Positions 1-64,000 of a stretch of DNA of 64,000 nucleotides are shown here, one piece after another. Position numbers and translations under genes: made by a program. How positions within the stretch are numbered: position 1 is the first letter of the stretch; each line of letters starts with the position of its first letter. Below the pieces are notes generated by a model. It did no database searches and was not told where the DNA came from. It saw only the letters and a program-made list of their open reading frames with translations. Source of the stretch: Saccharopolyspora gloriosae. GTDB lineage: Bacteria; Actinomycetota; Actinomycetes; Mycobacteriales; Pseudonocardiaceae. The stretch spans positions 1,613,501-1,677,500 of the forward strand of contig NZ_JACHIV010000001.1 in NCBI RefSeq assembly GCF_014203325.1, in the 5' to 3' direction.

Positions 1-306
1 GCGCTGACCGGCGGCCGTACCCCGGACGCGGCCCTCAACCTTGACCGGGCGACCCAGGTCGTCGCGACGCTCGCCGACTCCGGACGCGGAGCGGCGGAGA
101 CGCCCGAACACGAGGCGATCCTGCAACGGTGCGGAGCGCCGCAATCCATCGCGGAACTGTCCGCCTCGTTGAAGCTCCCCCTGGGCGTCATCCGGGTGCT
201 CTGTTCCGACCTGCTCGAACACGGATCACTGGCGCGTTCCCGCATGGTGCAACCGCGCGATCGAGACATTTTGGAGGCAGTGCTTGCCGGACTCAACAGG
301 CTCTGA
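1..306 (+). CDS. DUF742 family protein (conservon CvnC-like), 5' truncated by window edge
   Basis: Frame 1 is open from the first base to TGA at 304-306, giving about 101 C-terminal residues. The visible part has the layout of DUF742 proteins: a segment like ALTGGRTP, a helical stretch, then a winged-helix-like region with SIAELSASLKLPLGVIRVL and the ending LLEHGSLAR. In actinobacteria DUF742 proteins are encoded in conservons, together with a sensor kinase, a roadblock protein and a small GTPase, and are thought to act in a membrane-proximal signalling complex. The GTPase follows here with a 23-nt overlap, which fits that arrangement. The kinase and roadblock genes would lie left of the window. 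Confidence 0.85.
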   Translation, partial: ALTGGRTPDAALNLDRATQVVATLADSGRGAAETPEHEAILQRCGAPQSIAELSASLKLPLGVIRVLCSDLLEHGSLARSRMVQPRDRDILEAVLAGLNRL

Positions 307-886
307 CGGCGCACCACCCGTGATGCCCGATTCGGTGAAGCTGGTCGTCGCGGGCGGGTTCGCCGTGGGCAAGACGACCTTCATCGGATCGGTCAGCGAG
401 ATCACGCCGCTGAGCACCGAAGAGGAAATGACCGAGGCGAGCGTCGGCGTCGACGACCTCACCGGTATGGAGATGAAGCGGACCACCACGGTGGCGCTGG
501 ACTTCGGGCGCATCACGATCTCGCAGGAGATCGTGCTGTACCTGTTCGGCACCCCGGGCCAGGCCCGGTTCGGTTCGCTGTGGACGGAGCTGTCCACCGG
601 CGCCATCGGCGCGGTGGTGCTGCTGGACACCCGTCGACTGGCGATGGGCTTCCCGTCCATCGACTTCTTCGAACGGCGCGGAATCCCGTTCGTCGTCGCG
701 GTGAACTGCTTCGACGACACGGAGTTCAGCTACACCGAGGAGGAGGTCCGCGCCGCATCGGCGATGGGTCCCGACACCCCGATCATGTTCTGCGACGCGC
801 GGGACCGGGAATCCAGCAAGAAGGTGCTCGTCACGCTCGTGAAGCACGCGCTGCTGCAGCGGGACCTCGCCGCCGCGGGCGGCTGA
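284..886 (+). CDS. Conservon small GTPase (CvnD-like ATP/GTP-binding protein)
   Basis: A 200-residue P-loop protein. The G1 loop is GGFAVGKTTF near residue 25, and the G3-like motif is LFGTPGQ near residue 90. The intervening TEASVGVDDL and TTTVALDFGRI segments are typical of the MglA-like GTPases of actinobacterial conservons. The start chosen is TTG at 284 because GGAGG lies at 273-277, six bases upstream; an ATG at 323 is an alternative and would leave the P-loop intact. The gene overlaps the DUF742 gene, so translational coupling is likely. Some conservons also carry a cytochrome P450 after the GTPase, but here a terminator follows directly. The family is a signalling switch; the specific pathway cannot be read from the sequence. 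Confidence 0.9.
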   Translation: MPDSTGSDGAPPVMPDSVKLVVAGGFAVGKTTFIGSVSEITPLSTEEEMTEASVGVDDLTGMEMKRTTTVALDFGRITISQEIVLYLFGTPGQARFGSLWTELSTGAIGAVVLLDTRRLAMGFPSIDFFERRGIPFVVAVNCFDDTEFSYTEEEVRAASAMGPDTPIMFCDARDRESSKKVLVTLVKHALLQRDLAAAGG

Positions 887-900
887 CCCGCTGACGTGCG

Positions 901-934
901 GAACGGGGCAGGACGGTCGCGTCCTGCCCCGTTC
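901..934. terminator. Bidirectional terminator hairpin
   Basis: A perfect 14-bp inverted repeat (GAACGGGGCAGGAC and its complement) with a 6-nt loop lies between the GTPase stop on the plus strand and the tryptophanase stop on the minus strand. It can serve both convergent units. There is no T-run, as is usual in high-GC actinobacteria. Confidence 0.8.
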
Positions 935-957
935 TCGGTTTCACGGTGCGGTGCGGG

Positions 958-2334
958 TCAGTTGGGCAGGGGGGTCAGCCTGCAGTCGAAGTGGCGCAGG
1001 AGGGGCGGGGCCTCGGTGAGGCGGTAGCCGGGGACCTGTTCGGGTTCCTTGGCGATGTCGTCCAGGACCGAGCCGACGAAGCGCAGGTGCGTCTCGTCGT
1101 AGGAGCGCCGCGGGATGGCCAGGCGGATCAGTTCGAACGGCGCCGGCTCGCGCAGCCGGAGGTCGTCGTCGAGCTCGCCGAGGTAGAGCGAACCGAGCTC
1201 CGCCGCCCGGATTCCGCCGCGCCGGTAGAGCTCGCAGGCCAAGGCGTGACCGGGGAACTCGGCGGGTGTGAGGTGCGTGAGCAGCCGCCCCGCGTTGAGG
1301 TAGATGGCGTGCATCCCGGACGGGCGCACCGTGCTCACCCCGGCCTGGTGCGACAGCTCCGCCAGCAGCGCCGCGGCGCTCTCCCGGCCCGCCAGGTGCT
1401 GCGGGTCGGTCACCTCCCGCAGGCCCTGCGCCACGACTTCCAGGTCCCGCCCGGAGATCCCGCCGTAGGTGACGAAGCCTTCGCCCGCGATCACCAGCGC
1501 CTTGCACCGTTCGGCCAACGCGTCGTCGCGCATGGCCAGCAGGCCGCCGGCGTGGCCGAGGCCGTCCTTCTTCAAGCTGATCATGCAGCCGTCGGCGAGG
1601 GCGAACTCGCGCCGCGCCACGTCGCGCGGATCCCAGTGCGAGTAGCCCGGTTCCCGGCGGGTGATCAGCCACGCGTTCTCCGCGAAGCGCGCCGCGTCCA
1701 GCCAGAACGGCACGCCGTGGCGGCGGGCGATCTCAGCCGCCGACGTCATGTTCGCCAGCGAGACCGGCTGCCCGCCCAGCCCGTTGTTCGTGATCGTCAT
1801 CAGCACGATGCCGACCTTCGAGCCCTCCGGTCCGGACAGCGTCCGCTCCAGCGCGCCCAGGTCGATGTCGCCCTTGAACGGGAACTCCGAGTCCAGGTCC
1901 GAGGAGGCGGGGCACGGGAGGTCCAGCGCGCGGCCACCGGCGATCTCCACGTTGGCGCGCGTGGTGTCGAAGTGGGTGTTGCTGATGCTGATCTGGCCCG
2001 GCGAGAGCAGCGAGGAGAACAGGACGCGTTCGGCGGCGCGGCCCTGGTGCACGGGGAAGACGTGCCGGTACGGCACCAGATCACGTACCGATTCCTCGAA
2101 TCTGTACCAGCTCGACGAGCAGGCGTAGCTCTCGTCGGCCTGCTCGGCGGCGGCGCGCTGCGCGGTGGACAGCGCGCCGGTGCCGGAGTCGGAGAGGAAG
2201 TCGACGCTCACGGTGCGGGCGTCGATCTTGAACGGGTTGTACCCGGCCCGCTCGATCTCGCGTTCCCGCTCCTCGCGGGACAGCGCGGGGGCGGGCTTGA
2301 CGACGGCGGACAGGGTGGTCGGGAAGTCCAGCAT
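958..2334 (-). CDS. tnaA: Tryptophanase / beta-eliminating lyase
   Basis: A 458-residue fold-type I PLP enzyme of the tryptophanase/tyrosine phenol-lyase family, which normally has 450-475 residues. The N-terminal half contains ISNTHFDTTRANVE and NNGLGGQPVS, both typical of the family. The PLP lysine sits in MISLKKDGL near residue 250, matching the SxKKD motif of TnaA, and WLDAARFAENA precedes it. Tryptophanase cleaves L-tryptophan to indole, pyruvate and ammonia; tyrosine phenol-lyase activity cannot be fully excluded by eye. The gene lies 67 bp downstream of an indole-type aromatic prenyltransferase on the same strand. That pairing is known from Streptomyces prenylindole loci and favours tryptophan as substrate. 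Confidence 0.87.
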   Translation of the reverse strand: MLDFPTTLSAVVKPAPALSREEREREIERAGYNPFKIDARTVSVDFLSDSGTGALSTAQRAAAEQADESYACSSSWYRFEESVRDLVPYRHVFPVHQGRAAERVLFSSLLSPGQISISNTHFDTTRANVEIAGGRALDLPCPASSDLDSEFPFKGDIDLGALERTLSGPEGSKVGIVLMTITNNGLGGQPVSLANMTSAAEIARRHGVPFWLDAARFAENAWLITRREPGYSHWDPRDVARREFALADGCMISLKKDGLGHAGGLLAMRDDALAERCKALVIAGEGFVTYGGISGRDLEVVAQGLREVTDPQHLAGRESAAALLAELSHQAGVSTVRPSGMHAIYLNAGRLLTHLTPAEFPGHALACELYRRGGIRAAELGSLYLGELDDDLRLREPAPFELIRLAIPRRSYDETHLRFVGSVLDDIAKEPEQVPGYRLTEAPPLLRHFDCRLTPLPN

Positions 2335-2401
2335 GGTGACTCCTCAAGGCAGGGCGCGGCCCTGGGTGCAGGGCTCGGGAGTGCGGTGCGGGGCAGGGGC
2401 G

Positions 2402-3475
2402 TTACCGCGGCGGGTACGACGGGCTCTGGTAGGCCTCCGAGGAGAGGTACAGCGTGACCCCCGAGTGGGAGCCGCCGATCCGCAACGAGGTGTGCGCCAG
2501 CAGTCCCGCGCCGTCGCCCAGGGGGCGCGGGGCGACCGCCGAGAGCGCCTGCTCGAAGATCGCGGTGTCCAGTCCCTGGTGCCGAAGCGCCCGCCACACC
2601 CGCTCCCGCGCGACCTCGTCGTCGGGCACGTAGCTGCGGATGGGGACGTAGATGCTGTAGTTGCTGGGGATCGCGGTGTCGTCGCCGGAGAACGCGTAGC
2701 TGGAGATCAGCGGCCGGCCTTCGAAGTAGTCCGCGTCGCCGCCGGTGTGCCGGCAGAAGTCGATCACCTGCTGCGGGTCGACGCCCGGCACGGCCTTGGC
2801 GGCCCGCGCCGCCGCCTCCGCGGTCGCCGCGTGGTGGCTCAGGTACACCTTCACGCGGGCTTGCGGGCTGTCCGAGATGTCCACGGCGAAGAACGTGAAC
2901 TGGTCGAGTTCGCCGCGCAGCAGCGCGTTCTCCCGGATCGTGTCGTAGGCGCCGGTGAGACCCAGCCTGGAGAGGCCCTCGGCGACGAGTTCGCCCGAAC
3001 GCTCCCGGCCGCTCACCAGCGGGTTCAAGTACACCTTGATCGCAGGCGGGCCGTCGGGGGCGAAGATGAAGGAGAACCACAGGGTGAACTGGCCGGACGG
3101 GTCCTCCGGGAGGAACAGGTCCCGGACGGCGTTGAACCGGTCCAGCGGAAGCCCGTAGGTCTCCGCGAGCTCTTCGAGCAGGGCGACCGCGGCACCGGGG
3201 TCGAGGCTCGACCCGCCGCTCGGCGGCGTCTCGCCGAGCATGCGGATGCGGCATCGCCCGCTGTTGTCGACGGCCAGCGAGAATTCGGCGGGAGTGTGGT
3301 CGTCGGCGACGTCCGACGGCCATGCCGGGACCATCGACAGTGGTCTCGAATTTTCTTTTCCGAGTAGTTTTGCCAGCATGGCGAGAGGGGTTGAATCTGC
3401 GATCCCGACCGAATCGCATAGATTTGATAATTGTTTTTCGGTGTACTCGCCGAGTGTTGCACCGGCCGCGCCCAC
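2402..3475 (-). CDS. DMATS-type aromatic (indole/tryptophan) prenyltransferase
   Basis: A 357-residue protein resembling bacterial ABBA-fold DMATS enzymes such as IptA and SCO7467. It starts with TLGEYTEKQLSNLCDSVG. It contains the strand patterns expected of the barrel, for example FTLWFSFIFAPDGPPAIKVYLNP near residue 135, FFAVDISDSPQARVKVYLSH near residue 205 and a C-terminal GVTLYLSSEAY. Such enzymes transfer dimethylallyl from DMAPP to an indole ring carbon of tryptophan without an NDxxD motif. The start chosen is GTG at 3475, preceded by GGAGG with a 4-nt gap. It is the first gene of a two-gene unit with tryptophanase, so a dimethylallyl-indole is a plausible product. The regiochemistry is not readable from sequence. 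Confidence 0.82.
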   Translation of the reverse strand: MGAAGATLGEYTEKQLSNLCDSVGIADSTPLAMLAKLLGKENSRPLSMVPAWPSDVADDHTPAEFSLAVDNSGRCRIRMLGETPPSGGSSLDPGAAVALLEELAETYGLPLDRFNAVRDLFLPEDPSGQFTLWFSFIFAPDGPPAIKVYLNPLVSGRERSGELVAEGLSRLGLTGAYDTIRENALLRGELDQFTFFAVDISDSPQARVKVYLSHHAATAEAAARAAKAVPGVDPQQVIDFCRHTGGDADYFEGRPLISSYAFSGDDTAIPSNYSIYVPIRSYVPDDEVARERVWRALRHQGLDTAIFEQALSAVAPRPLGDGAGLLAHTSLRIGGSHSGVTLYLSSEAYQSPSYPPR

Positions 3476-3531
3476 AGCGCCTCCGATCGTGGGGCTAAGA
3501 ATTACTTGGGAGTCAGGTTACCCGGCGAAGT

Positions 3532-3568
3532 CCACCTTTTGGAGATTCCAAAAACCTCGCTGAGGTGG
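3532..3568. promoter_or_regulatory. Paired palindromes upstream of prenyltransferase operon
   Basis: Two adjacent dyads lie 60-95 bp upstream of the prenyltransferase start: TTTTGGAGATTCCAAAA at 3537-3553 and ACCTCGCTGAGGT at 3555-3567. An outer CCACCT...AGGTGG pair encloses both. The AT-rich setting and position suggest an operator or promoter-proximal regulatory site for the operon. No regulator gene is adjacent. Confidence 0.4.
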
Positions 3569-3569
3569 T

Positions 3570-4251
3570 AAGACATGCGTGAGTAGTTGATCAGGAAATC
3601 GTCACTCACCGTACCGGCGAGCCCTTATGCAGCCGGTTTTCCGAGGCGTGCGGCAACCGGCGGCAAGGCGGAGGGCTGTTCGGCGTGTTCCGCGGCATGA
3701 AAATGATCACCCGTTTGGCAGACCGCGATACCAGGTCGTAACGACCGCGTTCGGCCTCAACGTCGAGCGTGGTGCCCACGTGGTGGTCAGCACGTCGATC
3801 CTCGGCCGCCGGAGGCCCCCGCGGTTGCCGAGAGGTTGATCACTCGAAGGGGCTCCGGGAGGTACGACGGGGGCGTCGGCCCAACGCCGGGGCGGGTGTC
3901 TGCCGTTCGCCTCAGCGACGGCCGCCGTCCGTTCTCCGGCGAATCGGAGGCGGTGTGGTAAGCCGACACAATCGGCCTAACGTCGAGGCTTCGCGCTGCT
4001 CCATCCGATGTCCGGCGCGATTCGGGCAATCGTGGACGAGTTGCGATCCGCATTGCGATTATGGAATCGATGATGAGCGGTTTTGAAACCCTGAAATGAT
4101 TGATGGGCGGATTCATGAACTGATTGGTGATCTCTTTGTTGATCCAGAATTGAAGTGGGGACGGAGGTAGCCGCCGGAGTTCGGTTTGCAGCAGTTGGTC
4201 TCGGCCATCGCGCCATCGGAATAGACCGAAAGGCTCAGCGGAGGCGGAGAC
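3570..4251. other. Intergenic stretch with no supported gene
   Basis: About 680 bp between the prenyltransferase operon promoter and the terminator of the proline operon. Short open frames exist on both strands, but none has a convincing ribosome site or recognisable protein. Part of it (about 4050-4160) is clearly AT-richer than the surroundings. I see no tRNA and no insertion-sequence ends. Confidence 0.5.
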
Positions 4252-4294
4252 GAAGCGGGGCCGACCGGGCGAATCGCCCGGTCGGCCCCGCTTC
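4252..4294 (-). terminator. Terminator of the pruA-putB operon
   Basis: A perfect 20-bp stem (GAAGCGGGGCCGACCGGGCG and its complement) with a 3-nt AAT loop lies 15 bp beyond the proline dehydrogenase stop codon. Confidence 0.9.
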
Positions 4295-4308
4295 TGTGGT
4301 GCTGCCGG

Positions 4309-5238
<930 letters not shown>

Positions 5239-5268
5239 CGGATCTCCTCGAATGCGTGGGGGAACGGG

Positions 5269-6897
5269 TCAGTCCATGTGCGGGTAGCCGAGCCGCGTCG
5301 GCGCGACGAAGGTCTCCTTGATCGCGCGCGGGCTCGTCCACCGCTGGATGTTGAACATCGAGCCCGCCTTGTCGTTGGTGCCGGACGCCCGGCTCCCGCC
5401 GAACGGCTGGCGCGACACGATCGACCCGGTGGGCTTGTCGTTGACGTAGAAGTTCCCCGCCGCGTGCCGCAACTTGCGGTGCGCCTCCTCGATGGCGGCG
5501 CGGTCGGTCGAGAACACCGCCCCGGTCAGCGCGTACTGGCTGGAGGAGTCGACGACGTCGAGGATCTCCGAGTACCGCGCGTCGTCGTAGACGTGCACCG
5601 CGATGATCGGCCCGAAGTACTCGGTGGTGAACACCTCGTCCGCCGGGTCCGAGCAGACCAGCACCGTCGGCTCCACGAAGTAGCCGACGGAGTCGTCGCA
5701 CCCGCCGCCCGCGAGGACCTCCACCGAGGCGGTGCCGCGCGCCCGCTCCAGCGCGGCCTTGTGCTTGGCGAACGCCCGCGCGTCGATCACGGCGCCGCCG
5801 AAGTTCCCGAAGTCGGTGACGTCGCCGAAGCTGATCGACCGGGTGAGGTCGGCGAGCTCCTCGCGCAGGCCCGACTCCCAGATCGACCGCGGCACGTAAG
5901 CGCGCGAGGCCGCCGAGCACTTCTGCCCCTGGTACTCGAACGCGCCGCGCGCGAACGCCGTCGCCAGCGGCGCCGGATCGGCTGAGGGGTGCACGACGAT
6001 GAAGTCCTTGCCGCCGGTCTCCCCGACGATGCGCGGGTAGCTGCGGTAGGAGTCGAGGTTGTCGGACACCGTGCGCCACAGCTTCTTGAACGTCGCGGTG
6101 GAACCGGTGAAGTGCAGCCCGGCGAAGTCCGCGTCGCCCAGCGCGACCTCGCTGACCGCCTGCCCGTCGCCGGTCACCAGGTTGATCACGCCCGGAGGCA
6201 GTCCCGCGGCCTCCAGCATGCGCATCGTGAAGTGCGCCGAGAGCTGCTGCGACGGCGTCGGCTTCCACACCACGGTGTTGCCCATCAGCGCCGGAGCGGT
6301 CGGGAGGTTGCCCGCGATGGCGGTGAAGTTGAACGGGGTGATGGCGGTGACGAAGCCGTCCAGCGGCCGGTACTCCATCCGGTTCCACTCGCCCGCCACG
6401 GAGCTCGGCTGCTCGGCCAGGATGCGCCGCGCGTAGTGCACGTTGAACCGCAGGAAGTCGATGAATTCGCAGGCGGCGTCGATCTCGGCCTGCTGCACCG
6501 ACTTCGACTGCCCGAGCACGGTGGCGCCGTTGATGGTGTCCCGCCACGGCCCGGCCAGCAGGTCCGCGGCGCGCAGCAGCACCGCGGCGCGCTCGTCGAA
6601 GGACGTCGCGGCCCAGCCCGGTGCGGCCTCCTTCGCGGCCCGCACCGCGTCGGCCACGTCCTCGCGGGTGGCCTGGGCGGAGGTGCCCAGCACGTGCGCG
6701 TGCTTGTGCGGCTGCACCACGTCGAAGCGGTCGCCGCCCGCCATGCGCTGCGTGCCGGCGATGGTGGAGGTGAGTTCGAAGCGCTCGGATTCGAGTTCGG
6801 CGATGCGCTTGTGCAGCGACTCCCGCTCGGCCGAGCCGGGGGCGTAGGACTTGACCGGTTCGTTGCTGGGGGCCGGAACGGTGGTGATGGCATCCAT
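5269..6897 (-). CDS. pruA: L-glutamate gamma-semialdehyde (P5C) dehydrogenase
   Basis: A 542-residue aldehyde dehydrogenase of the P5CDH class. It converts glutamate semialdehyde to glutamate with NAD. The catalytic cysteine lies in YQGQKCSAASRAYVP and the general-base glutamate region in VGETGGKDF, both characteristic of this class. SQLSAHFTMRMLEAAGLPPGVINLVTG is the cofactor-side segment. ATG at 6897 has AGGAGG about ten bases upstream. It is the first gene of the pruA-putB operon and diverges from a PucR-type regulator, the arrangement used for proline-induced regulation in other actinobacteria. Confidence 0.95.
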   Translation of the reverse strand: MDAITTVPAPSNEPVKSYAPGSAERESLHKRIAELESERFELTSTIAGTQRMAGGDRFDVVQPHKHAHVLGTSAQATREDVADAVRAAKEAAPGWAATSFDERAAVLLRAADLLAGPWRDTINGATVLGQSKSVQQAEIDAACEFIDFLRFNVHYARRILAEQPSSVAGEWNRMEYRPLDGFVTAITPFNFTAIAGNLPTAPALMGNTVVWKPTPSQQLSAHFTMRMLEAAGLPPGVINLVTGDGQAVSEVALGDADFAGLHFTGSTATFKKLWRTVSDNLDSYRSYPRIVGETGGKDFIVVHPSADPAPLATAFARGAFEYQGQKCSAASRAYVPRSIWESGLREELADLTRSISFGDVTDFGNFGGAVIDARAFAKHKAALERARGTASVEVLAGGGCDDSVGYFVEPTVLVCSDPADEVFTTEYFGPIIAVHVYDDARYSEILDVVDSSSQYALTGAVFSTDRAAIEEAHRKLRHAAGNFYVNDKPTGSIVSRQPFGGSRASGTNDKAGSMFNIQRWTSPRAIKETFVAPTRLGYPHMD

Positions 6898-7010
6898 GGC
6901 CTTGTCGCCTCCTTGCGCGTCGATGGCTCGTGGTTACCCAGAACACTAGGAGCGCGACGGCCACGTGCGGCTGTACGATCAGCCATCTTTGAGGGGAGCG
7001 TGTTGTTCGA

Positions 7011-8651
7011 TTGAACAAGGACCCGCGCGGTCCGGCGGCGAGCCCGGGAGCACCGTTGCGGCAGCTGCTCGTCGCCGTCGGGGAGCCGCTGATCGACCTG
7101 CTCGCCGCCCCGGCAGGACTCGACGCCGACGTGCGCGACGTGGTGATCGTGGAACCGGAGGAGGACTCCACCACGCATCCCGGTGACCTGGTGCTGGTGA
7201 TCGGCGTCCGCGGCCGGTCCGCGCTGCGCCAGGTTCGAGCCGCGGGCCGGGACGGCGCGACGGCGGTGGCGGTCAAGACGCAGACCGAGCAGGACGCGCG
7301 AGCCCTGCGCGATGCCGCGCGCGACGCCGGGATCGCGCTGTTCGGGGTGTGGCCGGAGGTGCGCTGGGAGCAGTTGGAGTCGCTGGTGCGCTCGGTCGTC
7401 GACAACGCCCGGCTGACCGTCGAAGCCGACGCGGGGGAGTCCCTCGGCGACCTGTTCTCCCTGGCCCAGACGGTCGCGGCGATGACCGACGGCATCGTGA
7501 GCATCGAGGACACCGCCAGCAGGGTGCTCGCCTACTCGCGCTCCGACGACGACGTGGACGAGCTGCGCAGGCTGTCCATCCTCGGCCGCCGCGGCCCCGA
7601 GACGTACCTGGCGATGCTGCGCGAGTGGGGCGTGTACGAGCGGCTGCGCTCCGGCGAGGAGGTCGTGCGCGTCGACGAACGCCCCGACCTGGGCATCCGG
7701 CGCCGGATGGCGGTCGGCATCCACGCGGGGTCGCAACCGCTGGGCACGATCTGGGTGCAGGAAGGCGCGACGCCGCTCGAAGAGCGCTCCCGGCGGGCGT
7801 TGCTCGGCGCGGCGCGGGTGGCGGCGGTGCAGCTGATCCGGCAGCGCGCGGAGGCCAGCGCTGCGCCCCGCCTGCGGGAGAACCTGCTGATCGGGCTGCT
7901 CGACGGCAAGGTCGACGCGGCGAGCGTGGCGGGCGACATCGGTGCCGACGCGGCCCGGCCCGCGGTGGTCGTGGTGTTCACCTTGCGCGGCCGGGCAGGG
8001 GTGTCGGACCGCCCGGAGCTGGAACTGGAGCGCACCGAGATGACCGGCTTGATCTCGGTGCACGCCGCGGCCTACCGGCGCAGCGCCCTGGTGACCACGC
8101 TGAGCTCGCGGGTGTACGTGCTGCTGCCGGACCTCCCGTCGCACGCGATGCCCGGAGTGCTCGGCATGACCAGGGAGATCGTGGCCGCCGCCGGCCAGCA
8201 CCTGCGGGCGGCGGTGCAGGCCGGGGTGGGCTCGGTGGTGAGGGCGCTGGACGAGGTGGCGCACTCGCGCGCGGAGGCCGACCGCGTGCTGGACGCCATG
8301 AGCCACGACCTGGACACCCAGGTCGCCACCATCGCCGACGTGCGCTCCCGAGTGGTGCTCAGCGAGCTGCTCACCGTGCTCGGCGGCAACGAGCGGTTCC
8401 GCGATCCGCGGCTGGACGCGCTGTTCGAGCACGACGCCGAGCACTCCGGTGCCCTGGCGAGGTCGGTGCTGGCGTACCTGGAGCACTTCGGCGACGTGCG
8501 CGCCGCGAGCTCCGCGCTGCACGTCCACCCGAACACGCTGCGGCACCGGGTCCGCCGCGCCGCCGAGATCACCGGCCTGAACCTCGCCGACCCCGCCGAA
8601 CGCCTAGCCGTCCAACTCCACCTCCTCCTGCACCGCCGCCTCACCCGCTGA
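7011..8651 (+). CDS. PucR-family transcriptional regulator of proline catabolism (PruR-like)
   Basis: A 546-residue regulator. The N-terminal about 130 residues are a purine-catabolism/PucR-like domain (PGDLVLVIGVRGRSALRQVRAAG). A GAF-like middle follows, then a C-terminal PucR helix-turn-helix with the family signature VRAASSALHVHPNTLRHRV near residue 505. PucR proteins with this organisation sit next to pruA/putB in mycobacteria and streptomycetes and activate them in response to proline; that role is inferred from position. The TTG start at 7011 is the best upstream candidate but has only a distant GGGGAG. A TTG at 7054 (LRQLLVAVGEP) is possible. A structured repeat begins 36 nt after the stop. 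Confidence 0.85.
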   Translation: MNKDPRGPAASPGAPLRQLLVAVGEPLIDLLAAPAGLDADVRDVVIVEPEEDSTTHPGDLVLVIGVRGRSALRQVRAAGRDGATAVAVKTQTEQDARALRDAARDAGIALFGVWPEVRWEQLESLVRSVVDNARLTVEADAGESLGDLFSLAQTVAAMTDGIVSIEDTASRVLAYSRSDDDVDELRRLSILGRRGPETYLAMLREWGVYERLRSGEEVVRVDERPDLGIRRRMAVGIHAGSQPLGTIWVQEGATPLEERSRRALLGAARVAAVQLIRQRAEASAAPRLRENLLIGLLDGKVDAASVAGDIGADAARPAVVVVFTLRGRAGVSDRPELELERTEMTGLISVHAAAYRRSALVTTLSSRVYVLLPDLPSHAMPGVLGMTREIVAAAGQHLRAAVQAGVGSVVRALDEVAHSRAEADRVLDAMSHDLDTQVATIADVRSRVVLSELLTVLGGNERFRDPRLDALFEHDAEHSGALARSVLAYLEHFGDVRAASSALHVHPNTLRHRVRRAAEITGLNLADPAERLAVQLHLLLHRRLTR

Positions 8652-8660
8652 CTTCCATCG

Positions 8661-8880
8661 GGCTCGTTCTGCTAGGGGAGTCCGGTGGCGGAACCTCAGT
8701 TGGCCTGTCGCTGCGGGATCTCTTTCCCAAGTGGCTCCGCCACGAGGGAAAAAGCCGTCCTCGCGACAGGCCAACTGAGAACCCGCTGGTGGTCGGCTTT
8801 TCGACGTGGGCTATGCGCTGTCGCGCATACAAGCACGGCTACGCCGCAAGGCAGGCTTCGCTTGCGCCGCCGAGTGCTTG
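8661..8880 (+). repeat. Structured intergenic repeat, copy 1 of 3
   Basis: This copy lies between the convergent PucR regulator and coaA. The core domain (8688-8786, 99 nt) has an outer stem GCGG-AAC-CTCAG...CTGAG-AAC-CCGC. A 17-bp perfect helix pairs CTCAGTTGGCCTGTCGC (8695-8711) with 8763-8779. An inner hairpin TTTCCC-AA-GTGGC-TCC-GCCAC-GA-GGGAAA lies near 8723-8751. It is followed by hairpin TATGCGC/GCGCATA (8812-8829) and CGGC-TAC-GCCG (8836-8846). The other copies are at 43.4 and 53.9 kb. The outer boundaries are approximate. Confidence 0.85.
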
Positions 8881-8895
8881 CGGTGACGCCCAGGC

Positions 8896-9822
8896 TCAAA
8901 GTTTGCGGAGGCGGACGCGGTTGATGGTGTGGTCGGAGTCCTTGCGCAGGACGAGGGTGGCGCGGGGGCGGGTCGGGAGGATGTTGTCCACCAGGTTGGG
9001 CCGGTTGATGGTGTGCCACAGGTGGCTCGCCTCGGCGCGGGCGTCCTCGTCGGAGAGGTCGGCGAAGTGGTGGAAGTGCGAATCGGGATCGGCGAAGGCG
9101 GTGCCGCGCAGCGCGAGGAACCGATCGGTGTACCAGCGCTCGATGTGGTCGGTGTGGGCGTCGACGTAGATCGAGAAGTCGAACAGGTCGGACACGGCGA
9201 GGCTCGGTCCGGGCTGGAGCACGTTGAGGCCCTCGACGATGAGGATGTCGGGCTGCCGCACCACCTGCTCCTCACCGGGCAGGATGTCGTAGGCCAGGTG
9301 CGAGTACACGGGAGCGCTCACGGCTTCGGCGCCGGACTTGACCGCGGTGACGAACCGCAGCAGCGCCCGCCGGTCGTAGCTCTCCGGGAAGCCCTTGCGG
9401 TGCATGATGCCGCGCCGCACCAGTTCGGCCTTGGAGTGCAGGAACCCGTCGGTGGTGACCAGGTCGACCTGCGGGTGGTCCGGCCAGCGGGCCAGCAGCG
9501 TGCGCAGGATGCGCGCGGTGGTCGACTTGCCGACCGCGACGCTGCCGGCGAGGCCGATCACGAACGGCACCTTCGGCGCCGTCTCCCCGAGGAACGTGGT
9601 GGTGCTGTCGTGCAGCCGCTGCCGCGCCGCCACCTGGAGGTTGATCAGCCGGGACAGCGGCAGGTAGACGTCGGCGACCTCGTCGAGGTCGACGGGTTCG
9701 CCGAGCCCGCGCAGCGCCGCGAGCTCGGAGTGCGACAGGGGCAGCGGGAGCGAGTCGCTGAGCTCCCGCCACTGCTTGCGGTGCAATTCGACGTACGGGC
9801 TCAGTTCGCGGACACGCGTCAC
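8896..9822 (-). CDS. coaA: Pantothenate kinase (type I)
   Basis: About 308 residues; phosphorylates pantothenate, the committed step of coenzyme A synthesis. The family opening [19 protein letters not shown] is present. The Walker A loop [12 protein letters not shown] is near residue 95, and [29 protein letters not shown], and [11 protein letters not shown] follow in the order of CoaA. GTG at 9822 is preferred over GTG at 9831 because the GAGGGG sequence upstream then stands eight bases away rather than abutting the codon. The gene converges on the structured repeat that follows the PucR regulator. Confidence 0.95.
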
Positions 9823-9985
9823 AGCGCACACCCCTCGACGTTGAGGACCGGCCCGGCCGAAGCGCTCTCAGCCGGTCCGCACCGGTGCCGCCCGACCCGG
9901 CGGCACCGGCAACCCTAGATCTCGGGTACCCGCGCACGCTGTGACGCAGTGCACCGTCACCGGCACTGATCAGGTGATCGTCGAC

Positions 9986-11437
9986 TCATGACGCGTCGTC
10001 GGACCGCTGGTTCATCCGGGAGTGGCGGTAGCCGTACGCCGCGTACACGATCAGGCCGATCACGAACCAGACGCCGAACCGCAGCCAGGTCTCCGGCGCC
10101 AGGAAGGTCACCAGCCACAGCGAGAACACGATGCCGACCAGCGGCACGATCGGCATGCCCGGCGTGCGGAAGCCGCGCGGCAGGTCGGGGCGCTTGTAGC
10201 GCAGCACGATCACCGCGGCGCACACCACGACGAACGCCAGCAGGATGCCGATGTTGGTCAGCTCGGCGGCCTCCTCGATGGGCAGCAGCCCGGCGAACAC
10301 GGCGGAGACGATGCCGATCAGCCAGGTGAACCGGGACGGCACCTTGCGGACCGGGTGGGTCCGGGAGAACCACTTCGGCAGCAGTCCGTCGCGGGACATG
10401 GCGAAGCCGACGCGGGTGGCGCCGAGCATGAAGGTGAACAGCACGGTGAGGATGCCCAGGATCGCGCCCACGGCGATGATCGCGCCCACCACGGGCAGGC
10501 CGACGTCGGCGAAGGCGGTGGCGAACGCGCTCTCCTCGCTGATCTGCTGGTACGGGATCATGCCGGTGAGCACCAGGCAGGCCAGCACGTACAGCACCAT
10601 CGAGATGATCAGCGAGTACAGGATCGCCTTGGGCATGTGCTTCTGCGAGTCCTTGGACTCCTCGGCGGCCGTGCTCATCGCGTCGTAGCCGAACACCGCG
10701 AAGAACACGGTCGCCGCGCCCGTCACGGCGCCGCCGATGCCGAACGGGAAGAACGGCGTGTAGTTGCCCGCGTTGATGTGGAACGCGCCGACGATCACCA
10801 CGAGCAGCACGACGCCGACCTTGAGGTAGACCAGTGCCGTCTCGAACTTGGCCGCGCTCTTCATGCCCTGGTTGAGCACGAACGCGATCAGCAGGCACAG
10901 CAGCATCGCGAAGAGGTTGACCTTGTAGCTGCCGGGCGGAGCGTCGCCGCCTTCGGTGCCGGGTGCGCCGACCATCCACAGCGGAAGGTCGATGTGCAGG
11001 AATCCGAGCAGTTCGTTGAAGTAGCCGGAGATGCCGATCGCGACGACGGACGCGATGGCGGTGTACTCCAGCAGCAGGTCCCAGCCGATCAACCAGCCGA
11101 CGACCTCGCCGAGCACCGCGTAGCCGTAGGTGTAGGCGGATCCGGCTTTCGGGATCATTCCGGCGAATTCGGCATAGGAGAACGCCGCCGCGGCACTGGC
11201 GATGCCGGCGATGAGGAATGAGATCAGCACCGCGGGACCGGCTTTGCCGTGCGCGACGGCGCCCGCCAGCGAGAAGACCCCCGCTCCGATGATGCCGCCG
11301 ACGCCGATGGCGGTGAGCTGCCACAGGCCCAGCGTGCGTTGCAGCCCGGTGCCCGATTCGCCGTCGTCGGCGGTGATCGAGTCGATGGGCTTGCGCCGCA
11401 GCATTCCTCTTCCAGGGCTGAGCCCAGGTACTGCCAT
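9986..11437 (-). CDS. APC-superfamily amino-acid permease (cationic amino-acid transporter type)
   Basis: A 483-residue integral membrane protein with about 12-13 hydrophobic segments. The first transmembrane segment carries GVGGIIGAGVFSLAG, the substrate-binding GxG loop of APC transporters. FSYAEFAGMIPKAGSAYTYGYAVLGE follows, and FFAVFGYDAMSTAAEESKD marks the CAT/YfnA subgroup. The cytoplasmic ends are short. ATG at 11437 has AGGAGG six bases upstream. The likely role is proton-coupled import of an amino acid; the substrate is not determinable. It is divergent from the universal stress gene. Confidence 0.88.
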   Translation of the reverse strand: MAVPGLSPGRGMLRRKPIDSITADDGESGTGLQRTLGLWQLTAIGVGGIIGAGVFSLAGAVAHGKAGPAVLISFLIAGIASAAAAFSYAEFAGMIPKAGSAYTYGYAVLGEVVGWLIGWDLLLEYTAIASVVAIGISGYFNELLGFLHIDLPLWMVGAPGTEGGDAPPGSYKVNLFAMLLCLLIAFVLNQGMKSAAKFETALVYLKVGVVLLVVIVGAFHINAGNYTPFFPFGIGGAVTGAATVFFAVFGYDAMSTAAEESKDSQKHMPKAILYSLIISMVLYVLACLVLTGMIPYQQISEESAFATAFADVGLPVVGAIIAVGAILGILTVLFTFMLGATRVGFAMSRDGLLPKWFSRTHPVRKVPSRFTWLIGIVSAVFAGLLPIEEAAELTNIGILLAFVVVCAAVIVLRYKRPDLPRGFRTPGMPIVPLVGIVFSLWLVTFLAPETWLRFGVWFVIGLIVYAAYGYRHSRMNQRSDDAS

Positions 11438-11689
11438 CGCGTCCTCCTAGAGGGTCCGTAGGTTGCGGCGAAACGTACGCTCTTGATCAACCCCGCAGGT
11501 TTGTGGGGCACGACGACGTTTCCGGTCGTCCTTTGTCGACCCGCACGATGATCGATCGAGATCACGGTTCGGGATGTGGCTCGAACCTTCCGCAGTCCTC
11601 GCCCGAATTGCGTGACGATTCGGCCGGACGGTCGTTAGTGTTCACGTCCGCGCGGATGCGTGCGTCACGCAACGGAGGGTGATCTGCAG

Positions 11690-12142
11690 ATGTCGAGCTA
11701 CCGCAGTGTCGTTGTCGGAACCGACGGGTCGCCCCCTTCGCTGCGGGCCGTGTCGAAGGCGGCGGCGGTCGCGGCGGACACGTCGGCCAAACTGGTCATC
11801 GTGTGCGCCTACTACCCGAGCAGCGACCGGGAGGTCGAGCACGCCCAGGACGAGCTGGGCGGCGAGGCCTTCCAGGTGATCGGCTCGGCTCCCGCGGAGC
11901 AGACGCTGCTGGAAGCGGCCGACCACGCCCGGCAGTCCGGTGCTCCCGAGGTGGAGACCGTGGCGCTGGTGGGTGCTCCGGTGACGTCGCTGGTCGAGGC
12001 GGCCGAGAAGGCCGACGCCGATCTGCTGGTCGTGGGTAGCAGGGGCCTGAACACGCTCAAAGGCCGATTGCTCGGGTCGGTGCCTTCCGAGGTCTCCCGC
12101 CGGGCGGATTGCGATGTGCTCGTTGTCCGGACCTCACGATGA
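11690..12142 (+). CDS. Universal stress protein (UspA family)
   Basis: A 150-residue single-domain Usp. It starts with SSYRSVVVGTDGSPPSLRAV, holding the first nucleotide-site Asp. It ends with LLVVGSRGLNTLKGRLLGSVPSEVSRRADCDVLVV, which contains the ATP-binding G-x2-G-x9-G(S) pattern, so ATP binding is likely. ATG at 11690 is preferred because GGAGGG lies ten bases upstream. Its last 29 bases overlap the start of an adenylate cyclase gene, so the two are very likely translated from one message. Confidence 0.9.
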   Translation: MSSYRSVVVGTDGSPPSLRAVSKAAAVAADTSAKLVIVCAYYPSSDREVEHAQDELGGEAFQVIGSAPAEQTLLEAADHARQSGAPEVETVALVGAPVTSLVEAAEKADADLLVVGSRGLNTLKGRLLGSVPSEVSRRADCDVLVVRTSR

Positions 12143-13121
12143 GGACGGGCCTCGTGGCGGAGCGGAGTCCCCGCTCGGCCCCGAGGTCGAGAAGGCGCTG
12201 CTGGGCAGCGAGTTCCGCTACACCAAGGCGGAGGTGGCGGCGCGGGCGGACGTGGACCTCGTGCGCCTGGAGCGGCTGTGGCAGGCGATGGGCTTCGCTC
12301 ACGTCGAGGACGACGAAGTGCTGTTCACCGACGCGGACGTGCAGGCCGTGCGGACGCTCGTGCAGCTGGTCTCCGCCGGGGTGATCACCGAGGAGGTGGA
12401 GACCGCGGTCGCGCGCACCCTCGCGCAGACGATGTCGCGGCTCGCCGAGTGGCAGGTCGGGATCTTCCGTTCGGTGCTCGGCGACCGGTTCGCCCAGGAC
12501 CTCGACGTCACCGCGCAGTTCGCCGGGGCGATCGCGCCGGTGATGGAGGACCTGCAGGGTTACGTGTGGCGCCGCCACCTCGCGGCGACCGCGGCTCGTG
12601 AGCTCACCGAGCGCGACGGTGCCGCCGACGAGCGCGTGCAGGTGATCGGCTTCGCCGACCTGGTGGGCTACACGCGCTTGATCCGCGACTTCAGCGAGGT
12701 CGAGCTGGCCGGGCTGATCGACGAGTTCGAGGAGTCGGCGACGAGCGTCGTCGCGGAGAACCGCGGCCGCATCGTGAAGACGGTCGGCGACGAGGTCCTG
12801 TTCGTGACCGACACGGCGGCCGACGCGGCGGAGATCGCGTTGACGCTCAACGAGCGGATCACCGGCGCGGGCAAGTTGCCGCCGCTGCGGATCGGCTTGG
12901 CGCAGGGGCCGGTGCTGGCGAGGTTCGGCGACGTCTACGGCTCGACGGTGAACATCGCCAGCAGGCTCACCTCGGTGGCCCGGCCCGCGTCGGCCTTGGT
13001 GGACCGGGAGCTCGCCACCTCGCTGCGCTCACACCCCGCTTACTACCTGACCTCGATCGGGCCTACGAAGGTGCAGAGTTTCCGCAATTTGCGGGCCTAC
13101 GCGCTGCGTCGCGCTCGCTGA
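12114..13121 (+). CDS. Class III adenylate cyclase with N-terminal regulatory domain
   Basis: A 335-residue protein. Residues about 25-165 form a helical domain with a MerR/helix-turn-helix-like opening (YTKAEVAARADVDLVRLERLWQAMGF) as in Rv1264/Rv2212-type cyclases. Residues about 170-335 are the cyclase homology domain. Both metal aspartates are present (FADLVGYTRL and KTVGDEV). So are the adenine-selecting Lys (VKTVGD) and Asp (GDVYGSTVN), and the transition-state Asn and Arg (TVNIASRL). It should therefore be an active cAMP-forming enzyme. ATG at 12114 lies inside the preceding stress-protein gene in another frame. A 13-bp terminator hairpin follows. Confidence 0.88.
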   Translation: MCSLSGPHDEDGPRGGAESPLGPEVEKALLGSEFRYTKAEVAARADVDLVRLERLWQAMGFAHVEDDEVLFTDADVQAVRTLVQLVSAGVITEEVETAVARTLAQTMSRLAEWQVGIFRSVLGDRFAQDLDVTAQFAGAIAPVMEDLQGYVWRRHLAATAARELTERDGAADERVQVIGFADLVGYTRLIRDFSEVELAGLIDEFEESATSVVAENRGRIVKTVGDEVLFVTDTAADAAEIALTLNERITGAGKLPPLRIGLAQGPVLARFGDVYGSTVNIASRLTSVARPASALVDRELATSLRSHPAYYLTSIGPTKVQSFRNLRAYALRRAR

Positions 13122-13205
13122 GCGAAGTCTTGCCCGAATCGACTGGTCTGTTCGAGTGATCCCGGGTGGGTTCGGTTGCCGACGTTCTCGCGGCACCTCT
13201 AGCTT

Positions 13206-13240
13206 CGGGTTCGGCGAGGTCGACGATCTCGCCGAACCCG
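13206..13240 (+). terminator. Terminator after the stress protein-cyclase unit
   Basis: A perfect 13-bp stem CGGGTTCGGCGAG with its complement and a 9-nt loop, 85 bp beyond the cyclase stop. The remaining sequence up to the peroxidase start (13241-13431) holds no recognised feature. Confidence 0.75.
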
Positions 13241-13431
13241 TAGGGGAAACGGGGTCACCGGCACTGGCGGACTTCCGGGGAGGAAACGTCCGCTCCGCTC
13301 GACGGCGCTTCTGCTGATCGCACCGGCGTTCCGGCCGGTTCTCGTGATCGGTTCCGTCGAATCGTGCGCGAATGTCCTGGGTGAGTCGTGCCCGGAGCCG
13401 GTGGCGCATTCACGCAATGGGGGTTCGACGA

Positions 13432-14907
13432 ATGGCATCACACGGTCAGCGGGGACGCGGTCAATACGTGGCACCCGGGAACGAATCGGCGGGCGGGCGT
13501 TTCGGACGGCTGTTCCCGACGGTTCCGCCGCGAGAACCCACCGGATTGCCGATGGCCGAGGAATTCGGCCTGCCCGGTGGGAAGGTCGACGGTGGTGAGA
13601 CCCTCGACGAGCAGCAGAGCACCGTGCTCGACTCGGGTTTCACCTATTTCGGCCAATTCGTGGATCACAACGTCACCTTCGACCCGACGAGCATGCTCGG
13701 GCAGGAGGTCGATCCGAACGCGCTGCGCAGTTTCCGGCCGCCGAGGCTGGACCTGGACCACCTCTACGGCGGCGGTCCGGTGGTCAACGAATACCTCTAC
13801 GATCCCGAATCCAGCGGTACGAAGCTCGCCTTGGATCCCGGTGGTCACGATTTCGCCAGGACCAAGGAGGACATCGCGCTGATCGGTGATCCGCGCAACG
13901 ACGAGAACCTGCTCTTGGCGCAATTGCACTTGGCGTTCATCAAGTTCCACAACCGGGTCGTGGACGATCTGCGTTCCGGGCAGATCACCGACGTGTTCGG
14001 CACCGGTTTCCCGGCCCAGCCGGCGCCGCCGCCGGACGACGTGGCGGGCGCGCGGCTGGAGGACCTGCTCGACCTGGGCGACTACTACGGCGATCTGCTG
14101 CGCAAGGCCCAGCAGATCACCCGCTGGCACTACCAGTGGATCCTGCACCACGAGTTCCTGCCGCTGGTGGTGGGCGAGCAGCTGATCGAGGACATCGACG
14201 AGAACGGCCTGCGCTTCTACGACGTGGAGCGCCCGTTCATCCCCGTGGAGTTCGCGGTCGCGGCCTACCGGTTCGGCCATTCCACGATCCGCTCGCGGTA
14301 CCGGGTCAACGAGCACTTCGTCGCGGACCTGTTCCCGCTGGACCCGGAGGCGGCGGAGGAGCCGCGCACGGACCTGCGCGGCGGTCCGGTGCGCCCGGAG
14401 CACGCCGTGGACTGGCGGTACTTCTTCCAGCTGGACCCGGAGATCAAGGCGGCGCGGGCGAAGCGCCTGGAGGCGAAGCTCAACCGCAGGCTGCTGGACC
14501 TGCCGGTGAAGGCTGTGCCGGGCGCCGTGGCGGGGGCGCTGCCCTCGCAGCTCGGTTCGCTGGTGGTGCGCAACCTGCTGCGCAGCGAGACCCAGCAGCT
14601 GCCGTCGGGCCAGGACGTGGCGCGCAAGATCGGTGAGATCCCGCTGACCGACGAGGAGCTGGACAGCGAAGGGCCGATCTACCTCTGGTACTACGTGCTC
14701 AAGGAGGCAGAGGTCCTGCACGCGGGCAGGCAGCTGGGTCCGGTCGGCGGCCGGATCGTCGCCGAGACGCTGATCGGGATGCTGCAGTCCGACCCGGCGT
14801 CCTACCTGTCGGTGTTCCCGCGGTGGGAGCCGACGGTCGGCGGGGTCGGCCAGGAGTTCGGCATCGCCGACTTCCTGACGTACGCGGGTGTCGTCCCGAA
14901 GCGGTGA
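13432..14907 (+). CDS. Animal-type haem peroxidase
   Basis: About 491 residues of the animal haem-dependent peroxidase superfamily in its bacterial form. The distal His and adjacent Asp are in FGQFVDHNVTFDPTS near residue 75. The middle helices include LLLAQLHLAFIKFHNRVVDDL. The proximal His is in VAAYRFGHSTIRSRYRVN near residue 285, with the Arg/Asn hydrogen-bond partners. There is no signal peptide, so the enzyme is probably cytoplasmic. ATG at 13432 is preferred for its GGGGG eight bases upstream; ATG at 13417 is in frame. The substrate is unknown; bacterial relatives oxidise halides or phenolics with peroxide. It stands alone and is followed by a terminator. Confidence 0.85.
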   Translation: MASHGQRGRGQYVAPGNESAGGRFGRLFPTVPPREPTGLPMAEEFGLPGGKVDGGETLDEQQSTVLDSGFTYFGQFVDHNVTFDPTSMLGQEVDPNALRSFRPPRLDLDHLYGGGPVVNEYLYDPESSGTKLALDPGGHDFARTKEDIALIGDPRNDENLLLAQLHLAFIKFHNRVVDDLRSGQITDVFGTGFPAQPAPPPDDVAGARLEDLLDLGDYYGDLLRKAQQITRWHYQWILHHEFLPLVVGEQLIEDIDENGLRFYDVERPFIPVEFAVAAYRFGHSTIRSRYRVNEHFVADLFPLDPEAAEEPRTDLRGGPVRPEHAVDWRYFFQLDPEIKAARAKRLEAKLNRRLLDLPVKAVPGAVAGALPSQLGSLVVRNLLRSETQQLPSGQDVARKIGEIPLTDEELDSEGPIYLWYYVLKEAEVLHAGRQLGPVGGRIVAETLIGMLQSDPASYLSVFPRWEPTVGGVGQEFGIADFLTYAGVVPKR

Positions 14908-14919
14908 TGACCGGCGGTT

Positions 14920-14949
14920 CGTGGGCGGGCGTTCGGGGGCCCGCCCACG
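14920..14949 (+). terminator. Terminator after haem peroxidase
   Basis: An 11-bp perfect stem CGTGGGCGGGC / GCCCGCCCACG with an 8-nt loop, 12 bp after the peroxidase stop. Confidence 0.8.
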
Positions 14950-15129
14950 GCCCCGCCCGCGTCGACGCGGCGTAGCCGGGCGCTCACGGGCTGGGCCGTT
15001 CGGGCGGCTCCGGCGGCCGCTGTGATCAATATCGCTCGAACGGAGCAATCGGGCTGGTCCGCGCCTCGCGCAAGCCCTCGGCGAGGGCGTTCCGGCCGGT
15101 GATCGCCGGGTCGGATGACCTGCGAAATC

Positions 15130-15146
15130 AGTTGCGTGACGCAACT
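15130..15146. promoter_or_regulatory. Palindromic operator candidate upstream of tmsA-tmsB
   Basis: AGTTGCGTGACGCAACT is a perfect dyad with 8-bp arms around a single base. It lies 134 bp before the tmsA start in a 330-bp non-coding region that otherwise shows no gene. A TTGACC at about 15195 could be a -35 element just downstream. The size and symmetry fit a TetR- or GntR-type site, but no regulator is adjacent. Confidence 0.5.
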
Positions 15147-15279
15147 TGTTGGCGCTTTTCGGGGTGGCGGCGAGCCGCTCGGATTTTGGGTGTTTTGACC
15201 GGCCGTTCGGGCGGTCGCAGCGCCACGAGCTCCGGGAAGTGGGATGCCGCGACCCCGTCGGCGCCATATGGTCGGACGC

Positions 15280-16665
15280 ATGGGAGTCGATCCGGGAATC
15301 TCGGGAGCAGCGCCAGCCGACCACTCCGACGAGGTCGCCGCCCTGGTCGACGAATACGCGAAAATCCCGCCCGGACAGCAGGTGCGGCTGGCCAAACCCA
15401 CCTCCAACCTGTTCCGGTTCCGCGACTCCGCCACCACCGGCCTCGACGTCGGCAGGCTCAACCGGGTGCTCTCGGTGGACCCCGAGACCCGCACCGCGCA
15501 GGTGCAGGGCATGGCCACCTACGAGACCGTCGTCGACGCGCACCTGCCCACCGGGCACATGCCGCTGGTCATCCCGCAGCTCAAGACGATCACCCTCGGC
15601 GGCGCCGTCGCCGGACTGGGCATCGAGGCCGCATCGTTTCGCAGCGGCCTGCCGCACGAGTCGGTGCGCGAGATGGAGATCCTCACCGGCTCCGGCGAGG
15701 TCGTGCTCGCCCGGCCGGACAACGAGCACGCCGACCTCTTCCGCGGCTTCCCGAACTCCTACGGCACGCTCGGCTACGCGCTGCGCCTCGAAGTCGAGGT
15801 CGAACGCACCGAACCCTTCGTGCGGCTGCGCCACATCCGGTTCTCCACCGCCGAGGAGTGCGCGGCGGCCATCGAGCAGATCTGCCGGGACCGCGCCTTC
15901 GAAGGCCACCGGGTGGACTTCGTCGACGGCACCGTGTTCGCCGCCGACGAGCAGTACCTCACCGTCGGCACCTACGTCGCCGAGGCGCCCGCGACCAGCG
16001 ACTACACCGGCCAGCGGATCTACTACCGCTCGCTGCGCGAGCACCAGACCGATCACCTGCGCACCCACGACTACCTGTGGCGCTGGGACACCGACTGGTT
16101 CTGGTGCTCCCGCGCGTTCGGCGTCCAGCACCCCGCGGTCCGCAAGGTGTGGCCGCGCAGGTACCGGCGTTCCGACGTGTACCGCCGCATCGTGGCCTGG
16201 GACCGCAAGGCCGGGCTCTCCGACCGCCTCGCCCGGCGCCGGGGAGCGGCCGGCAGCGAACCGGTGATCCAGGACGTGGAGATCCCGGTGCGGCGGCTGC
16301 CGGAATTCCTGGAGTTCTTCCACCGCGAGATCGGCATCGAACCGATCTGGCTGTGCCCGGTGCGGCTGCGCGACCCGCAGGGCTGGTCGCTGTACCCGAT
16401 GGACCCGGACACGCTCTACGTCAACGTGGGCTTCTGGTCCGCGGTCGACACCCGCCCCGGAGACGCGCCGGGCAAGTACAACCGCGCCATCGAAGACGTC
16501 GTCGGCGAACTGGACGGGCACAAGTCGCTGTACTCCGACTCGTTCTACGAGCCCGAGGAGTTCTGGCGGCTCTACAACCGCCCCGCCTACGACGAGCTGA
16601 AACAGCGATACGACCCCGACGACCGGCTTCCCGGTCTGTACGAGAAGTGCGTCGGCGAGCGGTAG
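15280..16665 (+). CDS. tmsA: FAD-linked oxidoreductase of 10-methyl fatty-acid synthesis (TmsA/BfaA-like)
   Basis: A 461-residue FAD-binding oxidase/reductase. The N-terminal flavin domain includes VRLAKPTSNLFRFRD, ITLGGAVAGLGIEAASFRSGLPHESV and FPNSYGTLGYALRLEVEVE, as in DIMINUTO/DprE1-like enzymes. The C-terminal substrate domain contains PLWLCPV-like IEPIWLCPVRL and DTLYVNVGFW. It is followed after 25 bp by a cyclopropane-synthase-family methyltransferase. The same pair in mycobacteria (Rv3720/Rv3719) and other actinomycetes makes 10-methyl-branched (tuberculostearic-type) acyl chains: the methyltransferase gives a 10-methylene intermediate and this enzyme reduces it with NADPH. ATG at 15280 is chosen; an earlier ATG at 15244 would add a basic, unconserved leader. 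Confidence 0.85.
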   Translation: MGVDPGISGAAPADHSDEVAALVDEYAKIPPGQQVRLAKPTSNLFRFRDSATTGLDVGRLNRVLSVDPETRTAQVQGMATYETVVDAHLPTGHMPLVIPQLKTITLGGAVAGLGIEAASFRSGLPHESVREMEILTGSGEVVLARPDNEHADLFRGFPNSYGTLGYALRLEVEVERTEPFVRLRHIRFSTAEECAAAIEQICRDRAFEGHRVDFVDGTVFAADEQYLTVGTYVAEAPATSDYTGQRIYYRSLREHQTDHLRTHDYLWRWDTDWFWCSRAFGVQHPAVRKVWPRRYRRSDVYRRIVAWDRKAGLSDRLARRRGAAGSEPVIQDVEIPVRRLPEFLEFFHREIGIEPIWLCPVRLRDPQGWSLYPMDPDTLYVNVGFWSAVDTRPGDAPGKYNRAIEDVVGELDGHKSLYSDSFYEPEEFWRLYNRPAYDELKQRYDPDDRLPGLYEKCVGER

Positions 16666-16690
16666 GGGCCGGTAGGGAGGAGAACCGAAC

Positions 16691-17923
16691 ATGGGTTGGG
16701 CAGAGGTGTTCCCGCGCATCCTGGGGGACGGGCTCGACGTGGAGTTCCGCGCCTACGACGGCAGCCGCGCGGGACGGGCCGGAGCGGACATCGGGGTGGA
16801 GCTGCGATCTCCGCTGGCGCTGTCGCACCTGGCGGCCTCCCCGGACGAGCTGGGCCTGGTCCGGGCCTACGTCACCGGGGCGCTGGAAGTGCACGGCGAC
16901 ATGCACGAGGCGTTGTCCCGCTTCCCGGCCATCGCGATCAGCGAGGTGCCGGCCCGAACGAAGCTCGACCTGATCGCCCGGCTCGGCGCGCAACGGCTGT
17001 GGTGGCCGGTGGGCCCGCCGCCGGAGGAGTACCGGCCGCGCGGCGGCCTGCGCCATTCGAAGCTGCGCGACAGCAAGTCCGTCTCGTACCACTACGACGT
17101 GTCGAACCGGTTCTACGAGTGGGTGCTGGGCCCGTCGATGGCCTACACCTGCGCCGTGTACCCGGAAGCGGGCTCCAGTTTGGAGGAGGCGCAGTACACC
17201 AAGCACGACCTGGTGGCGCGCAAGCTCGGCCTCGGCGAGGGCATGCGGCTGCTCGACGTCGGCTGCGGCTGGGGCGGCATGGTGATGCACGCCGCGGAGC
17301 ACTACGGAGTGCGCGCGCTGGGCGTGACCTTGTCGCTGCAGCAGGCGCAGTGGGCGCAGAAGGCCATCGTCGACCGCGGCCTCGCCGACCTCGCCGAGGT
17401 GCGGCACCTGGACTACCGGGACGTGCCCGAGTCGGACTTCGACGCGATCAGCTCCATCGGCATGACCGAGCACATCGGACTCGGGCAGCTACCCGCGTAC
17501 TTCTCGTCGCTGCGCGAGAAGCTGCGCCCCGGCGGCCGGTTGCTCAACCACTCCATCACCCGACCCGACGGCACCCGCGGCTCCAAACCGGGCAAGTTCA
17601 TCGGCCGCTACGTGTTCCCCGACGGCGAGCTGGAGGGACCGGGCACGCTGATGTCGGCGATGCACGACAACGGTTTCGAGGTCCGCCACACCGAGGACCT
17701 GCGCGAGCACTACGCCCTGACCCTCCGCGACTGGTGCGCGAACCTGGAGCAGCACTGGGACGAGGCGGTGGACGAGGTCGGCCCCGCGCGGGCGCGGATC
17801 TGGCGGTTGTACATGGCGGGTTCGCGGCTGGGCTTCGAACTCAACAACATCCAGCTCCACCAGATGCTCGGAGTCCGGTTGGACGAAGGTCGTTCGGGAA
17901 TGCCGCTGCGCCCTACCTGGTGA
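16691..17923 (+). CDS. tmsB: SAM-dependent fatty-acyl methyltransferase (TmsB/BfaB-like, cyclopropane synthase family)
   Basis: A 410-residue member of the CFA synthase/mycolic methyltransferase family. The N-terminal lipid-binding domain (residues 1-120) leads to SVSYHYDVSNRFYEWVLGPSMAYTCAVY near 130. The SAM motif I is LLDVGCGWGGMVMHAAEHYG near 190, and SIGMTEHIG carries the active-site glutamate region. HYALTLRDWCANLEQHWDEA is the conserved C-terminal helix. It methylates the double bond of phospholipid-linked oleoyl chains. Pairing with the adjacent FAD reductase argues for 10-methylene formation rather than cyclopropanation. GGGAGGAG precedes the ATG. Confidence 0.88.
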   Translation: MGWAEVFPRILGDGLDVEFRAYDGSRAGRAGADIGVELRSPLALSHLAASPDELGLVRAYVTGALEVHGDMHEALSRFPAIAISEVPARTKLDLIARLGAQRLWWPVGPPPEEYRPRGGLRHSKLRDSKSVSYHYDVSNRFYEWVLGPSMAYTCAVYPEAGSSLEEAQYTKHDLVARKLGLGEGMRLLDVGCGWGGMVMHAAEHYGVRALGVTLSLQQAQWAQKAIVDRGLADLAEVRHLDYRDVPESDFDAISSIGMTEHIGLGQLPAYFSSLREKLRPGGRLLNHSITRPDGTRGSKPGKFIGRYVFPDGELEGPGTLMSAMHDNGFEVRHTEDLREHYALTLRDWCANLEQHWDEAVDEVGPARARIWRLYMAGSRLGFELNNIQLHQMLGVRLDEGRSGMPLRPTW

Positions 17924-18031
17924 GGGGCTGGTTCGCCGGTGTTGGAAACACAGCGTGATGGGTTTCGCTACCCTCTAGCGTGAGTCTTTTCCGACGCGGG
18001 TGAACTGAATGCGGCCAGGGGCGGTGGTGAA

Positions 18032-19924
18032 GTGACCGGGAAGGGCCGGGCGCTGCTCATCGCCACGGACGGCTATTCGGACGACACCTTCCGGCAATTG
18101 CGGGCACCGCGCGCCGACGCCGAGGCGCTGGCCGCGGTGCTCGCCGACCCGGCCGTCGGCGGGTACGAGGTCCAAACCCTGCACAATCCGCCCGCGCACG
18201 AGGCGAGCCTGGCGATCGAGGACCTCTTCGCGGCGGCGTGGCTGGACGACCTGGTGCTGCTGTACATCTCCGGCCACGGCGTCCGGGACGACTTCGGCCA
18301 GCTGCACCTGGCGATGACGAACTCGCGCCACGACCGCCTCAACGCCACGGCGGTCAGCGCCCAATTCGTCCGCAACCAGATGGACAACACCAGATCCCGC
18401 CGAGTCGTGGTCGTCCTCGACTGCTGCTTCGCCGGGGCCTTCCCGCCCGGTACCGCGCATCGCGCGGGAGAGAGCGTCGGAGTCCTCTCGCAGTTGGGCG
18501 GACGCGGTAGTGCGGTGATGACGTCGTCGTCGGCGCTGGAGTACTCCTTCGAATCAGGTGGATTCGCCAGCTCGACGGTCGTGGGGACGGCCAGCCCGTC
18601 GGTGTTCACCGGAGCGCTGATCGAAGGACTGCGTTCCGGCGGCGCCGACCGCAACGGCGACGGCCTGATCGACGTGGACGAGCTCTACGACTACATCTAC
18701 GAGCAGGTCCAAGCCGCGGGCAAACCCCAGACACCCGGACTGGACAGCCAGTTCCAGGGACGCTTGATCATCGCCGCGAGCTCGGTCGCGGCGGACCTCC
18801 CGCCGGAGTTCGCCCACGCCCTGCGAAGTCCGTTGCCTGCCGTGCGGCTGGCGATCGTGGATGAGTTGTCCGAGCGGTTGGCATCGGGCGGCGCCGGTTC
18901 GGCAGAAGCGGCCAGGATTGCGCTGGAGCGATTGGCCGAGGATGGCACCGATTCCATCGCGAATGCCGCCCGCGCAGCGTTGGAACGCACCGGTGACACC
19001 AGGCGGCCGGGCGAAGCAGCCGGTGCGCGCATCGGGGGCTTCCAGGCCGGTTTCGTTCCGGGTTTGTCTCCGACCGCGAACTTGCCACGATCGGCCGCCG
19101 TGGAACAGCCGAACTCGGCTGTTCGCAACTCGATCGGCTCCTACGGGTTCGTTGCGGAGCCCAGCGGCCGCGAAGATCCGGTTCGGTCCTCTGGCCTTCG
19201 GCGGAAGCTGTTCATCACTGCTGGGATCGTGGCCGGTGTCGCGGCCGTGGTCGCAGTGCTCTACCAAGCGGTAGAGTTCGCCGCATCACAGAACGCCGGT
19301 CATCCCTCCGGTGTGCCGCAGCAACGGCGGACCGAGGAAGTGCGAATACCACCGGGCTTCGTGCCGCTGCCAACGCGCCAGACACCCTCCGCTGACCCGG
19401 TCAAGTGCGACTACCGGCCGGATGGAAGTGAACGGCTTGCACCCGAGGGCGCTCAGGCCAGTGGTGACGTGCCCGCGAAGGGCATCGTGCGGGCCACCAT
19501 CAACACCAACGTCGGTGCCATACCGGCGATCTTGGATCGGTCGTTGGCGCCGTGCACGGTGAACAGTTTCGTCCACTTGGCCGAACACGGCTTCTACGAC
19601 AGCACCCGTTGCAGCGGTGGCAACGTTCCGTCCCTCGTTTGCGGTCCCGTCCAGGACGGGCTAGATCCGGGTTTTACCTGGACTGAGAAGGGCGAGTTCA
19701 ATAAGAGCGCCCACCTGCGCGGGTATCTGACGATGAGCACCTCCGACCAGCCGGACTTCGGCATGGACTTTGAAGACCACCAAAGTCTCTTCGCCGCGAC
19801 GATCTTCGGCGCGATCTCAGAGGAGGGGCTCGAGGTCATCGATGGGAAGCGGGGGGGAAGTGGTGACCCGGACAATGACAGCCTTGACAGCCTAATGATC
19901 AACACCGTTGATGTGGAAGTCTGA
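18032..19924 (+). CDS. Caspase-domain protein fused through a transmembrane helix to a cyclophilin-like domain
   Basis: A 630-residue multidomain protein. Residues 5-250 are a caspase/metacaspase-like peptidase: the catalytic His is in LLYISGHGVRDD (H82) and the Cys in VVVLDCCFAGA (C131/C132). DRNGDGLIDVDELYDYI near 207-223 looks like a calcium loop. Residues 262-320 form alpha-helical HEAT-like repeats. A transmembrane helix spans about 392-414 (KLFITAGIVAGVAAVVAVLY). Residues about 480-628 resemble an extracytoplasmic cyclophilin: VRATINTNVGAIPAILDRSLAPCTVNSFVHLAEHGFYD. Four cysteines (459, 508, 527, 537) occur at positions matching the cyclophilin encoded at 55.5 kb. The canonical isomerase residues are largely missing, so the domain may be a binding or sensor module. 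Signalling or cell-death roles are inferred only. Confidence 0.82.
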   Translation: MTGKGRALLIATDGYSDDTFRQLRAPRADAEALAAVLADPAVGGYEVQTLHNPPAHEASLAIEDLFAAAWLDDLVLLYISGHGVRDDFGQLHLAMTNSRHDRLNATAVSAQFVRNQMDNTRSRRVVVVLDCCFAGAFPPGTAHRAGESVGVLSQLGGRGSAVMTSSSALEYSFESGGFASSTVVGTASPSVFTGALIEGLRSGGADRNGDGLIDVDELYDYIYEQVQAAGKPQTPGLDSQFQGRLIIAASSVAADLPPEFAHALRSPLPAVRLAIVDELSERLASGGAGSAEAARIALERLAEDGTDSIANAARAALERTGDTRRPGEAAGARIGGFQAGFVPGLSPTANLPRSAAVEQPNSAVRNSIGSYGFVAEPSGREDPVRSSGLRRKLFITAGIVAGVAAVVAVLYQAVEFAASQNAGHPSGVPQQRRTEEVRIPPGFVPLPTRQTPSADPVKCDYRPDGSERLAPEGAQASGDVPAKGIVRATINTNVGAIPAILDRSLAPCTVNSFVHLAEHGFYDSTRCSGGNVPSLVCGPVQDGLDPGFTWTEKGEFNKSAHLRGYLTMSTSDQPDFGMDFEDHQSLFAATIFGAISEEGLEVIDGKRGGSGDPDNDSLDSLMINTVDVEV

Positions 19925-20030
19925 CCGGTGGGATTGTCCGGCTTGGCCGGCGATAGCGGGACTGCTGGGACCAGGCGAAGACAGGGTCAAAGCGGTGCGC
20001 ACATGTCGAAGACGAGGATGAGATCCGGGC

Positions 20031-21446
20031 TCAGCCGGGAAGATCCGCTGTGGACATCGCCGGGATCAGTTCGCCCGCTGACTCACGTACCCACCACGCT
20101 CCGCGCAGGTGTTCCTGCCGGTTCGCGAAGTGGTAGCGGTACAGCCGAACCCGGACGAGCGCCGGTGGTTCGGCGGGGAAGGGGGCGTGGCGTAGCAGTC
20201 GGCGGATCTGGTGGTCGCCGTGCAGCAACCCTCGCAGGAGGGTGGGGAGCCAGGATCGGCCGTAGTTCGGGGAGATGGCGACGAACCACAGCAGCCAGCC
20301 GAGCCGGTGGTGGTACGGCGCTACCTGCGGTGGTCTGCGGTTCGGATCTCCTGGTTTGCCGGGGAATTCGTACTCGCGCCAGCCGGATTCGCCGCTGTGG
20401 TCGGACGTTCCTTCGATGACCACTTCGTAGCGGGTGCGGGTGACCGTGCCGAACGCGCCGTAGGTGTTGCCGAGGTGCAGGGCGTTGAAGCTGCGGTTCA
20501 TCACCTGGTTCCGGCCGATCATGTTGCGCACCGGGTCGTGGGCGAGCGCCAGCATTCCCGCCGCCACCACCAGGACCAGGATCTGGTGCCACAGCGGTGA
20601 ATCCCGCGTCTCCGGGACGGGGAAGCGCAGCAGCCGGTCGTCCATCGCGGCGAAGGCCAGCGCGATCGTGATCAGGTTCAGCCACGCGAAGTTGCCGCTG
20701 AGCAGCAGCCAGCACTGGGTGAGCACGATGAGCACCGCCGCCACGTTCGCGATCGGCTGCGGCGCGAACAGCGCGAACGGCACCACCAGCTGCGTGCCGT
20801 GGTTCGCGAGCACTTCGGCCTTGTGCAGCGGACCCGGCAGCCGGTGGAAGAAGCGGCTGAGCGGCCCCGGCATCGGTTGCGTCTCGTGGTGGTGGTGCAG
20901 CGCCGTCAGATCACGCCAGCAGGAGTCGCCGCGCAGCTTGATCAGCCCGGCGCCGAACTCCACGCGGAACAGCAGCCAGCACAGCAACCACAGCACCGGC
21001 GCCGGGGGAGTGGTGTGCGCGGGGCCCAGGAACACCACCAGGAAACCGGCCTCCAGCAGCAGCGACTCCCAACCGAAGCCGTACCAGATCTGCCCGATGT
21101 TGACGATCGACAGGTACAGCACCCACATCGCCAGCCACACCAGCGTCCACGCCCACAGCGGCAACGCGCTCACCACGCCGAGCAGCGCGGCGGAGCTCAG
21201 CAGCACGCCGGCCCACGCCACCGCGCCGAGCGCGCGGTCCGAGTAGTGCAGGTGGAACAGGCTCGGGCTGCGGCGGAAACCCACCGCCCGCAGGAACCGG
21301 GGCGCGGGGGTGAGCCCGTGCTCCCCGGCCAGCGGGCGGAACTGGCGCAGGGCGTTGACGAAGCCGAGCAGGTACACGGCGGCGACCAGGTGCGCGCAGA
21401 CCGCGCGCGCCTGCCGGTACTCCGGCGCCCAGTACCAGGAGCCCAC
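20031..21446 (-). CDS. Lipase maturation factor family membrane protein
   Basis: A 471-residue polytopic membrane protein. The family features are visible: an N-terminal cytosolic start SWYWAPEYRQARAVCAHLVAAVYLLGF; IGQIWYGFGWESLLLEAGFL; VEFGAGLIKLRGDSCWRDLTALHHHHETQPMPGPLS, the highly conserved loop of LMF proteins; and a soluble C-terminal domain with YGAFGTVTRTRYEVVIEGT and RPPQVAPYHHRLGWLLWF. In animals LMF1 assists lipase folding in the ER; the bacterial function is unknown, possibly export-linked folding. GTG at 21446 is chosen because GGAGGAGG lies upstream; the open frame runs further upstream without protein-like sequence. Confidence 0.85.
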   Translation of the reverse strand: MGSWYWAPEYRQARAVCAHLVAAVYLLGFVNALRQFRPLAGEHGLTPAPRFLRAVGFRRSPSLFHLHYSDRALGAVAWAGVLLSSAALLGVVSALPLWAWTLVWLAMWVLYLSIVNIGQIWYGFGWESLLLEAGFLVVFLGPAHTTPPAPVLWLLCWLLFRVEFGAGLIKLRGDSCWRDLTALHHHHETQPMPGPLSRFFHRLPGPLHKAEVLANHGTQLVVPFALFAPQPIANVAAVLIVLTQCWLLLSGNFAWLNLITIALAFAAMDDRLLRFPVPETRDSPLWHQILVLVVAAGMLALAHDPVRNMIGRNQVMNRSFNALHLGNTYGAFGTVTRTRYEVVIEGTSDHSGESGWREYEFPGKPGDPNRRPPQVAPYHHRLGWLLWFVAISPNYGRSWLPTLLRGLLHGDHQIRRLLRHAPFPAEPPALVRVRLYRYHFANRQEHLRGAWWVRESAGELIPAMSTADLPG

Positions 21447-21702
21447 CAACGCCTCCTCCGCACTCCGGCCTCGTCCCGGAGTGTTCCCACCCGGCCACCG
21501 CACCACGCAACCCGTGCGGCTTCTCCGATGACTATCGCTTCGCCCGGTGTGCCTGGTCCCGTTCGCCCAGTGGCGTCCGCGGAGGCGACCGGTGGAATCG
21601 GGCGAACGAGCCGTTGGCCTCGGGGGCTGTTCGCGTTGGCCAGGTGCGAGCCGCGGTGCGGCGAGGCCGCCACCTAGGATTCGGTGCAGGGGAGGCGGAA
21701 AA

Positions 21703-22533
21703 GTGTTGGACGAAGTCGCGCGGCTGCTGGCGTGCCCGCACTGCGGTGGTGGGCTGGAACCGGCCGATCGCACCTTGCGCTGTCCCGCGAACCACGCGTT
21801 CGACCTGGCGAAGCAGGGCTACGTGAGCCTGCTGGGCGGACGCGGCGCCCCCGGGCCGGGCGACACCGCCGAGATGGTCGCCGCCCGCGCGGACTTCCTG
21901 ACCGCCGGGCACTACGCCCCGATCGCCGACGCGCTCGCCGAGCACACCGCCGACGTGCACACCGGCGGTCCGCTGCTGGACCTCGGCGCGGGCACCGGGC
22001 ACTACCTGGCGCACGTGCTGGACCGGGTGCCGGACGAGGTGGGCGTGGCACTCGACGTCTCCAAGTACGCCTCCCGCCGCGCGGCGAAGGCGCACCCGCG
22101 CGCGTCGGCGGTGCTCGCCGACGCCTGGCAGGCGTTGCCGGTGCGGGATGCGGCGATCGGCTCGGTGCTCAACGCGTTCGCCCCGCGCAATCCCGCCGAG
22201 ACGCACCGCGTGCTGCGACCGGGCGGGCACCTGCTGGTGGTCACCCCGAACTCGGGGCACCTGGCCGAACTCGTCTCGGCGCTGGACTTGCTCAGCGTGG
22301 ACGAGCGCAAACCCCAGCGCCTCGCCGACCAGCTCGCCGGTCACTTCGAACCGCTCGCCGCCACCACCCGCGAGTTCCCGCTGCACCTGGGCCCGTCCGA
22401 GCTCGCCCCCCTCGTCGGCATGGGCCCCAACGCCTGGCACACCGCCGACACCCTCCCGGTCCGCATCGCCGAGCTCTCGAACCCGTTCCCGGTCACCGCC
22501 TCGATCACCCTCTCGACGTACCGCCGCCGCTGA
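21703..22533 (+). CDS. RlmA-like 23S rRNA (guanine-N1) methyltransferase
   Basis: About 276 residues. The N-terminal zinc finger ACPHCGGGL...LRCPANHAFDLAKQGYVSLL supplies C-x2-C and C-x3-H ligands. The SAM motif GPLLDLGAGTGHYLAHVLD is near residue 87, followed by LDVSKYASRRAAKAHP. Related proteins are RlmA(I) (G745) and RlmA(II)/TlrB (G748, tylosin resistance). Which nucleotide is modified cannot be decided by eye; Gram-positive relatives act on G748. GTG at 21703 has a GGGGAGG ten bases upstream. The gene is divergent from the lipase-maturation-factor gene. Confidence 0.85.
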   Translation: MLDEVARLLACPHCGGGLEPADRTLRCPANHAFDLAKQGYVSLLGGRGAPGPGDTAEMVAARADFLTAGHYAPIADALAEHTADVHTGGPLLDLGAGTGHYLAHVLDRVPDEVGVALDVSKYASRRAAKAHPRASAVLADAWQALPVRDAAIGSVLNAFAPRNPAETHRVLRPGGHLLVVTPNSGHLAELVSALDLLSVDERKPQRLADQLAGHFEPLAATTREFPLHLGPSELAPLVGMGPNAWHTADTLPVRIAELSNPFPVTASITLSTYRRR

Positions 22534-22682
22534 CGGAGCATTGCTTTCCGCTGATTCGGGCACGCTCTGCGTCGGCATATTCCATTCATTCGTCTGAATG
22601 GGGAAATGAAATCCTAGGCTGCTAGCACCAGTAGTGTTCGCATTCGTCGCAGTCAGTGTGCCGAATGCTGAAACGAGGTGCG

Positions 22683-25331
22683 GTGTCCGTGGAAGAAGAC
22701 CTGGGGCGCGAGATCATCCGGCGGATCGAGGAGCTCGACGAGCCTTCCGAGGAGGAGGTGAGGAAGATTGTCGACGGGCTCACTGCCGACCACGAACCAC
22801 AGCCGCAACCGCCGTTCGACGGGCACATCGAATCCATCCGAGTGCAGGGAATCCGCTCCTTCGGCGAGGAACAGGAACTGGAACTCTCCCGCGGCCTCAC
22901 GATCGTTTACGCCGAGAACGGAACCGGGAAGACCAGCTTCGTCGATGCGGTCGAGCTGCTCACCGCAGGAGTGACCACTCGTGCCAAGCAGGTGCCCGAC
23001 CTGAAGAACGAGGTCAAAGACGAGGACCACATTCCGCATTCCACGGTGGACGGGAAACAGCTCTGCGATCCGCGAGTGTCGGTGAGCTGGGTGGACGGGG
23101 GCCGCAGTCTGGAGGCGAGCTGGGCAGGTGAATGGGGTGTTGGGGCAGTGAATGTCCCTTCGATCCAGCTCCTCGCTCGGCGTCGACTCCGGGAGATCAT
23201 TAATTCGAAGGGTGTTGATCGGGCGGTCATAATCGGGGACGCGGTCGGATTAGCTTCCACGGACGAGAAGTGGGCCAACGCCCAGAAGTTCGTGAGTAAT
23301 GCGGCTGGCCAGCTGACGTCGTCCGGGATTTCTCCTGTTGCTAGTTCCGTCAAAGAGGCAGCGGCGGAATTTCTGGAGAAGAATGGATCTCAAGCAGGGC
23401 GCGAAGTCGACGAGATCGCTAAAATGATCGAATTGGAAGCGCTGGCCAAAGTGGACGCTCTCCGTCGTGGTCTCGGCGATCAAGCTCTCCCTGATGTCTG
23501 GAACCGCAGGTTTGACCCGCCTCCATCGGTCCCCGATGTCACTGATTTGAACGATCTCGCGAAGCGCCTTGGTGAACACGACGCGAATGCTCCGGGGGTC
23601 GTGGTCGACGACGGCCTCCTGCAACTGCTTGAGTCATTCCTGGCCGTTGCGGAAGAGGGCGAGACGTGTCCCGCATGTGCGGTCGGCACGGTGACCACGA
23701 CACGGATCGGCGAGGTGCAACGGCAACTGGCCGCCACCGCGTCCGAACGTGAGCGCCTACGCCGGCACGAACGGCTCCGCAACGACCTCCGAGATGAGCT
23801 GAACAGGATCTCAGGACGGGATCTGGCCTGGCACCTGCCGGTGTGGGACGAGCAGGCTTTGCATCTCTTTACCGGTGGTGCTGGGTTCGATACTGCTTAT
23901 CGAGAGCTGCGGCAGTCCGCAGGTGCGTGGGCCGAGCATCGGACGAGGCTGCGCGCGTCGATCGAACTGGCTAAGGAGCAGCTCTCCCAGGAGTTCCTGC
24001 ACGACGTCACCCGGGTCTTGAGTGAACTGATCGTTGTTCGCCCTGCTGCCCAAGAACGGGCGAACGAGCTGGAAGCGCAGAGATCGGAAGCGGTGCACGC
24101 ACTTCGGGGGGACGAATTGCGGGCTGCTGAGCAAGCGGTGAGGGACGCTCGGCGCGTGGCCGAAGTGATCGTCGAAGACGGCAAGGTCCAGGCTTGTGCA
24201 GCCGCCCTCAACGTTGCGGCCGGTCATCTCAAAACGCGGCGCGCTGAGGTGCTGGAGGCAAAGCTCGTCGACTTGGCGGAACCGATCAACTCGTGGATTC
24301 GTAAACTGGCCCCGGAGCGGACTCCGCCGATCAGGTTGAAGGTCACACAGGGGAGCGGAGCTCCGCGGTTAAACGTGTTGATCGAAGGCGGCAACGTGAA
24401 GGCGATCGGCCGGTTGTCCGATTCACAACTCGACATGCTCGGACTCGCCAGTCACCTCGCGACAATCGAGCGGGAGCACGTCGGCGCACCGTTGATCCTC
24501 GACGATCCGACGGACATGCTCGATATCGGGACTGTGGAGAAGCTCGCCAAGGAAGGCATTAACAGCCTGATGGAGCCGGATTCGGGGTACGGGCGGCAAG
24601 TGGTCGTGCTTACTCACGACGATCAACTGATCAAGTTGTTGTGGGAGAATCATGGTCAGCGATTTCCCTGTACTGTGCAATGGTTTATTGAATTGGATCA
24701 GAGCGGCGGCTTAGCTTCTCAGTCCCGGTTTAAACCCCGATCCGCACATGAATACGCGGATCGGCTCCGTAGGCTTCTAGGGAAAAATGCTGAATCGAGC
24801 AATCTATTTTGGTTGCGTAGTGCGGCAGGAAATTTGGCTCGACAGACCCTGGAGGCTGTGGTCAGCGACCTTTTCGAGGTTATGGGGCCGAATGGGTTGC
24901 GGTACATGACATCCCTGGCTCGCGTCGAGGAAAGCCGCAAAAAAGGTTCACTATTCAAATGCTCTGATCTTCTGGAGGAGCAGTTTGAAAAGGTTCGTGA
25001 GATGCATGGTGACTGTGGTGAATCTCGCCATGAAAATGCCGGGAAGTTCATGGAAGAGGTCGAAAAGGCGATTTCTACCCGCGGGCAGTATTTACTGAAC
25101 GAGGCAAGTCATGCCAATCACGTCTATCCGCGGGTGGCGAAGATCCGCGAATATCAGAAGTTGTTGAGTGGCATTGCGGGCCGATTCGGGCATGCTGACG
25201 ATGACAAGAAGACCAGGGCTCGAAGCGCTGTTCCTGACGACTGGCCGAGGACCTCGCAATGGAGTAGTGCGCTCCGGCCATGCGAACAAAACTGCCACCC
25301 AGATTCGTTCTTTCCGCATTACCGACCCTGA
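22683..25331 (+). CDS. Rad50/SMC-like ATPase with zinc-hook motif
   Basis: About 882 residues. The Walker A is VYAENGTGKTSF near residue 80. A CPAC zinc-hook-type motif lies near 329-332 between helical, charged stretches. The ABC signature region is GRLSDSQLDMLGLA near 577, and Walker B is LILDDPTDMLD near 604 with a His-loop VVVLTHDD. After the ATPase head about 240 extra residues contain a helical domain with LLNEASHANHV, resembling the C-terminal helical domains of some phage-defence ATPases. The gene is AT-richer than its neighbours and contains several TTA leucine codons, suggesting horizontal acquisition. No partner gene is adjacent. GTG at 22683 is chosen for an upstream GAGG; ATG at 22665 and GTG at 22656 are alternatives. 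The extreme C-terminus looks atypical. Confidence 0.8.
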   Translation: MSVEEDLGREIIRRIEELDEPSEEEVRKIVDGLTADHEPQPQPPFDGHIESIRVQGIRSFGEEQELELSRGLTIVYAENGTGKTSFVDAVELLTAGVTTRAKQVPDLKNEVKDEDHIPHSTVDGKQLCDPRVSVSWVDGGRSLEASWAGEWGVGAVNVPSIQLLARRRLREIINSKGVDRAVIIGDAVGLASTDEKWANAQKFVSNAAGQLTSSGISPVASSVKEAAAEFLEKNGSQAGREVDEIAKMIELEALAKVDALRRGLGDQALPDVWNRRFDPPPSVPDVTDLNDLAKRLGEHDANAPGVVVDDGLLQLLESFLAVAEEGETCPACAVGTVTTTRIGEVQRQLAATASERERLRRHERLRNDLRDELNRISGRDLAWHLPVWDEQALHLFTGGAGFDTAYRELRQSAGAWAEHRTRLRASIELAKEQLSQEFLHDVTRVLSELIVVRPAAQERANELEAQRSEAVHALRGDELRAAEQAVRDARRVAEVIVEDGKVQACAAALNVAAGHLKTRRAEVLEAKLVDLAEPINSWIRKLAPERTPPIRLKVTQGSGAPRLNVLIEGGNVKAIGRLSDSQLDMLGLASHLATIEREHVGAPLILDDPTDMLDIGTVEKLAKEGINSLMEPDSGYGRQVVVLTHDDQLIKLLWENHGQRFPCTVQWFIELDQSGGLASQSRFKPRSAHEYADRLRRLLGKNAESSNLFWLRSAAGNLARQTLEAVVSDLFEVMGPNGLRYMTSLARVEESRKKGSLFKCSDLLEEQFEKVREMHGDCGESRHENAGKFMEEVEKAISTRGQYLLNEASHANHVYPRVAKIREYQKLLSGIAGRFGHADDDKKTRARSAVPDDWPRTSQWSSALRPCEQNCHPDSFFPHYRP

Positions 25332-25338
25332 AACCCAA

Positions 25339-25368
25339 AACGGCCCGCCGGACCCCCGGCGGGCCGTT
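25339..25368. terminator. Bidirectional terminator
   Basis: A 13-bp perfect stem AACGGCCCGCCGG / CCGGCGGGCCGTT with a 4-nt loop, flanked by A-rich sequence on the left and placed between the convergent ATPase and fprA genes. Confidence 0.85.
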
Positions 25369-25380
25369 CCGGTTGCGTGC

Positions 25381-26733
25381 TCAGCCGTCCTTGCGGGAGA
25401 TGTCGATCATCTCGTCGCGCTCGACGACCTTGATGCGCTCGCGACCCTGGGCCTCGCCGAGGGCCTGCTCGTGCGCGTCGAGCAGGTTCCAGCCGTCCCA
25501 GGTCGTGTAGCGGACGCCGTTGTCCTCCAGCAGCCGCAGCACGCTGTCGCGGTCGGGCTCCTCGGCCGAGGGCATCGAGTCCAGGTCGGACAGCAGGTTG
25601 TTGATGGTCTCCAGCGCGTCGCCCTTGGTGTGGCCGATGAGGCCGACGGGGCCGCGCTTGATCCAGCCCGTCGTGTAGACGCCGCTGATGTGGTCGCCGT
25701 CGAGGTCGAGCACCCGGCCGCCCTCGTTCGGGACGGTGCCGGTGCCGTGGTCGAACGGCACGTCCGGCACGGGCGAGCTCAGGTAGCCGACGGCGCGGTA
25801 CACGGCCTGCGCGGGAGTGGTCTCGAACTCGCCGGTCCCGCGCACGTTGCCGTCGCCGGTGAGCTCCATGACCTCGGTGCGCAGTCCTTCGACGCGGTCG
25901 GTGCCGAGGACCTCGACGGGGCCGCGCAGGAAGTGGAAGTGCAGCCGCCGCGGGGTGTCGTTCTTCGGGTCCCGCAGCGCCCAGTCCTGGAAGGTCTTGA
26001 CGATGGTCTTGACCTGGTTGCTGCTGCGGATGGCCTCTTCGCTGGCCTCGTCGAGCTCGAAGCCCTCCGGGTGCACGATGAGCTCCACGCCCGGCTGGTG
26101 GTCGAGCTCGCGCAGCTCCAGCGGCGTGAACTTGGCCTGCGCGGGACCGCGGCGGGCGAACAGGTGCACGTCGGTGACCTGCGAGTTCTTCAGGCCTTGG
26201 TAGACGTTGTCCGGGATCTCGGTGCTCAGCAGGTCGTCGGCCTGCTTCGCCAGCACCCGCGCCACGTCCAGCGCCACGTTGCCCGCGCCGATCACGGCGA
26301 CTTCCTTGGCGTCCAGCGTCCAGTCGCGGGTCGCCTCGGGGTAGCCGTCGTACCAGTAGACGAAGTCCGCGGCACCGTGGCTGTGTGCGAGGTCGATGCC
26401 GGGGATGTCCAGCGCCCGGTCCTTGTCGGCGCCGGTAGAGAAGATCACCGCGTCGTAGTGGTGCTGGAGCTGGTCGAGCTTGATGTCCTCGCCGTAGTTG
26501 ACGCCACCGAGGAACCGGATCTCCGGCTTCTCCATGATCCGCCGCAACGCGTTGACGATGCCCTTGATCCGAGGGTGGTCGGGTGCGACCCCGTAGCGGA
26601 TGAGCCCGTACGGAGCGGGCATCCGGTCGAGCAGGTCGATGTCCACTGGGGTCTCGGATTTCGTCAGGATGTCCGCGGCGTACACGCCGGCGGGGCCGGC
26701 CCCGACGATCGCCACTCGCAGTGGGCGGGTCAT
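25381..26733 (-). CDS. fprA: Ferredoxin/adrenodoxin-type NADP reductase
   Basis: A 450-residue glutathione-reductase-fold flavoprotein. The FAD-binding loop is VAIVGAGPAGVYAADIL at the N-terminus, followed by PYGLIRYGVAPDHPRIKGIVNAL. The NADP-binding loop is VAVIGAGNVALDVARVL near 165, with a following ARRGPAQAKFTPLELRELD, and the C-terminal VYTTGWIKRGPVGLIGHTKGDA is typical of FprA. It passes electrons from NADPH to ferredoxins, for example for P450s. ATG at 26733 has GGAGG six bases upstream. A candidate iron-box lies 133 bp upstream. Confidence 0.93.
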   Translation of the reverse strand: MTRPLRVAIVGAGPAGVYAADILTKSETPVDIDLLDRMPAPYGLIRYGVAPDHPRIKGIVNALRRIMEKPEIRFLGGVNYGEDIKLDQLQHHYDAVIFSTGADKDRALDIPGIDLAHSHGAADFVYWYDGYPEATRDWTLDAKEVAVIGAGNVALDVARVLAKQADDLLSTEIPDNVYQGLKNSQVTDVHLFARRGPAQAKFTPLELRELDHQPGVELIVHPEGFELDEASEEAIRSSNQVKTIVKTFQDWALRDPKNDTPRRLHFHFLRGPVEVLGTDRVEGLRTEVMELTGDGNVRGTGEFETTPAQAVYRAVGYLSSPVPDVPFDHGTGTVPNEGGRVLDLDGDHISGVYTTGWIKRGPVGLIGHTKGDALETINNLLSDLDSMPSAEEPDRDSVLRLLEDNGVRYTTWDGWNLLDAHEQALGEAQGRERIKVVERDEMIDISRKDG

Positions 26734-26865
26734 GCGTGTCCTCCTGCTCGACTTCACGGGTGGCACCGGGGGATCGGCCCCCGGGCCCGGTTGGGCGCGC
26801 CGCGGCGGGTTCCGGGGCGTCCCGAGAGGGGCCCGGCGCGCGCGGTGCGATCCGATCCCTCTAGC

Positions 26866-26884
26866 TTAGGTTGCCCTTACCGCA
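26866..26884. promoter_or_regulatory. Candidate IdeR/DtxR iron box upstream of fprA
   Basis: TTAGGTTGCCCTTACCGCA matches 14 of 19 positions of the actinobacterial iron-box consensus, including both TTAGGTT and the CCT-ACC core. On the minus strand it overlaps a possible promoter (TTGCGG, 16 nt, TAGAGG) pointing to fprA. Iron regulation is an inference. Confidence 0.4.
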
Positions 26885-27086
26885 AATCTCGAAATGCGGA
26901 CGGTGAGAAGCCTCATAGCGCGGTTCGCTCGGGAGGGTAGGGGATCGGTTTTTCGATTGATGACCGGACGCGGACCGTCACAGTACGATCACGGGCAGCG
27001 TTGAAGCCCCTACCCGAAAAAGATCTTGTAGAGTACCGACTTTAGTCGGTCCGACCACCGTGGACGCCGGCACTCAGGAGGCAACG

Positions 27087-27332
27087 ATGCACCAGCGGCC
27101 GGAACGGCTGCCTGATGGTGTGGACCTCGAAGAACCCGCCGCCGCCGGGTGTCCCGCGGTGCGGGCGGAACCGGAGGTCGAGGGGGTATCGCGCCGCGTC
27201 CCGGGAGTCCCGGTTCGCGGCGCGCGGCGTTCGAGGAGGCCGGGAATATGCCGAATGCGAGGCGGCGCCTCCGGAATCCTCGCGAAAGGCGCGATGACGT
27301 GGACGGTCGATTCCGGCGGTGCCGGATCATGA
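27087..27332 (+). CDS. Possible small leader protein
   Basis: An 81-codon frame starting at ATG 27087 with a strong AGGAGG six bases upstream. The predicted peptide is rich in Arg, Pro and Gly and resembles no family I recognise. It overlaps the start region of the following diguanylate cyclase in a different frame, so it could be a coupled leader. Just upstream is a small dyad CCGAC-TTTA-GTCGG at 27037-27050. Support is the ribosome site only. Confidence 0.25.
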   Translation: MHQRPERLPDGVDLEEPAAAGCPAVRAEPEVEGVSRRVPGVPVRGARRSRRPGICRMRGGASGILAKGAMTWTVDSGGAGS

Positions 27333-29446
27333 CCGACGGCGAGCGACCCGAGCGCGCGGACTTCGTCCGCCGCTGGACCCGCGAGATCATCCGCACCAGC
27401 TACGTCCCGATGGCCCGCGCCGACATCGAGTCCTTCCTGCGCGGCCACCTCGACGCGATCCTCGACGCGCTGGACGACGTCGACCGGGCCGCCGACGCCG
27501 CCGCCGAACTCGGCGAGCGCCTGGTGCGCATCCACTTCACCAGCCCCGCCGCCCTCGACCGGACGTTGTGGATGCTCGGGGCGGAACTGCCGAAGCTGCG
27601 GGCGGCCGAGACCGATCCCGCCACCTCGGTCGTCGTGCTCGGCTCGGTGGCCGCCGGCTACGCCGGGCAGCTGCGCGAGCAGACCCTCGACGAGCAGGAG
27701 GTCATCAAGCGCGCCGTGCTGCAGGCCAGGGACGCCGCCGAGGAGGCGCTGCGCGCGAGCGAGGCGTCGTTCCGCGCGGTGTTCACCTCGTCCGCGCTGG
27801 GCATCGCCATCGTCACGCTCGACGGCACCATCGAAGAGGTCAACGCCCCGATGGAGGGCATCTTCGAGCCGGTGTGCCAGGACCTCGTGGGGCGCAGCGT
27901 CTTCGACCTCGCCGACGCGGACTGGGTCGACGACCTGGTGGAGCACGTCGAGGCGCTGTCGGTCGGCGAGGTCGACCGGTTCCAGTCCGAGACGCGGCTC
28001 AGCGGTGAGGACGGCGCGCACATCTGGACGCAGGTCTCGGCGTCCCTGGTGCGCGACTCGCAGGAGCGGCCCGACTACCAGGTGCTGCTCTACGAGGACA
28101 TCACCGACCGGCACATGCTCCAGGAGCAGTTCCGCAGGCAGGCCACCCACGACCCGCTGACGGGCCTGGCGAACCGGACGCTGCTCAAGACGACCATGGA
28201 CGAGGCGCTGGAACCGGCGTACCCGGGTCGCCGGGTCGGGTTGTGCTACTTCGACCTCGACGGGTTCAAGGCCATCAACGACAGCCTCGGTCACCCCGTC
28301 GGCGACGAGCTGCTGCGGGCGATGGCGCAGCGGCTCAACGCGCTGGCCACGATGGAGTCCGGGCTGGCGGCGCGGATGGGCGGCGACGAGTTCGTGGTGC
28401 TCATCCCCGACTCGCAGGGCGCGGCCCGGCTCGTCGAGATCGTCGAGCACATGCTCGGCGAGGTCACCCGCCCCGTGTCGGTGCGGGGCCACCAGCTCAC
28501 GGCGTCGGCCAGCGTCGGCGTCGTGGAGACCGCGGTCGCCGACACCGGGCCCGACGAGCTGCTGCAGGACGCCGACATCACGCTGTACCGGGCGAAGAGC
28601 GAGGGCCGGGCGCAGTGGGCGCTCTACGACCCGACGCACAACGCGGAGGCGAAGGAGCGGTTCCGGCTGTCCTCGGCGATGCCGAGCGCGCTGCGCGACC
28701 ACGAGCTGTACGTGGAGTACGAGCCGGTCCTGTGGCTGGACACCGCCGCCCTCGTGGGGGTGCAGGCGCACCTGCGCTGGGACCACCCGGAGTTCGGCGA
28801 GCTGGACGCGGAGGACTTCCTCGGGCTCGCGGAGGAGACGGGCCTGATCACCCGGCTCGGGACGTGGATGCTGGAGCAGGTGTGCGCGCACGCGGTGCAC
28901 TGGCAGGAGCGGTTCGGCGACCGCGGCCCGGTCGCGGCGGTCGGGCTCTCGGCGCGGCAGCTGCGCGACCCGGAGCTGGTCGCCGACATGCGCCGCATCC
29001 TCGGTTCGGCGGGGCTGCCCGCCAGCAAGCTGATCGTCGGAGTGCCGGAGACGGCGCTGTTCGACCAGCGCGGCGATCCGATCGACGCGCTGGAGATCTT
29101 CGCCGAGATGGGCCTGACGCTGGCGGTGCACGACTTCGGCCACGCCCACCGGGAGGTGGCCCGGCTGCGCGGCCTGCCGCTGCGCGCGGTGCGGCTGACC
29201 GGTGACTACCTCAACAGCTTCGCCGAACCGGGCGGCCCGGATCCGCTGGACGAGCACCTCGTGTCCAGCCTGGTCCGTTCCGCGGAGCTGCTGGGGCTGT
29301 CGGTCGTCGGCAACGGCGTGCGCACCATCGAGCAGGCCAACCGGCTGCGGAAGCTCGGCGTGGAGGGCGTGATCGGTCCGTGCGCGGGCGGTCTGGCCTC
29401 GGCGATGGAGATCGAGGCGATGATCGCCGACGGCGACCTCGGCTGA
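27248..29446 (+). CDS. PAS-GGDEF-degenerate EAL protein (diguanylate cyclase)
   Basis: About 732 residues. The N-terminal helical domain (residues 30-165) is common in streptomycete c-di-GMP proteins. A PAS domain (about 175-290) begins [20 protein letters not shown]. The GGDEF domain (about 305-465) has an intact [14 protein letters not shown] and RMGGDEF, but no RxxD inhibitory site. The EAL-like domain (about 480-720) lacks catalytic residues: EALLRW is QAHLRW, the Asn of NLSARQ is GLSARQ, DDFG is HDFG, and IKID is VRLT. It should therefore make c-di-GMP but not hydrolyse it. ATG at 27248 is chosen for its GGAGG eight bases upstream; ATG at 27329 is the alternative. Confidence 0.85.
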
Positions 29447-29615
29447 GGAGCCCCTCGGACCCGCCGGCTCGGCCGCTCGGGTGGCACGAGGACCCGCCCG
29501 CGCCGGGAAGGGGCGGAAATCGGGTGGCGGTCGGCCGATAGCATCGAGGGGGCAAGTGCAAGCCGCCTACATTCGCCGGTCGCCGCTCGGCGACCGTCCT
29601 TCGCGAGGAGAAATC

Positions 29616-31697
29616 GTGTCCGTTCAGCCGTCCGAAGCCCAGCAGGTCACCAGGGTGAAGGTTCCGGCGGGCACAACCGCTGCCGCCGCCGTGGCCGAGG
29701 CGGGCCTGCCCTCGCAGGGCGCGCAGGCGATCGTGGTGGTCCGCGACGAGGAGGGCGAGCTGCGCGACCTGGCGTGGTCGCCCGAATCCGATGTGGAGGT
29801 CGAGCCGGTCGCCGCCGACACCGAGGCGGGCCGCAGCGTCATCCGGCACTCCGCGGCCCACTTGCTGGCGCAGGCCGTGCAGCAGCAGTTCCCGGACGCG
29901 AAGCTCGGCATCGGCCCGCCGGTCAAGGACGGCTTCTACTACGACTTCGACGTGGCGCGCCCGTTCACCCCGGAGGATCTGCAGGCGCTGGAGAAGCGCA
30001 TGAAGCAGCTCATCAAGTCCGGGCAGAAGTTCTCCCGCCGCCGCTTGGACTCCATCGAGGCCGCGCGCGAGGAGCTGGCCGCCGAGCCGTACAAGCTGGA
30101 ACTGGTCGACCTCAAGTCCGGCAGCGAGGACGTCGACACCAGCGAGGTCATGGAGGTCGGCGCGGGCGAGCTCACCGTCTACGACAACATCGACCGGCAC
30201 GGCGAGGTCGTGTGGGGCGACCTGTGCCGCGGCCCGCACGTGCCGCACACCAAGTTCATCCCCGCCTTCAAGCTCACCCGCGTCGCCGCCGCCTACTGGC
30301 GCGGCGACCAGAGCAACCAGCAGTTGCAGCGCGTCTACGGCACCGCCTGGGAGTCGAAGGAGGCGATGGCCGAGCACCTGGAGTGGCTGGCGGAGGCCGA
30401 GCGCCGCGACCACCGCAGGCTCGGCGCCGAACTCGACCTGTTCTCCTTCCCCGAGGAGGTCGGTTCCGGGCTGCCGGTGTTCCACCCCAAGGGCGGCATC
30501 ATCCGCCGCGAGCTGGAGGACTACTCCCGGCGCCGCCACGAGGCCGCCGACTACGAGTTCGTGAACACCCCGCACATCACCAAGAGCACGCTGTTCGAGA
30601 CCTCCGGGCACCTGGACTGGTACAAGGACGGCATGTTCCCGGCGATGCACCTCGACGAGGAGCTCGACGAGAACGGCGCGGTGCGCAAGCAGGGCCAGGA
30701 CTACTACCTGAAGCCGATGAACTGCCCGTTCCACAACTTGATCTTCCGTTCGCGCGGCCGGTCCTACCGGGAGCTGCCGCTGCGGATGTTCGAGTTCGGC
30801 TCGGTGTACCGCTACGAGAAGTCCGGCGTGGTGCACGGCTTGACCCGCGTGCGCGGCATGACGCAGGACGACGCGCACATCTACTGCATGCCGGAGCAGC
30901 TGCAGGACGAGCTCAAGTCGCTGCTGTCGTTCGTGCTGGACCTGCTGCGCGACTACGGGCTGGACGACTTCTACCTGGAGCTGTCCACCCGCAACGAGGA
31001 GAAGTACGTCGGCGACGACGAGAGCTGGCGGGTGGCGACCGAGGCGCTGCGCGAGGCGGCCGAGTCCTCCGGCCTGGAGCTGGTGGCGGACCCGGGCGGC
31101 GCCGCGTTCTACGGGCCGAAGATTTCCGTGCAGGCCAAGGACGCGCTGGGCCGCAGCTGGCAGATGTCGACCATCCAGGTCGACTACCACCTGCCGGACC
31201 GGTTCGACCTGGAGTACACCGGGCCGGACGGCACCAAGCAGCGCCCCATCAAGATCCACCGGGCGTTGTTCGGGTCGATCGAGCGGTTCTTCGGCGTGCT
31301 CACCGAGCACTACGCGGGCGCGTTCCCGGCCTGGCTGTCGCCGGTGCAGGCGGTCGGCATCCCGATCGCCGACGAGCACTCGGAGCACCTGCAGGACGTG
31401 GTGAAGGCGTTGCGCGCCAAGGGTATCCGCGCCGAGGTGGACCACGGCGACGACCGGATGCAGAAGAAGATCCGCACCCACACCACGCAGAAGGTGCCGT
31501 TCCTGCTGCTGGCGGGCGGCAAGGACGTGGAGGCGGGCGCGGTGTCGTTCCGCTTCCGCGACGGCACCCAGATCAACGGGGTGCCGGTGGCGGACGCGGT
31601 GTCCGCGCTGGGCCGTTGGGTGGAGCGCCGGGAGAACGCCTCGCCGACCGCGGAGATCTTCCAGGCGGAACTGGCGGGCGAGGCGGAGACGGCGTGA
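29616..31697 (+). CDS. thrS: Threonyl-tRNA synthetase
   Basis: A 693-residue class II synthetase. A TGS-like N-terminal domain leads into the editing domain with [36 protein letters not shown]. Class II motifs and zinc ligands follow ([14 protein letters not shown] with the Cys; [26 protein letters not shown]; and a His in [16 protein letters not shown]). The anticodon-binding domain is at the end. GTG at 29616 has GAGGAG six bases upstream. A hairpin GGTCGCCG-CT-CGGCGACC (29578-29595) sits in the 5' leader. It begins the conserved thrS-HIT-pgsA gene cluster, and its stop overlaps the next start. Confidence 0.96.
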
Positions 31698-32275
31698 CGG
31701 CCGGCGACGGCCCCGTCGACGACGACAGCGGGGTCCGATTCTCGGAGCAGCGCGGCACCGGCGTGCCGGACGCGCTGCAGCGGTTGTGGACCCCGCACCG
31801 GATGGCCTACATCCAGGGCGAGAACAAGCCGGAGGGCGAGGCCAGCGAAGGCTGCCCGTTCTGCCGCTTGCTGGAGTCGGGACTGCCGGACGAGGACACG
31901 CTGATCGTGGCCCGCGACGAGCTGGTCTTCGCGATCCTCAACCTGTACCCGTACAACCCCGGCCATCTGATGGTGCTGCCGTACCGGCACGTCGCCGACT
32001 ACACGGAGCTCACCGAGGCGGAGACGACGGCGGTCGCGGTGTTCACGAAGCGCGCGATGCGGGTGATCCGCGAGGTCTCGGCCCCGCACGGCTTCAACAT
32101 CGGTCTCAACCAGGGCCCGGTGGCGGGTGCGGGCATCGCCGCGCACCTGCACCAGCACGTGGTGCCCCGCTGGGGCGGCGACGCGAACTTCATGCCGGTC
32201 ATCGGCCACACGAAGGTCCTGCCGCAGCTGCTCGGCGACACCCGCCGCCTGCTCGCGGAGGCTTGGCGGGACTGA
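31694..32275 (+). CDS. HIT-domain protein (Ap4A phosphorylase-like)
   Basis: A 193-residue histidine-triad protein with the signature HLHQHVVP at residues about 152-159 and a CPFC pair near 54. It resembles mycobacterial Rv2613c, an AP4A phosphorylase encoded in the same position after thrS. GTG at 31694 overlaps the thrS stop as GTGA. Diadenosine polyphosphates are side products of aminoacyl-tRNA synthetases, so co-expression with ThrS makes sense. Confidence 0.9.
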
Positions 32276-32287
32276 GCCCGCACGAGA

Positions 32288-32320
32288 AAGGCCGAGGACG
32301 CACCCCGCGTCCTCGGCCTT
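32288..32320. terminator. Bidirectional terminator
   Basis: A 14-bp perfect stem AAGGCCGAGGACGC / GCGTCCTCGGCCTT with a 5-nt loop and A/T-flanked ends, between the convergent HIT and yceI genes. Confidence 0.88.
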
Positions 32321-32339
32321 CGTCGTGTTCGGGTGAGTC

Positions 32340-32882
32340 TCACTCGGCCCGGAGGTTCGCCTCGATCTCCAGGGTGATCTTCACCTTCTCGCCCAGCATG
32401 GCGCCGCCCTCGGGGCCGACGCCGAAGTCGGTGCGGTTGAGCGTGGTGGACGCGGAGATGCCGAGCAGCGTGCCGCCCTGGCCGTTGTCGGCGAAGCCGC
32501 CGATCTCGGCCGCCAGCGACACCGGCTTGGTCACACCGTGCAGGGTGAACTCGCCGTCGATGATGTAGTCGCTGCCGTCCGGGCGGATGCCGGTGGAGCG
32601 GAAGCCCGCCTTCGGGAAGTTCTCGACGTCGAGGAAGTCGCTGTTGCGCACGTGCGCGTCGCGGTCCCCGTTGCCGGTGTTGATCGTCGCGGGGTCGATG
32701 TTCGCGGTGACCGTGGAGTCCAGCGGGTTCTCGGCGGTGACGATCTCGCCGCCGAAGCCGTCGAAGCGGCCCCGGGAACGCCCGACGCCGAGGTGGCGCA
32801 GGGTGAACTCGATGTCGGAGTGCACGCTGTCGATGTCCCAGGTGCCGACGACGTAACCGGGGATCGTGGTAGCGGTGCTCAT
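32340..32882 (-). CDS. YceI family protein (isoprenoid-binding lipocalin-like fold)
   Basis: A 180-residue YceI-like protein. It opens GYVVGTWDIDSVHSDIEFTLRHLGVGRSRGRFDGFGGEI. It continues with TINTGNGDRDAHVRNSDFLDVENFPKAGFRSTGI and TLHGVTKPVSL, all hallmark segments of the family. No signal peptide is present, so it is probably cytoplasmic. ATG at 32882 has AGGAG seven bases upstream. YceI proteins bind long polyisoprenoids; the physiological role here is unknown. The gene is inserted, on the opposite strand, between the HIT gene and pgsA, which are adjacent in mycobacteria. Confidence 0.9.
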   Translation of the reverse strand: MSTATTIPGYVVGTWDIDSVHSDIEFTLRHLGVGRSRGRFDGFGGEIVTAENPLDSTVTANIDPATINTGNGDRDAHVRNSDFLDVENFPKAGFRSTGIRPDGSDYIIDGEFTLHGVTKPVSLAAEIGGFADNGQGGTLLGISASTTLNRTDFGVGPEGGAMLGEKVKITLEIEANLRAE

Positions 32883-32932
32883 AGACGTTCTCCTGAAGCA
32901 GATGCGGAGGGGTTTCCGCTTCCGGTAACGGT

Positions 32933-32946
32933 GTTGAACCTTCAAC
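32933..32946. promoter_or_regulatory. Palindrome upstream of yceI
   Basis: GTTGAACCTTCAAC is a perfect inverted repeat 51 bp before the yceI start. It resembles the TTGAA-TTCAA sites bound by MarR-family regulators, which often control yceI genes. The regulator is not in the immediate vicinity. Confidence 0.45.
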
Positions 32947-33079
32947 CATTCCGGGTTGTGATCTGATTCACGGAGTTGTGGCGGGTCGCCTGCCGTCCGG
33001 CCACCCCGGCGGTTCCGGATACTCTGCGACGGAACAGGCACGACGAACTCGGTGCGCAAGGCGGCTGGCAGAACAGGCG

Positions 33080-33691
33080 ATGCTCAACATCTTCGCGCGG
33101 GCTTCGATCTCCCGCTGGACGCACCCGCTCGGCGCCGCGCTGGTCCGCGTCGGTCTCACCCCCAACATGGTGACGATCATCGGCACGGTCGCCAGCGTCG
33201 CGTCCGCGCTGTGGTTCTTCCCGCGCGGCGAGCTGTTCGTCGGCACCGTCGTGGTCACCGTGTTCCTGCTGTTCGACGTCCTCGACGGCGCGATGGCGCG
33301 GGCGGGCGGCACGTCCTCGGAGTTCGGCGGCGTGCTCGACGCGAGCTGCGACCGCATCGCCGACGGCGCTCTGTTCGGCTCCCTGGTGTGGTGGGCGCTG
33401 GTCGTCGCCGACGATCGCGCGCTCGGTGTCGGGCTGCTGATCTGCCTGGTGGGCGCGCAGGTCACCTCGTACGTGAAGGCGCGCGCCGAAGCCAACGGGC
33501 TCAGCGCGGACGGCGGCCTCGCCGAACGCGCCGAACGCTTCGTGCTCGTCCTCGTCGGCACCGGGCTGCACGGCCTCGGCCTGCCGTACGTGCTGGACGT
33601 CGCGGTGTGGGTGCTGGCGGTGCTGTCCGCGTTCACCGTCGTCCAGCGCCTCCGCGCCGCCGCGGTTCAGGCGGGCACCAGCTCCACGTAG
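33080..33691 (+). CDS. pgsA: CDP-alcohol phosphatidyltransferase (phosphatidylinositol-phosphate synthase type)
   Basis: A 203-residue membrane enzyme with about six transmembrane helices. The complete catalytic motif DGAMARAGGTSSEFGGVLDASCD (spanning DG-x2-AR-x8-G-x3-D-x3-D) lies near residues 68-91. In actinobacteria the pgsA gene downstream of thrS-HIT makes phosphatidylinositol phosphate from CDP-diacylglycerol and inositol phosphate; that assignment rests on position and motif. ATG at 33080 is chosen because the start MLNIFARASISR is conserved. Unusually, the acyltransferase and pimA genes that follow pgsA in mycobacteria and streptomycetes are absent, and the 3' end overlaps a convergent gene by 25 bp. 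Confidence 0.88.
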   Translation: MLNIFARASISRWTHPLGAALVRVGLTPNMVTIIGTVASVASALWFFPRGELFVGTVVVTVFLLFDVLDGAMARAGGTSSEFGGVLDASCDRIADGALFGSLVWWALVVADDRALGVGLLICLVGAQVTSYVKARAEANGLSADGGLAERAERFVLVLVGTGLHGLGLPYVLDVAVWVLAVLSAFTVVQRLRAAAVQAGTSST

Positions 33692-33978
33692 CCGGACCAC
33701 GTGAAGTGCCGCTCCACCGGCAGCCGATCCAGTTCGAGCAGCTCGTCGGCCGCTTTCCCGTCGGGCTCGCCGCGCTCGTCGAGCGGCAGCAGTGCGGCGA
33801 AGTACATCCCGAACCGGCAGTCGTGCGCGCGCAGCTTGGCCAATCCCCACGCCGTCAAGCATTCCTCCCAGACCTGGAGCTCCTCGTCTCCGGGGAGTTC
33901 GGCGAGGCAGACCAGCTCTTCGTACGCGCCGACCGAGCCGGGCTGGCGGATCTCGTAGAGCGCGATGCCGCAGCGCAT
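33667..33978 (-). CDS. Conserved-looking hypothetical protein, 103 aa
   Basis: A small acidic protein I do not recognise. It begins MRCGIALYEIRQPGSVGAYEELVCLAELP and contains VWEECLTAWGLAKLRAHDCRFGMYFAALLP. ATG at 33978 has AGGAGG seven bases upstream, which is good support for translation. Its 3' end overlaps the pgsA stop by 25 bp. There is no signal peptide or membrane segment. It belongs to the insertion that replaces the pim genes here. Confidence 0.6.
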   Translation of the reverse strand: MRCGIALYEIRQPGSVGAYEELVCLAELPGDEELQVWEECLTAWGLAKLRAHDCRFGMYFAALLPLDERGEPDGKAADELLELDRLPVERHFTWSGYVELVPA

Positions 33979-34055
33979 GGGTGTACCTCCTGGTGATCGG
34001 GTCGTCGGATCGAGTCAGTACGTTGTGCATTCGCACGATCACTGACAGTGCAGTA

Positions 34056-34075
34056 AAGATTACTTAGTGAATCTT
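34056..34075. promoter_or_regulatory. AT-rich dyad in the XRE promoter region
   Basis: AAGATTACTTAGTGAATCTT has 6-bp complementary ends and an ACTTAGT core, 80 bp before the XRE gene. It stands out as AT-rich in this GC-rich DNA and may be the autoregulatory site of the Scr1-like regulator. Confidence 0.35.
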
Positions 34076-34154
34076 GCTCGCATAGATCACGACCGGGTGA
34101 TCTTGTTGACTCGGTCGGCGAGCATGCCCAGCAACGGTGGGGAAGAGAGCATCA

Positions 34155-35042
34155 ATGCGCGACGTCAGCAGCGGTTCCGGAACCGGGGCCGCGCAGCCCG
34201 TCAGCCCGACCGTCGGTCGCCGCTGGCTGGCGCAGGAGATCCGACGGCTGCGCGAGAACGCGGGTTTGAAGCAAGGCGACGTGGCGGCCAGGCTGCGCTG
34301 CGCGCAAGGAAAGATCGCGCACATGGAGAGCATGCGGAACGCGATCAGCGGTCCCGACCTGGAGATCATGCTCCCGTTCTTCGGTGTGCCGGCGGAACGG
34401 ATCGGCTGGTACCTGCAATTGGCCGATGTCGCCAAGCAGAAGGGCTGGTGGGACGGAAACCAAGCCATCCCGGACTGGTTCTCGCTCTACGTCGGGCTCG
34501 AATGGGGAGCCAGCGAGATCCGCGAATGGGATCTCGGCTTCATCCCGGGCATCCTGCAGACGCGGGCCTACGCGGAGGCCGTGCTCGGTGACGATCTGTC
34601 CGTCTCGGAGGAGCGACTGGCGAAGCAAGCCGAAGCGCGACTCCGTCGGCGTGACGCGCTCACCAGGGAAGATCTGCCGTTGTTCATGCACGCGATCATC
34701 GATGAGGCCGCTCTCCGGCGCGTGATCGGTGGTGAGCGGGTCATGGTCGAGCAGATCCAGCACCTGCTGGAGTTCTGCGCCAGCCCGCACGTGATCGTGC
34801 AGGTCATGACTTTTGATCGCGGGCCGCATCGAGGGCAACTCGGATCGTTCCACCTGCTCGACTTCGCGAATGCCGATGATCGGGGTGTCGTCTATGTCGA
34901 GAACCAGGCCGGGGGCACCTGCCTCGAAGAGGTCGCTGAGGTGGAGAGCTTCCGCCAGGTGTTCGAAGAGCTGACAATGAAGGCGCTGTCGATCACGGAC
35001 TCTGAAGTGTTCCTCCGCGAACTGGCAAAGGATCTCGCATGA
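34155..35042 (+). CDS. XRE-family regulator with DUF5753 (Scr1-like)
   Basis: A 295-residue protein. A lambda-repressor-type helix-turn-helix lies at about residues 20-75 (LRENAGLKQGDVAARLRCAQGKIAHMES). A C-terminal DUF5753 sensory domain follows: WDLGFIPGILQTRAYAEAVL near 120, then LRRVIGGERVMVEQIQHLLE and VIVQVMTFDRGPH. ATG at 34155 has a GGAAGAG seven bases upstream. The gene overlaps a DUF397 gene by 4 nt. Such pairs are numerous in actinomycetes and have been described as toxin-antitoxin-like or developmental regulators. Confidence 0.9.
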   Translation: MRDVSSGSGTGAAQPVSPTVGRRWLAQEIRRLRENAGLKQGDVAARLRCAQGKIAHMESMRNAISGPDLEIMLPFFGVPAERIGWYLQLADVAKQKGWWDGNQAIPDWFSLYVGLEWGASEIREWDLGFIPGILQTRAYAEAVLGDDLSVSEERLAKQAEARLRRRDALTREDLPLFMHAIIDEAALRRVIGGERVMVEQIQHLLEFCASPHVIVQVMTFDRGPHRGQLGSFHLLDFANADDRGVVYVENQAGGTCLEEVAEVESFRQVFEELTMKALSITDSEVFLRELAKDLA

Positions 35043-35245
35043 CAACTGGGCGCCACACCTCGAATACGTCGGGCTTAGCTGGGCTTCACTGGCGCAAGAG
35101 CAGCCGGAGCGGGCAGGGCGGTGGTGCTTGCGTCGAAGTCGCCCCTGGACAGGCCGTGGTCGGGGTCCGCGACTCGAAGAACCCCTCAGGTCCGGCGCTG
35201 CTGTTCGACAGCGGCGTGTGGGCGGCGTTCGTGCGTTCGCTCTGA
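35039..35245 (+). CDS. DUF397 protein (Scr2/Scr3-like)
   Basis: A 68-residue protein with the full DUF397 pattern: LHWRKSSRSGQGGGACVEVA, VVGVRDSKNPSGPALLF and a final WAAFVRSL. It partners the DUF5753 regulator upstream (ATGA overlap). In Streptomyces the pair forms a complex that modulates regulator activity. Confidence 0.92.
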   Translation: MTTGRHTSNTSGLAGLHWRKSSRSGQGGGACVEVAPGQAVVGVRDSKNPSGPALLFDSGVWAAFVRSL

Positions 35246-35323
35246 CCGGAGCGGGCGGCAGGACGCGGAACGCGCTGGATAGGCTGCTCACGGCAGGTGT
35301 GCGGTCGCGAGGAGGGTGATCCA

Positions 35324-35722
35324 GTGGGTTCGACGGGCTACGACGTGCGCATCCGGGCGTGGGCGAGCGGGCAGTTCGACTGGTTCCCCCTCGCCTCGGC
35401 GGTTCCCGCCGAGACCGTGGAGGTCTTCCGCAAGACCGCGCTGTGGGACGTCGAAGCCGCCGAATCCGAGGCCGCCGCCGACCCGGTCCCGCCGGTCACC
35501 TTCCCGCCCACCGAAGCCGACGAGTACGCGGTGTGGATGCGGTACCCGTCCTCCGGCGGCAAGGTCCCGTGGGGCCTGATCGCCGACCACCTCACCTCGG
35601 ACCAGGCCCGCGCCTACACCCGCAATCCGCAGACCCAGCTCAACGTCCAGCCGGTCGCCCCGCCGCCGCCCGCCGTCCCCGAACCCGACGCCGAACCGGA
35701 GTCCGACACCGACGACGAGTGA
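35324..35722 (+). CDS. Hypothetical protein with proline-rich acidic tail
   Basis: A 132-residue protein I cannot assign. GTG at 35324 is chosen because GAGGGTG lies seven bases upstream. The N-terminal 100 residues look folded (YDVRIRAWASGQFDWFPLASAVPAETVEVF; YAVWMRYPSSGGKVPWGLIADHL). The last 30 are Pro-, Glu- and Asp-rich and probably disordered. There is no membrane segment. It lies in the accessory insertion between pgsA and pdxS. Confidence 0.6.
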   Translation: MGSTGYDVRIRAWASGQFDWFPLASAVPAETVEVFRKTALWDVEAAESEAAADPVPPVTFPPTEADEYAVWMRYPSSGGKVPWGLIADHLTSDQARAYTRNPQTQLNVQPVAPPPPAVPEPDAEPESDTDDE

Positions 35723-35729
35723 GCCGGGT

Positions 35730-36200
35730 TCAGTCGTCTGCTCGCCATTCGATGCAGTCCGGGAGGCGACGAGTCGCGGCGAATTCGCGCAGGACTTCGA
35801 ACGCGGTCTCCACGGCGATCTCCCCGCCCGGCGAGACCGGGTAGTGATCACCGGTCGGACCCGTGAAGTAGTCCACGGAGGCTGTGTTGGTCCCGCGCGC
35901 CGGCTGCAGCAGTTCGCTCGCGCTGTACCACTGCACGGCACCGGCCGTTCCGCGAACACCTATGACCAGGCCTTCTTGTGCATCCGCGCCATGCTGGACG
36001 AACCAAGCGATCCCGGCCTCGGAGTCCTGCCTTCGGCTATCGAGCTTGCGGATCTGCACGATCGCGCCCTCGACGTCGTGCAGTTCGAGGTCGAGCAATC
36101 CAGCTCGCGGATCGACGGTCCCCTCATCGAGTGCCCCAGGCGAAGCGGAGTGGACGACGCACGATGGCCGATGCGTCCGCCATAGGGGCGAGCGCATCAC
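35730..36200 (-). CDS. Imm1-like immunity protein (second of tandem pair)
   Basis: A 156-residue protein whose second half fits the Imm1 family: GLVIGVRGTAGAVQWYSA, DYFTGPTGDHYPVSPGGEIAVETAFEVLREFA and the closing RRLPDCIEW. Imm1 proteins neutralise polymorphic toxins delivered between cells. Its ATG lies 9 bp after the stop of another Imm1-like gene, so the two form one unit. No toxin gene is nearby, so they are orphan immunity genes. The N-terminal 30 residues are unlike the family, and the exact start is uncertain. Confidence 0.68.
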   Translation of the reverse strand: MMRSPLWRTHRPSCVVHSASPGALDEGTVDPRAGLLDLELHDVEGAIVQIRKLDSRRQDSEAGIAWFVQHGADAQEGLVIGVRGTAGAVQWYSASELLQPARGTNTASVDYFTGPTGDHYPVSPGGEIAVETAFEVLREFAATRRLPDCIEWRADD

Positions 36201-36209
36201 TGAGATCGA

Positions 36210-36659
36210 TCACTTCCCGCCCGATCGGTCGTCGAAGATCGCAGCGAACTCCGCCCGCTCCGCGCTCGTGATCTCCGGTGCGGGTGCGGCCTTCCAGCCG
36301 ACCGCGTCGGAACGCTTTCCAACAGCGAGGAAATCGAGCAGCACCGTCCGAACCGCGTGCGCCGAGACGCGGACATCAGAAGGGAAGTCCGTTTGGAAGA
36401 ACGAGCTCGATCGTTCCGGCCCGGTGCCGTCGGTGAAGCAGGTCCCGCCTGGCCCCGACATCGCGACCGCTCCGGTGCCGTCGTCGAACGCTCCCGCCAC
36501 CAGTTGCTGATCACCGGAGAACAACGCCAGAGCACTGATGCGGCCGCGTCGCATCGCATCGAGCAGTGCGTCGAGTTCCGCCATTGAACTGATCGCCCGG
36601 CTTTCCGCTCGCCCGGTGTGCGGATACGAGTGCCAGTACTCGGCGCAGATCGACGTCAT
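36210..36659 (-). CDS. Imm1-like immunity protein (first of tandem pair)
   Basis: A 149-residue protein. It opens ICAEYWHSYPHTGRAESRAISSMAELDALLDAMR and continues with a strand-rich middle, then VRTVLLDFLAVGKRSDAVGWKAA, the same architecture as the Imm1-like protein that follows but only distantly similar in sequence. ATG at 36659 is supported by GAGGAGG six bases upstream. Likely role: resistance to a contact-dependent or secreted nuclease/deaminase toxin of neighbours; the cognate toxin is not present in the window. Confidence 0.65.
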   Translation of the reverse strand: MTSICAEYWHSYPHTGRAESRAISSMAELDALLDAMRRGRISALALFSGDQQLVAGAFDDGTGAVAMSGPGGTCFTDGTGPERSSSFFQTDFPSDVRVSAHAVRTVLLDFLAVGKRSDAVGWKAAPAPEITSAERAEFAAIFDDRSGGK

Positions 36660-36842
36660 TCGGGCCTCCTCGGGTGACTGCGGCGAAGTCCTTCGATGAC
36701 CTCCTGCATCCGAGCCGTCCGCCTTCTTCCAGACCGACGGGGGCTCGGTGCCTCGCGTTGGCCGGGGTGAACGGACTGTTCGCCCCATCAGATTGGTCGA
36801 TCGGTCCGTTCGCTCCACTCGGAACGCATGTGGATCACCCGG

Positions 36843-38912
36843 TCAGGTGGGCATCGGGTCGTAGCGTTCGAAGTGGCGGGTGAAGGTGGCGCTGCCGGAG
36901 CTGAGCGAGCGGATGTTGATCGAATAGCGGACCAGTTCGCTGGAGGGGACGTGGGCGCGCACCACGGTCCAGCCGGCCTCGTCCGGCTCGGTGCCGACGA
37001 CCTTGCCGCGGCGGCTGGACAGATCGCCCAGGACCACGCCCAGGTGCTCGTCCGGGATGAACACCGCCACCGCGTCCATCGGCTCCAGCGTCACCAGCCC
37101 GGCCTGCTCGGCGGCGGCGCGCAGCGCGAGCGCCCCGGCGGTCTGGAACGCGGCGTCCGACGAGTCCACGCTGTGCGCCTTGCCGTCGACCAGCGTGACC
37201 TTCAGGTCCACCAGCGGGACGCCGTCCTCCAAGCCGCGTTCCACCTGCGCGCGAACGCCTTTCTCCACGCTCGTGATGAACTGCTTCGGGATGGCGCCGC
37301 CCACGACGCGGTCGGCGAACTCGACGCCGGTGCCGCGCGGCGCGGGCTCCACCTCGATGTCGCACACCGCGTACTGGCCGTGGCCGCCGGACTGCTTCAC
37401 GTGCTTGCCGTGGCCCTTCGCGGCCTGCCCGAACGTCTGGCGCAGCGCCACCCGCACCGGCTCGGTGTCGACCTCGGCGCCGCCCTCGCGCAGGCGTTGC
37501 AGCACGACGTCGGCGTGCGCCTCGCCCATGCACCACAGCACCAGCTGGTGCGTTTCGGAGTCCTTCTCCAGGCGCAGGCTCGGATCGGCGGCGATGAGCC
37601 GGTTCAGGTTGCGCGCCAACGCCTCCTCGTCGCTGCGGTTGTGCGCGACGACGGCGATCGGAAGCAGCGGCTCCGGCATCGGCCACGGCGACAGCAGCAG
37701 CGGCGCCGCCGGATCGGACAACGTGTCGCCCGTTTCGGCCGAGCCGAGCTTCGTCAGCGCGCACAGGTCGCCCGCCACGCACCGCGACACCTCCCGCAGG
37801 CCCGAGCCCAGCGGGGAGTACAGGTGCGCGACCCGCTCGTCCTCGTCGTGGTCCGGATGCCCGCGCTCGGCCATGCCGTGCCCGGAGACGTGCACCGCCC
37901 GCTCCGGCAGCAACGTCCCGGAGAACACCCTGGCCAGCGACACCCGGCCCACGTAGGAGTCGACGGAGGTGTGCACGACCTCCGCGGCCAGCGGACCCGC
38001 CGGATCCGGGTCCAGCCTGCGCGGACCCCGGCCGCGCGGGTCGGTGAACTCCGGAGCCGGATGTTCCAGCGGCGACGGGAAACCGCGGATCAGCCCGTCG
38101 AGCAGCTCCGGCAGGCCCAGTTCGGTGGCGGCGCACACCGGCAGCACCGGGTGCAAGCCGCCGCGGGAGACCGCGGTCTCCAAGTCGCGGATCAGCGTCG
38201 CCTCCTCGATCCGCTCGCCCGCGACGTAGCGGTCCATCAAGGACTCGTCCTCGCTCTCGGCGATGATCGCCTCGATGAGCTCGGCGCGTTCCCGCTCGCG
38301 CTCGCGCGGTGAACCCGTGCCCGAGGTGGTGCCGGTGAGCACGCCCATCAGGCCGGTGAAGGTGCCGTCCGCCCCGCGCAGCGGCAGGTGCAGCGGCAGC
38401 ACACCGGCCCCGAACGCTTCCCGGCAGGACTCCAGGGCGGTGTCCGGGTCAGCCCGGTGCTGGTCCAGCCGGGACAGCACCACGGCACGCGGCATGTCGA
38501 CCTGGGCGCACTCGTGCCAGATCGCTCGGGTGGCCGCGTCGACGCCTTCGGCGGCGGCCACCACGAACAGCGCCGCGTCGGCCGCCCGCAGGCCGGCGCG
38601 CAGCTCACCGACGAAATCGGCGTAGCCGGGCGTGTCGATGAGGTTGATCTTGTGGTCGTCGTGCCGCACCGGGGCCGCCGAGAGCGCGACCGAGCGCTGC
38701 TGCTCGATGGCGGCGCTGTCGTGGTCGCACACCGTGGTGCCCTCCACGACCGAACCGTTGCGCGGAATGGTGCCGGTCGCGGTCAGCAGCGCCTCCACCA
38801 AGGTGGTCTTGCCCGCGCCGGACGGGCCGACCAGGACGACGTTGCGGATCGTCGCCGGATCGGTGGGAGCGGGCGCGGCCTGCACTCCCGGAACGCTCTG
38901 CTTGCTGCCCAT
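36843..38912 (-). CDS. fusA2: Elongation factor G-like protein (EF-G2)
   Basis: A 689-residue paralogue of EF-G. The P-loop is [19 protein letters not shown] near residue 26, and the G3 motif is [15 protein letters not shown] near 90. The usual NKxD G4 motif is replaced by SRLD near 146. Domains III-V are complete, with the [27 protein letters not shown] segment near 465. Actinobacterial EF-G2 proteins bind GTP but appear not to support normal translocation; their role is unsettled. ATG at 38912. A Crp-like site lies 24 bp upstream. It is divergent from pdxS. Confidence 0.9.
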
Positions 38913-38935
38913 CGCTGCCCCCTCGGACGGTGTCG

Positions 38936-38951
38936 TGTGTCACCGATCACA
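38936..38951. promoter_or_regulatory. Crp/GlxR-type site upstream of EF-G2
   Basis: TGTGTCACCGATCACA matches TGTGA-N6-TCACA in 9 of 10 fixed positions. It lies in the divergent region between EF-G2 and pdxS, close to the EF-G2 start. An adenylate cyclase is encoded elsewhere in the window. The site is a sequence match only. Confidence 0.4.
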
Positions 38952-39126
38952 CACCCGAGTGATGGCGTGTGCAATGCCGTTCACCACCGACGATGTTCGG
39001 CGGAACGCGAAGTGGACTACTGGGAAACCGGGTGAGTGGACCGTGGAAGTGGTCCAGTTCGCGCCTACCGTCGACGGTGCACGCGGCGCTCCCCACCGCC
39101 GCACCGGACCAGAGGGAAGGCAGACG

Positions 39127-40032
39127 TTGACCGACACCGCAGCCACCGCGCAGGCCACCGGCACCGACGGAGTGAAACGGGGCATGGCCGAGATGCTCAA
39201 GGGCGGGGTGATCATGGACGTCGTGACCCCGGAGCAGGCGAAGATCGCCGAAGCCGCCGGGGCGGTCGCCGTGATGGCCCTCGAACGGGTGCCCGCCGAC
39301 ATCCGCGTCCAGGGCGGCGTCGCCCGCATGTCCGACCCGGACATGATCGACGGCATCGTCGAGGCGGTCTCCATCCCCGTGATGGCCAAGGCGCGCATCG
39401 GGCACTTCGTCGAAGCCCAGGTGCTGCAATCGCTCGGCGTCGACTACATCGACGAATCCGAGGTGCTCACCCCCGCCGACGAAGCGCTGCACATCGACAA
39501 GTGGGCGTTCACCGCGCCGTTCGTCTGCGGGGCCACGAACCTCGGCGAAGCGCTGCGCCGCATCGCCGAAGGCGCCGCGATGATCCGCTCGAAGGGTGAG
39601 GCGGGCACCGGCAACGTCGTCGAGGCGACCCGGCACATGCGCGCCATCCGCGCCGAGATCCGGCGGCTCGGCACCCTCGACGGCGAGGAGCTGTACGCGG
39701 CGGCCAAGGAGCTCCGCGCCCCGGTCTCGCTGGTCCAGGAGGTCGCGGCGGCGGGCGAGCTGCCGGTCGTGCTGTTCACCGCGGGCGGCCTGGCCACCCC
39801 GGCGGACGCGGCGATGATGCGCCAGCTCGGCGCGGAGGGCGTGTTCGTCGGCTCCGGCATCTTCAAGTCCGGTGACCCGGCCAAGCGCGCCGAGGCGATC
39901 GTGAAGGCCACGACCTTCTACGACGACCCGGACGTCATCGCGAAGGTCTCCCGCGGCCTGGGCGAGGCCATGGTCGGCCTCAACGTCGAATCGCTCCCGG
40001 CGGACCAGCGCTACGCCCAGCGCGGTTGGTGA
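39127..40032 (+). CDS. pdxS: Pyridoxal 5'-phosphate synthase lyase subunit
   Basis: A 301-residue PdxS (SnzP) barrel. [18 protein letters not shown] opens the fold; the substrate lysine is in [14 protein letters not shown], followed by [13 protein letters not shown], the second lysine region [14 protein letters not shown], and [14 protein letters not shown]. It combines ribose 5-phosphate, glyceraldehyde 3-phosphate and ammonia supplied by PdxT to make PLP. TTG at 39127 is chosen with GGAAGG six bases upstream. pdxT lies 1.8 kb downstream, separated here by a regulator and azlCD. Confidence 0.96.
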
Positions 40033-40074
40033 CGCCCTCGCCCCGCCCCGGGTGTCGCGTTGTGGACGATTCCC

Positions 40075-40212
40075 GCAATTTCGCGAGAAATTGAACCATC
40101 TGAACGTGGCAAGATCGCCGATCGCGGGCTCCAGCGGGCCCATGACCAGGGTGAATGGTTGTCCACATGGGGTGTCCGGCACGCGGGGCGCGTTCGATTT
40201 CTCGCGAAATCG
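40075..40212. repeat. Inverted pair of GCGAGAAAT-type dyads between pdxS and the cupin regulator
   Basis: AATTTCGCGAGAAATT at 40077-40092 and GATTTCTCGCGAAATC at 40195-40210 are near-identical palindromic motifs in opposite orientation. Including flanks, about 20 bp (CGC-ATTTCGCGAGAAAT-x-GAAC) is shared, with about 100 bp between. They sit in the intergenic space of two convergent genes and may form a long stem or be two protein sites. Confidence 0.5.
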
Positions 40213-40224
40213 CGGCCCTGGTGG

Positions 40225-40773
40225 TCACACGTGCTCCATGAGCAGGACCGCCGTGGTGTCGGGTTCGAGGGCCTCGTAGGTGTGCGGGACGTCGCCCGCG
40301 AAGGAGGCGTAGTCGCCGGGCGCGAGCTCGACCTGCGCCTCCTCCGGGCCCGCCCGGAGCCGGCCCGCGGTGATCAGCAGGTGCTCCACGGTGCCCGGCA
40401 GGTGGCCTTCGGCGCGGCGGGCGTTGCCGGGCTGCGCCTCGATGAGGTGCAGGTCGCGGCGGGCTCCGCTGGGGCACGCCGAGATCATCGCGGCGGCGAA
40501 GGGGGAGTGCTCGGAGCGGATCAACATCGTCTCGCCGGCGCGCACGACGCGGATCTGCGGAGCGCGCTGTTCGACGAGCCTGCTGAACGGCACGCCCAGC
40601 GCCAAGCCGAGCGCCCACAGCGTCTCCACGCTGGGGTTGCCGGAGCCCGATTCGAGCTGGGAGAGCGTGGACTTCGCCACGCCGGCGCGTTTGGCCAGTT
40701 CGGACAGCGTCAGTCCGGCGCGGGTGCGTTCGCGGCGCAGCGCCGCGGAGATGATCTCCAACGGTGAGGTCAT
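40225..40773 (-). CDS. XRE-cupin transcriptional regulator
   Basis: A 182-residue regulator. The helix-turn-helix (residues 5-60) reads LRRERTRAGLTLSELAKRAGVAKSTLSQLESGSGNPSVETLWALG. A cupin sensor domain follows with HLPGTVEHLLITAGRL and LAPGDYASFAGDVPHTYEAL. It is divergent from azlCD and almost certainly controls these branched-chain amino-acid exporter genes; the cupin would bind the effector. Three CGTTCG-type motifs in the shared promoter are candidate operators. Confidence 0.88.
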   Translation of the reverse strand: MTSPLEIISAALRRERTRAGLTLSELAKRAGVAKSTLSQLESGSGNPSVETLWALGLALGVPFSRLVEQRAPQIRVVRAGETMLIRSEHSPFAAAMISACPSGARRDLHLIEAQPGNARRAEGHLPGTVEHLLITAGRLRAGPEEAQVELAPGDYASFAGDVPHTYEALEPDTTAVLLMEHV

Positions 40774-40781
40774 GGCTGCCG

Positions 40782-40876
40782 TTCGTCATATCGGTCGTCG
40801 CGTTCGATTTGACGAACGCTCGGGCTGGTGTTCAGTATATCGGACCATGAGGTCGTTATGGCGAACGATGCGTTCG
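40782..40876 (+). promoter_or_regulatory. azlC promoter with CGTTCG operators
   Basis: Three related motifs occur: CGTTCGTCATATCGG (from 40783), the dyad CGTTCGATTTGACGAACG (40801-40818) and the dyad CGAACGATGCGTTCG (40862-40876). A promoter TTGACG (40810), 18 nt, CAGTAT (40834-40839) ends 7 nt before ATG 40847, which suggests a leaderless azlC message. The operators flank and overlap it, as expected for repression by the divergent XRE-cupin protein. Confidence 0.55.
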
Positions 40877-41551
40877 TTGTGGAAGGACAAGCTGATCAGG
40901 GACCTGGCGGCGCTGATCCCGGCGCTCGCCGTGGTCGCCGTCTCGCTCGGCGCCATCGCGGTGACCAAGGGAGTGCCGGTCTGGCTGATCACGTTCACCG
41001 CCGCCGTGGTGTTCGCGGGCGGATCCGAATTCATGCTCGTCGGCCTGCTCACCGGCGGCGCCGCCCCGGCGACCGCGGTCGTGGGCGGCCTGCTGCTCAA
41101 CTCCCGGCACTTCCCGTACGGGCTGGCCGTCGGCGACCTGATCGGCACCGGCTGGCGACGGCTGCTCGGCAGCCACCTGATGGTCGACGAAGCCGTCGCG
41201 TTCGCCCTCGCCGAGACCGCCCCCGACCGGCGGCGCCGCGCCTACTGGATCACCGGAGCCGCGCTGTACGTCACCTGGGTGCCATCGGTGCTGCTCGGCG
41301 GCCTGCTGGGGCAAGTGGTCGGCGACCCGAACGCGCTCGGCCTGGACGCGGCGCTGCCCGCCGCGATCCTCGCGCTGCTCGTGCCCGCGCTGCGCGACGC
41401 GCCGACGCTGCGCGCGGTGCTCGCCGGGGTGGTGCTCGCGCTGGTGACCACACCGGTGCTGCCCGCCGGGATGCCGGTGATGGTCGCGCTGCTCGGCGTG
41501 GCCCTCGCGCTGCCCGTGCGGCGCGCACCGGAGCAGGAGGTCGCGGCGTGA
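40847..41551 (+). CDS. azlC: AzlC-family branched-chain amino-acid exporter subunit
   Basis: A 234-residue membrane protein with five to six hydrophobic segments and the AzlC hallmarks [15 protein letters not shown] and [16 protein letters not shown]. With AzlD it forms an exporter for branched-chain amino acids or analogues. ATG at 40847 is chosen because the promoter suggests leaderless transcription; ATG at 40868 is the alternative. It overlaps azlD by 4 nt. Confidence 0.88.
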
Positions 41552-41856
41552 ACCCGGCCGTCGTGCTCGTGCTGGCCGCCGGGACCTACGCGCTGCGGCT
41601 GGCCGGACCGCTGCTGCGCAGGCGGATCACGATCTCGCAGCGCTGGGAGCGGTTGCTGGGCATCGCCGCGACCGTGCTGCTCGCCGCGTTCGTCGCCACC
41701 GGCGCCGCGGTGGAAGCAGGAGGATTCGCCGGCGTCGCCAGGGTCGGCGGCGTCGTGATCGCCGGCGTGCTCGCGTTCCGCGGGGCGCCGTTCGTACTGG
41801 TGGTGCTGGTCGCCGCCGCCGTCACGGCGGTGCTGCGGCTGGCCGGGGTGGGATGA
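41548..41856 (+). CDS. azlD: AzlD-family exporter subunit
   Basis: A 102-residue membrane protein with about four hydrophobic segments, beginning [22 protein letters not shown] and including [20 protein letters not shown], typical of AzlD. GTG at 41548 overlaps the azlC stop, and its own stop overlaps pdxT, so azlCD and pdxT are one transcript. Confidence 0.88.
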
Positions 41857-42515
41857 ACGGAGCAGCAGAAGTGCACGACAATCGAGGGGTGTCCACCGCA
41901 GCACCCGTGATCGGCGTCCTCGCGTTGCAAGGGGGCGTCGCCGAACACCTCGCCGCGCTCGACCGCAGCGGCGCGGTGGCCAAGCCGGTGCGCAGGCCCG
42001 AAGAGCTCGCGGACCTGCACGGCGTGGTGCTGCCCGGCGGGGAGTCGACGACCATGAGCCGGTTGCTGCACTCCTTCGAGCTGTTCGAACCGTTGCGGGA
42101 ACGCCTCGCGGCCGGTCTGCCCGCGTACGGCTCGTGCGCGGGGATGGTGCTGCTCGCCGACGACGTGCCCGGAGCCGCGGAAGCGGGCGTGACCCCGCTC
42201 GGCGCGTTGGACATGACCGTGCGGCGCAACGCCTTCGGCAGGCAGGTCGACTCGTTCGAAGCCGACCTCGACTTCACCGGCGTGGCAGGGCCGGTCCACG
42301 CGGTGTTCATCCGCGCCCCCTGGGTGGAGCGGATCGGCCCGGGAGTCCAGGTCCTCGCCGAGGTCACCCCGCGCGGATCAGGCGACCAGCCCGCCGCCGG
42401 TAGGATCGTCGCGGTTCAGCAGGGGCGCGTGCTCGCCACCAGCTTCCACCCGGAGCTGGTCCGCGGCGACGAGCGCGTGCACCGGCATTTCGTGCACACC
42501 GTTCGCGCAGGCTGA
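41853..42515 (+). CDS. pdxT: Pyridoxal 5'-phosphate synthase glutaminase subunit
   Basis: A 220-residue class I glutaminase partner of Pdx[19 protein letters not shown] and [14 protein letters not shown] are the family signatures. The catalytic Cys is in [11 protein letters not shown] near residue 95, and the His-Glu pair is in ATSFHPEL near the C-terminus. ATG at 41853 overlaps azlD (ATGA). GTG at 41889 would also keep the domain. Translational coupling to an amino-acid exporter is unusual, because pdxT normally lies close to pdxS. Confidence 0.94.
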
Positions 42516-42559
42516 AGGCCTCGGTCTCGCCTGGCGCGGCGTGGAAAGACGGAGGAAAG

Positions 42560-43312
42560 ATGAGCGGCCACTCCAAGTGGGCGACCACCAAGCACAAGAA
42601 GGCCGCCGTCGACGCCAAGCGCGGCAAGCTCTTCGCGAAGCTGATCAAGAACGTGGAGGTCGCGGCGCGCACCGGCGGGGGAGACCCGGACGGCAACCCG
42701 ACGCTCTACGACGCCATGCAGAAGGCGCGCAAGAACTCGGTGCCGGTCGACAACATCGAACGGGCCCGCAAGCGCGGCGGCGGTGAAGAGGCGGGCGGCG
42801 CCGACTGGCAGACCCTGATGTACGAGGGCTACGGCCCGAACGGCGTCGCCGTGCTGGTCGAGTGCCTGACCGACAACAAGAACCGCGCGGCGGGCGAAGT
42901 CCGCACCGCGATGACCCGCAACGGCGGATCGATGGCCGACGCCGGATCGGTGTCCTACATGTTCTCCCGGCGCGGCGTGCTGATCGTGCCGAAGAACGGC
43001 CTGACCGAGGACGACGTGCTCGGCGCGGTCCTGGAAGCCGGTGCCGAAGAGGTCAACGACCTCGGCGAGAGCTTCGAAGTGCTGTGCGAGCCGACCGACC
43101 TGGTCGAAGTGCGCAAAGCGGTGCAGGCGGCCGAGATCGAGTACGACTCCTCGGAGCTCAGCTTCCTGGCCTCGGTCAACGTCCCGCTCGACGTCGAGGG
43201 CGCGCGCAAGGTCTTCAAGCTGATCGACGCGCTGGAGGACTGCGACGACGTGCAGAACGTCTACGCGAACTTCGACGCCTCAGACGAGGTCATGGCTGAA
43301 CTCGACGCCTGA
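42560..43312 (+). CDS. yebC: YebC/PmpR family DNA-binding regulatory protein (TACO1-like)
   Basis: A 250-residue YebC-type protein: it starts [36 protein letters not shown] and contains [23 protein letters not shown] and [20 protein letters not shown] at 42560 has GGAGG six bases upstream. YebC proteins relieve ribosome stalling or regulate transcription. The gene sits just before ruvCAB in many bacteria; here a structured repeat and a DUF4262 gene are interposed. Confidence 0.95.
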
Positions 43313-43326
43313 GTCGTTGCTCCGGC

Positions 43327-43654
43327 GTTCGGTTTGGCGTGGTGGTCGGGTGGCGGAACCTCAGCTTCCTTCTCGCTGCGGGATCTTTTTCCCGAGTGGC
43401 TCCGCCACGAGGGAAAAAGCCGTCCTCGCGAGAAGGAAGCTGAGAACCCGCGGGTGGTCGGCTTTTCGACGTGGGCTATGCGCTGACGCGCATACAGGCA
43501 CGGCCTCCGGCCGCAGGGCAGGCTTGGCTTCGCAGCCCACTGCACGGCTTCGCCGCGAGGCACGGCTACGCCGCCGAGCAGGCTTGCTTCGCCGCCCAAG
43601 GCACGGCTTCGCCGCTAGAGGCGCGGCCTTTGGCCGCGAGGCAGGCGTGGCTTC
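43327..43654 (+). repeat. Structured intergenic repeat, copy 2 of 3 (longest)
   Basis: The core 99-nt domain is at 43353-43451. The 17-bp helix pairs CTCAGCTTCCTTCTCGC (43360-43376) with 43428-43444. The inner hairpin is TTTTTCCC-GA-GTGGC-TCC-GCCAC-GA-GGGAAAAA. It is followed by TATGCGC/GCGCATA (43477-43494), CGGCC-TCC-GGCCG (43501-43513) and a tail of further short hairpins of the CGGC-TTC-GCCG type up to about 43654. It starts 40 nt after the yebC stop, in the same orientation as copies 1 and 3. Confidence 0.85.
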
Positions 43655-43733
43655 GGTTGTCGGGGGATCGGGTTCCTCGGTTGCGGGTGTTCGTGCTGGG
43701 GGGAGTCCTGGTGTCGGGGGTTCCCCCGTTCGG

Positions 43734-44255
43734 ATGAGAATCGGCAGAATGGGGCTCGTGGCCGAGACGGAAGAGCAGTTGCGGCAGTGGTTGGTGAGCA
43801 CCGCGGAGCGGCAAGGGGCCGCGGTGGTGCACGTGGCGGCGGACGAGGCCGGTGCCGCGTACGCGTTCTCCGTCGGGGCGTGGAGACGCTTCGGCAAGCC
43901 GGAGGTCGTGGTTATCGGCCTGCCCCGCGACGTGGCGCAGGCGGTGGTCGACACCTACGTCGCCCGCGCGTCCGCGGGGGAGCGCTTCACGCCCGGGCAG
44001 CTCTACGCCGGGTTCCTGGAAGGCTGCCCGGTCACGTTCGAACGGGTGGCCACGCGGCACTTCCCGGAGTTCCTGGGCAGCGCGTTCGCCGTCTACCAAG
44101 GCGCGACCTTCCCCGCCCTGCAGCTGATCGTGTCCGCGCCGGACGGCACCTTCCCGTGGCAGCCGGACGCGCCGGGCGGCTTCGCCGAGTACCAGCCGGT
44201 GCTCACCGACAGCGGCGCTCCGGAGTACTGGACGCCCGGCGTCGACGGCCCCTGA
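43734..44255 (+). CDS. DUF4262 domain protein
   Basis: About 173 residues with the DUF4262 pattern: AYAFSVGAWRRFGKPEVVVIGLPRDVAQ, TPGQLYAGFLEGCPVTFERV, HFPEFLGSAFAVYQGATFPALQLI and DGTFPWQPDAPGGFAEYQPVL. The function of the family is unknown. ATG at 43734 is used; ATG at 43749 or GTG at 43758 are possible. It is wedged between yebC and ruvC. Confidence 0.78.
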   Translation: MRIGRMGLVAETEEQLRQWLVSTAERQGAAVVHVAADEAGAAYAFSVGAWRRFGKPEVVVIGLPRDVAQAVVDTYVARASAGERFTPGQLYAGFLEGCPVTFERVATRHFPEFLGSAFAVYQGATFPALQLIVSAPDGTFPWQPDAPGGFAEYQPVLTDSGAPEYWTPGVDGP

Positions 44256-44348
44256 GCGTCCGGAGGGGGCGGTGCGGCGCGGACCGCGCGGACGGGTGAT
44301 CATCGGGTGTGTCGTACGGGGGGACCGGCGCGGTCGGCGCGTAAGGTG

Positions 44349-44364
44349 TCGAACGGGTGTTCCC
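44349..44364 (+). promoter_or_regulatory. SOS (LexA) box candidate upstream of ruvC
   Basis: TCGAACGGGTGTTCCC matches the actinobacterial LexA consensus TCGAAC-N4-GTTCGA in 10 of 12 positions. It directly follows a possible -10 element TAAGGT (44342-44347), 119 bp before ruvC. ruvC is a known LexA target in mycobacteria. Confidence 0.55.
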
Positions 44365-44482
44365 GCCTCGTCTGAGGGGGCGGGCCCGTCGCGCGGACGA
44401 CTCCGAACGCGGATGATCGACCCCCGATGATCCTGAGCCTGATGATCCCGACCCCGATGTTCGAAGTGCCGAGGAGGAAGTC

Positions 44483-45070
44483 GTGCGTGTGCTGGGAGTC
44501 GACCCGGGGCTGACCCGCTGCGGGATCGGCGTGGTCGACGGCGGGCGGAACCGGCACATCTCCTGCGTGGCGGTCGGTGTCGTGCGCACCCCGCCCGGCG
44601 ACGAGCTCCCGATGCGGCTCAAAGCCGTCGCCGACGCCGTCGAGCAGTGGATGGACGCCCACCAGCCCGAGGTGGTGGCCATCGAACGCGTCTTCAGCCA
44701 GCACAACGTGCGCTCCGTGATGGGCACCGCGCAGGCCTCCGGAGTGGTGGCGCTCGCCGCCGCCCGCCGCGGACTGCCCGTCGCGTTCCACACGCCCAGC
44801 GAGGTCAAGGCCGCCATCAGCGGCTCGGGCCGGGCCGACAAGCGCCAGGTGACGCTCATGGTCACCAAGGTCCTCGGGCTCAGCGAGGCGCCGCGGCCCG
44901 CCGACGCCGCCGACGCGCTCGCGCTGGCCGTCTGCCACCTGTGGCGGGCGCCGATGACCTCCCGGCTGGCCGCGGCGGAGGCCAAGGCCGCCGAACTCGC
45001 CAAGGCGCACCGTCAACGGCTGCGGGACGCCCGGCGTTCCTCGGCAGGCAGAGGAGACCCCACACGATGA
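44483..45070 (+). CDS. ruvC: Holliday junction resolvase
   Basis: A 195-residue endonuclease. The catalytic acidic residues are visible in [18 protein letters not shown] (Asp7), [25 protein letters not shown] (Glu) and the C-terminal [14 protein letters not shown] (Asp pair). GTG at 44483 has GAGGAGG upstream. It is first of the ruvC-ruvA-ruvB operon with 4-nt overlaps, and it resolves junctions moved by RuvAB. Confidence 0.96.
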
Positions 45071-45669
45071 TCGCTTCGGTACGCGGCCCGGTGCTCTCGA
45101 TCGGGCTGGATCACGCCGTGGTCGACGTCGGCGGCCTCGGCTACGCCGTGCACGCCACCCCGGCCACGCTCGCCGGGCTGCGCCGCGGTGAGGAAGCGCT
45201 GCTCGCGACGACGCTGATCGTCCGGGAGGACTCGCTCACCCTCTACGGCTTCGCCGACGCGGAGGCGCGGGACCTGTTCGTCCTGCTGCAGACCGCCTCC
45301 GGCGTCGGGCCCAGGCTGGCGTTGGCGACGCTGGCGGTGCTCTCGCCGGACCAGCTCTGCCACGCGCTCGCCGACGGGAACCTGACGACGCTCACCCAGG
45401 TGCCGGGCATCGGGAAGAAGAGCGCGGAACGGCTGATCCTGGAACTGCGCGACAAGGTCGGCACGCTCGCCGGCAGCGGTTCCGGTGTCCAGGCGGGCGC
45501 GCCCGACCGCGGGCGGGTCCGCTCCGAGGTCGCCGAAGCGCTGGTGGGCCTCGGCTTCTCCGCGAAGCAGGCCGACCAGAGCGTGGAGGCGGTGCTCTCC
45601 GCCGACGGCGCCCCCGCCGACACCTCGGCGGTGCTGCGCAAGGCGCTCGCCACGCTGGGGCCGCGATGA
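45067..45669 (+). CDS. ruvA: Holliday junction branch migration protein RuvA
   Basis: A 200-residue protein: the N-terminal OB domain ([29 protein letters not shown]), two helix-hairpin-helix motifs ([19 protein letters not shown] and [19 protein letters not shown]) and the C-terminal RuvB-contact domain ([24 protein letters not shown]). ATG overlaps the ruvC stop. Confidence 0.96.
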
Positions 45670-46760
45670 GCGACGCGTCCTTCGACGACGAGTCCGTCGA
45701 CGACGAACCCCTGCCCGGAGCGCTGCCGGGTGAGGGACCGCTGGACCCGCAGCAGGAACCGGCCGAGCAGGACGTCGAGAGCACGCTGCGCCCGCGCAGG
45801 CTCGCCGAGTTCGTCGGCCAGCCCCGGGTGCGCGAACAGCTGCAACTGGTGCTGCACGGCGCGCTCAACCGCCGGGAACAGCCCGACCACGTGCTGTTCT
45901 CCGGGCCGCCCGGCCTCGGCAAGACCAGCCTCGCGATGATCATGGCGGCGGAGCTCGGCGCGGCGATCCGGGTGACCTCGGGCCCCGCGCTGGAACGGCC
46001 CGGCGACCTCGCGGCGATGCTGTCCAACCTCGCCGAGGGCGATGTGCTGTTCATCGACGAGATCCACCGCATCGCTCGGCCCGCCGAGGAGATGCTCTAC
46101 CTGGCGATGGAGGACTACCGCGTCGACGTCGTCGTCGGCAAAGGTCCCGGCGCCACCAGCATTCCGCTGGAGATCGCCCCGTTCACGCTGGTCGGCGCCA
46201 CCACCCGCTCCGGCACGCTCACCGGCCCGCTGCGGGACCGGTTCGGCTTCACCGCGCACATGGAGTTCTACACGCCGGACGAGCTGGAACTGGTGGTGCG
46301 CCGCTCCGCCGGGATCCTCGGCGTGGACCTGCGCCCGGACGGCGCCACCGAGATCGCCCGCCGCTCGCGCGGCACCCCCCGGATCGCCAACCGCCTGCTG
46401 CGCCGGGTCCGCGACTACGCGGAGGTGCGCGCCGACGGAGCGGTGACCCTGGAGGTGGCGCGAGCCGCGCTGGAGGTCTACGACGTGGACGAGTTCGGCC
46501 TGGACCGGCTCGACCGCGCGGTGCTGTCCGCCCTGGTCAGGTCCTTCCACGGCGGTCCGGTGGGCGTAACCACCCTCGCCGTGGCCGTGGGGGAGGAACC
46601 GACCACGGTCGAGGAGGTCTGCGAGCCGTACCTGGTCCGCGCGGGCATGCTCGCCCGCACCTCCCGCGGGCGCGTCGCGACCGTCGCGGCCTGGCAGCAC
46701 GTCGGGCTCACCCCGCCCCCGCACGCCCCCGGCGAGTCCCAGGCGGCCCTGTTCGAGTAG
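45666..46760 (+). CDS. ruvB: Holliday junction branch migration ATPase RuvB
   Basis: A 364-residue AAA+ motor. [22 protein letters not shown] opens the conserved region. Walker A is [14 protein letters not shown] near 80, Walker B is [20 protein letters not shown] near 127, sensor 1 is [19 protein letters not shown], and sensor 2 is [18 protein letters not shown]. The C-terminal winged helix follows. An acidic N-terminal extension of about 35 residues is normal in actinobacteria. Confidence 0.96.
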
Positions 46761-46981
46761 TCCGTCGGGGCTTGTGAGTCCGGGCACTCCGCTAGCGATA
46801 GGCTGCGCCGCGTTGACGGCCCCGGTGGCCTCGCCGGAGATCGGTTCGGCCCCTCGCGGTCGGCGGGCGGCGCAGGGCCCATCGACATGGCTGGCACACT
46901 GGAAGCGCTATATCCGAACAATTCGGGCGCCCCCGGCTGGTGGCCAGGGCCGTCCCCACGGCATCCGCCGAACGGAGCATT

Positions 46982-47407
46982 ATGTCTTTGGAATCCTTGT
47001 TCCTGCCCCTGCTGATCGTGCTGCTCGCCGTGCCGATGTTCCTGCAGGCGCGCAAGCAGAAGCGGGCCATGCAGGAGCAGCAGAAGCTGCAGAACTCGCT
47101 CGAGGCGGGTGACCGGGTGATGACGACCTCCGGCCTGTTCGGCACCGTCGTGTCGAGCACGGACGACAGCATCGACCTGGAGATCGCGCCGGGCGTCGTC
47201 ACCACCTGGGTGCGCGCCGCGGTCCGCGAAAAGGTCGTCACCGACGCCGAGGACACCGCGACCACCGAGGACGCCGAGACCGAGCGGGACGAGGCTTCGG
47301 TCGCGGAGAAGACCGAGGTCAAGGACGAGAAGGACACCACCGAGGTGCCCGCCTCCGAGTCCACCGCCGAGGTCGCCGAGCCGATCGAGAAGCAGAAGAC
47401 CAGCTGA
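46982..47407 (+). CDS. yajC: Preprotein translocase accessory subunit YajC
   Basis: A 141-residue protein: one N-terminal transmembrane helix (LFLPLLIVLLAVPMFLQARKQKRAMQEQQKLQNSLEAGDRV) followed by the YajC core VMTTSGLFGTVVSSTDDSIDLEIAPGVVTTWVRAAV. A highly charged Glu/Lys/Thr-rich tail of about 55 residues is longer than in E. coli. ATG at 46982 has GGAG upstream. It works with SecD and SecF encoded downstream. Confidence 0.92.
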   Translation: MSLESLFLPLLIVLLAVPMFLQARKQKRAMQEQQKLQNSLEAGDRVMTTSGLFGTVVSSTDDSIDLEIAPGVVTTWVRAAVREKVVTDAEDTATTEDAETERDEASVAEKTEVKDEKDTTEVPASESTAEVAEPIEKQKTS

Positions 47408-47414
47408 ACCGGAA

Positions 47415-47436
47415 CGGCCGGTGACCGCACCGGCCG
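47415..47436 (+). terminator. Terminator hairpin after yajC
   Basis: A 9-bp stem CGGCCGGTG / CACCGGCCG with a 4-nt loop immediately after the yajC stop. Confidence 0.65.
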
Positions 47437-47480
47437 CCCGCCGCGCTCCCGGTGACCGACAGGTGCCGGGTTTCGGCCGG

Positions 47481-47519
47481 AGCCGTCGAGTCGCCGCCGT
47501 GGTGGCGGCGACTCCGGCT
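47481..47519 (+). terminator. Second strong hairpin between yajC and secD
   Basis: An 11-bp perfect stem GAGTCGCCGCC / GGCGGCGACTC with loop GTGGT, extended by AGCC/GGCT. With the preceding hairpin it should separate yajC from secD. The remaining 450 bp to secD hold no recognised gene and presumably the secD promoter. Confidence 0.65.
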
Positions 47520-47967
47520 CCCGCCTGTTCCGGCGCCGATTCGCGGAATTCACGCGGTGAAGTCGGAGTCGCCGGAAAATCGAGATCTCATCGATGCGAA
47601 TTTTCGGTGTCGCTGCCGAATTTGCTCCGTCCCGCTCGTTGAGACGTGGCGTGTTTACGAACCGCGAGGTGCCTGGCCCGGCCCGCTCGCGCCGCTCGTC
47701 CGCTCTGCCCGTTGCGGGCGGTATTCGCAGATCGCAGCCTTGCGGGCCCGCCCCTCGCGACCCCGGTCAGGGCTCACCTGGCAGACTGGAAGCGGGCTTT
47801 CCTAGATCGTCCGGCGTGCTCGTGCTGTTCGGGCGCGTACTGTGATCAACGGTCGTTCCGGCCTTCCGGCGTGACCGATCATCCGGGGCATCAGATCGCG
47901 GGCGCTTCGCCCTGCGCATCCGGTGTTCCGACCGATTCGTAGACCGTGGACAGGAGACCGACGCACC

Positions 47968-49560
47968 GTGGCACCTCCGGCCGGGCAGATCCGCCCAGGG
48001 CGTTACCTCGCGATCTTCGCGCTGATCGTCGTGGCGCTGTATGGACTGGTGTTCCTCACCGGCGATCAGAAGCCCCACCCGAAGCTGGGCATCGACCTGC
48101 AGGGCGGCACCAGGGTGACGCTCACCGCGCGCACCCCGAACGGGGAGCCGCCGCCGCAGGAATCGCTGAACCAAGCGCGGCAGATCATCGAGACCCGCGT
48201 CAACGGCATGGGCATCAGCGGTTCCGAGGTCAACCTCGACGGCTCCAACCTGGTGATCACCGTGCCCGGCGAGGGCGGTGACCAGGCCAAGCAGCTCGGT
48301 CAGACCGCGGAACTGGAGTTCCGCAAGGTCGTGCCGAACATGGTGGCGCCCGTGCAGGCGCCGCCTCCGCCGGGACAGCCGTCCGGGACGGCCCCGCAGG
48401 CCGCGCACGCCCAGCAGCCGCCCTCGCAGGCGGACCCGGAAGCGCAGCGGGCGGCGATCGACGAGGCGAAGAAGACCCGCCAGAGCACCGACCCGAACGT
48501 GCAGATGCAGGCCTTGCAGGCCCTGGACTGCAACGCGGAGGACCCGCTGCGCGGCAACGCCGACCCGAAGCTGCCGCTGGTCGCCTGCGACCAGGAGAAG
48601 ACGCAGAAGTTGGTGCTGGAGCCGGTGTTCATGCCGGGCACCGACATCGCCAACGCGGCGGCCATGCCGCCGAACGAGCAGAACCCCGGCTGGACGGTGA
48701 ACCTGGAGTTCACCGGTGAAGGCGGCAAGCGCTGGGCGGACTTCACCTCGGCGAACGTCGGGCAGCAAGCCGCGTTCGTGCTCGACGGCGAGGTCGTGTC
48801 CGCGCCCCGGATCAACGAAGCACTGCTCGGCGGCAGCGCCAACATCAACGGCGACTTCAACCAGCAGACCGCCACCGACCTGGCGGACGTGCTCAAGTAC
48901 GGCTCGCTGCCGCTGGCGTTCGACCAGTCCGAAGCCGAGACGGTCTCCGCGACGGCGGGCGTCGCTTCGATGGAAGCGGGCCTCATCGCGGGCGGCATCG
49001 GCCTGATCCTCGTCGCGGCGTACTGCCTGGCCTACTACCGGCTGCTCGGCGTGCTCACCGTGCTCTCGCTGGTGCTCTCCGGTGGCGTCGTCTACGGCGT
49101 GCTGGTGCTGCTCGGCAGGTGGATCGGCTTCACCCTCGACCTCGCGGGCATCGCCGGTTTCATCGTCGCCATCGGCATCACCGCCGACTCGTTCATCGTG
49201 TTCTTCGAACGCCTCAAGGACGAGATCCGGGAAGGCCGGACCTTCCGGTCCGCGGTGCCCAGGGCGTGGATCCGGGCGCGGCGCACCATCTTGTCCGCCG
49301 ACGCGGTGAGCTTCCTGGCCGCCGCCGTGCTCTACGTGCTCGCGGTGGGCCAGGTGAAGGGCTTCGCGTTCACCCTCGGCATGTCCACGGTGCTCGACCT
49401 CGTCGTGGTGTTCCTGGTGACGCACCCGCTGGTGGCGCTGGCATCGAAGAACAAGTTCCTGTCCAAGCCCTCGGTGTCCGGGCTCGGCTCGGTGCAGCGC
49501 CTCGCCGCTGAGCAGCGGTCCGCGCGCCGCCGGGGAGCTTCCACCGCGAAGGAGGCCTGA
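47968..49560 (+). CDS. secD: Protein translocase subunit SecD
   Basis: A 530-residue six-helix membrane protein of the RND-like SecDF complex. The first helix is YLAIFALIVVALYGLVFL, followed by HPKLGIDLQGGTRVTL. The periplasmic P1 domain contains an actinobacterial insert rich in Pro, Gln and Ala (residues about 115-160). GQQAAFVLDGEVVSAPRINE and the membrane block DLAGIAGFIVAIGITADSFIVFFERLKDE carry the conserved proton-relay Asp. GTG at 47968 is chosen. It is followed after 2 bp by secF. Confidence 0.95.
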   Translation: MAPPAGQIRPGRYLAIFALIVVALYGLVFLTGDQKPHPKLGIDLQGGTRVTLTARTPNGEPPPQESLNQARQIIETRVNGMGISGSEVNLDGSNLVITVPGEGGDQAKQLGQTAELEFRKVVPNMVAPVQAPPPPGQPSGTAPQAAHAQQPPSQADPEAQRAAIDEAKKTRQSTDPNVQMQALQALDCNAEDPLRGNADPKLPLVACDQEKTQKLVLEPVFMPGTDIANAAAMPPNEQNPGWTVNLEFTGEGGKRWADFTSANVGQQAAFVLDGEVVSAPRINEALLGGSANINGDFNQQTATDLADVLKYGSLPLAFDQSEAETVSATAGVASMEAGLIAGGIGLILVAAYCLAYYRLLGVLTVLSLVLSGGVVYGVLVLLGRWIGFTLDLAGIAGFIVAIGITADSFIVFFERLKDEIREGRTFRSAVPRAWIRARRTILSADAVSFLAAAVLYVLAVGQVKGFAFTLGMSTVLDLVVVFLVTHPLVALASKNKFLSKPSVSGLGSVQRLAAEQRSARRRGASTAKEA

Positions 49561-49562
49561 CG

Positions 49563-50789
49563 GTGGCCACGCAGAGCACCGCCGATGACGGCGGCACCCG
49601 GCGCACGAGCGTCTTCGAACGCCTCTACATCGGCAACGGCGCGTTCGACATCGTCGGCAAGCGCCTCCGCTGGTACGTCTCGCTGGGCCTGCTGGTCCTG
49701 GTGTGCATCGCCGGGATGGGCATCAAGGGCTTCAACCTGGGCATCGACTTCGAAGGCGGCACCAAGCTCCAGGTGCCCGCGGTCGGAGCGCAGGGGCCGA
49801 TCAGCACGGACCAGGTCCAGGACGCGTTCCAGGACGCGCTCGGGCACCGCGCCGAAACGGTGCAGCTCGTGGGCACCGCGGGCAACCAGACCATCCAGGT
49901 CCGGACCGAATCGCTGACGCCGGCGCAGGTCTCCGACGTCAAGGAGACCCTGTTCGACCAGCTCAAGCCGCTGGGGACCGACGGGCAGCCCAGCCCGGCC
50001 GCGGTCAGCGACAGCGCCGTCAGCGGTACCTGGGGCGGCGAGATCACCCAGCAGGCTCTGCTGGCGCTCGGCGTGTTCCTCGTGCTGGTGACGGTGTTCC
50101 TGGCCTTCTACTTCGAGAAGTGGATGGCGGTCGCCGCGCTCATCGCGCTGCTGCACGACGTGGTCGTCACGGCCGGGCTGTACGCGCTGATCGGGTTCGA
50201 GGTCACGCCGAGCACGGTGATCGGCCTGCTCACGATCCTCGGGTTCTCGCTCTACGACACGGTCGTGGTGTTCGACAAGGTCAAGGAGAACACCCGCGGC
50301 CTGCTCGGCCTGACCAGGCGCACCTATCCGGAGGCCGCGAACCTGGCGGTGAACCAGACGCTGATGCGCTCCATCAACACCTCGGTGATCGCGCTGCTGC
50401 CGGTGGCCGGTCTGCTCGTGGTGGGTGCGTGGCTGCTCGGCGTGGGCGTGCTGCGCGACCTGGCCCTGGTGCAGCTGGTCGGCATGATCGCCGGTGTCGT
50501 GTCGTCGATCTTCCTGGCCACGCCGCTGCTGGTGGACTTCAAGATGCGCGACCGCAAGTACCAGCAGCAGGCCGCGAAGGTGCGCCAGCGCCGGGCGAAG
50601 GCCGCGGCGAAGGAGGCGGGCGAGCCCGTCCCCGACGAGCCGCAGCAGGACGCTCCGGAGCGGGAACTGGCCGGCGCGTCCTCGGTGACGAGCGTTCCGG
50701 TCGGCAAGAAGTCCGGGGAGCCGGGGCCGCAGTCCCGCCGCCGCCCGGCGGGCAAGTCGAGCCGTCCTACCGGGAAGAAGCGTCGCTGA
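49563..50789 (+). CDS. secF: Protein translocase subunit SecF
   Basis: A 408-residue partner of SecD: GIDFEGGTKLQVP near the N-terminus, and the membrane block LLTILGFSLYDTVVVFDKVKENTR with the conserved Asp, followed by NLAVNQTLMRSINTS. The C-terminal about 75 residues are basic and low-complexity, probably cytoplasmic. GTG start 2 bp after secD; its stop overlaps the apt start by one base. Confidence 0.95.
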   Translation: MATQSTADDGGTRRTSVFERLYIGNGAFDIVGKRLRWYVSLGLLVLVCIAGMGIKGFNLGIDFEGGTKLQVPAVGAQGPISTDQVQDAFQDALGHRAETVQLVGTAGNQTIQVRTESLTPAQVSDVKETLFDQLKPLGTDGQPSPAAVSDSAVSGTWGGEITQQALLALGVFLVLVTVFLAFYFEKWMAVAALIALLHDVVVTAGLYALIGFEVTPSTVIGLLTILGFSLYDTVVVFDKVKENTRGLLGLTRRTYPEAANLAVNQTLMRSINTSVIALLPVAGLLVVGAWLLGVGVLRDLALVQLVGMIAGVVSSIFLATPLLVDFKMRDRKYQQQAAKVRQRRAKAAAKEAGEPVPDEPQQDAPERELAGASSVTSVPVGKKSGEPGPQSRRRPAGKSSRPTGKKRR

Positions 50790-51334
50790 TGGCGGATTCC
50801 GACGTGGTGCGGGTGATTCATCCCACCTTGAGCAAGGCGTCGCGGTTGATCCGGGAGGTCCCGGACTTCCCGGAACCGGGTGTGCTGTTCCGCGACATCA
50901 GTCCGCTGCTGGCCGACGGCGAGGCGCTCTCGACGGTCGTCACCGCGCTCGGTGAAGGCCACGAGTTCGACGTCGTCGCCGGGGTCGAAGCACGCGGTTT
51001 CCTCGTCGGCGCGGCCGTCGCGCAGGCCTACGGCACCGGTGTCGTGGGCTTGCGCAAACCGGGCAAACTGCCGGAGGTGGCCGACCGCATCGACTACGCG
51101 CTGGAGTACGGAACGGCAAGCCTGGAGCTCGCCGCCGACACCATCAGCGCTGGTCAGCGCGTTCTGGTCGTCGACGACGTGTTGGCGACCGGCGGCACCC
51201 TCAACGCCGCGTGCGAACTGCTCGGGCGAGCGGGCGCGAAGGTCTCGGCCGCGGCGGTGGTGCTGGAGCTGACGGCGCTGGGCGGCCGGGACCGGGTGCT
51301 CGGCGCGGACGTGCACGCGCTGCTGGCGGTGTGA
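50789..51334 (+). CDS. apt: Adenine phosphoribosyltransferase
   Basis: A 181-residue type I PRTase that salvages adenine to AMP. DFPEPGVLFRDISPLLAD is the substrate-binding N-terminal block, GVEARGFLVGAAVA follows, and the PRPP loop is RVLVVDDVLATGGTLNAA near residue 128. ATG overlaps the secF stop (TGATG). The secDF-apt-relA order is conserved in mycobacteria. Confidence 0.94.
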   Translation: MADSDVVRVIHPTLSKASRLIREVPDFPEPGVLFRDISPLLADGEALSTVVTALGEGHEFDVVAGVEARGFLVGAAVAQAYGTGVVGLRKPGKLPEVADRIDYALEYGTASLELAADTISAGQRVLVVDDVLATGGTLNAACELLGRAGAKVSAAAVVLELTALGGRDRVLGADVHALLAV

Positions 51335-51521
51335 CGATCTTCAGCGAAGCTGATCGGCTCCGGTGAAGTGTTGACGTCGCCTCAAAGCTGAGAGTGACCG
51401 TTCAACGTTTCGGGGGACGGCCGGGGAGGGGCGGTAGCCCGAACGGCGTTATTCTCGATGCCCGGGTCGTGACCACCTCAGGATCCGGGTGCAACGTCCC
51501 CTCCATGCCCGGGAGCGAGCG

Positions 51522-53831
51522 GTGAGCCAAGACGTCGAGTCTCCTGTCTCAGCAACCGAGCAGGTGCGTCCCGCCTCGGCTACCAGGCGGGTACGTGCCC
51601 GCTTGGCCAGACGGATCACGGCGCAGCGCGCCGCGGAGGTCAAGCAAGTGCTGGAGCCGCTGGCAGCGGTGCACCGCGAACTGCATCCGCACGCCGACCT
51701 GGCACTGCTGCAGCACGCCTACGACGTCGCCGAGGACAAGCACAGCCACCAGCGCCGCAAATCGGGTGATCCCTACATCACCCATCCGCTGGCGGTCGCC
51801 ACCATCCTGGGTGAACTGGGGATGGACACCACGACGCTGGTGGCGGCGCTGCTGCACGACACGGTCGAGGACACCGACTACTCGGTGGAGCGGCTCAGCG
51901 CGGACTTCGGCGACGAGATCTCGCACCTCGTGGACGGCGTCACCAAGCTCGACAAGGTGAAGCTGGGCGCGGCGGCCGAAGCCGAGACCATCCGCAAGAT
52001 GATCATCGCGATGGCCCGCGACCCGCGCGTCCTGGTGATCAAGCTGGCCGACCGGCTGCACAACATGCGCACGATGCGCTTCCTGCCGCCGGAGAAGCAG
52101 GCCCGCAAGGCCCGCGAAACCCTCGAAGTGCTGGCCCCGCTGGCGCACCGGCTGGGCATGGCCACCATCAAGTGGGAGCTGGAGGATCTGGCGTTCGCCA
52201 TCCTGCAGCCCAAGAAGTACGACGAGATCGTGCGCCTGGTCGCCAACCGCGCCCCCTCCCGCGACACCTACCTGCGCACCGTCACCGACGAGCTCTCCGC
52301 CCAGCTCGGGACCGCGCGGCTCGCCGCGAAGGTCGAAGGCCGCCCCAAGCACTACTACTCGATCCACCAGAAGATGATCGTCCGGGGCCGCGACTTCGAC
52401 GACATCCACGACCTGGTCGGCGTGCGGATCCTCGTCGACGAGGTGCGCGACTGCTACGCCGCGATGGGCGTGGTGCACGCGCTGTGGCAGCCGATGCCGG
52501 GCCGGTTCAAGGACTACATCGCCCAACCCCGCTTCGGCGTCTACCAATCGCTGCACACCACGGTGATCGGCCCCGAAGGCAAGCCGCTGGAAGTGCAGAT
52601 CCGCACCAGCGAGATGCACCGCACCGCCGAGTACGGCATCGCCGCGCACTGGCGCTACAAGGAGACCAAGGGCCGCAACGGCAGCGGCGGCCAATCGGCC
52701 GTCGAAGTCGACGACATGGCCTGGATGCGCCAGCTGCTGGACTGGCAGCGGGAAGCCGCCGACCCCGGCGAATTCCTGGAATCGCTGCGCTACGACCTCG
52801 CCACCCGCGAGATCTTCGTGTTCACCCCCAAGGGCGACGTGATCACGCTGCCGTCCGGGTCGACGCCGGTGGACTTCGCCTACGCGGTGCACACCGAGGT
52901 CGGGCACCGCTGCATCGGCTCCCGCGTCAACGGCCGCCTGGTCGCCCTGGAGCGGAAGCTGGAGAACGGCGAAGTCGTCGAGATCTTCACCTCCAAAGCC
53001 GAAGGCTCCGGGCCGAGCCGGGACTGGCTGTCGTTCGTCGCCTCCCCGCGCGCCAAGGCGAAGATCAAGCAGTGGTTCGCGAAGGAACGCCGCGAAGAGG
53101 CCATCGACAGCGGCAAGGAAGCCATCACCAAGGAGATCCGCAGGCTCGGCCTGCCGGTGCAGCGCCTCGTCACCGCCGACTCCATCGCGGCCGTCGCCCG
53201 CGAACTGCACTACGTCGACGTCACCGCGCTGTACGCGGCGGTGGGGGAGCGGCAGGTCTCCGCGCACCACCTCGTGCAGCGGCTCGTCGCGCTCATCGGC
53301 GGCGTCGAACAGGCCGAAGACGAGATCGCCGAACGCTCCACCCCGTCGACCGTGCAGCAGCGGCGCCGCAGCACCGGCGACTCCGGCGTGGTCGTCAAGG
53401 ACGCCGGCGACGTGTGGTCCAAGCTCGCCCGCTGCTGCACCCCGGTGCCCGGCGACGAGATCCTCGGATTCGTCACCCGCGGCGGCGGCGTCAGCGTGCA
53501 CCGCACCGACTGCACCAACGCCGACGACCTGCGCAAATCCCCGGAACGGCTGGTCGAGGTGTACTGGGCGCCGTCGGCGTCCTCGGTGTTCCTCGTCGCC
53601 ATCCAAGTGGAAGCGCTCGACCGGCACCGGCTGCTCTCCGACGTCACGAAGGTGCTCGCGGACGAGAGGGTGAACATCCTGTCGGCGTCGGTGACCACGT
53701 CGAAGGACCGGGTGGCGGTGAGCCGGTTCTCCTTCGAGATGGGCGACCCGAAGCACCTCGGCCACGTCCTCAAGGCAGTACGCAACATCGAAGGCGTCTA
53801 CGACGTGTACAGGGTTACGTCTGCGGCGTGA
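51522..53831 (+). CDS. relA: Bifunctional (p)ppGpp synthetase/hydrolase Rel
   Basis: A 769-residue long RSH enzyme. The HD hydrolase is at about 60-215 ([44 protein letters not shown]). The synthetase is at about 250-380 ([28 protein letters not shown]). TGS follows ([26 protein letters not shown]), then the helical and zinc-finger region with [31 protein letters not shown], and a C-terminal ACT domain. GTG at 51522 has GGGAG six bases upstream. Both catalytic halves look intact. A structured repeat begins 39 nt after its stop. Confidence 0.96.
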
Positions 53832-53847
53832 CCGGGCCCGCCCGGTC

Positions 53848-54098
53848 GTTTTGGCTTGGGTGTCCGGGTAGCGGAACCTCAGCGGCTTCCTCGCTGCGGG
53901 ATCTTTTTCCCGAGTGGCTCCGCCACGAGGGAAAAAGCTGTCCTCGCGAGGAAGCCGCTGAGAACCCGCCGGTGGTCGGCTTTGGGACGTGGGCTATTCG
54001 CTGCGCGAATACAGGCACGGCCTTCGGCCGCCGGGCAGACTTCGCTTCGCTCGTCCAAGGCACGGCTTCGCCGCGAGGCACGGCTTCGCCGCGAGGCT
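53848..54098 (+). repeat. Structured intergenic repeat, copy 3 of 3
   Basis: The core 99-nt domain is at 53871-53969. The 17-bp helix pairs CTCAGCGGCTTCCTCGC (53878-53894) with 53946-53962. The inner hairpin is the same as in copy 2. The next hairpin is TATTCGC/GCGAATA (53995-54011), where one base pair differs from copies 1 and 2 on both sides. CGGCC-TTC-GGCCG (54018-54030) and two CGGCTTCGCCG hairpins follow. It lies between the convergent relA and P450 genes. Confidence 0.85.
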
Positions 54099-54152
54099 GC
54101 TGGGGTTGTTGTGGGGTGGGTGTTCCGTCTGGGCAGGTGCCCGTGGCCGCGC

Positions 54153-55343
54153 TCAGGTTGTGATGTTTATTCGGGTGTAGCCGCGGATGGTGAAGGACGG
54201 GCCTCGTGGTGGCGGGGTGGGGAGCTCGTAGTGCGGGAGGCGTGCGGCTAGCGCTGCTAGGACGAGGCCGATCTCCAGGCGGGCAAGTGGGGCGCCTAGG
54301 CAGTAGTGGGTGCCGACGCCCAGCGCCAGGTGCGGGTTGGGGGCTCGGGTCAGGTCCAGGGCGTCCGGGGTGGTGAACGCCGCCGGGTCGCGGTTGGCCG
54401 CGCCGAGCAGCACCACGACCTTCTCGCCCACCTCGATCCGGTGCCCGCCCAGCTCCAGGTCTCGCACGGCGGTCCGCTCGAACAGCTGGTTCGGGGTGTC
54501 GTGGCGCAGCAGCTCGTCCACCGCGGTGAGCAGCGCCGGCTCGTCCTCGCGCAGCCGGCGCAGGTACCGCCACTGCTCGGGGTGCTCGTGCAGCGCCACC
54601 ACGGCGTTGCCGATGCCGTTGACGCTCGCCTCGTGCCCGGCCATCAGCAGCAGCACGTAGTTCGCGATGAGCTCGTCCCCGCTCAGGTCGCCGGAACCGT
54701 CGGCCAGGGAGCTCAGCAGGTCGTCACCGGGGCGGCGGCGCCGGAGGTCGGCCAGGTCGGCGACGTAGCCGCGGAACTCGCTCGCGGCCTGTTCGGCGTC
54801 CCTGCGGGCGGGCTCGTCGAGCTCGGGCTCGTACATCCGCACGATGCGGTTCGACCAGGACCGCAGCAGCGGCCCGTCCCGCAGCGGGAAGCCGAGCAGC
54901 GTCGCGATCACGTCCACCGGCAGCAAGCGGGCGAGCCCGGCCATGAGATCGGCCGCGCCGTGCGCCTCGATCCGCTCGCACAGCTCGTCCATGCGGCGCT
55001 CGACCAAGGCGGTGATCATCGGGCGCGTCGACTCGACGTGCCTGCGGTGGAACAACGGGGCGACGGCCGCGCGGAGCCGGTCGTGGTGCTGCTCGTTCTC
55101 CAGCATGCTCAGCCGGTGCAGCGCGTTGAACGACTCGAAGTCGGCGGCGGGCTCCCGATCGGTCCACACCCGCCGCAGATCCCGGTGCCGCAGCGCGGCC
55201 GAGCACAGCTCGTGGGACAGCACGACGTGCGCGCCCCAAGCCGGATACCAGTGCACGGCCGCGCGGGAGCGGAGCGCGTGGAAGACGGGGTACGGGGCGG
55301 CGACGAAATCCGGGTCGCCGGGATCCAGTGCGTCCGGCTCCAC
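54153..55343 (-). CDS. Cytochrome P450 (CYP107-like)
   Basis: A 396-residue soluble bacterial P450. The I-helix oxygen-binding motif is LLMAGHEASVNGIG near residue 225, in which the usual Thr is Ala, as in 6-deoxyerythronolide hydroxylase EryF. The ExxR motif is DELLR near 280. The haem loop is LALGVGTHYCLGAPLARLE near 345, with the usual Phe before Gly-x-Gly replaced by Leu. The start is GTG at 55343. No ferredoxin gene is adjacent; FprA at 25-27 kb could supply electrons through a ferredoxin elsewhere. The substrate is unknown. Confidence 0.9.
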   Translation of the reverse strand: MEPDALDPGDPDFVAAPYPVFHALRSRAAVHWYPAWGAHVVLSHELCSAALRHRDLRRVWTDREPAADFESFNALHRLSMLENEQHHDRLRAAVAPLFHRRHVESTRPMITALVERRMDELCERIEAHGAADLMAGLARLLPVDVIATLLGFPLRDGPLLRSWSNRIVRMYEPELDEPARRDAEQAASEFRGYVADLADLRRRRPGDDLLSSLADGSGDLSGDELIANYVLLLMAGHEASVNGIGNAVVALHEHPEQWRYLRRLREDEPALLTAVDELLRHDTPNQLFERTAVRDLELGGHRIEVGEKVVVLLGAANRDPAAFTTPDALDLTRAPNPHLALGVGTHYCLGAPLARLEIGLVLAALAARLPHYELPTPPPRGPSFTIRGYTRINITT

Positions 55344-55428
55344 CTGCTCACCACCCCTCGATCATCGCGAGGGTAGGCCGTCAGCCGGTGCCTGCGGTAG
55401 CGGAGACGGGACCGGCCGGTGAGCACGA

Positions 55429-55462
55429 GGGCCGCGGGAATCCGGATCGGTTCCCGCGGCCC
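55429..55462 (-). terminator. Terminator after the cyclophilin gene
   Basis: A 12-bp perfect stem GGGCCGCGGGAA / TTCCCGCGGCCC with a 10-nt loop, between the cyclophilin stop and the P450 start on the minus strand. Confidence 0.8.
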
Positions 55463-55480
55463 GTTCGCGTCGCAGCCGCG

Positions 55481-56251
55481 TCAGGCGACCGAGGCGGTGT
55501 TGATGTGCACCGGCAGCTTCGGCTTGCCATCGCCCTGACCGGTGTCGTCGCCCGCCGCGGCGACCTTGTCGACGACCTCCAGCCCCGGGTCGCCGACGGT
55601 GCCGAACACCGTGTACTTCGGCGGCAACTGGGAGTCGCCGTAGACGATGAAGAACTGGCTGCCGTTGGTGTCCGGCCCGGAGTTCGCCATCGCGAGCGTG
55701 CCCCGCGGGTAGGAGAGGCCGGGCTCGACCTCGTCCGGGAAGGAGTAGCCGGGGCCGCCGCTGCCGGTGGCGCTCGGGTCGCCGCACTGCAGCACCTGGA
55801 GGCCTTCGGTCGTGGTCAGCCGGTGGCAGTCGGTGTCGTCGAAGTACTTCGACCGCGCCAGGTGCGCGAAGTTGTTGGCCGCGCACGGCGCCTTCGCGTA
55901 GTCCAGCGTGACCGGGATGTCGCCTTGGTTGGTGCTCAGCGTGACCGGCTGGGACTGCGGTGCGTCCGGCCCCGGAGGCTGTGGTGGCTCGACCGGTTTC
56001 GCGGCGGGCTGCCCCGTCGTCGGTTCGTACGCGCAGGCCTGCTCGGCGGCAGGCGGCTGTTCCTGCGGGGCGGCGGTCGACTCGTCGCCGCTGTTGGTGA
56101 AGTAGACGACGCCCGCGACGGCCAGGATGACCACGGCCACCGTGGCGCCGATGGTGATCATCCGGCGACGCTTGGCCTGCTCGGCTCGACGCTCCAACTG
56201 GCGTTCGAGCTTGCGTTTGGCGGCCTGGCGACGTTGTTCGTTGCTCGGCAC
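55481..56251 (-). CDS. Membrane-anchored cyclophilin-type peptidyl-prolyl isomerase
   Basis: About 256 residues. A basic cytoplasmic N-terminus (RRQAAKRKLERQLERRAEQAKRRR) precedes one transmembrane helix (MITIGATVAVVILAVAGVVYF). A Pro-rich linker follows, then an extracytoplasmic cyclophilin domain (VTLSTNQGDIPVTLDYAKAPCAANNFAHLARSKYFDDT; LAMANSGPDTNGSQFFIVYGDS). It has the order of mycobacterial Rv2582 next to relA. Four cysteines in the first half of the domain suggest disulfides. GTG at 56251 is chosen because GGAGG lies six bases upstream; GTG at 56278 is in frame. Confidence 0.9.
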   Translation of the reverse strand: MPSNEQRRQAAKRKLERQLERRAEQAKRRRMITIGATVAVVILAVAGVVYFTNSGDESTAAPQEQPPAAEQACAYEPTTGQPAAKPVEPPQPPGPDAPQSQPVTLSTNQGDIPVTLDYAKAPCAANNFAHLARSKYFDDTDCHRLTTTEGLQVLQCGDPSATGSGGPGYSFPDEVEPGLSYPRGTLAMANSGPDTNGSQFFIVYGDSQLPPKYTVFGTVGDPGLEVVDKVAAAGDDTGQGDGKPKLPVHINTASVA

Positions 56252-56437
56252 CTGCTCCCTCCCCGGGGGCTCCGACACGATCAGGACGCTTCGAGTTTAT
56301 GGGCCGCCCTGTGCACCGGATCGACCAGACCATGCGGGACGATGTTCTAGGCTGAACAGGCCAAGGCCCCTGCCTGTCCGCGTGCTCGGCGCGCGGACGG
56401 CGGCGGAGTTCGTGTTCGACGACGAAAGGCGCGTTGC

Positions 56438-57127
56438 GTGCTGGTGCTCGGGTTCCCGGCCGGACCTCTGCAGGCGAACTGCTATCTGCTCGCCGCGGGC
56501 GAGGGCGCGGACTGCGTGATCATCGATCCGGGTCAGGAGGCCGCGGCGGCGCTCGACGAGCAGGTGCGCGACAACGGCCTGAACCCGGTGGCGGTGCTGC
56601 TCACGCACGGGCACTTCGACCACGTCTTCTCCGCGGGCGACGTGTGCCGCACCTACGACGTGCCCGCGTGGATCCACCCGGACGACCGGTACATGCTCAC
56701 CGACCCGGCCGCGTCGATGGGACCGCAGGGCGCGGAGCTGTTCGCGGCGCTGCCGCCGCTGACCGCGCCCGCCGAGATCCGCGACCTCGCCGACGGCGAA
56801 GCGCTGGAGCTCGCCGGGCTGAGCCTGAGCGTCACCCACAGCCCCGGCCATACCGGCGGGTCGGTGCTGTTCGGCGTCGGCACGGACGAGGGCGGCCGGC
56901 TGCTGCTGGCCGGGGACACCTTGTTCGCCGGGGCCATCGGACGCACCGACCTGCCCGGCGGCGACCACCCGACGATGCTGCGCACCCTGCGCACCCGGGT
57001 GCTGCCGCTGGAGGACGACACGGTCGTCCTGCCGGGCCACGGACCCACGACCACCATCGGCCGCGAGCGCGCGAGCAACCCGTTCCTGCAGGACCTGGTT
57101 CCCGCGAGCGACGAAGCCGGCCGGTGA
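56438..57127 (+). CDS. Metallo-beta-lactamase-fold hydrolase (glyoxalase II-like)
   Basis: A 229-residue MBL-fold protein with the zinc motif LLTHGHFDHVFSAGDVC near 54, further ligands in HSPGHTGGSVLF, LLLAGDTLFAGAIGRTDLPGGD and LPGHGPTTTIGRE. It matches the Rv2581c-type protein between the cyclophilin and hisS genes. The substrate is unproven; a thioester hydrolase role is usual for the group. GTG start at 56438. Confidence 0.9.
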   Translation: MLVLGFPAGPLQANCYLLAAGEGADCVIIDPGQEAAAALDEQVRDNGLNPVAVLLTHGHFDHVFSAGDVCRTYDVPAWIHPDDRYMLTDPAASMGPQGAELFAALPPLTAPAEIRDLADGEALELAGLSLSVTHSPGHTGGSVLFGVGTDEGGRLLLAGDTLFAGAIGRTDLPGGDHPTMLRTLRTRVLPLEDDTVVLPGHGPTTTIGRERASNPFLQDLVPASDEAGR

Positions 57128-57160
57128 CACCCCCAGCTTGAGGACAGCGAAGCACCCCTG

Positions 57161-58432
57161 ATGAGCACCTTCACCGCCCCCAAGGGCATTCCCGAGTACT
57201 ACCCGCCGGAGTCCGCCGGGTTCCTGGCCGTGCGCGAGACGCTCGCGGACGCGGCGCGCCGCGCCGGTTACGGCTACATCGAACTGCCGCTGTTCGAGGA
57301 CACCTCGCTGTTCGCGCGCGGCGTCGGCGAATCCACCGACGTGGTCAGCAAGGAGATGTACACCTTCGCCGACCGCGGCGGCCGTTCCGTGACGCTGCGG
57401 CCCGAAGGCACGGCCGGCGTGATCCGGTCGGCCATCGAGCACGGCCTGGACCGCGGCCAGCTGCCGGTGAAGCTGCACTACAGCGGCGCGTTCTTCCGCT
57501 ACGAGCGTCCGCAGGCCGGGCGCTACCGGCAGCTGCAGCAGGTCGGCGTGGAAGCGATCGGCGTGGACGACCCGGCGCTGGACGCCGAGGTCATCGCCAT
57601 CGCCGACGAGGGCTACAAGCGGCTCGGCCTCACCGGCTACCGCATCGAGCTGACCTCCCTCGGCGACGACACCTGCCGCCCCGAGTACCGGGCGAAGCTG
57701 CAGGAGTTCCTCAGCGGCCTGCCGCTGGACGAGGCGACCCGGCAGCGCGCCGAGCTCAACCCGCTGCGAGTGCTCGACGACAAGCGCCCCGAGGTGCGGG
57801 AACTGGTCGCCGAGGCACCGCTGATGGTCGACCACCTCTCGGTCGCGGCCAAGGAGCACTACGAGCAGGTCAAGCAGCACCTGACCGACCTGGGCGTCGC
57901 GTTCACCGAGAACCCGCGGCTGGTGCGCGGGCTCGACTACTACACGAAGACGACGTTCGAGTTCGTCCACGACGGCCTCGGCGCACAGTCCGGCATCGGC
58001 GGCGGCGGCCGCTACGACGGGTTGATGGCGCAGCTCGGCGGCGCGGAGCTCTCCGGCGTCGGGTTCGGGCTGGGCGTGGACCGCACGCTGCTGGCCTGCC
58101 AGGCGGAGGGCATCGCGGTCGGCGACCAGGCGCGCTGCGACGTGTACTGCGTGCCGCTGGGCGAGTCCGCGAAGCGGCGGCTGGTGGCCACCGCAGGCGG
58201 GCTGCGGGCCGCCGGGGTGCGCGCCGACGTGGCCTACGGCGGCAAGGGCCTCAAGGGAGCCATGAAGGCCGCGGACCGCTCCGGCGCCCGGTTCGCGCTG
58301 GTGCTGGGCGAGCGCGACGTCGAAGCGGGCAGCGCGCAGCTCAAGGACCTCGCCAGCGGCGAGCAGCGCTCGGTGCCGCTGGACGCGCTCGTCGACCAGG
58401 TGAGCGCTGCCGTCGCGGAGACCGCCCGATGA
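57161..58432 (+). CDS. hisS: Histidyl-tRNA synthetase
   Basis: A 423-residue class II synthetase. Motif 2 is [25 protein letters not shown] near 110, the His-specific loop is [16 protein letters not shown] near 255, and motif 3 is [12 protein letters not shown] and [12 protein letters not shown]. The C-terminal anticodon-binding domain is complete. It follows the MBL gene by 33 bp and overlaps the next gene by 4 nt. Confidence 0.96.
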
Positions 58433-59079
58433 CCGAACCCGCGGGCAAGCCCGTCGAGACGGTCGACCTGGATCTGCTGGACCGGGCGACGGTGCGCAAG
58501 CGCGCCCGCAACGTGGTGATCGCCGGGTTGATCGTGGCCGCCGCCTTCGGCGGCATCGTCGGGCTCGTCGCGGGACCCCTCGGGTTCGCGGTGGGTTCGG
58601 CGGCGGTGGGGGTCCCGCTGCTGCTGCTCGCCTACGGCGAGTCCCGCAAGACCACCTGGCTGACCGGCAGCGAGGTCTCGGTGCGAGCGCTGGGCACCCG
58701 CATGGTCGACCTGCGCACCGCGGACCGGCTCGACGTGGTCATCACCGACGTGCGCGGGATGCGGACCGTGGGGTTGCTGGTCGCGGGCCCGCCGAAGGGC
58801 AAAGCGGTGACGGTCTCGCTGGCGATGTACGCGGGCACCGGTGGCCGCGAGCTCGGCGTGCTCGCGCTGCGGCGCATCGCGGACTCGCTGGCCTCGGTCG
58901 GCAGCACGCACGCGCTGGTGCTCTCCGAGCTCGTGGTCGCCCAGCTGCGCGCCGAGGCGCGCGGCGACGGCGCGGCGGCCCGCCCGCTCTACCGGCTGGC
59001 GTCGGCGGCTCCGCAGGGGCGGATGGCGCAGAAGCTGCACCCGCAGGCGGTGGCGGGTTTCGTCACGACCCTCGAGTGA
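58429..59079 (+). CDS. Conserved hypothetical membrane protein downstream of hisS
   Basis: A 216-residue protein I cannot name. Two hydrophobic helices near residues 27-70 ([21 protein letters not shown] and [18 protein letters not shown]) precede a soluble domain of strands and helices ([42 protein letters not shown]). The shape resembles small membrane-anchored PH-like proteins. ATG overlaps the hisS stop (ATGA), so it is co-translated. Its last 91 bp overlap a convergent exporter gene. Confidence 0.75.
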
Positions 59080-59960
59080 GCTCCGCCGCCGGGCGCGGTG
59101 GTTTCAGCACGTCGACGGCCCGATGGCCGGCCGAGCGCGATGCCCGTCAGGACGAGCACGATCCCGCCGACCTGCTGGAGCGTCAGCGCCTCCGCGGCTA
59201 CGACGGTGCCCAGGAGGACGCCGACCAGCGGGTTGAGCAAGCCGATGAGCCCCACCTGACCGGCCTTCAAGTGCCGCAGTCCGGTGAACCACGCGGCGAA
59301 GGCGATCGCGGTTCCGACGACGCTCACGAACGCGAAGCCCGCCACCGCCGCCGCGTCCAAGGCGGGTGGCGGGCCTTCGAGCAGCACGGCGAACGGCAGG
59401 AGCAGCAGGCCGCCCGCGATGAGCTGCCAGCAGGTCGAGGCGAGCACGGGGACCTGCCCACTCCACTTCTTGGCCAGCACGTAGCCCACCGATGAGATCG
59501 ACATGGCCGCCAGGGAGGCGAGGGCACCCCGGAGGTCGATCGACTCCCCGCCGGTCAGCAGCATCGCGCAGACCCCCGCGATGCCCAGGACCGCGCCCCC
59601 TGCGGCGGCGGCGCCGGGGCGTTCGGAGAGCAGGGTCCAGGCGAGCGTCATCAGCACCACCGGGCTCATCGCCATGATCACCGCGGCCACGCTCGTGGGC
59701 AGCAGCTGGGCCGCCAAGTACACGAGGGTGAAGAACGCGCTCATGTTCAGCAGGCCGAGCAGGATCGACTTCCACCACCACGAACCGTGCGGCAGCGAGC
59801 GGCACGCGATCAGCAGCAGCAGCCCCGCCGGGAGCGCGCGCAGCACGGCCCCGTAGAGCGGGTGGCCGACCGGCAGGAACTCGCGGGTGACGAAGTAGGT
59901 GCCTCCCCACGCGACCGGAGCGATCGCGGTCAATGCCACCCATCGCCATGTAGCTTCCAT
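58989..59960 (-). CDS. EamA/DMT-family transporter
   Basis: About 323 residues with ten hydrophobic helices in two EamA repeats: WVALTAIAPVAWGGTYFVTREFLP and ALASLAAMSISSVGYVLAKKWSGQ start the halves, and GLIGLLNPLVGVLLGTVVAAEALTLQQVGGIVLVLTGIALG ends the second. ATG at 59960 lies inside a perfect palindrome, so repression would directly cover the start. A 40-residue polar tail extends past the normal end and overlaps the hypothetical gene on the other strand. Its divergent MarR neighbour probably controls it. The substrate is unknown. Confidence 0.85.
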   Translation of the reverse strand: MEATWRWVALTAIAPVAWGGTYFVTREFLPVGHPLYGAVLRALPAGLLLLIACRSLPHGSWWWKSILLGLLNMSAFFTLVYLAAQLLPTSVAAVIMAMSPVVLMTLAWTLLSERPGAAAAGGAVLGIAGVCAMLLTGGESIDLRGALASLAAMSISSVGYVLAKKWSGQVPVLASTCWQLIAGGLLLLPFAVLLEGPPPALDAAAVAGFAFVSVVGTAIAFAAWFTGLRHLKAGQVGLIGLLNPLVGVLLGTVVAAEALTLQQVGGIVLVLTGIALGRPSGRRRAETTAPGGGAHSRVVTKPATACGCSFCAIRPCGAADASR

Positions 59961-59990
59961 GGAAGCTACTATAGCTTCCTGGGAAGCTAC
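59950..59990. promoter_or_regulatory. Twin MarR operators between EamA and MarR genes
   Basis: GTAGCTTCCATGGAAGCTAC (59950-59969) is a perfect 20-bp palindrome containing the EamA start codon. ATAGCTTCCTGGGAAGCTAC (59971-59990) is a near-perfect second copy ending 9 bp before the MarR start. The 21-bp spacing puts both on the same helix face. Confidence 0.8.
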
Positions 59991-59999
59991 CCTGGGCTC

Positions 60000-60500
60000 A
60001 TGAACCACTCGCCCGACCACGTCGCCCGCATCCAGGCCGAATGGGCCCGCGAACGCCCGGATCTCGACGTGTCCCCGCAACGCGTGCTCGGCAGGCTGCA
60101 CCGCCTCGCGGCGCACCTCACCGAGGAACTGTGCGTGGTCTACCGGCGCCACGGGCTCAGCGAGGGCGAATTCGACGTGCTCGCCGCGCTGCGCCGCGCC
60201 GGAGAACCCTTCGAACGGGCACCCGGGGAGCTCGCCCGGTTCACGATGGTGACCACCGGGGCGATGACCAAACGGATCAGCCGCCTGGAGAACGCCGGCC
60301 TCGTCAAGCGCCGACCCGCCACCGACGACGGGCGCGGCCGGGTCGTCGTCCTCACGCGGGCGGGCCGGGAGCTGTTCGACCGAGCGTTCACCGATCACAT
60401 GCGCAACGAGCACCGGCTCCTCGCTGCCATGACGCCCGCCGAGGCCGACCAGCTCGAAGCGCTGCTCGCCACCTGGCTGGCCCGCGTCGAAACGACCTGA
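60000..60500 (+). CDS. MarR-family transcriptional regulator
   Basis: A 166-residue winged-helix regulator: LHRLAAHLTEELCVVYRRHGLSEGEFDVLAALRRAG, then the recognition region FTMVTTGAMTKRISRLENAGLVKRRPATDDGRGRVVVLTRAG with the wing. ATG at 60000 has no obvious ribosome site and stands 9 bp after the second operator, so a leaderless message is possible. It should repress itself and the divergent EamA exporter. Confidence 0.9.
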   Translation: MNHSPDHVARIQAEWARERPDLDVSPQRVLGRLHRLAAHLTEELCVVYRRHGLSEGEFDVLAALRRAGEPFERAPGELARFTMVTTGAMTKRISRLENAGLVKRRPATDDGRGRVVVLTRAGRELFDRAFTDHMRNEHRLLAAMTPAEADQLEALLATWLARVETT

Positions 60501-60512
60501 GCGGGCTCCGGG

Positions 60513-62150
60513 TCAGGTGGTCGGCGCCTGAGGTGGCCGCCGACGCCGGTGGACGCGGGTCGTGGCGCTCTCGGCGGCCGCCGAACCGACCCGCTCGGCG
60601 GCGGTGCCGCGGGCGGTGCCGCCGGTTTCGCGGGACGCGACGAGCGCGGCGATCAGCGTGGTGATCGGCACCGCGGCCACGAGGCCGATGCTGCCGACCA
60701 AGGTGCGGACCACCTCCTGCGCGACCGCCTGGGTGCTGATGATCTCGCCGAAGCTGCGCCCGGACAGCGAGTAGGCCAGCAGCAGCGGCAGCGAAGCGCC
60801 CGCGTACGCGAGCACCAGCGTGTTCACCGCGGACGCCACGTGGTCCCGGCCGATCCGCAGCCCGGCGTTGTAGAGCTTGCGCCAGCCGAGGTTCGGGTTG
60901 GCCCGACGCAACTCCCACACCGCGCTGGTCTGGGTGACGGTCACGTCGTCGAGCACGCCGAGCGCGCCGATCACGATCCCCGCCAGCAGCAGCCCGCGCG
61001 CGTCGATCGGCGTGCCCAGCGCGGCGATGAGGCTGGAGGTGTCGTCGTCGAGCCCGGTGAGCCGGGTCGTCGCGGAGAACAGCGCGCTGAGCCCGCCGAT
61101 CAGCGCCAGGCTCAGCAACGTGCCGAGCACGGCCGTGGACGTGCGCGCCGAGAACCCGTGCGTCAGGTACAGCACCACGAACATGATCAGCCCGGAGCCG
61201 ACCACCGAGACCAGCAGCGGGTTCTCCCCGGCCAGGATCGCGGGCAGCACGAAACCGATCAGCACCACGAAGCTCAGCACCAGAGCTCCCAGCGCGGCGA
61301 GCCCCTGCCACCGCCCCAGCAGCAGCACGGCGACGGCGAACACCAGGCCGAGCACGATCAGCGGAGTGCCGCGCTGGAAGTCGACGACCTGGTACGAGGA
61401 CTCCTCCTCCGGGTTGGCGCCCGCGTAGGAGAGGACCACCTGGTCGCCGACGGCGAAGCGCGGAGTCCCGGGCTCGGTCGGCATCACCTGGGCGATGGTG
61501 CGCCCGGGGTTCGGGCCGTCGGCCATCCGGACCTGCAGCGTGACGCAGCCGTCGGAGTCGCCGCAGCCGCCCGCTTCGGCGGCGATCACCTCGCCGTTCA
61601 CCGGGTACTGGCCGAGGCCGAGGTCCGCACCGGTGCGCTGCTGGTGGCCGAAGGGGTAGAGCAGGGCGGTGCCGATGATGGCGGCCAGCGCGAACGGCAC
61701 CAGGGCTATCGCCAGCAGGCGCTTGACGGTGCGGGAAGCCGGGGGACCGTCGTGTCCGTGTCCGTGTCCGTGTCCGTGTCCGTGTCCGATGGCCGTGGAG
61801 CCGGAGGCGGGCTTGGTGCTCGGGTCGGGAGCCGCGGCCTCCTCTTCGGCGGCCCGGTGCGCGGCGCCGGGGCGGTGCTCGCCGGTATCCGGGGCGGCGG
61901 GGCGGCGTCGTGAGCGCGGCCCGCTCGCGGCCGGTCCACCCGGCTGGGCGCCGGACCCCGAGCCGTGCTGGGAGCCGGGCTGCGAGCCCGGTTGGGGGCC
62001 GGTGCGCGGACCGTTGCCCGGTCCTGGCGCGGAACCCGCCGGACGCCCGCCGGAGTCCGGTCCGGGCCGTCGTGGCGGTTGCGGTCGGCCGGGCCGGGGT
62101 CGGCGATGCTCTCCGCCGCCGGGAGGCCCTGCTGGAGGCACGTCGGTCAC
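60513..62150 (-). CDS. YibE/F family membrane protein with His-Gly repeat
   Basis: A 545-residue protein. The N-terminal 120 residues are low-complexity, rich in Pro, Gly and Arg, and end in a His-Gly repeat (GHGHGHGHGHGH). A transmembrane helix (LLAIALVPFALAAIIGTALLY) is followed by a small extracytoplasmic domain with CGDSDGC. The YibE/F core then has about seven helices, including LGVLDDVTVTQTSAVWELRRANP, the best conserved block. The function of the family is unproven. The His-rich stretch may bind metal. GTG at 62150 is used. Confidence 0.85.
   Translation of the reverse strand: MTDVPPAGPPGGGEHRRPRPGRPQPPRRPGPDSGGRPAGSAPGPGNGPRTGPQPGSQPGSQHGSGSGAQPGGPAASGPRSRRRPAAPDTGEHRPGAAHRAAEEEAAAPDPSTKPASGSTAIGHGHGHGHGHGHDGPPASRTVKRLLAIALVPFALAAIIGTALLYPFGHQQRTGADLGLGQYPVNGEVIAAEAGGCGDSDGCVTLQVRMADGPNPGRTIAQVMPTEPGTPRFAVGDQVVLSYAGANPEEESSYQVVDFQRGTPLIVLGLVFAVAVLLLGRWQGLAALGALVLSFVVLIGFVLPAILAGENPLLVSVVGSGLIMFVVLYLTHGFSARTSTAVLGTLLSLALIGGLSALFSATTRLTGLDDDTSSLIAALGTPIDARGLLLAGIVIGALGVLDDVTVTQTSAVWELRRANPNLGWRKLYNAGLRIGRDHVASAVNTLVLAYAGASLPLLLAYSLSGRSFGEIISTQAVAQEVVRTLVGSIGLVAAVPITTLIAALVASRETGGTARGTAAERVGSAAAESATTRVHRRRRPPQAPTT
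61751..61786. repeat. Hexanucleotide tandem repeat (CGTGTC x6)
   Basis: Six exact copies of CGTGTC encode, on the minus strand, the His-Gly dipeptide repeat of the YibE/F protein. Such a repeat can vary in copy number by slippage without shifting the frame. Confidence 0.9.
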
Positions 62151-62270
62151 CGGCCAATCGTATGGGGTGCTCGCGTTCGCGCACCGCCGCTCCGCCACCG
62201 CGCGATCACCGCAGCGCACCGCACCGGCACGACGCCACCACCGGATGAGGTGAACCCCCTGGACAAGTAA

Positions 62271-62286
62271 TCGAAAATGTGTTCGA
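62271..62286 (+). promoter_or_regulatory. SOS (LexA) box upstream of the radical SAM gene
   Basis: TCGAAAATGTGTTCGA matches TCGAAC-N4-GTTCGA in 11 of 12 fixed positions and ends 8 bp before ATG 62295. The radical SAM gene belongs to the SplB (COG1533) group, members of which are in the SOS regulon of related actinobacteria. Confidence 0.65.
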
Positions 62287-62294
62287 CTCGAAGA

Positions 62295-63361
62295 ATGCGA
62301 TGGGAGAGCCAACGGGTTTCGAACCAGCGGGAGCAGCTGCTCCCGCTGGTGGTCGACACGGGCGCGTCCGCGCGCGGCACCGGCAGGGCGGGCCTGGCCG
62401 AACCGGGGCCGGGGCCGGTGGCGGCGGGCACCGAGGACGCGCTGGCCATCGAGGTCCAGGCCAAATCGATCATCAACCGGGTGCCCGGCGGCGCCGGTGT
62501 GCCGTTCCGCTGGACGATCAACCCCTACCGCGGCTGCTCCCACGCGTGCCGGTATTGCTTCGCGCGCAGCACGCACACGTACCTGGACTTCGACTCCGGG
62601 CACGACTTCGACCGCGCAGCAAGATCGTGGTCAAGGTCAACGCCGGAGCGCTGGTCCGGCTGGAGCTGGCGCATCCGCGCTGGGCGGGCGAAGCGGTCGC
62701 GATGGGCACCAACACCGACCCGTACCAGCGCGCCGAGGGCAAGTACCGCCTGATGCGGGAGATCATCGCCGCGCTGCGGGACCGGGCGAACCCGTTCTCC
62801 GTGCTGACCAAGGGCACGTTGATCTTGCGCGACCTGGACCTGCTGCGGCAGGCGGCCGAGGTGGCCCCGGTGTCGGTGGCGGTGTCCCTCGGGTCCTTGC
62901 AGGAGCAGGTGTGGCGGGCGGTGGAGCCGGGTGCGCCCTCGCCGCTGCGGCGGCTGGACGTGGTGCGCCGGCTGGCGGACGCGGGCGTGGGGTGCTCGGT
63001 GATGATGGCGCCGATCCTGCCGGGGCTCAGCGACACGCCGGAGCAGCTGGACGAGACGGTCGCGGCGCTGGTGGGTGCGGGCGCCACGAGCATCACTCCG
63101 CTGGTGCTGCACCTGAGACCGGGTGCGCGGGAGTGGTATCACGCCTGGCTGAGCCGGGAGCGGCCGGAGCTGCTGCCGTTGTACGAGCGGCTCTACCGCA
63201 ACGGTGCCTACGCGCCGAAGTCCTACCAGGACGGCGTGGTCGAGCGGGTGCGCGCAGCGCAGCGACGGCACGGGATGCGGACGCCGCGGGAGGGGACGGG
63301 TTTCCGGATCGCGGGGGAGGAGCGGGTGCCGGAGGGCTCCGGTCAGCTCGCGCTGCTGTGA
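62295..63361 (+). pseudogene. Radical SAM protein of the SplB/Rv2578c type, frameshifted
   Basis: The N-terminal part starts MRWESQRVSNQREQL and carries the cluster motif CSHACRYCFARSTHTYLDF (C-x3-C-x2-C). It reads in one frame to GHDFDR at about 62617. The rest (KIVVKVNAGALVRLELAHPRWAGEAVAMGTNTDPYQRAEGKYRLM to the end LALL) continues in another frame. Compared with the DFD-x2-VVVK junction of the family, five extra bases (GCAGC near 62620) would explain the shift. Without it the protein would be about 354 residues. It is either a real disruption, a sequencing error or a programmed shift. The position after hisS matches Rv2578c. A 28-bp palindrome lies near its start. Confidence 0.75.
62323..62350. 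repeat. 28-bp perfect palindrome in the radical SAM 5' coding region
   Basis: The left arm ACCAGCGGGAGCAG is followed without a spacer by its exact complement, 28 nt after the start codon. Confidence 0.85.
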
Positions 63362-63642
63362 CGGCGGGAGGTCCAGTCCAGTCGGCGGCGGAATCGTCGG
63401 GCGCACGATTCGGGTTCGCTGCGAACTCGGGAAATCCGAACCGGCGGAGGTGTTTCCGAACGCGCGGAATCCGTGTTGAAAACCGTTGTCGAAATACCGA
63501 CGAAAGTAGTATTGAGCCGCGAATTTCTTTCGCGTGAACTAGTCGTGTCGTAGATCGAATCCGCAGGTCGCGCGGTTCGCCCACAGGCGGCGATGGCTAC
63601 TCTGAGTGTCGGAGCAACTTCCTCTAATGGAGCAGTGGCGCG
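63362..63642. other. Non-coding stretch
   Basis: About 280 bp after the radical SAM gene without a supported gene. It contains a small hairpin CGCGAA-TTTCT-TTCGCG at 63518-63534 and is somewhat AT-richer than average. Nothing else was recognised. Confidence 0.4.
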
Positions 63643-63700
63643 GATCGAGGCGCCAGGCCGGCCGGGGCGGCGACGTGCGCCGCCCGTCCTCGCCTCGATC
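63643..63700 (-). terminator. Nested terminator hairpin
   Basis: The outer 10-bp stem GATCGAGGCG (63643-63652) pairs with 63691-63700, and the inner 8-bp stem GGGCGGCG (63665-63672) pairs with 63678-63685. It touches the stop of the final minus-strand gene. Confidence 0.65.
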
Positions 63701-64000
63701 AGTGCCCGTCGAGCAGCGCGCGGCGCGACGGCTGCCAGCGGACGCCGAACACGCCCATGCCGAAGTCGAGCGTGACCGCGTGCGTGCGCGCGTGCCGGTC
63801 CAGCGACAACGGCTTGGGCTGCGCGGTCTCGTTCGCCGCCGAGTCGCCGACGAAGCTCTCCACGTGCTCCGGCGGGCAGGACGGGTCGAACTCGAGCTCC
63901 ACCACGTACTGGCGCACCGGCAGCCGGAACAGCCGGCAGAAGGTGTGCTCCGGCTCGTTCGCGCCGGTGGGCATGTCGGAGATCTCGTACTCCAGCAGCA
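63699..64000 (-). CDS. Hypothetical protein, 5' truncated by window edge
   Basis: The minus-strand frame is open from the window end to the stop at 63699 (about 99 residues seen). The sequence continues upstream of an internal Met as LLEYEISDMPTG, so the gene probably extends beyond the window. Visible segments are FCRLFRLPVRQYVVELEFDPSCPPEHVESFVG and HAVTLDFGMGVFGVRWQPSRRALLDGH. I do not recognise the family. Confidence 0.5.
   Translation of the reverse strand, partial: LLEYEISDMPTGANEPEHTFCRLFRLPVRQYVVELEFDPSCPPEHVESFVGDSAANETAQPKPLSLDRHARTHAVTLDFGMGVFGVRWQPSRRALLDGH

Follow-up and report, generated by a model that had tools for sequence, protein, structure and literature searches.

The repeat in the window

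We have analyzed a window of 64,000 nucleotides from Saccharopolyspora gloriosae, whose genome (6,825,909 bases) is called G000 below. Behind genes coding for PucR-type HTH_30, YebC/TACO1 and RelA/SpoT domains, the window contains three copies of a 99-nt hairpin core, all on the + strand and all built on a common frame (Table 1). The 9-nt arms are perfectly complementary within each copy and different between copies, and in all three cores the 17 bp formed by CTCAG, the nine variable positions and CGC pair without a mismatch. This agrees with the initial annotation, which had noticed the three cores at these positions, with differing arms and partner strands that match. It had also taken the cores to be exactly the same, but a few positions of the inner hairpin and the bulge differ outside the arms. 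Neither are the 9-nt middles unrelated, as had been proposed: the 43 distinct and perfectly matched arm 9-mers that we collected all have T at position 9, and 40 of them have C at position 8.

From the outside inwards, the core is made of GCGG/CCGC, an AAC/AAC internal loop, the 17-bp helix (CTCAG-N9-CGC), a TGC/C internal loop, a short helix (GGGAT/GTCCT) that begins and ends with a wobble, another helix, an inner loop and a small hairpin, the whole being close to its own complement. The AAC/AAC loop is nearly invariant, each of its bases being retained in 146 to 148 of 148 99-nt cores, and the sense-strand wobbles G28-U and U32-G are conserved. As RNA, the 146-nt regions around the three window cores fold better than their dinucleotide shuffles, by 4.8, 5.9 and 6.5 s.d. 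(z = -4.8, -5.9 and -6.5).

Table 1. Features of the three copies of the repeat in the window
Feature	Positions	Strand	Remarks
Copy 1, core hairpin (99 nt), type 1 flanks	8688..8786	+	arms TTGGCCTGT / ACAGGCCAA
Copy 1, context			core 36 nt past the stop of the gene ending at 8651 (PucR-type HTH_30 domain); convergent PRK/uridine-kinase-family gene opposite
Copy 1, variable 5' arm	8700..8708	+	
Copy 1, variable 3' arm	8766..8774	+	reverse complement of the 5' arm
Copy 2, 5' linker, stop codon to core	43325..43352	+	left boundary inexact; linkers listed for other copies
Copy 2, core hairpin (99 nt)	43353..43451	+	arms CTTCCTTCT / AGAAGGAAG
Copy 2, context			YebC/TACO1-family gene ends at 43312, core starts 40 nt past its stop
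Copy 2, AAC/AAC internal loop	43357..43359 and 43445-43447	+	two sides
Copy 2, variable 5' arm	43365..43373	+	
Copy 2, variable 3' arm	43431..43439	+	
Copy 2, inner hairpin	43385..43419	+	paired variation between copies
Copy 2, type 1 tail	43452..43640	+	second hairpin (CTATGCGC...GCGCATA), then short GC-rich palindromic units; right boundary inexact
Copy 3, core hairpin (99 nt)	53871..53969	+	arms CGGCTTCCT / AGGAAGCCG
Copy 3, context			RelA/SpoT gene ends at 53831, core starts 39 nt past its stop; convergent cytochrome P450 gene opposite
Copy 3, variable 5' arm	53883..53891	+	
Copy 3, variable 3' arm	53949..53957	+	

In a copy, a 5' linker leads to the imperfect hairpin of about 99 nt, which is followed by a 3' part containing a second hairpin. 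The linker often reads GGCTCGTTTTGC...GGTCGGGTG, and the 3' part is mainly either of type 1 (ACGTGGGCTAT...), which has a GC-rich tail, or of type 2 (CTGCTCAGCGGCTTCGCCGCTGA...). An outer inverted repeat encloses some of the forms. Specifically, the pairing of the outermost halves is better within a copy than across copies for type 2 (p = 0.003, n = 85) and for the distant copies (p = 0.0014, n = 39), a signal that is absent in type 1 (p = 0.28, n = 87) and in the class "other" (p = 0.28, n = 17). A copy of genome G248 (L254, about 1957-2195) has an outer inverted repeat of 20 bp (CTGAGTGCCTGTCTTTGAAC), whose first bases include the apparent TGA stop of the upstream gene. Behind type 1 copies come runs of short palindromes rich in GC (GCACGGCTTCGCCGC, GCAGGC... 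variants), in the window at 43490-43640, 8840-8900 and 54010-54100, and the number and order of these units vary between orthologous sites. They may be a repeat family of their own that is carried along with the hairpin repeat.

Copy number and distribution

The exact pattern GCGGAACCTCAG-N(5-15)-CGCTGCGGGATC has 288 matches in the G000 genome and none when it is read backwards as a control, a count far beyond chance. With a looser pattern we found 294 matches in G000, 105, 184, 104, 13 and 13 in five congeners, and 46 and 1 in genomes of other genera (G018 and G010), so that 8 of 60 genomes, G000 included, were carriers. The initial annotation had proposed a search of Saccharopolyspora and other Pseudonocardiales genomes. 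Within the family Pseudonocardiaceae, our model of the repeat (R1) matched 65 of 249 genomes, which fall into 14 of the 46 genera (E <= 1e-4; at most 16 places scored per genome). In the order, matches were found in 17 of 298 genomes (E <= 1e-5), all 17 belonging to the family of the window genome. Among the matches listed are Saccharopolyspora NFXS83, HNM0986, hirsuta, oryzae and ipomoeae, and also Halopolyspora algeriensis, Halosaccharopolyspora lacisalsi and Actinopolyspora biskrensis. In the G018 chromosome (4.83 Mb), 41 of the 46 copies are co-directed within their chromosome half (20 + and 3 - in the first, 2 + and 21 - in the second), a tally that does not separate replication from gene-strand bias.

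The impression of the initial annotation that the repeat belongs to no named family held: Rfam 15 is without such a family and gave no match in the window at gathering scores, and at E values up to 1 the sole hit in 43300-43700 fell in the tail, with 22.7 bits against a cut-off of 90. We recognized no published description of the repeat in the open-access literature searched. Plasmids and phages gave no match at E up to 1e-5 and viral contigs no match to the exact pattern, and a horizontal vehicle of these kinds was dropped as a candidate.

Position with respect to the genes

Genes were called with a simple codon-score script, and only copies with called neighbors on both sides were used (185 rows of 199 copies; 222 of 239 records). 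All of the 185 were extragenic. The 222 copies were distributed as 97 between convergent genes, 84 in tandem spacers and co-oriented with the genes, 35 in tandem spacers and reversed, and 6 between divergent genes, against a background of 565 spacers of 100 bp or more with 86 convergent, 318 tandem and 161 divergent. The proportion of 84 : 35 within tandem spacers (35/119 reversed) has a p value of 8e-6.

The distance from the stop codon to the start of the core has a median of 37 nt (IQR 33-41, 5-95% range 22-81) in 181 co-oriented copies. The core was located 20-50 nt past the stop in 134 of 150 copies, compared with 54.3 +/- 4.8 when elements were slid within their own spacers, assuming an element length of 247 nt and omitting the 31 of 181 copies without free space. 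The same register was found in 29 of 34 spacers that leave at least 300 nt behind and in 14 of the 16 that leave 400 nt or more. Since it is retained in roomy spacers and exceeds the sliding control, the register is not imposed by short spacers. The stop codons ahead of the repeat (156 TGA, 21 TAG and 4 TAA, n = 181) are similar to those of all called genes (982, 97 and 20, n = 1099). The repeat is an element of gene 3' ends and for the most part keeps a set distance from the stop codon ahead of it.

Pairing and covariation

In 33 G000 copies (29 distinct rows), 98.6% of the cells pair. Two-sided changes affected 13 of 40 pairs (8.6 +/- 1.3 in shuffles), and the cells changed on both sides were 94, compared with 24.9 +/- 3.8 after shuffling and no more than 15 in slid controls. 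Pair types were not more numerous in these copies than in shuffles (22 vs. 21.3). RNAalifold was applied to 47 cores, sense-strand matches chosen from the window, other species and other genera with near-duplicates omitted, and predicted 34 pairs, 21 of them with two-sided changes. These reach the outer GCGG/CCGC, the last CTCAG/CTGAG foot pair and the inner helix. The initial annotation had read the covariation as evidence of selection on pairing. Our analysis upholds a structured repeat with two-sided changes well above shuffles; selection at the RNA level does not follow in the same way, because of the kind of mismatches found in the arms (see below). Arms that are not complementary in copies across the genome had been named as the observation that would count against the claim. 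Over the 236 copies with an intact frame, pooled from G000, its relatives and distant genomes, arm matching was perfect in 156; 59 copies had one mismatch, 12 had two and 9 had three or more.

Selection on the sense-strand RNA predicts that departures from pairing should be G-U rather than A-C. We counted 15 G-U and 43 A-C on the sense strand in the 101 distinct arm combinations that have no more than two mismatches. By source, the G-U/A-C numbers were 5/3 in G000, 3/5 in G002, 1/2 in G003, 8/27 in the named set and 0/18 in the distant set, so that the lean to A-C comes from the pooled and distant sets and is not seen in G000 alone. Given this lean over sense-strand G-U, selection at the RNA level is unproven. 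We also considered the rarity of G-U as a proof of action at the DNA level and rejected it, because the tRNAs of the same stretches are equally poor in G-U, with 2/166 pairs in 8 tRNAs (15 candidates less the doubtful ones) compared with 6/940 among the element's variable pairs (p = 0.34). In the 31 distant copies, all arm positions considered, there were 18 A-C departures and none of G-U. A C-A mismatch at the fourth arm position recurs in copies of several other genera (among L239-L278), and is perhaps an older state of the element.

Comparison of orthologous sites

In line with a mobile element, one of the options of the initial annotation, presence differs between relatives at orthologous sites. 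Positions are given here as those in the G000 stretch compared. The sites 223536, 232375 and 308085 are empty in the relative G001, with flanks 95% identical, and the first of them has a decayed copy in G002. At 232375 no more than a few bases separate the start of the G000 element from the same stop codon, and the element is followed by a terminator-like hairpin, as found in G001, while at 244947 it is G001 that has a terminator-like hairpin ahead of the element. Since such a hairpin persists behind the element at 232375 and 313288, the element does not replace the terminator at these two sites. No clean target duplication was visible at the compared sites, where the surrounding spacers have diverged. 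At about 288604-289451 (82462-83206 in G001) the same site apparently carries the element in opposite orientations.

We compared 59 G000 elements, over 852 kb, with G002. Both flanks could be placed for 51, and a copy in the same orientation was shared at 14 and not at 37, the latter being an upper bound for absence, as copies that had decayed or been turned were not counted. Where a copy is shared, the arms were identical at one site, differed by one pair at two sites and by two to five pairs at 11. Stepwise compensation within one locus had been implied for the replacement of whole 9-nt arms, but for the most part this is not supported by the 14 sites, 11 of which differ in at least two pairs. 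The arm-pair changes were two-sided in 38 cases and one-sided in 5, and both copies had perfect arms at 8 of the 14 sites. In pairs where both cores are 99 nt long, identity was 99.3% over the rest of the core, 96% in the inner hairpin and 90% in the flanks. Linker and downstream part are more alike at orthologous sites than when swapped (0/5000 permutations; p = 0.005), a likeness less clear for the arms (p = 0.01). Similarly, of 12 sites with both flanks in G001, 5 are shared with G000; the arms are the same at none of the 5 (17 two-sided changes, 5 one-sided), and they are no more alike than swapped ones (p = 0.58), whereas linker and downstream part are (p = 0.04 and 0.03). The relA site has a type 1 copy with CGGCTTCCT in G000; in G002 its copy is of type 2, carries CTGTCTTCT and has a small deletion. 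Site 329917 gives a clean single compensation, GTGGCCTCT to GTGTCCTCT, over an identical linker.

Because the arms differ while core and flanks stay alike, much of what appears as compensatory change looks like exchange between copies, together with some paired substitutions. Three or more arm mismatches were found in 9 of 199 copies, and in 5 of these 9 both arms are recurrent variants (4 of the 5 come from one draft assembly); copies joining two recurrent variants would fit half-conversions. Differing arms and types would also result if the element had inserted repeatedly at one spot. From these comparisons we infer gene conversion between copies, plus an added force that keeps the arms matched.

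Relation to known repeats

REP and BIME elements are described as high-copy palindromic hairpin repeats of intergenic regions, some of them located close behind stop codons (PMC3733652, PMC12306157), and the hairpin repeat resembles them in all these respects. In the wide sense of a high-copy extragenic palindrome it is REP-like, with 288 copies, and 185 of 185 outside genes. However, REPs are given as 20-40 bp long (PMC3733652), whereas our core has 99 nt, fixed internal loops and replaceable arms, and the action of REPs on translation has been reported at <16 nt from the stop (PMC12306157), whereas our core starts about 37 nt past it. GTAG appears about 11-14 nt ahead of the core in some linkers only, so the repeat is not the GTAG-footed palindrome of 20-40 nt that characterizes a REP. 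Among 15 genomes searched for the Y1 transposase (PF01797), four had matches (G004, G005, G017 and G200), and there was none in G000, G001, G002, G003, G018, G080 or five more. The four genomes in which the repeat was counted most often are among those with no match, and a REP driven by a RAYT was ruled out on this ground. The repeat is thus REP-like in its working, but without a Y1 transposase in these genomes we do not file it as REP/RAYT.

Two other classes share some traits with the repeat. MITEs are non-autonomous transposons with terminal inverted repeats. Like them, the hairpin repeat is non-coding and present in high copy, shows a signal of an outer inverted repeat in some forms and varies in presence between relatives. 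No clean target duplication was seen in the spacers, which have diverged, and no autonomous partner among the two end forms searched; the outer repeats vary between copies and are undetectable in type 1. Intrinsic and bidirectional terminators are strong hairpins behind stop codons that are enriched between convergent genes, and so is the repeat (97/222 vs. 86/565 in the background), but it is a dispersed homologous family and precedes another terminator-like hairpin at the two sites mentioned. We count it among the dispersed structured repeats of gene 3' ends.

How the repeat may spread and be kept

The reading that we prefer, with a probability of about 0.55, is that of a high-copy, non-coding, structure-dependent dispersed repeat, similar to a large REP/BIME. 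Copies would spread by a mover acting on the folded strand and recombine with one another by gene conversion, so that a locus would gain a new arm pair in one step. Copies with unmatched arms would be removed by selection or mended through hairpin-templated repair. The transcript past the stop codon would form a long 3' hairpin that may protect the end of the message or aid termination, and this effect would make the insertion tolerable or useful. No mover was found. An autonomous partner was sought by exact search of the genome with two end forms, which occur at 12 and 3 places with no pair at transposon distance, and this candidate was dropped.

The fixed stop-codon register, the co-orientation in tandem spacers (84 : 35, p = 8e-6), the strong folds, the near-invariant AAC/AAC loop and the wobbles G28-U and U32-G would also suit a cis-acting RNA of the 3'-UTR, a regulator or terminator bound by a host protein, in which the sense RNA is selected, the register is mechanistic and spread is secondary. 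We consider this possible but doubtful, since arm departures are A-C more often than G-U, contrary to the tolerance of G-U in RNA (in G000 alone 3 vs. 5), and 35 of 119 copies in tandem spacers are reversed; the hairpins still found behind the element at 232375 and 313288 speak against a terminator role. A folded single DNA strand could instead be the substrate of a recombinase or transposase, in the manner of attC or IS200, with only matched hairpins being able to move. Outer halves that match within a copy in type 2 and in the distant copies, the 20-bp pair of L254, a mismatch lean that is G-T on the bottom strand and the co-directed copies of G018 (41/46) are in its favor, but neither a Y1 transposase in G000, G001, G002, G003 and G018 nor a pair of the two exact end forms at transposon distance was found, and the outer-repeat signal is absent in type 1 and "other", all of which makes this explanation unlikely.

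The matched arms might even be a mutational by-product, if quasi-palindrome correction copied one arm onto the other with no selection. The copy at 242122 of the G000 block has its 5' AAC changed to GTT, the complement of the 3' side, where a relative keeps AAC. But unselected correction would erase AAC/AAC and the other mismatched loops, and because these are nearly invariant we regard a pure by-product as very improbable. Hairpin-templated DNA repair could also keep arms matched, and the copy at 242122 is one likely case.

One can tentatively think of a new selfish or domesticated class, in which insertion is set by the stop codon, the helix is free in sequence but not in pairing, the arms are swapped as a cassette among hundreds of copies and a family-specific protein reads the fixed loops, but we consider this unlikely as a whole. 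If true, the sequence of a helix would change more quickly than the DNA around it, with its shape preserved. Hundreds of hairpin copies that vary in their pairs make it testable whether selection, gene conversion or templated repair is at work, and on which strand or molecule. Taken together, the evidence points to an uncatalogued repeat kept for its shape, one that places a large structure of fixed form behind many genes, relA and yebC included, in actinomycetes that produce antibiotics.
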